DNA of 21,380 nucleotides from Prevotella sp. UBA4341 (GTDB lineage Bacteria; Bacteroidota; Bacteroidia; Bacteroidales; Bacteroidaceae). How positions within the stretch are numbered: the first letter of the stretch is position 1; each line of letters begins with the position of its first letter. The stretch covers positions 1 through 21,380 of the forward strand of contig DGTH01000062.1 of assembly GCA_002393705.1 (NCBI GenBank), in the 5' to 3' direction. Made by a program: the position numbers and the translations under genes. The notes beneath the pieces are model-generated. The model saw only the letters and a program-made list of their open reading frames with translations, was not told where the DNA came from and did no database searches. This document shows, piece by piece, positions 1 through 21,380 of the stretch.

Positions 1-179
1 TGTTCGTCACCACGGCGGGCCAAGTTGGCTGTCTCAAGCAGTTTGTCGGTCACTCCGCCTAAGGCACTGACCACGACAATGACCTGCGTGCTGAGGGCTT
101 CCTGCTCGACAATCTTCTTCAGGCTTAGAATGCTCTCAACGCTGCCGACGGACGTGCCGCCAAATTTCATTACTTTCAT
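1..179 (-). CDS. thrA: Bifunctional aspartokinase / homoserine dehydrogenase, N-terminal fragment
   Basis: Only the first 59 codons are in the window; the gene continues past the left edge. The product begins MKVMKFGGTSVGSVESI, the nucleotide-binding start (KFGGTSV) of aspartokinases. A stretch of the form VIVVVSALGGVTDKLLE follows, also typical of the amino acid kinase fold. Aspartokinase phosphorylates L-aspartate as the first step toward lysine, threonine and methionine. In Bacteroidales this N-terminus usually belongs to a ThrA-type fusion with homoserine dehydrogenase, but the fused domain is outside the window, so a stand-alone aspartokinase (lysC) cannot be excluded. The start is ATG at 179; an in-frame ATG three codons on is possible. 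It lies 31 bp downstream of maeB on the same strand with no terminator visible between, so the two are probably co-transcribed. Confidence 0.85.
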   Translation of the reverse strand, partial: MKVMKFGGTSVGSVESILSLKKIVEQEALSTQVIVVVSALGGVTDKLLETANLARRGDE

Positions 180-210
180 GATGGTATCTTGTAAGAGGAA
201 GTGTATTGAG

Positions 211-2514
211 TTAGTCTATGGGGTCGGCCAGGTTCTTCTTTACCTTGTCAACGTAAGCATCGATACTGGCCACAGCCACGATGTTGACCACGTCGCGCAC
301 GGAGGCTCCGAAGTCGATGAAGTGTATGGGCTTGTTCAGGCCCATCTGTATGGGGCCAATGATTTCCACGTCAGCATTAAGCATCTGCAGCATCTTGTAG
401 CTGGAGCGCGCCGAGGTCAGGTTGGGGAACACCAGTGTGTTGACGTCGAGCCCTTTCAGCCGGGTGAAGGGGTACTGCTCGTCACGCAGTTCACGGTCGA
501 GCGCGAAGCCCAACTGCATTTCGCCGTCGATGAGCAGTTCGGGGTAGTGCTGCTGCATATACTCCACGGCGTGCTTTACCTTCTGGGCACCATCACTCTG
601 CGAAGAGCCAAAGTTAGAGTGGCTGATCATGGAGATAACGGGCTTTTCGTTAAAGAAACGAACCGACTTGGCGGCCATCTTGGCCACGTCGATGAGCGTC
701 TCGGTATCGGGATTCTCGTTGACCAAGGTGTCAGCTATGTAGAGCGTGCCACGTGCGGAGTTAATAATGTGCATGGCACCGAAATGCTTGTACTGCGGAC
801 GTATGCCAATAACTTCCTTGACCACCTTGACGGTATTGGAGTACTTGGTATAAAGACCTGTCAGGAAGGCATCGGCCTCGCCCGTCTCGACCATCATCAT
901 GCCGAAGTAGTTACGCTCGAACATCTTGTCGTTAGCTTCCTGGAAGGTGTAGCCTTCGCGCTGACGCTTCTCGGTCAGGATGCGAGCATAGCGCTCACGA
1001 CGTTCCTGCTCGCTGGGGTGACGCAGGTTGACAATCTCAATACCTTCCAGGCTCAGGTCGAGCTTCTTGGCTAGTTTGGCAAGCACCTCGTCGTTGCCCA
1101 ACAGAATGGGCTGACAAATGCCTTCGGCCTTAGCCTGAACGGCAGCTTTCAGCATGGTGGGGTGGACGGCCTCAGCGAAGACCACTCGCTGAGGGTGGGC
1201 AGCGGCCGTTGAATAGAGTTTCTGCGTGAGCTTGGTTTCCTGACCCAGCAGCACACTAAGCGACCGCTTGTAAGCATCCCAGTCCTCAATGTTCTTGCGG
1301 GCTACGCCACTCTCGATGGCAGCCTTGGCCACAGCGGCACTAACCTCGCTGATAAGACGCGGGTCAACAGGTTTCGGTATAAAGTAGTCGCGCCCGAAGT
1401 GCAGGTTGTTGACCTTATAGACGTCGTTCACCACATCGGGTACTGCCAACTTGGCCAGGTCGGCAATGGCGTGAACAGCGGCCAGCTTCATCTCCTCGTT
1501 GATGGCAGTGGCGTGCACGTCGAGCGCACCACGAAAGATGTAAGGGAAGCCTATGACGTTGTTAATCTGGTTGGGATAGTCGGTTCTGCCCGTTGACATG
1601 AGCACGTCGGGACGTGCATCCATGGCATCTTCGTAGCTGATTTCCGGCACGGGGTTGGCCAAGGCAAAGATGATGGGGTCCTGAGCCATGGAGCGTACCA
1701 TGTCCTTCGTGAGGACGTTGCCTTTTGAAAGACCCACAAAGACATCGGCACCGTCAACGGCCTCTGCCAGCGTGTGAATGTCGGTGCGCAGCGTGGCGAA
1801 GAAGCGCTTCTGCTCATTGAGGTCCTGACGGTCCTGGCTGATGACACCCTTCGAGTCAAGCATGACGATGTTCTCCTTCTGCGCACCCAAAGCCATATAT
1901 AGTTTGGTGCACGAAATAGCAGCAGCACCGGCACCGTTGACGACGATGCGTACCTTCTTGATGTCCTTGCCAATAACCTCGAGGGCATTCTTCAGTCCGG
2001 CAGCCGAAATGATGGCCGTGCCGTGCTGGTCGTCGTGCATGACGGGTATGTCGAGTGTACGCTTCAGGCGCTCCTCAATGTAGAAACACTCAGGAGCCTT
2101 GATGTCCTCAAGATTGATGCCACCAAAGGTTGAAGCAATGCGCTCTACGGCCTCGCAGAACTTCTCGGGGTCCTTCTCATTGACCTCAATGTCGAACACG
2201 TCGATGCCACCATAAATTTTAAACAGCAGGCCCTTTCCCTCCATAACGGGCTTGCCGCTGATGGCACCTATGTCGCCCAAGCCAAGCACGGCTGTTCCGT
2301 TGGAAATGACTGCAACGAGGTTGCCCTTATCAGTATAGCGATAAGCCTCGTCGGGGTTATCCTGAATCTCAAGACAGGGGAATGCCACTCCGGGCGAATA
2401 AGCCAGGCTCAGGTCGGTCTGTGTGCGATAAGCTTTTGTCGGCTTTACTTCAATCTTACCAGGGCGTCCCTGCTCGTGATAGGCCAATGCGGCCTCTTTA
2501 GAAATCTTTACCAT
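211..2514 (-). CDS. maeB: NADP-dependent malic enzyme with phosphotransacetylase-like C-terminal domain
   Basis: The 767-residue product matches the MaeB-type malic enzyme, which decarboxylates malate to pyruvate with reduction of NADP+. The N-terminal malic domain (about residues 1-160) shows [15 protein letters not shown] and [10 protein letters not shown]. The Rossmann-type NAD(P)-binding domain (about 165-405) carries [12 protein letters not shown]. From about residue 425 the protein becomes a phosphate acetyl/butyryl-transferase-like domain, which in known MaeB proteins is regulatory (acetyl-CoA sensing) rather than catalytic. Length and domain order are normal for the family. The start ATG at 2514 follows a short leader from a Bacteroidota-type promoter (2561-2589). 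thrA follows 31 bp downstream, and a TetR-type regulator is transcribed divergently. Cytoplasmic. The call is secure; cofactor preference is inferred from family. Confidence 0.95.
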
Positions 2515-2560
2515 GTTGTTATCTCTTTAGTTTTTAATGCTCTTTTTACGTTTCAAGGTG

Positions 2561-2589
2561 CAAAAATACTAAAAAAATAGCAAGTACAA
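2561..2589 (-). promoter_or_regulatory. maeB promoter
   Basis: Read on the minus strand, TATTTTTG (complement of 2561-2568) matches the Bacteroidota -7 element TAnnTTTG. A TTG (complement of 2587-2589) lies 18 nt upstream, where the -33 TTTG element is expected. The predicted transcript would have a leader of about 40 nt before the maeB ATG. Confidence 0.6.
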
Positions 2590-2612
2590 GGCCTGTTTAG
2601 GAATATTTTTTT

Positions 2613-2620
2613 TAATTTTG
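2613..2620 (+). promoter_or_regulatory. -7 promoter element of the TetR-type regulator gene
   Basis: TAATTTTG at 2613-2620 is an exact TAnnTTTG element 18 nt before the ATG at 2639. No good TTTG is seen at the -33 position (nearest is CCTG/TTTA near 2592-2598). Its TTG at 2618 is also in frame with the gene, but is better read as promoter than as a start codon. Confidence 0.55.
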
Positions 2621-2638
2621 CCCCAAATTAGTGACGAA

Positions 2639-3262
2639 ATGACGGAATTAAAGAATCTCACAGGCTACAAGCTCTCTCTGCAAGACCGTATTACGGAGCA
2701 GGCATGCCAACTCTTCACCACCCATGGTATCAAGGCTGTCACCATGGACGATGTAGCTCGCCAGCTGGCCATATCGAAACGTACGCTCTACGAAATATTC
2801 GGTACGAAGGAGGCATTGCTCTTAGCCATCATCGTGGATTATCGGAAGAAGCATGGTGAGCTGCTACGGGAGAAACTCTCGGGCTGTAGTGACGTCATGG
2901 ATATACTGCTTGTGGTCTATCGTGACAAGATTGAGGAGTTCCGACACGTCAACCCGCTCTTCTATAGCGAGCTGTCACATTATCCGCAGGTGCTGCAAGG
3001 CCTCCAGTCTGACCGTGAGGAGCAGCGTCGCCAGTTTCTGAAGTTCATGGAGCGGGGCATCAGCGAGGGTTACTTCCGTCAGGACATCAACTACACGCTC
3101 GTTGAGCAATTGTTCAACGAGCTGGGGCGTTACCTCATGAAGTCAGAGCTTTACCGCCACCATGACATCGAGGACTTGTTCCGAAACATAATCTTTGTCA
3201 CCCTTCGCGGCTTGTGTACGACAAAGGGTGTGCAGCGGCTCGACCAGTTCTTAACAGCCTGA
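2639..3262 (+). CDS. TetR/AcrR-family transcriptional regulator
   Basis: The 207-residue product has an N-terminal TetR helix-turn-helix: QACQLFTTHGIKAVTMDDVA followed by AISKRTLYEIFGTKEALLL, the recognition helix region in which family members commonly have K-x-x-L-Y-x-x-F. The C-terminal ligand-binding part is divergent, so no effector can be named. ATG 2639 is preferred over the in-frame TTG at 2618 because that TTG lies within an exact TAnnTTTG promoter element. The gene shares a 124-bp divergent intergenic region with maeB; autoregulation or control of maeB is possible by position but no operator palindrome was recognised. It converges on ribE with only 4 bp between stop codons. Family call is firm, role unknown. 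Confidence 0.88.
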   Translation: MTELKNLTGYKLSLQDRITEQACQLFTTHGIKAVTMDDVARQLAISKRTLYEIFGTKEALLLAIIVDYRKKHGELLREKLSGCSDVMDILLVVYRDKIEEFRHVNPLFYSELSHYPQVLQGLQSDREEQRRQFLKFMERGISEGYFRQDINYTLVEQLFNELGRYLMKSELYRHHDIEDLFRNIIFVTLRGLCTTKGVQRLDQFLTA

Positions 3263-3266
3263 AGAG

Positions 3267-3866
3267 TTACAGCTGCTGCAACCGAGCGATGTACTTGCCC
3301 AAAATGTCAAACTCCAGGTTGACAACGCTTCCTACGTGTATGTCACAGAAGTTGGTATGCTCAAGGGTATAGGGGATAATGGCCACCTGGAACGTGTGGT
3401 CAGTAGGGTTACAGACGGTCAGCGAAACACCATTGACGGTGACCGAACCCTTATCTACCGTAAAGTAACCCCGTCGGGCCATTTCGCGGTCAAGTTCATA
3501 ACTGAAAGTGAAGTACTTACTGCCGTCTGCATCGTCGATAGCCGTGCAGCGTGCAGTCTGGTCAACGTGTCCCTGAACGATGTGGCCATCCAAGCGGCCG
3601 TTCAACAGCATGGAACGTTCAATGTTGACCTTATCGCCCACCTGGAGCAGTCCGAGGTTTGAACGGTCCAGCGTCTCCTTCATGGCCGTTACGGTATAGC
3701 AGCCGTCGCTGATGCTGACAACGGTGAGACAGACTCCATTATGGGCTACGCTCTGGTCTATCTTCAGTTCGCCGACAAAGGAGCAACTCAGTGTGAAGTC
3801 GATATTCTCACGGTCCTTACGGATGGCCGTGACGGTGGCAAATTCTTCAATGATTCCGGAAAACAT
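3267..3866 (-). CDS. ribE: Riboflavin synthase, alpha chain
   Basis: The 199-residue product catalyses the dismutation of two 6,7-dimethyl-8-ribityllumazines to riboflavin, the last step of riboflavin synthesis. It begins MFSGIIEEFATV, close to the family start MFTGIIE, and shows the two tandem lumazine-binding barrels: the first with NGVCLTVVSI, the second with GHIVQGHVDQTA and VNGVSLTVCNP. Length is typical (about 200). Start ATG 3866. The gene stands apart from other rib genes. Its upstream region holds a structured RNA ending in U8 only 26 nt before the start codon, and no separate strong promoter is visible in those 26 nt, so expression may depend on read-through of that element. It converges on the TetR-type gene with a 4-bp gap. 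Confidence 0.95.
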   Translation of the reverse strand: MFSGIIEEFATVTAIRKDRENIDFTLSCSFVGELKIDQSVAHNGVCLTVVSISDGCYTVTAMKETLDRSNLGLLQVGDKVNIERSMLLNGRLDGHIVQGHVDQTARCTAIDDADGSKYFTFSYELDREMARRGYFTVDKGSVTVNGVSLTVCNPTDHTFQVAIIPYTLEHTNFCDIHVGSVVNLEFDILGKYIARLQQL

Positions 3867-3892
3867 AATATATTAACAATGAACTAAATCCT

Positions 3893-4078
3893 AAAAAAAA
3901 GAGGTCGTACCGGTGATGTGATGAAAACTCCTATTGCTAAGATATGGGTTTTCTCCGCCTTTGTAATCCACCGGCATAAATGCTACCTTTCGGCGTGGCC
4001 CGCCATTAGCAGGAGAAGGGTTCCCGGTTTTCGATTTAATTTGATGAGTATCCCGATCGAACCGATACGACCTTAACT
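3893..4078 (-). ncRNA. Structured RNA of about 185 nt: 6S-like small RNA or ribE cis-regulatory leader
   Basis: Transcription should start near 4078, just downstream of a TTG-N18-TACCTTTG promoter. The 5' end (4073-4061) pairs with 3914-3902 in a 13-bp helix (12 Watson-Crick, one G-U), immediately followed by C and U8 (3900-3893), so the closing helix itself looks like an intrinsic terminator. Nested inside are GAAAAC/GUUUUC (4032-4027 with 3928-3923), UUCUCC/GGAGAA (4017-4012 with 3956-3951), UGCUA/UAGCA (4011-4007 with 3985-3981) and GGCG/CGCC (4004-4001 with 3995-3992). Large unpaired segments lie on both sides between the closing and inner helices, recalling the central bubble of 6S RNA. 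I do not see FMN, TPP or cobalamin riboswitch consensus sequences. Position directly upstream of ribE allows a cis role. Identity is not established. Confidence 0.7.
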
Positions 4079-4083
4079 GAGTG

Positions 4084-4112
4084 CAAAGGTAATGAAAAAA
4101 CCGCACATCCAA
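4084..4112 (-). promoter_or_regulatory. Promoter of the structured RNA upstream of ribE
   Basis: On the minus strand TACCTTTG (complement of 4084-4091) matches TAnnTTTG, with TTG (complement of 4110-4112) 18 nt upstream. The predicted start point is about 5-7 nt beyond the -7 element, just before the closing helix of the RNA begins at 4073. Confidence 0.7.
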
Positions 4113-4122
4113 GTCTTTGCGG
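4095..4122 (-). terminator. Intrinsic terminator of the membrane sensor gene
   Basis: On the minus strand CCGCA (4122-4118) and TGCGG (4105-4101) form a 5-bp stem with a 12-nt loop, directly followed by T6 (4100-4095). It lies about 30 nt after the sensor stop codon and overlaps the promoter of the next transcription unit, so the two units are tightly insulated. Confidence 0.6.
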
Positions 4123-4150
4123 CGTATTTTCTTCGCCGTCTTGTCATTTT

Positions 4151-7100
4151 TTAACTTTCTGCCTTCTGCAATTGCTCCCAATAGGCAATAGGCGAGAGCC
4201 CCGTCTTCTGCTTGAAGGCACGGTTGAAAAAGATCGGGTCGCTAAAACCAACCTTGTTGGCAATGTCCGAAAGCGTCAGCTCGTCCCGAGTCTGGCGAAC
4301 GAGCTCAATGGCCTTCTTCAGCCGGAAGTCAGTGACAAAGTCCTTGGGTGATAGCCCCGTCAGTGACTCCAGTTCGTTGTAGTATGCAGCGCGCCCTAAG
4401 GCCGACTGGGCTATCATGTCGTCATAACGCAGGTTGGTGTCGGTATAGTGCTTCTCCAGCCAGTCTATCTGGCGCTTCATGAACTCGTATTTCTCCTGCT
4501 GGTCGAAGGCTACATCACGCTGGCCTACACGGAGCACATGCTTTACCCTTTCCTTCTTCCTGCGTTTCTGATAGACAAAGATGAAGACCAGCAGGCCAAG
4601 GGCCAGCAGTACCACGTAAATCCAGACTGCCGTAGAAGACAGGAGCCAGTAAGGCGGCACTTTGACGCTAATGGTGCGAATGTCGTAATGGTCACCGTCC
4701 GACTCTAAGAGAAACGCCTTTACCTTAAACTCGTAGGTTCCTGCCGGCAGTCCGGCGTAGGTGGCAGTGCGCGACTTGTCGGCATTGTGCCATTCGGTGT
4801 CGTAGCCCTCCAGCATATATTGATAATGTACGCGATGCTGCAGCTGGTGGTTCAGCGAGGCGAAGCGGAAGGTGAAGGTGCTGCCGTGGGCGGGCAACTC
4901 CACGAAGCTGCTGTCGGGTACGTAGTACGTGTATTCATCGTTCAGGCGCGGACTCATAGTGACATTGTCTATCAGGAAGTCCGTAATGCGCAGCTTCAGC
5001 TGCGAGCCACGGGCAGCTGTTATCTTCTGGTGATCGACGATGTAGTATCCGTCAACGGTGCCGAAGAGCACGTTGTTATTGGGCATGGCAAAGGCTCCGC
5101 ACTCCGAGCAGATGGTGTTATCGACGCCATCCTGCAGGGTGAACGAGCTGAAGATGCGCGTAGCAGTATTGAACGAGCAGAGGTTGTGGTCGGTAGCCAG
5201 CCAGATGTGTCCGTCCTTGTTGAAAGTAATGCTCTTTATCTCCTCCGAAGGCAGTCCGTCGCGGGTTGTAAAGGTTTCAAACATCCAGTTGCCGTCGTCA
5301 TCCTTGCCCACGGCGTGGCTCAGTCCGCCGCCATTGGTGCCTATCCACATGGAGTTGTCGGGCGCACAAGCCATGCAGACGATGTCGTCGCTTTCCATGT
5401 TGTAGTCAGCATGTTCACTGTTCTCAACGATGGTCACGGTGGGTTCCTTTCCTTTCTTCATCGACATGATGAGCAGTCCGTCGGTGGTGCCCACCCAGAC
5501 GTTGTCCTGCTTATCCAAGGCGATGTTCCTGATCTTCATGTACGTGTCCTTGGGGTATTGGCTAATGCCGTTCTGCGGGTTCAGCACGCGGTAACCGCCT
5601 TTTCCGTTGGGCATGAGGATGTTGATGCCGCCGCCGTAGGTGCCTATCCAGATGTTGCCCTGCCGGTCCTCGACGGTGTTGTAGGCGTTGTCGTCGTTCA
5701 GGCTGTTGGGGTTACCCTCTTCATGATGGAAGAAGGTCATCTGGTACGCATTGCCGGCGGGTGTCAGCTTGATGACGCCGTTGCCCTTGCAGCTCAGCCA
5801 GTAGTTGCCCTTCCGGTCCTTGTTGATGCCGTAGATGCGGCCCAGCTGGTTACCCTTGCCGTCGCCGTGCAGGTCGGTCCGGCTACCGTCGGCGCTGAAG
5901 ATGGCCAGCGTGTTAGCCTTGTTGCCTATGAGGAGTTTCTTGCGTTCTTTGTCGTAGTAGATGGCACGTATCTCGTTGCTGAAGCCCGTCTCGTTGTCGA
6001 AGAGCTTCTTGCGCACAATCGTATTCTTCAATATTTCGAGTTTCTCCAGTCCTCGCCGGCTGGTGCTTTCCCAGATGATGCCGTCAGTCATGGGCTGGAA
6101 GGCATATACGGTGTTCGAGAGGTTCCAGGGGTTCGACGGGTCGTTGTGGAAGAACTCCATCTGGTCCGTCTCGCGGTTGTAGTAGCCGAAGCCTCCGTGG
6201 TTCATGCTGACCCATACGGTGTTGTTCACCTCCTTGATGACGGCGCCCCTCACGTCGTACTGGGGCACGAGCACCTGCTGCTGGAAGCTCTTGATGTTGC
6301 CCGTCTTGGGGTTCAGGCGCGAAATGCCCTGTACGTCCTGCGAGAACCAGATGAGTCCCTGGCTGTCGGCAAAGATGGACGATATGGGAATCTGCAGCTC
6401 GGCAATGACCTCGGGCTCCTGACCGGGCTTGTAGCAGATAATCTTTCCTGACCGCGTGCCCATGTAGATGCCGTATCCGTCGGAGTGTACGCAGCGAATG
6501 ATCTCGTCCTCTACGAAACCATGCTGTTCCAGCTCATTCTTCGAGCGCGATATCTGGTGCAGTCCTCGGGTCGTGGCAGCCCAGAGCGAGCCTTTGTAGC
6601 CTTCCACGACGAATTTGGGCTTCAGGTCGCCAGTCTTGATGAGCTGTGTCTGCACCTTGTTGTTCTCCAAGCGCATCTTGTAGATACCCACGCCCTCGAT
6701 GATGGCATAGACCCAGCCGTCCTGGCTGACGTAGAGCCGGTGGCGCGTCTTGAAGTTCTGGTAGCCGCTGATGTGCTGCAGCGGGTTGATGATGGTGTCC
6801 GTGGGGCGGTTCAGCACAAAGATTCGTCCGTCGTACATGCGCAGCCAGATGTTCTGGCTGTGGTCTATATACATATCTAATATACGGTTGTGCAGCAGGG
6901 GTATGCCGCTGGCGTTGCCCGTAGCGTAGTTGAAGAAGCTGAAGCCGTCGAAGCGCGACAGTCCGTTCCAGGAGCCCACCCAGACGTAGCCGTAGTCATC
7001 GACCACAATGTCGGCAATGGTGTTGCTGGCCAGTCCCTCGTCGGTAGAGTAGTGGGAGAGTGCTGCCTGCATCTGCTGGCCTTTGGCCTGCAAGCAACCC

Positions 7101-7153
7101 ATCAGTACGGCGATGGTCAGTAGTAGTTTTTCAAGACGGTTTTTTAGCTTCAT
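4151..7153 (-). CDS. Membrane sensor: two-component-type propellers, Y_Y_Y domain, TM helix and AraC DNA-binding domain, without kinase
   Basis: The 1000-residue product has a signal peptide (about residues 1-25), then about 14 Reg_prop-type blades with the W-[IVL]-G/A-T-x-x-G-L pattern (examples WVGSWNGLSRFDG, WIGTYGGGINIL, WVGTTDGLLIMS), enough for two seven-bladed propellers. A Y_Y_Y domain (about 735-830, including YQYMLEGYDTEWHNAD) and one transmembrane helix (about 840-861) follow. Only some 35 residues later comes an AraC-type helix-turn-helix domain (about 895-992, with LTLSDIANKVGFSDPIFFNRAFK). Classical Bacteroides hybrid two-component sensors have a histidine kinase and receiver between membrane and AraC domain; neither is present and there is no room for them. 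It is therefore a one-component membrane regulator by architecture. Ligand unknown: no polysaccharide-utilisation genes adjoin it. A promoter (7182-7212) and a terminator (4095-4122) flank it. Confidence 0.9.
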   Translation of the reverse strand: MKLKNRLEKLLLTIAVLMGCLQAKGQQMQAALSHYSTDEGLASNTIADIVVDDYGYVWVGSWNGLSRFDGFSFFNYATGNASGIPLLHNRILDMYIDHSQNIWLRMYDGRIFVLNRPTDTIINPLQHISGYQNFKTRHRLYVSQDGWVYAIIEGVGIYKMRLENNKVQTQLIKTGDLKPKFVVEGYKGSLWAATTRGLHQISRSKNELEQHGFVEDEIIRCVHSDGYGIYMGTRSGKIICYKPGQEPEVIAELQIPISSIFADSQGLIWFSQDVQGISRLNPKTGNIKSFQQQVLVPQYDVRGAVIKEVNNTVWVSMNHGGFGYYNRETDQMEFFHNDPSNPWNLSNTVYAFQPMTDGIIWESTSRRGLEKLEILKNTIVRKKLFDNETGFSNEIRAIYYDKERKKLLIGNKANTLAIFSADGSRTDLHGDGKGNQLGRIYGINKDRKGNYWLSCKGNGVIKLTPAGNAYQMTFFHHEEGNPNSLNDDNAYNTVEDRQGNIWIGTYGGGINILMPNGKGGYRVLNPQNGISQYPKDTYMKIRNIALDKQDNVWVGTTDGLLIMSMKKGKEPTVTIVENSEHADYNMESDDIVCMACAPDNSMWIGTNGGGLSHAVGKDDDGNWMFETFTTRDGLPSEEIKSITFNKDGHIWLATDHNLCSFNTATRIFSSFTLQDGVDNTICSECGAFAMPNNNVLFGTVDGYYIVDHQKITAARGSQLKLRITDFLIDNVTMSPRLNDEYTYYVPDSSFVELPAHGSTFTFRFASLNHQLQHRVHYQYMLEGYDTEWHNADKSRTATYAGLPAGTYEFKVKAFLLESDGDHYDIRTISVKVPPYWLLSSTAVWIYVVLLALGLLVFIFVYQKRRKKERVKHVLRVGQRDVAFDQQEKYEFMKRQIDWLEKHYTDTNLRYDDMIAQSALGRAAYYNELESLTGLSPKDFVTDFRLKKAIELVRQTRDELTLSDIANKVGFSDPIFFNRAFKQKTGLSPIAYWEQLQKAES

Positions 7154-7181
7154 AACTATCTGCTCCTATTTAAAAAGCGCC

Positions 7182-7212
7182 GAAAGGTACGAATTATTTT
7201 CGAAATAGAAAA
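7182..7212 (-). promoter_or_regulatory. Promoter of the membrane sensor gene
   Basis: On the minus strand TACCTTTC (7189-7182) differs from TAnnTTTG only at the last base, and TTTT (7212-7209) lies 19 nt upstream at the -33 position. The leader to the ATG at 7153 would be about 22 nt. Confidence 0.45.
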
Positions 7213-7255
7213 GTTTTTCTGAAGAATTGTTACTTTTTCTGCCTTAAAAGACGCA

Positions 7256-7287
7256 AAAACGCCACCTTCAGCACTCCTGAAGGTGGC
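7256..7287 (-). terminator. Intrinsic terminator of the OmpA-family gene
   Basis: A perfect hairpin with 11-bp arms, GCCACCTTCAG and its complement, spans 7261-7287 with a 5-nt loop. On the minus strand it is followed by GTTTTTGCG (T5). It lies about 38 nt after the stop codon of the OmpA-family gene at 7325; on the plus strand no T-run follows. Confidence 0.8.
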
Positions 7288-7324
7288 GAATGTAGCAAAA
7301 AGCGCTGTTTTGCTGACGTTGTGA

Positions 7325-8521
7325 TTACTCAACCGTTGTGTCGAAGAACATAGCCACGCGGTTAAAGTCGTTCTCCTCGGAGAGCTCGCTCGTAGCACCC
7401 ATTCCCTCGGTGGTCAGACGGCTAGAAGCAATCTTGTAACGGTTGATGAGGGCCGTACGTACCGACTCGGCGCGTGCCAGCGAGAGCTTCATGTTGCGCT
7501 CGGGGTCACCTTCGGGCGAAGCGTAACCCTTGATGAGGATCTTGGCCTCGGGGTGGTTGCGCATGTACTTGGCTACCATCTCTACGCTGGCATACTGTGC
7601 AGCGTCGATGGTGCTCTTGCCCTGACCGAAGATGACGATGGGCTGCAGGAGGTTCTTCTTTACGACGACGGTCGGTGTGGGCATCGGGCGCTCCTCGCAA
7701 GCCTTCAGCTTAGCCTGCAGGTCTTCCACCTGTGCCTCCAGACCGGCTATGGTGCGGCTGTTCTCGTTCAGGCGTCCGTCCTTGAGCTCGTTGTCGGCGC
7801 GCAGCTCGTTGATGCGGGCGTTCAGCATGTTGATTTCACCTAGGTCGCGCAGTGCCTCAACGGTGTAGTTGTGAGTGCCGTTGCTGTTGCCGAACTTGTA
7901 GATGAGCCCCACGTTAGCCTGCAGCCAAGCCGTACGCTTGTCCATCTTGAATCGGTTGTTGGTGCTCTGCGAACCTTCATAACCCTCCAAGGGGAAGTAG
8001 ATGGCCGGCTCAATGTAGAGCTGCCAAGCCTTCTGCTCACCCAGGTTGAAGGCGAAGTCGAGACCCACCTTGCTGGTAAAGCGGTTCACCTTGGTGCCCT
8101 TACCGAAGGCGTGCAGCCAGCCCAGACCGCCCACAGCGCTCAACTCGAAGTTGCGGGGCTCGCCAGGATAGCCGGCAAAGAGGTTGCTCAGGTTGAACGT
8201 GCCGAGCAGGTCAAGGTTCGTAGCGTTGATGAAGGTCTTGCTGTTCCATGACGACTTGTCGTTAGCCTTGAAGTAGGCGTTGCCCTCTAAGGCCAGACCA
8301 AATACTGTGGTCAGGTTCTTACCCAAGCGCAGGCCCAAGTTGGGGGCTATTCCCTTGAACTTGAAGGCGTTGTCGCCGTTGAAGGTGTTGGTGAAGTCAA
8401 CGCCGGCGTTGATACCGAGGTACCAGTTGTCTTCAAACTTGTTGGCAGTTACTGCCGTTTTCTGTGCACTAACTGACGTGGCCAGCAGGGCAGCAGCAAA
8501 AATCATTACAATCTTTTTCAT
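7325..8521 (-). CDS. OmpA-family outer membrane protein
   Basis: The 398-residue product has a signal peptide (about residues 1-19, ending SVSA before Q). An N-terminal eight-stranded-barrel-like part (about 25-215) includes NWYLGINAGVDFTNTF and WLQANVGLIYKFG. A coiled-coil linker (about 228-275, INELRADNELKDGRLNEN region) and a Pro-rich hinge follow. The C-terminal OmpA peptidoglycan-binding domain (about 290-395) contains ILIKGYASPEGDPERNMKLS and LARAESVRTALI. This layout is that of the abundant Bacteroidales OmpA proteins that tie the outer membrane to peptidoglycan. A purine-rich stretch precedes ATG 8521. No TAnnTTTG element was seen in the 31-bp gap to the upstream lipoprotein gene, so co-transcription with it is likely. 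A strong terminator follows (7256-7287). Confidence 0.93.
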   Translation of the reverse strand: MKKIVMIFAAALLATSVSAQKTAVTANKFEDNWYLGINAGVDFTNTFNGDNAFKFKGIAPNLGLRLGKNLTTVFGLALEGNAYFKANDKSSWNSKTFINATNLDLLGTFNLSNLFAGYPGEPRNFELSAVGGLGWLHAFGKGTKVNRFTSKVGLDFAFNLGEQKAWQLYIEPAIYFPLEGYEGSQSTNNRFKMDKRTAWLQANVGLIYKFGNSNGTHNYTVEALRDLGEINMLNARINELRADNELKDGRLNENSRTIAGLEAQVEDLQAKLKACEERPMPTPTVVVKKNLLQPIVIFGQGKSTIDAAQYASVEMVAKYMRNHPEAKILIKGYASPEGDPERNMKLSLARAESVRTALINRYKIASSRLTTEGMGATSELSEENDFNRVAMFFDTTVE

Positions 8522-8552
8522 ACTTTCTCTCTTTTTTGTTACGTTTATAAAA

Positions 8553-9392
8553 CTATTGTTTCTCTTGTTGTGCTATCAACTTCTGGGCGTTCACCGTGAG
8601 GTAGGGCCTGATGTCAGCATAGCTGACGGTGTATTTAGGCAGGCCGGCCGCATAAGGGGCTATCTCGTAGGGCTGGTAGGTGAACACCACGCCTTCCTCC
8701 ACCAGGTAGGGGTCGGCCTTCGGGTGCGACAGGGCGTCGAGCTCGTCGTCGGTCATCAGCAATTCCTTCAGCTCTGCGTCGGTCGTCACGCCGTCGGTTC
8801 CTTCGCTGAAGTAGCGGCCCAGTCCCTCCTTGGTCAGTCGGTAGAAGCCCTCGCTGTAGAGTTCGCGCATCATGTCGTAGCCAAAGCGTCGGCCGTCGCT
8901 CTTGCGGAAGCTGACGCCCATCTGGTAAGGCATGTCGTGCGCACCGCCTTCGTAGGTGCTGCCCTCGGTGATGTAGGTCACCACGGTCTCCGACTCATAG
9001 ACCTTGCGTATGGAGATTTCTGCCGAGAAGGTGACGTCGTTCATCCAGTCACCGTCGCTCTCGGCTGCCATTTCCTTGTACTCGCCCTTCAGGTTGTTCC
9101 ATTCGGTCTCGCCGTAGTAGGTTACCATCTGGTGGCCTTCAGCCTCGTCGCCATCGTAGGTGCCGCCCAGTTGTTCGTTAATGTATTCCTGTATAGCGTT
9201 AACCAGCAGTTCGTTACCATCGACGGGGAAGTCAACGTAGTAATTGACGTTGGCGTGTTCGGCCTCCTTGTTGAAGACCAGGCTGTCGGTGGTCAGACGG
9301 TCGCTTCCTGTCAGTGCCGATAGCTTCTTGACGACCCCGCTGCACGAGCTGAGCACGGCAGCCATGGTTAGCGCATAAAACAATCTTTTCAT
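8553..9392 (-). CDS. DUF3298-type lipoprotein
   Basis: The 279-residue product starts MKRLFYALTMAAVLSSCSG, a lipoprotein signal with Cys at about residue 17, so it should be lipid-anchored in the envelope. The C-terminal half carries YEGGAH and later FTYQPYEIAPYAAGLPKYTV, characteristic of the DUF3298 (RsiV C-terminal-like) domain; the family's biochemical role is not settled. ATG 9392 is chosen because it begins the signal peptide and is preceded by a purine-rich GAAAGAAAGGGAAAC; a longer frame to 9425 adds a charged, non-signal N-terminus. The gene lies between pgk (whose terminator hairpin lies just upstream) and the OmpA-family gene 31 bp downstream. No promoter of the usual consensus is seen upstream, so some read-through from pgk is possible. 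Confidence 0.8.
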   Translation of the reverse strand: MKRLFYALTMAAVLSSCSGVVKKLSALTGSDRLTTDSLVFNKEAEHANVNYYVDFPVDGNELLVNAIQEYINEQLGGTYDGDEAEGHQMVTYYGETEWNNLKGEYKEMAAESDGDWMNDVTFSAEISIRKVYESETVVTYITEGSTYEGGAHDMPYQMGVSFRKSDGRRFGYDMMRELYSEGFYRLTKEGLGRYFSEGTDGVTTDAELKELLMTDDELDALSHPKADPYLVEEGVVFTYQPYEIAPYAAGLPKYTVSYADIRPYLTVNAQKLIAQQEKQ

Positions 9393-9409
9393 GTTTCCCT
9401 TTCTTTCCT

Positions 9410-9456
9410 CGAAAAGGAGTCTCAAGCCTTCCTCGCTTGTCGGCTTGAAACTCCTT
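9410..9456 (-). terminator. Likely pgk terminator
   Basis: Two 15-nt arms (9414-9428 and 9442-9456) pair with one mismatch around a 13-nt loop. On the minus strand the hairpin is followed by a short TTTTC tract. It lies about 27 nt after the pgk stop. The T-run is short, so termination may be partial, leaving read-through into the lipoprotein gene. Confidence 0.6.
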
Positions 9457-9482
9457 TGACTCGTTTGTTGTCTTACGGTTGC

Positions 9483-10754
9483 TTACTCACCCTTGATGGC
9501 TGCTACACCGGGGAGCACCTTGCCCTCGATGGCCTCTAAGAGTGCGCCGCCGCCGGTAGAGATGTAGCTCACCTTGTCGGCCAGACCGAACTTGTTGACG
9601 CATGCTACTGAGTCGCCACCGCCAATGAGCGAGAAAGCGCCCTCGGCCGTAGCCTCGGCAATAGCCTCGCCAATGGCACGGCTGCCAGCAGTGAAGTCGT
9701 CGCACTCGAAGACACCGGCAGGACCGTTCCACAGAATGGTCTTTGCGCCCTTGATGGCCTCGCGGAAAGCCTGCTGGCTCTCAGGACCGGCATCGACGCC
9801 CTCGAAACCTTCGGGCACCTTGTTGCTGGGGCAATTGATGATTTCCGAACCGGGCTTGACAGTCATCGTGCCGAAGTCCAGACCGTTCGTGGCTGTGCAG
9901 TCGGTGCCCAGCACGAGCTCAACGCCGTTCTTCTTGGCCAGCTCCTCAACGCCGAGGGCCACGTCCAGCTTGTCGAGCTCGACGATAGAGTTACCAATCT
10001 CGCCGTTGTGAGCCTTGGCGAAGGTGTAGGTCATGCCACCGCAGAGGATGAGCTTATCGACCTTGCCCAGCAGGTTCTCGATGATGCCAATCTTCGAGCT
10101 GACCTTCGAACCGCCCATGATGGCCACGAACGGACGCTTGATGTTAGAGAGCACGTTATCGACGGCCTGCACCTCTTTCTCCATCAGCAGGCCCAGCATC
10201 TTGTTCTGCTCGTCGAAGTAGTCGGCAATGACAGCCGTAGAGGCGTGCTTACGGTGAGCGGTGCCGAAGGCGTCCATCACGTAGCAGTCAGCATAGCTGG
10301 CCAGTGTCTTGGCAAACTCCTTCTGGCTCTGCTTCATGGCCTTCTTGGCCTCGTCGTATTCGGGGGTACCCTTCTCGACACCCACGGGCTTGCCTTCCTC
10401 TTCGGGGTAGTAGCGCAGGTTCTCCAGGAGCAGGGCCTCGCCCATCTTCAGCTCCTTGGCAGCCTCCTGAGCCTTTGCACAGTCGGGGCAGAAAGCCACG
10501 GGAACGCCCAGTGCCTTCTCTACAGCCTCACGAATCTGTCCCAGTGAGAGCTTCGGGTTCACCTTGCCTTTGGGCTTGCCCATGTGGCTCATGATGATGC
10601 ATGCACCGCCATCGGCCAGAATCTTCTTCAGTGTGGGCAGCGCGCCGCGAATGCGGGTGTCGTCAGTTATTTTACCATTCTCATCCAGGGGCACGTTGAA
10701 GTCAACGCGCACGATTGCCTTCTTGCCGGCAAAATTAAATTCGTTGATTGTCAT
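9483..10754 (-). CDS. pgk: Phosphoglycerate kinase
   Basis: The 423-residue product transfers phosphate from 1,3-bisphosphoglycerate to ADP in glycolysis. It shows the PGK signature near the N-terminus ([17 protein letters not shown]), [12 protein letters not shown], the hinge region with [17 protein letters not shown], and the C-terminal nucleotide-binding [13 protein letters not shown] and [13 protein letters not shown]. Length is normal for a bacterial enzyme. Two adjacent ATGs exist (10757 and 10754); the second is preferred because relatives start with a single Met before T-I-x-x-F-N-F. A well-formed promoter (10810-10838) lies upstream with a leader of about 50 nt. Cytoplasmic, expected to be essential and highly expressed. 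Confidence 0.97.
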
Positions 10755-10809
10755 CATACTTTTCTTGTGTATAGTTTAAATAATGTGAATGTTCCGTATA
10801 AAACAGGTG

Positions 10810-10838
10810 CAAAGATACACATAATTATTGATAGTCAA
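10810..10838 (-). promoter_or_regulatory. pgk promoter
   Basis: On the minus strand TATCTTTG (10817-10810) is an exact TAnnTTTG -7 element and TTG (10838-10836) lies 18 nt upstream. The same geometry is seen at the promoter of the RNA upstream of ribE. Confidence 0.7.
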
Positions 10839-10886
10839 GCGTAGCAGGCTGAGAATTTAAAACTTTTTATATAATCCCCCCTCATA

Positions 10887-13040
10887 CTACAGCGCAACCT
10901 TGAGGCCGCCAACGAGGCAAAAGCCCGGCTGGGGCACGTTGCCGTAGTCGATGTAGCGCTTGCTCAAGAGGTTGTTGCCTTCCACGTAGAGGGTGTAGCG
11001 CTCGGCCGTCCAGGCCAGTCGCGCGTCGGCTACGGAGTAGGGGTGGTAGTGCTGCACCTGGCCCTCGGTGTCGGTGTAGCTGCCCATGCGGTCCTGGAAG
11101 CGGTACTTCAGCGTCAGGTCCAGTTGCCGCCACAGGGGCAGGTAGAGCGATGCCGTCAGCTTGTGGCGCAGGTATTCCAGCGAGTAGCGCGACTGCAGGT
11201 AGGGCTGCTCGTCCTTCTGCTGGTGCAGGTAGCAGTAGGAGACGCTGAGGGTTGGGGGAGGAAGGAGAGAGGAGGAAGTAGGAAGGACGAGGGTGGGCAG
11301 CTGTGCGTTGACGCTCACCTCCACGCCCGTAGTGTTAATCTTGGTCAGGTTCACGCTTTGCCACGTAGCCTCGTCGGCAAGCCTGGTGTCGAGCACCCAG
11401 TCTATGGTGTTACGCTGGTGGTGGTAGAAGACGCTCGCCTTGGCCGTCAGCTTGCGGCTGTAGAGCTTCACGCCGCCCTCTACGGCCCGCAGCTCTTCGG
11501 GCTTCAGATACTTGTCGGCCTTATGGCCGCCAACGCTGTAGTAAAGCTCTGTAAATGAAGGCATACGGAGCGACTCGTTATAGGAAGCATAGAAGCGTAG
11601 CCAGTCGGTCAACCTGACGCTGGCGTCGATGCCCGGATAGAGCGTAAAGGGCATTTGGTTCCACGTGTTCTTGACAGCCGTAAAACCGGCCGAGACGGTC
11701 AGCCAGCGAGTCACCACGTTGTGCTCCAGGTGGGCGCTCAGGTTGGTGCGGTTCAGGCCTACGACGTACCGCCCTGACGGCGAGCTGAGGGGTTCGCCCA
11801 GGTTGCTGCTGATGATGTCCTCGTTCCTGACCTCGGCCCCGAAGGCGGTACGGCCCAGAGGCGAGTCGAACCAGCTGTTCAGGCTCAGCAGGAAGACGTC
11901 AGAGCGGTGGTAGTTGTAGGGCACCTTCTGCTCTGAGCCCCTGATGAGCTCGAAGCGGTCGTACGAGCGGTTCCAGCTGACGGTGGGCTTGAAGTGCAGC
12001 CTGCCCGCTGTGATGTCGCCTTGCAGTGCCGCATAGGTCTTGGTGACCGACTCGTACTGCTCGTCATACTTGGCGCTGTAGAACGTGTTGGAGCCGTAGC
12101 CCTTGGTGGAGATGCCGGCGTGCCAGTAGAGAGAAAAGAGAGGAGAGAGGAGAGAGGAGGGAGGAGAGAGGAGGGAGGAGGGCACGTAGCTGCCCTGATA
12201 GAAGGCCTTGAAGCCCGAGAAGTCGCTGTTCAGTGCTCCTGACTTGGCGCGGCTGTAGCCGTCGGAGCGGGTGTAGCTGGCGCTGATGGTGTTTTCAAGG
12301 AATGAGGGGTTCTCGTGCTGCGAGGTGCGAGGTGCGAGGTGCGAGAAACGTCCGCCTGCCGACAAGTAGCCGAAGGAGCCGCCCTCCAACTGAAGGTATA
12401 GTCTCCTTCCTCCTTCCTCCTTCCTCCTTCCTCGTAAAGAATCGTCCTGACGGGTCACAATGTTAATAGCCCCCATGAGCGACGAGGTGCCATAGACGCG
12501 GGCTGCGGGCCCCTCCAGAATCTCAATGCGCTCTATGTCGCTCAGGCTGACGGGCAGCTCCAGCGTGTTGTGGCCCGTCTGCGGGTCACAGATGTTGACG
12601 CCGTTGAGCAGTATGTTGATCTGCTCCTGCGTGCCTCCCCGTATGCCTATGTCTGTCTGGGCCCCCAAGGGACCGCGCTGGCGCACATCGACGCCGGCAG
12701 CATACTTCAAAAGATCGTTCACACTTTGTACTGGCGCCGCCTGAATGTCGGTGCGCGTCAGTACAGTTACCATTCTCGCTGCTTGGCCAAGAGCCAAGGG
12801 TGCGCGCGAGGCCGACACTTCAATGTCGTCGAGGGTCACCTCCTTGTCGGTACGTGTGGTGTCAGCCGGCTCGTCGTCGGTGCTGAGGTGCCGGCTGGCG
12901 GCCTCGGCGTTCTCGAGCGTCGAGGCGCTCAGTACGCTGATGACCACCACGCGTCCCAGACAGGCAAAAAGCGACCAGCCTTTATGCGTAAACTGCTTAA
13001 AGACCAATGCCTTGCGCTTGTTGAATTGTGGTTTGTACAT
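10887..13040 (-). CDS. BtuB-like TonB-dependent outer membrane receptor
   Basis: The 717-residue product has an N-terminal membrane-targeting region (about residues 1-47, ending NAEA). A plug domain begins near VTLDDIEVSASR, with DLLKYAAGVDVRQRGP, IGIRGGTQEQINILLNGV and IERIEILEGPAARVYGTSS, the pattern of the BtuB/vitamin-type receptors. A 22-strand-type barrel ends in YVEGNNLLSKRYIDYG. The open frame runs to 13382, but ATG 13040 is chosen: it gives the signal peptide and lies about 18 nt after the predicted start point, whereas the longer frame crosses the promoter and a repeat array. Four heptanucleotide arrays sit inside the gene, encoding low-complexity loops such as PSSLLSPPSSLLSP between barrel strands. 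Cobalamin is a plausible substrate because of BtuB similarity and a B12-dependent MetH nearby, but no cobalamin riboswitch is present in the short leader. Substrate unproven. Confidence 0.88.
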   Translation of the reverse strand: MYKPQFNKRKALVFKQFTHKGWSLFACLGRVVVISVLSASTLENAEAASRHLSTDDEPADTTRTDKEVTLDDIEVSASRAPLALGQAARMVTVLTRTDIQAAPVQSVNDLLKYAAGVDVRQRGPLGAQTDIGIRGGTQEQINILLNGVNICDPQTGHNTLELPVSLSDIERIEILEGPAARVYGTSSLMGAINIVTRQDDSLRGRRKEEGGRRLYLQLEGGSFGYLSAGGRFSHLAPRTSQHENPSFLENTISASYTRSDGYSRAKSGALNSDFSGFKAFYQGSYVPSSLLSPPSSLLSPLFSLYWHAGISTKGYGSNTFYSAKYDEQYESVTKTYAALQGDITAGRLHFKPTVSWNRSYDRFELIRGSEQKVPYNYHRSDVFLLSLNSWFDSPLGRTAFGAEVRNEDIISSNLGEPLSSPSGRYVVGLNRTNLSAHLEHNVVTRWLTVSAGFTAVKNTWNQMPFTLYPGIDASVRLTDWLRFYASYNESLRMPSFTELYYSVGGHKADKYLKPEELRAVEGGVKLYSRKLTAKASVFYHHQRNTIDWVLDTRLADEATWQSVNLTKINTTGVEVSVNAQLPTLVLPTSSSLLPPPTLSVSYCYLHQQKDEQPYLQSRYSLEYLRHKLTASLYLPLWRQLDLTLKYRFQDRMGSYTDTEGQVQHYHPYSVADARLAWTAERYTLYVEGNNLLSKRYIDYGNVPQPGFCLVGGLKVAL
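11258..11292 (+). repeat. Degenerate heptanucleotide array inside the TonB receptor gene
   Basis: Five 7-nt units can be read: GAGGAAG, GAGAGAG, GAGGAAG, TAGGAAG, GACGAGG. The receptor gene (minus strand) translates the area as LPTSSSLLPPPT, a low-complexity loop. The units are degenerate, so this looks older or less active than the array at 12402-12433. Confidence 0.6.
12140..12181 (+). repeat. Heptanucleotide array (GAGGAGR x6) inside the TonB receptor gene
   Basis: Six contiguous 7-nt units of GAGGAGA or GAGGAGG lie within a 55-nt all-purine run (12128-12182). The gene on the minus strand reads through it as an SSLLSPPSSLLSP-type loop between predicted barrel strands. All three frames of the pyrimidine-rich gene strand are free of stop codons within the array. 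Confidence 0.85.
12321..12345 (+). repeat. Heptanucleotide array (CGAGGTG x3.6) inside the TonB receptor gene
   Basis: Three perfect units of CGAGGTG plus CGAG, equivalent to GAGGTGC in another register. The gene translates it as SHLAPRTS. It lies about 57 bp from the GAGGAAG array at 12402-12433. Confidence 0.85.
12402..12433 (-). repeat. Heptanucleotide array (GAGGAAG x4.4) inside the TonB receptor gene
   Basis: On the plus strand CTCCTTC is repeated four times plus CTC, perfectly; the gene strand reads GAGGAAG. It encodes RGRRKEEGGRR just after the plug domain. Because the unit is 7 bp, gain or loss of one unit would shift the reading frame downstream. Confidence 0.9.
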
Positions 13041-13064
13041 TGCTTTGATGTTAAAAAAACGGTG

Positions 13065-13096
13065 CAAAGGTACAACAAACTGAGCAGATAAACAAA
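13065..13096 (-). promoter_or_regulatory. TonB receptor promoter
   Basis: On the minus strand TACCTTTG (13072-13065) and TTTG (13096-13093) are separated by 20 nt, a full match to the Bacteroidota consensus. It supports the ATG at 13040 as the true receptor start. Confidence 0.75.
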
Positions 13097-13118
13097 CAAA
13101 ACGCGAAACAAAGTGGAG

Positions 13119-13206
13119 AGAGAAGTGCCGGTTCTCCAGGAGAGAAGTGCCGGTTCTCTTGGAGAGAAGTGCCGTTTCTCTCAGGGAGAAGTGGCACTTC
13201 TCTCGA
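13119..13206. repeat. Four-unit 22-bp array of palindromic elements in the receptor/queC intergenic region
   Basis: Four direct repeats start at 13119, 13141, 13163 and 13185, an exact 22-bp period. Each unit has a core of the form GAGAAGTGCCGGTTCTC, an inverted repeat of GAGAA and TTCTC. The fourth unit (13186-13202) is a perfect palindrome, GAGAAGTG-G-CACTTCTC. The array lies about 22 bp upstream of the receptor -33 element and about 87 bp upstream of the queC -7 element. A 22-bp spacing (about two helical turns) would put all units on one face of the DNA, as expected for a protein-binding array. As RNA each unit could form a small hairpin. Confidence 0.85.
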
Positions 13207-13292
13207 AGCTGGCGCGGAGCAAAGTGACGGCTCACTGCCTTCGCCCACCGAAAAAACTCGCGGAATAGATAGAGGAATTGGAAAATTTTTAG

Positions 13293-13300
13293 TACTTTTG
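13293..13300 (+). promoter_or_regulatory. queC -7 promoter element
   Basis: TACTTTTG is an exact TAnnTTTG element ending only 8 nt before the queC ATG at 13309, implying a leader of a few nucleotides at most. No convincing -33 TTTG was found at 18-20 nt. Confidence 0.55.
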
Positions 13301-13308
13301 CCCCCGAT

Positions 13309-13962
13309 ATGAAAGATTCTGTACTTATTCTTAGCGGTGGTGTCGATAGCACTACCTTATTATATGACGAGCAGGAGCGCATAGCACTGGCCGTCTCGTT
13401 CGACTACGGCTCGAAACATAACGCACGCGAAATTCCCTTCGCCCGGCTGCACTGCGAGCGACTGGGCATTCGCCACATCGTGATACCCCTGGACTTCATG
13501 ACGAAGTATTTTGTGAGTTCGCTCTTAGAGGGCGGCGACGACATACCCGAAGGCCACTACGCCGACGAGAACATGCGCTCGACCGTAGTGCCCTTCCGCA
13601 ACGGCATCATGCTCTCCATTGCCGTAGGAATAGCCGAAAGCAACGGGCTGAAATACGTCATGATGGCCAACCACGGCGGCGACCACACCATCTATCCTGA
13701 CTGTACGCCACAGTTTGTCGAGGCTTTCGACCAAGCTGCCCAGGCCGGAACGTTTGTCCAGGTGGGCCTGCGCTCGCCCTACACCAACCTGACGAAGGCC
13801 GACATTGCCCGCCGGGGCAAGGCCTTGGGCATTGATTACAGCGAGACGTGGTCGTGCTACAAGGGCGGCGAGCACCACTGCGGCAAGTGCGGCACGTGCG
13901 TGGAGCGCCGCGAGGCCTTTGCCGAGGCCGGCGTCGAGGACGCGACGGTTTATGAGGTTTGA
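13309..13962 (+). CDS. queC: 7-cyano-7-deazaguanine (preQ0) synthase
   Basis: The 217-residue product converts 7-carboxy-7-deazaguanine to preQ0 with ATP and ammonia in queuosine biosynthesis. The PP-loop SGGVDSTT is at residues 9-16, and the zinc-binding cluster near the C-terminus reads CYKGGEHHCGKCGTC, as in QueC. FRNGIMLSIAVGIAE and ANHGGDHTIYPDC are also family-typical. Length is normal. ATG 13309 is the only sensible start and lies about 8 nt after a TAnnTTTG element, so the mRNA may be leaderless or nearly so. The last codons and the stop TGA (13960-13962) fall inside a heptanucleotide array that continues to about 13991. It converges on radA. Confidence 0.95.
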   Translation: MKDSVLILSGGVDSTTLLYDEQERIALAVSFDYGSKHNAREIPFARLHCERLGIRHIVIPLDFMTKYFVSSLLEGGDDIPEGHYADENMRSTVVPFRNGIMLSIAVGIAESNGLKYVMMANHGGDHTIYPDCTPQFVEAFDQAAQAGTFVQVGLRSPYTNLTKADIARRGKALGIDYSETWSCYKGGEHHCGKCGTCVERREAFAEAGVEDATVYEV

Positions 13963-13991
13963 GGGTTAAGGTTTGAGGGTTGAGGTTTTTT
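13954..13991 (+). repeat. Heptanucleotide array (GAGGTTT/GAGGGTT x5) at the 3' end of queC
   Basis: Units GAGGTTT, GAGGGTT, AAGGTTT, GAGGGTT, GAGGTTT run without a break, then TTT. Read as 14-nt units, two are nearly identical. The array begins in the second-last sense codon region of queC, supplies its TGA stop, and fills most of the space to radA. Confidence 0.85.
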
Positions 13992-14003
13992 AACCTGTGT
14001 CAT

Positions 14004-15404
14004 TTAGCCAAAGAGAGCCCTGAGGGCTTCCTCCACCTTGCGCACGGGCACCAGCTCTATCTTGTACTTCTTGCGGTCAAGCCCGGAGAGGTTGTACTTC
14101 GGCATGATGATGTGGCCGAAGCCCAACTTCTCGGCCTCGGCTATGCGCTGCTCGATGCGGGCCACGGGGCGCACCTCGCCCGACAGGCCCACCTCGCCAC
14201 ACATGCACCAGCCACTCTCTATGGGCGTATCGACATTCGACGACAGCACGGCAGCAATGACGCTTAGGTCCATGGCCATGTCGGTGACGCGCAGGCCGCC
14301 GGCTATGTTGAGGAAGACGTCCTTCTGCATGAGCTTGAAGCCTACGCGCTTCTCCAGTACGGCCAACAGCATGTTCAGACGGCGCTGGTCGAAGCCCGTG
14401 GCCGAACGCTGCGGCGTGCCGTAGGCTGCACTGGACACCAGGGCCTGCGTCTCCACGAGGAACGGGCGCACACCCTCTATGGCACTCGAAATAGCCACGC
14501 CCGAGAGCCCGTCGTGGTCTTCCGTCAGGAGCAGCTCCGAGGGGTTCGACACCTGCCGGAGCCCCGTTTGCTGCATTTCGTAAATGCCTAACTCAGAGGT
14601 GCTTCCAAATCGGTTCTTAATGCTTCGCAGAATGCGGTACATGTAGTGCTGGTCGCCCTCAAACTGAATGACCGTATCGACGATGTGCTCCAGTATCTTC
14701 GGACCGGCCAGCGTGCCTTCCTTCGTAATGTGGCCAATAAGAATGACGGGCACGCCGCTCGACTTGGCAAAGCGCAGCAGGGCGGCAGCGCACTCGCGCA
14801 CCTGGGCTATGGAGCCCGCCGACGACTCTACGTCCTCGGTGGCAATGGTCTGTATGGAGTCGATGACCACCAACTCGGGCTGCACCTCCTTGATGTGCTC
14901 GAAGATGGTCTCCAGTGAGTTCTCGCAGAGTATGAGGAAGTGGTCTTGGTCCGTTGAACCGCCGACCGCAATGCGCTCGGCACGCATCTTCAGCTGGTGG
15001 GCACTCTCCTCGCCGCTGACGTAGAGCACGCGCTTGTCGTGGAGCTGTAGCATGGTCTGCAGCGAGAGGGTCGATTTGCCAATGCCCGGTTCGCCGCCCA
15101 AGAGCACGATGCTGCCCGGCACCAGTCCGCCGCCCAGTACGCGGTTCAGCTCCTGGTCGTGCATGTCGATGCGGGGGTCGTCGTGGGCCGATATGTCCTT
15201 CAGGCGCAGCACCTTGGCAGCATCGCGCCCACGGCCGGAAATGCCGCCTTCGGCCTGTCGGCCCTTCCAGTTGGACGGAGAGGCAGAGGCGGTCTTTATC
15301 TCCTTAAACGTGTTCCACTGTCCGCAGGCAGGACACTTGCCTATCCATTTGGCCGACTCCTGTCCGCAGTTCTCACATACATACATTACCTTGTCTTTTG
15401 CCAT
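14004..15404 (-). CDS. radA: DNA repair protein RadA
   Basis: The 466-residue product is the RecA-like branch-migration helicase that processes recombination intermediates. It has an N-terminal zinc finger (CENCGQ and CPACGQ), Walker A GGEPGIGKSTL, Walker B-like ELVVIDSIQT, the RadA-specific KNRFG motif, and a C-terminal Lon-protease-like domain (for example GGLRVTDMAMDLSVIAAVLS). The open frame extends to 15599, but ATG 15404 is chosen because MAKDKVMYVCENCG is the family start and a perfect promoter lies 24 nt upstream; the longer frame would cross that promoter. It converges on queC and is divergent from the lipoprotein gene. Confidence 0.97.
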   Translation of the reverse strand: MAKDKVMYVCENCGQESAKWIGKCPACGQWNTFKEIKTASASPSNWKGRQAEGGISGRGRDAAKVLRLKDISAHDDPRIDMHDQELNRVLGGGLVPGSIVLLGGEPGIGKSTLSLQTMLQLHDKRVLYVSGEESAHQLKMRAERIAVGGSTDQDHFLILCENSLETIFEHIKEVQPELVVIDSIQTIATEDVESSAGSIAQVRECAAALLRFAKSSGVPVILIGHITKEGTLAGPKILEHIVDTVIQFEGDQHYMYRILRSIKNRFGSTSELGIYEMQQTGLRQVSNPSELLLTEDHDGLSGVAISSAIEGVRPFLVETQALVSSAAYGTPQRSATGFDQRRLNMLLAVLEKRVGFKLMQKDVFLNIAGGLRVTDMAMDLSVIAAVLSSNVDTPIESGWCMCGEVGLSGEVRPVARIEQRIAEAEKLGFGHIIMPKYNLSGLDRKKYKIELVPVRKVEEALRALFG

Positions 15405-15427
15405 CGTACTTGAGTTGTTTTGACGCA

Positions 15428-15458
15428 CAAAGGTACGAATAAGCGCGGACAACGCAAA
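15428..15458 (-). promoter_or_regulatory. radA promoter (perfect Bacteroidota consensus)
   Basis: On the minus strand TTTG (15458-15455), 19 nt, TACCTTTG (15435-15428) is an exact match to TTTG-N19-TAnnTTTG. It lies back to back with the plus-strand promoter at 15475-15505; only 16 bp separate the two -33 elements. Confidence 0.85.
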
Positions 15459-15474
15459 ATTATTCCTCATTTTT

Positions 15475-15505
15475 TTTGCCGTGTTGGGAATAATCGCTAA
15501 CTTTG
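15475..15505 (+). promoter_or_regulatory. Promoter of the lipoprotein-smpB-metH cluster
   Basis: TTTG (15475-15478), 19 nt, TAACTTTG (15498-15505) matches the full consensus. The ATG at 15514 follows only 8 nt after the -7 element, so the transcript would be leaderless or nearly so. Confidence 0.8.
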
Positions 15506-15513
15506 CACGGATT

Positions 15514-16203
15514 ATGCGAAGACTACCCATCATAGTGTGCCTGCTGGCCACGCTGCTGGCCGTTGCCGCGTGTGGCAACAAGCGGCGCCCGCTGCCCACG
15601 CAGGCAGAACTGCTGCGGCAGGACAGCCTGGAGCGACTGAAGCATCAGCCCAAGGCCAAGACCTATGCCACGACCGAGGAGGAGCTGCTCGCCACGCTGC
15701 CTTACAGGACGCTGCCCGTGACCTACGAGGAAGGCTTCGAGCACACGCTGCCCGGCTTCGGCGACATATACCCCACCATGGTGCCCTCGCTCTTCGGCGT
15801 TGAGGGACTCACGAAGACCAAGGCCATCCGGCTGCCTGACCACAAGGGCTGCCACGTCTTCCTGGTGGGCGGACAGGATGCTGAGAACATGGAGGCCGTC
15901 TATATGGTGACGCTCGACTCCCTGAGTTGGCGCCCCATAGACCAACTGACGCTCTACGAGGTGTGGGAGCCCGAGGAGGAGGACGACGAAGAAGAAGAGT
16001 CCGACTTCGTGGAGGAGGAAGACCTGGGACGCACGCGCATAGAGTTCAGCGTGACAAGCCGTTATGAGATTTACATACAGGAAGTCTTCCAGTCGTACGC
16101 CGACGACAGCCGCGAGCTGCAGGGTGTCTCGGCGTATAGCATCGGCAGCAAGGGCGAGTTTTACGAATTAGAACATAACAAGCTGAATCATGGAGCAGAA
16201 TAG
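15514..16203 (+). CDS. Acidic lipoprotein of unknown function
   Basis: The 229-residue product begins with a lipoprotein signal: MRRLPIIVCLLATLLAVAAC, lipobox Cys20. The rest is soluble, with a strongly acidic stretch at about residues 152-170 rich in Glu and Asp. I do not recognise a family. ATG 15514 is chosen over the in-frame GTG at 15481, because that upstream part covers the promoter elements and the ATG gives a clean signal peptide. It is first in a tight plus-strand cluster and overlaps the next gene by 14 nt, which suggests translational coupling with the DMP19-like protein. Confidence 0.75.
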   Translation: MRRLPIIVCLLATLLAVAACGNKRRPLPTQAELLRQDSLERLKHQPKAKTYATTEEELLATLPYRTLPVTYEEGFEHTLPGFGDIYPTMVPSLFGVEGLTKTKAIRLPDHKGCHVFLVGGQDAENMEAVYMVTLDSLSWRPIDQLTLYEVWEPEEEDDEEEESDFVEEEDLGRTRIEFSVTSRYEIYIQEVFQSYADDSRELQGVSAYSIGSKGEFYELEHNKLNHGAE

Positions 16204-16708
16204 AATAGAAGTAATCATCGAGGACGCCGCCCTGCGCAAGGCGGCGGCCCAGGGCATGGATGCCTTCGTCACGACCTTTACCGAGTCCATCCTCGCGGCC
16301 ATTGGCGGCGAGCTGACCCAGGAGAACATGCCCCGGCTGACGAGCGACCAAGTGACGCTGCTGGCCTGGCAGACGCTGCACGAAGAGGTGATGGACGGCG
16401 GTTTCGTTCAGCTCATTCATAACGGCTACGGACCCTTCATCTTCAAGAACCCCGTGGCCAAGGCCCTGAAGCTCTGGGGGCTGCGCGACCTCTCGAAGCT
16501 CATCTACGAGGCCCACACGCTCTACCTGAAGCACGGTAGCCAGATAGAGCGCGACTGTACCGACGAGGAGTTCATGGCGCTCTTTGAGCAGTACCCCGAC
16601 TTCGACGACCTGGACGACCTCTTCGTCGAGCACGAGGAGGAGTGGACGGCCCAGATAGCCGAATACATCGACCAGCATATCGAGAATTTTGCAACGATAA
16701 AATCGTAA
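16190..16708 (+). CDS. DMP19/DUF4375-like protein
   Basis: The 172-residue cytoplasmic product contains an EVMDGGFVQLIHNGYGP segment resembling the NGGFxQ(F/Y)xxN signature of DMP19 (DUF4375) proteins, followed by helical sequence and an acidic tail. DMP19 was named for a DNA-mimic protein in Neisseria; the function in Bacteroidales is unknown and I make no functional claim. It overlaps the upstream lipoprotein by 14 nt. Its last codons and the stop TAA (16706-16708) are part of a 7-nt repeat (AAATCGN). smpB starts 33 nt downstream. Family call is tentative. Confidence 0.65.
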   Translation: MEQNRIEVIIEDAALRKAAAQGMDAFVTTFTESILAAIGGELTQENMPRLTSDQVTLLAWQTLHEEVMDGGFVQLIHNGYGPFIFKNPVAKALKLWGLRDLSKLIYEAHTLYLKHGSQIERDCTDEEFMALFEQYPDFDDLDDLFVEHEEEWTAQIAEYIDQHIENFATIKS

Positions 16709-16732
16709 ATCGAAAATCCGTAAATCGAAAAT
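16700..16732 (+). repeat. Heptanucleotide array (AAATCGN) at the DMP19-like gene / smpB junction
   Basis: Units AAATCGT, AAATCGA, AAATCCG+T, AAATCGA, AAAT give a period of 7, 7, 8, 7. The array supplies the stop of the upstream gene (TAA at 16706-16708) and an in-frame TAA (16732-16734) just before the smpB GTG, so it separates the two reading frames. Confidence 0.75.
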
Positions 16733-16740
16733 AACACAAG

Positions 16741-17213
16741 GTGAACAAAGAACAACAACTGCTCAGGAAGAAGAGCCCCGTACAAATCAAGAACAAGAAA
16801 GCCTCGTTTGAGTATTTCTTCATTGAGGAGTTTACGGCCGGCATCGTACTGACAGGCACAGAGATTAAAAGCATCCGACTGGGCAAGGCGTCGCTCGTCG
16901 ATACCTACTGCACCATCCTGAACGGAGAGATGTGGGTGAAGGGAATGAACATCAGCACCTACTTCTACGGTTCCTACAACAACCATTCTGCCAAGCGCGA
17001 CCGCAAGCTGCTGCTCACCAAGCGTGAGATACAGAAGCTGGCCTCGGCCACGAAGCAGACTGGCTACACCATCGTGCCCACGCTGGTCTTCATCGACGAG
17101 AACGGCCGGGCCAAGATGGACATTGCCCTCTGCAAGGGTAAGAAACAGTACGACAAGCGGCAAACCCTGAAGGAGAAGGAAGACCGCCGCGAAATGGACA
17201 GAGCAATGAAAGT

Positions 17214-17217
<4 letters not shown>
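16741..17217 (+). CDS. smpB: SsrA (tmRNA)-binding protein
   Basis: The 158-residue product binds tmRNA and brings it to stalled ribosomes for trans-translation. Family signatures are clear: [52 protein letters not shown] and the basic C-terminal tail with [19 protein letters not shown]. The start is GTG at 16741; there is no ATG before the conserved core, and an in-frame TAA lies 9 nt upstream, so GTG is the best start. No strong Shine-Dalgarno sequence is seen. Its stop overlaps the metH start by 4 nt (ATGA). Confidence 0.96.
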
Positions 17218-19894
<2,677 letters not shown>

Positions 19895-19898
<4 letters not shown>

Positions 19899-20521
19899 TA
19901 AAGACCATTGTATTTGACTTAGGGGGTGTCATCATTACCCTCGACCACGACCAGGCTGTCAGGCGCTTCGAACAGTTAGGGCTGAAGGACGCCCGCCAAC
20001 AACTTGACCCCTACACGCAGGGAGGCATATTCGGACAGCTGGAGCAGGGACTCATCAGTGCCGAGACCTTCCGCCAGGAACTGAGCCGGCTGGTAGGCCG
20101 CCAGCTCAGCTACGAGGAGTGTCGCCACGCCTGGCTGGGCTACGCCAAGGAGCTGCCGCAGCGGAACCTCAGGTGTCTGGAACAACTCCGGCAGAAGGGC
20201 TACCGCCTGCTGCTGCTGTCAAACACCAACCCCTACATGATGTCGTGGGTGATGAGTGCCGACTTCGACGGAGCCGGCCACTCCATCCGTCACTACATGG
20301 ACGCCTGCTACCTGAGCTACGAGCAGAAGGTCATGAAGCCCGACCCCGTGTTCTTCAGCAAGATGCTCATGGCCGAGGAGATACCGCCCTCGGAAGCTCT
20401 CTTCGTCGATGACGGCATAAGGAATGTGGCGGCCGCCAGCCAGATTGGCTTCCACACGTACTGCCCGAAGAACGGAGAAGACTGGACACAAGAATTACTC
20501 ACTAAACTGGAAGAAGAATGA
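19895..20521 (+). CDS. HAD-family hydrolase (HAD-IA, YihX-like)
   Basis: The 208-residue product has HAD motif I as FDLGGV near residue 8 (the first Asp is present, the usual second Asp is Gly, as in many YihX-like members), motif II in LLLLSNTN, a conserved Lys in KVMKPDP and motif III-IV in ALFVDDGIRN. A small helical cap lies between motifs I and II. Such proteins are small-molecule phosphatases or dehalogenase-like enzymes; the substrate cannot be read from sequence. The start ATG overlaps the metH stop by 4 nt and its own stop overlaps the next gene in the same way, so it is part of one transcription unit. A housekeeping (metabolite-repair) role is speculative. Confidence 0.9.
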
Positions 20522-21380
20522 AAACATCAACAGATAGCACATTATTAAGGAAGACAGGAGCAGTAGCACTACTTGTTTGCCTCTTTACGCTTCTGACGTT
20601 ACCCACCTCAGCCCAGCTGAAGCGAGAGTTCCGAGGCGCATGGATTCAGGCTGTCAACGGACAGTGGATAGGACTCTCCACCCAGCAGATGCAGCAGACA
20701 CTGACCTACCAGCTTGACGCCCTGCAGCGCATGGGAGCCAACGCCATCATCTTCCAGGTACGTACGGAGTGCGACGCACTCTATCCGAGCAACATCGAGC
20801 CGTGGAGCCGCTTCCTGACAGGACAGCAAGGCAAGGCTCCCAACCCCTACTGGGACCCGCTGCAGTGGATGATTGACCAGTGCCACGCACGCGGCATGGA
20901 GCTGCACGCATGGATTAATCCTTACCGTGCAAAGACAAAGACCACCCACGCACTTTCCACGATGCACGTCAGCCAGCAACATCCTGACCGCGTGTTTCCC
21001 TACGACGACTTGCTCATTCTGAACCCGGGCATCCCCGAGAACCGTGACTACATCTGCCAGGTGGTGGCCGACATCGTCAGTCGCTACGACGTTGACGGCA
21101 TTCACTTTGACGACTACTTCTATCCCTATCCCGCAGCAGGACAGCCCATACCCGACGATGCCACGTTTGCGGCCTACCGGGAAGGCTATACCGACCGGGG
21201 CGACTGGCGCCGCCACCAGGTGAACCTCTTTGTGGAACAGCTCTACAAGACCGTCCACGACCTCAAGCCCTGGGTGAAGGTTGGCGTGTCGCCCTTCGGC
21301 ATTTACCGTAACAAGAAGAACGACCCCCATGGCTCAGAGACCAACGGCCTGCAGAACTACGACGACCTCTATGCCGACAT
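20518..21380 (+). CDS. GHL10 (DUF187)-type glycoside-hydrolase-like protein, N-terminal part
   Basis: Partial: 287 codons in the window, continuing past the right edge. A signal peptide (about residues 1-33, ending LPTSAQ) is followed by FRGAWIQAVNGQWIG, IIFQVRTECDALYPSNIEPW, HAWINPYRA, YDVDGIHFDDYFYPYP and VGVSPFGIYRN, all characteristic of the GHL10 barrel (YngK-like proteins). The acidic pair in HFDDYF lies at the expected active-site position. It is probably exported to the envelope and acts on a glycan, possibly cell wall related; the substrate is not known. It starts with ATGA overlapping the HAD gene stop. There is no sign of a polysaccharide-utilisation locus within the window. Confidence 0.9.
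   Translation, partial: MKTSTDSTLLRKTGAVALLVCLFTLLTLPTSAQLKREFRGAWIQAVNGQWIGLSTQQMQQTLTYQLDALQRMGANAIIFQVRTECDALYPSNIEPWSRFLTGQQGKAPNPYWDPLQWMIDQCHARGMELHAWINPYRAKTKTTHALSTMHVSQQHPDRVFPYDDLLILNPGIPENRDYICQVVADIVSRYDVDGIHFDDYFYPYPAAGQPIPDDATFAAYREGYTDRGDWRRHQVNLFVEQLYKTVHDLKPWVKVGVSPFGIYRNKKNDPHGSETNGLQNYDDLYAD

Follow-up and report, generated by a model that had tools for sequence, protein, structure and literature searches.

A Bacteroidales-1 RNA upstream of ribE in Prevotella sp. UBA4341 is most likely a 6S RNA

In Escherichia coli, 6S RNA and ygfA are cotranscribed. For the Bacteroidetes, pRNAs have reportedly been predicted (by Wehner in 2014, according to PMC7366714 and PMC9788540, which cite that work). 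The Rfam family RF01693, Bacteroidales-1, is itself already known: its Rfam description reads “6S-Bacteroidales RNA suggested”, and Table 1 of Weinberg 2010 (PMC2864571) lists it with a question mark for both cis-regulation and switch function. A 6S RNA has been reported in Bacteroides thetaiotaomicron, along with evidence from dRNA-seq for two classes of pRNA; the portion of that report covering this RNA does not name RF01693, and the paper gives TAnnTTTG as the primary promoter motif of Bacteroidetes (PMC7366714).

The window analysed here, 21,380 nucleotides of Prevotella sp. UBA4341 (contig DGTH01000062.1), contains a structured RNA directly upstream of ribE, for which the original prediction offered two readings: a stand-alone 6S-like RNA, or a leader whose closing helix acts as the terminator controlling ribE, possibly as a flavin-related sensor. 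We find that this RNA belongs, with good conservation, to an already known 6S family and is most likely the Bacteroidetes version of 6S RNA, not an orphan riboswitch. A 6S RNA gene with its own promoter, 6S action on RNA polymerase and read-through of a minority of transcripts into ribE would jointly explain the observations, and we put the probability of this explanation at roughly 90%.

Family membership and promoter of the RNA

A cmscan search of the window gave a full-length match to RF01693 at 4072-3897 on the minus strand (model positions 1-179 of 179; 130.1 bits against a gathering cut-off of 60 bits; E-value 7e-22), the only above-cut-off Rfam match in the window. Bacteroidales-1 was among the families proposed for a covariance-model search, and the match supports the stand-alone 6S-like reading. 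The general 6S model RF00013, proposed alongside it, gave no match in the source genome (5 of 14 control genomes matched), which rules out membership of that family. The FMN riboswitch model RF00050 was likewise without a match in the source genome (7 of 14 controls matched), ruling out this identity. Because RF00013 did not match, the 6S label depends on the description of RF01693, its link to the 6S-Flavo family RF01685, the topology of the RNA and the B. thetaiotaomicron report.

The source genome, which is 62% complete, carries one copy of RF01693. The family was found in 130 of 150 genomes of the genus, including 68 of the 69 near-complete ones, and is single-copy there except in one genome (G098, 61% complete). 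This genome has two copies (L030 and L109), only one of which is followed by ribE, and is possibly a mixed assembly. Across the order, 106 of the 393 genomes drawn had a match (76 above the cut-off), and 287 had none.

RF01685 (cut-off 85 bits) gave no match in the source genome, and across the order it matched 28 of the 393 genomes, in every case below its cut-off. Five of these 28 (G190, G325, G346, G469 and G502) have RF01685 and RF01693 at the same place and on the same strand; the other 23 have no RF01693 match. When ten loci were scanned with cmscan, both models fell on L065, L068, L069 and L130, of which L069 and L130 are one place. Twelve RF01685 loci (L061-L072) begin with AAACUC in all cases and end with GRGUUU in 11, and most show, as read by eye, complementary flanks followed by a U run. 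RF01693 and RF01685 look like one gene, and neither has a clan in the copy of Rfam that was searched.

The RNA gene occupies 3893-4078 of the minus strand, so that the transcript would measure about 186 nt from a putative start near 4078, in line with the 185 nt or so first estimated. Just upstream, at 4091-4084, lies the -7 box TACCTTTG, which fits the TAnnTTTG motif of the Bacteroidetes primary sigma factor and not sigma-70. A TTGG farther upstream (4112-4109) may be an additional promoter element. No sigma-70-like promoter scores on the minus strand of the locus, and a promoter of that type was ruled out for the RNA. The consensus promoter originally proposed is thus present, but as a Bacteroidetes-type promoter. 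The gene upstream (4151-7153, minus strand) ends at 4151 and encodes a protein of 1000 aa with an AraC-like C-terminus and below-cut-off NCBIfam matches to PorZ (residues 540-665) and AraC-type regulators (about 885-998); at 4 of 60 loci, counting that of the window, a tblastn relative adjoins the RNA.

Relatives of the RNA were collected from the genus as 70 of its 131 matches (the best 30 and 40 lower down, largely from complete genomes, and so not a random sample) and from the order as 70 of the 106 matches (those above the cut-off, 76 in number, except for six that include the window's own); two of these 70 belong to the same genus. In the 60 nt preceding the RNA, a strict TAnnTTTG is present at 68 of the 72 loci of the genus and at 58 of the 68 others, where base shuffles predict about 2.4 and 3.3; in a stretch farther upstream it occurs at 0 of 72 and 5 of 68. 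Among named Prevotella-type loci (the best 80 of 271), 64 have the strict box before the RNA and 16 do not. As expected of the 6S class, the gene is free-standing with a promoter of its own, the box preceding it at 126 of the 140 loci pooled and ribE adjoining it at none of the 68 outside the genus.

Secondary structure and covariation

From the 140 oriented RNA loci, four with partial or odd matches (L103, L104, L135, L146) and 29 redundant ones were set aside, and the remaining 107 non-redundant relatives were aligned by sequence alone. The structure that was counted had been specified once the RNAalifold consensus for these sequences and the columns of a previous alignment of them had been seen, with the apical helices taken from Rfam. 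In this structure 90.2% of cells are paired, compared with 38-49% after a shift of the 3' partners by 1-3 columns, a comparison that leans toward the structure because it was chosen with the sequences in view. Stronger support comes from two-sided changes, which occur at 30 of its 39 pairs; none of 500 shuffles attained any of the five structure measures.

The two ends of the RNA pair over 13 bp and lead into a run of eight U, as originally described. In this closing helix, P1, positions 4073-4061 pair with 3914-3902 in 13 consecutive pairs, one of them G-U, and the compensating changes that had been sought among relatives are found at all 13. (The program divides P1 at an alignment gap into 11 pairs of helix 1, with 86.4% of cells paired, and two of helix 2.) An end-to-end helix of this length arose in one of 5000 base shuffles. 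A single C (3901) separates its 3' strand from the U8 run (3900-3893), the probable intrinsic terminator of the RNA. Short-loop intrinsic terminators were also considered and rejected at the RNA, the sole terminator-like site in 3700-4300 lying at 4253-4237, inside the upstream gene.

Inside P1, the RNA consists of the P2 helices, a central bubble and an apical domain (3946-4025) made up of P3a, P3b, P4 and P5. P2a has two-sided changes at one of its three pairs. P2b, beside the bubble, joins 4052-4046 to 3930-3923; its middle pair (4050/3925) is a U-U mismatch in the window, and one P2b pair is mismatched in most of the genus. Six of its seven pairs are standard in at least 99 of the 107 relatives, so that conservation exceeds covariation (two-sided changes at two of seven pairs; at 4048/3928, C-G becomes G-C in five relatives and U-A in one). 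P3a has such changes at one of three pairs, and it and P2b, which flank the bubble, are supported mainly by conservation. In the apical domain, conserved helices with compensatory change, one of the features expected of RF01693, are evident, with two-sided changes at 9 of 9 pairs of P3b and P4 taken together and 4 of 4 of P5. Covariation thus backs P3b, P4 and P5, and P2 and P3a less strongly. The pairs in Rfam's structure line for RF01693 all fall within this apical part; P1 and P2 are left unpaired there, although their pairs form in most relatives.

The 5' strand of the bubble (4045-4026, 20 nt) opens with the AUCA of a conserved CUCAUCA (4048-4042) and is likely to be the pRNA template. 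Although no pairs are assigned to this strand in the structure counted, positions A34, C36 and A37 in the aligned RNA show conservation of 90% or more. The 3' strand (3945-3931, 15 nt) lies between P3a and P2b. A search of the bubble strands for imitations of TAnnTTTG gave, in the window RNA, TTAATTTG in the complement of the 5' strand and TATCTTAG in the 3' strand, but by eye neither is conserved among the aligned relatives. Taken together, the helices describe a long stem that closes the RNA, then a bubble with strands of 20 and 15 nt and a stem at the apex, the topology of a 6S RNA at its usual length of about 180-200 nt.

Folding of the single sequence by energy is less informative. P1 is supported (pair probabilities of 0.77-1.0 for five pairs sampled), whereas P2b is not favoured, eight sampled pairs of P2, P3 and P5 reach 0.002-0.30, and the inner helices given differ from those supported by the family. 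Nested inner helices exist, as originally claimed, but energy alone fails to select those that the family supports. Against dinucleotide shuffles, the whole RNA stands out no more than moderately in fold energy (z = -2.70, with 4 of 200 shuffles folding equally well), which might suit a chance hairpin or a degraded, functionless sequence; set against the RF01693 E-value and the two-sided changes at 30 of 39 pairs, such an explanation is already refuted and retains a negligible probability.

Linkage to ribE and probable read-through

The gene downstream, ribE (3866-3267, minus strand), encodes a riboflavin synthase of 199 aa (NCBIfam, 218.6 bits; cut-off 155) and is a likely second cistron, its ATG at 3866 lying 26 nt past the U8 run. 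ribE follows on the same strand at 63 of 72 genus loci, 16-402 nt past the RNA match; outside the genus it was found within 1.5 kb at none of 68 loci, 67 of which have downstream sequence. (One locus, L146, has no downstream sequence and is uninformative about ribE, and the RF01685 loci L061-L072 were kept out of these counts.) Starting from ribE, the RNA lies directly upstream, at 17-117 nt, in all 80 named Prevotella-type loci (best 80 of 271); within the same best 80 of 271, the closest named relatives of the window's ribE are Prevotella and Xylanibacter records, with 92% identity at best. Eight congeners have the RNA without an adjacent ribE. Two of these have ribE elsewhere, one has a copy elsewhere of 42% identity, and five have kept the RNA with no detectable ribE (three genomes at least 93% complete and two at 86%). 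In a limited literature check at keyword level, no link between 6S RNA and ribE was recognised in print.

This distribution bears on the idea that the RNA is a cis-acting sensor of flavin or another ligand whose closing helix switches as the terminator of ribE. Several features are consistent with such a role: the position of the RNA shortly before ribE at most genus loci; U runs that are longer within the genus than outside (a longest T run of at least five behind the RNA at 43 of 70 genus loci compared with 18 of 67 others, L103, L104 and L146 being left out); the rarity of FMN riboswitches (RF00050) in the genus (2 of 100 genomes, versus 40 of 198 drawn across the order); and the question marks for Bacteroidales-1 in the table of Weinberg 2010 (PMC2864571). 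However, the RNA is conserved across the order without an adjacent ribE (0 of 68 loci), its conserved core is common to those lineages, and five of the eight congeners lacking an adjacent ribE keep the RNA with none detectable. The RNA can hence do without ribE, which argues against flavin sensing as its main role; we regard a flavin sensor as unlikely, and a ligand-responsive switch at the closing helix as very improbable overall.

The way in which ribE itself is transcribed is a separate matter. In the 158 nt before ribE, the strict TAnnTTTG is absent from all 63 genes linked to the RNA and present in 23 of 32 unlinked genes (29 from 30 picked RNA-bearing genomes and three from the eight congeners), a difference with a Fisher p of 4e-15 that ignores relatedness among mutually related loci. 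The two congeners with ribE elsewhere, at 81-82% identity to that of the window, both have the box 39 nt before it. If one mismatch is tolerated, the linked genes show no more boxes than chance predicts (7 found and 8.7 expected among the 22 loci whose gap is 60 nt or longer), whereas unlinked genes exceed the chance level (28 of 32, 17.5 expected). A box lies within the gap between RNA and ribE at one of the named loci (best 80 of 271). Because linked ribE genes are without the box that unlinked ones mostly have, transcription from the 6S promoter probably reads through into ribE. Judged from sequence, ribE in this genus has apparently lost any promoter of its own and come to rely on such read-through, and the simplest reading is that it is probably a second cistron behind the 6S RNA. 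Of the leader originally envisaged, the putative transcription unit with ribE behind a closing-helix terminator would survive, on the evidence of the missing ribE motif, and the flavin sensor would not.

The missing motif would also be accounted for if a plain 6S RNA terminated with full efficiency and ribE were served by a non-canonical promoter of its own in the short gap. The main motif is found at 81% of primary start sites in B. thetaiotaomicron, not at all of them (PMC7366714), and among the 32 unlinked ribE genes 9 are likewise without a strict box. Where the gap measures 40 nt or more, 11 of 34 loci score for an extra hairpin with a T-rich tail before ribE, two of the 11 having stems of A and T only. 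Against this, gaps of at most 30 nt, found at 29 of the named loci (best 80 of 271), are too short for a usual promoter, and relaxing the motif reveals no excess before linked genes, so that we consider a separate ribE promoter unlikely, though not negligible as an alternative. Nine congeners (L011, L013, L016, L020, L023, L025, L074, L100 and L110) have a hairpin with G/C in its stem and a T-rich tail between RNA and ribE, seven of them with the stem GGCAGG...CCTGCC, which looks like the addition of a second terminator.

Read-through from the 6S gene, our preferred reading, can be taken further. In Prevotella the 6S gene may have captured ribE, which would have lost its promoter and be made only by read-through past the closing-helix terminator; we give this stronger version about even odds. 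If it holds, a single transcript would serve both as a global regulator of polymerase and as leader for a vitamin gene, with the output of riboflavin synthase coupled to termination of the 6S RNA and to growth state.

Proposed mechanism and comparison with known systems

We propose that the 6S RNA gene would be transcribed from its own promoter of the sigma-ABfr type, with transcription ending mainly at the U run behind the closing helix. The folded RNA, through its closing stem, central bubble and apical stem, would imitate an open promoter and, in the source species, is predicted to bind RNA polymerase holoenzyme. With the 5' bubble strand as template, polymerase would then make a short putative pRNA, upon which the 6S RNA would be released. 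A minority of transcripts may read through into ribE, which in the genus has no recognisable promoter of its own.

The analysis adds covariation evidence for a closing stem that Rfam's structure line does not show, a bridge in sequence between RF01693 and RF01685, and a likely 6S-ribE transcription unit in the genus. A family whose cis-regulatory and switch status were both entered as “?” (Weinberg 2010, PMC2864571) is assigned, most likely, to 6S RNA. The locus also offers a testable case of a metabolic gene that may live on 6S read-through, in a genus where FMN riboswitches are rare.

Compared with the systems described so far, the window RNA shares with the FMN riboswitch RF00050 a position upstream of a riboflavin gene, but the source genome has no match to that model and the RNA is conserved without an adjacent ribE. 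With Bacteroidales-1, RF01693, it has in common the apical domain and conserved core over a full-length match, and it differs in P1 and P2, which are absent from the Rfam line, and in the ribE that mostly stands behind the gene in its genus. RF01685 shares places with RF01693 in five genomes, whereas the genome of the window lacks a match to it and all matches in the order are below the cut-off. The RNAs of RF00013 (SsrS of E. coli, 6S-1 and 6S-2 of B. subtilis) differ in giving no model match here and in promoter type; the closing stem, central bubble and apical stem are the same, and so is a linked downstream gene, as described for zapA-6S-ygfA in E. coli (PMC9788540), with ribE in the place of ygfA.
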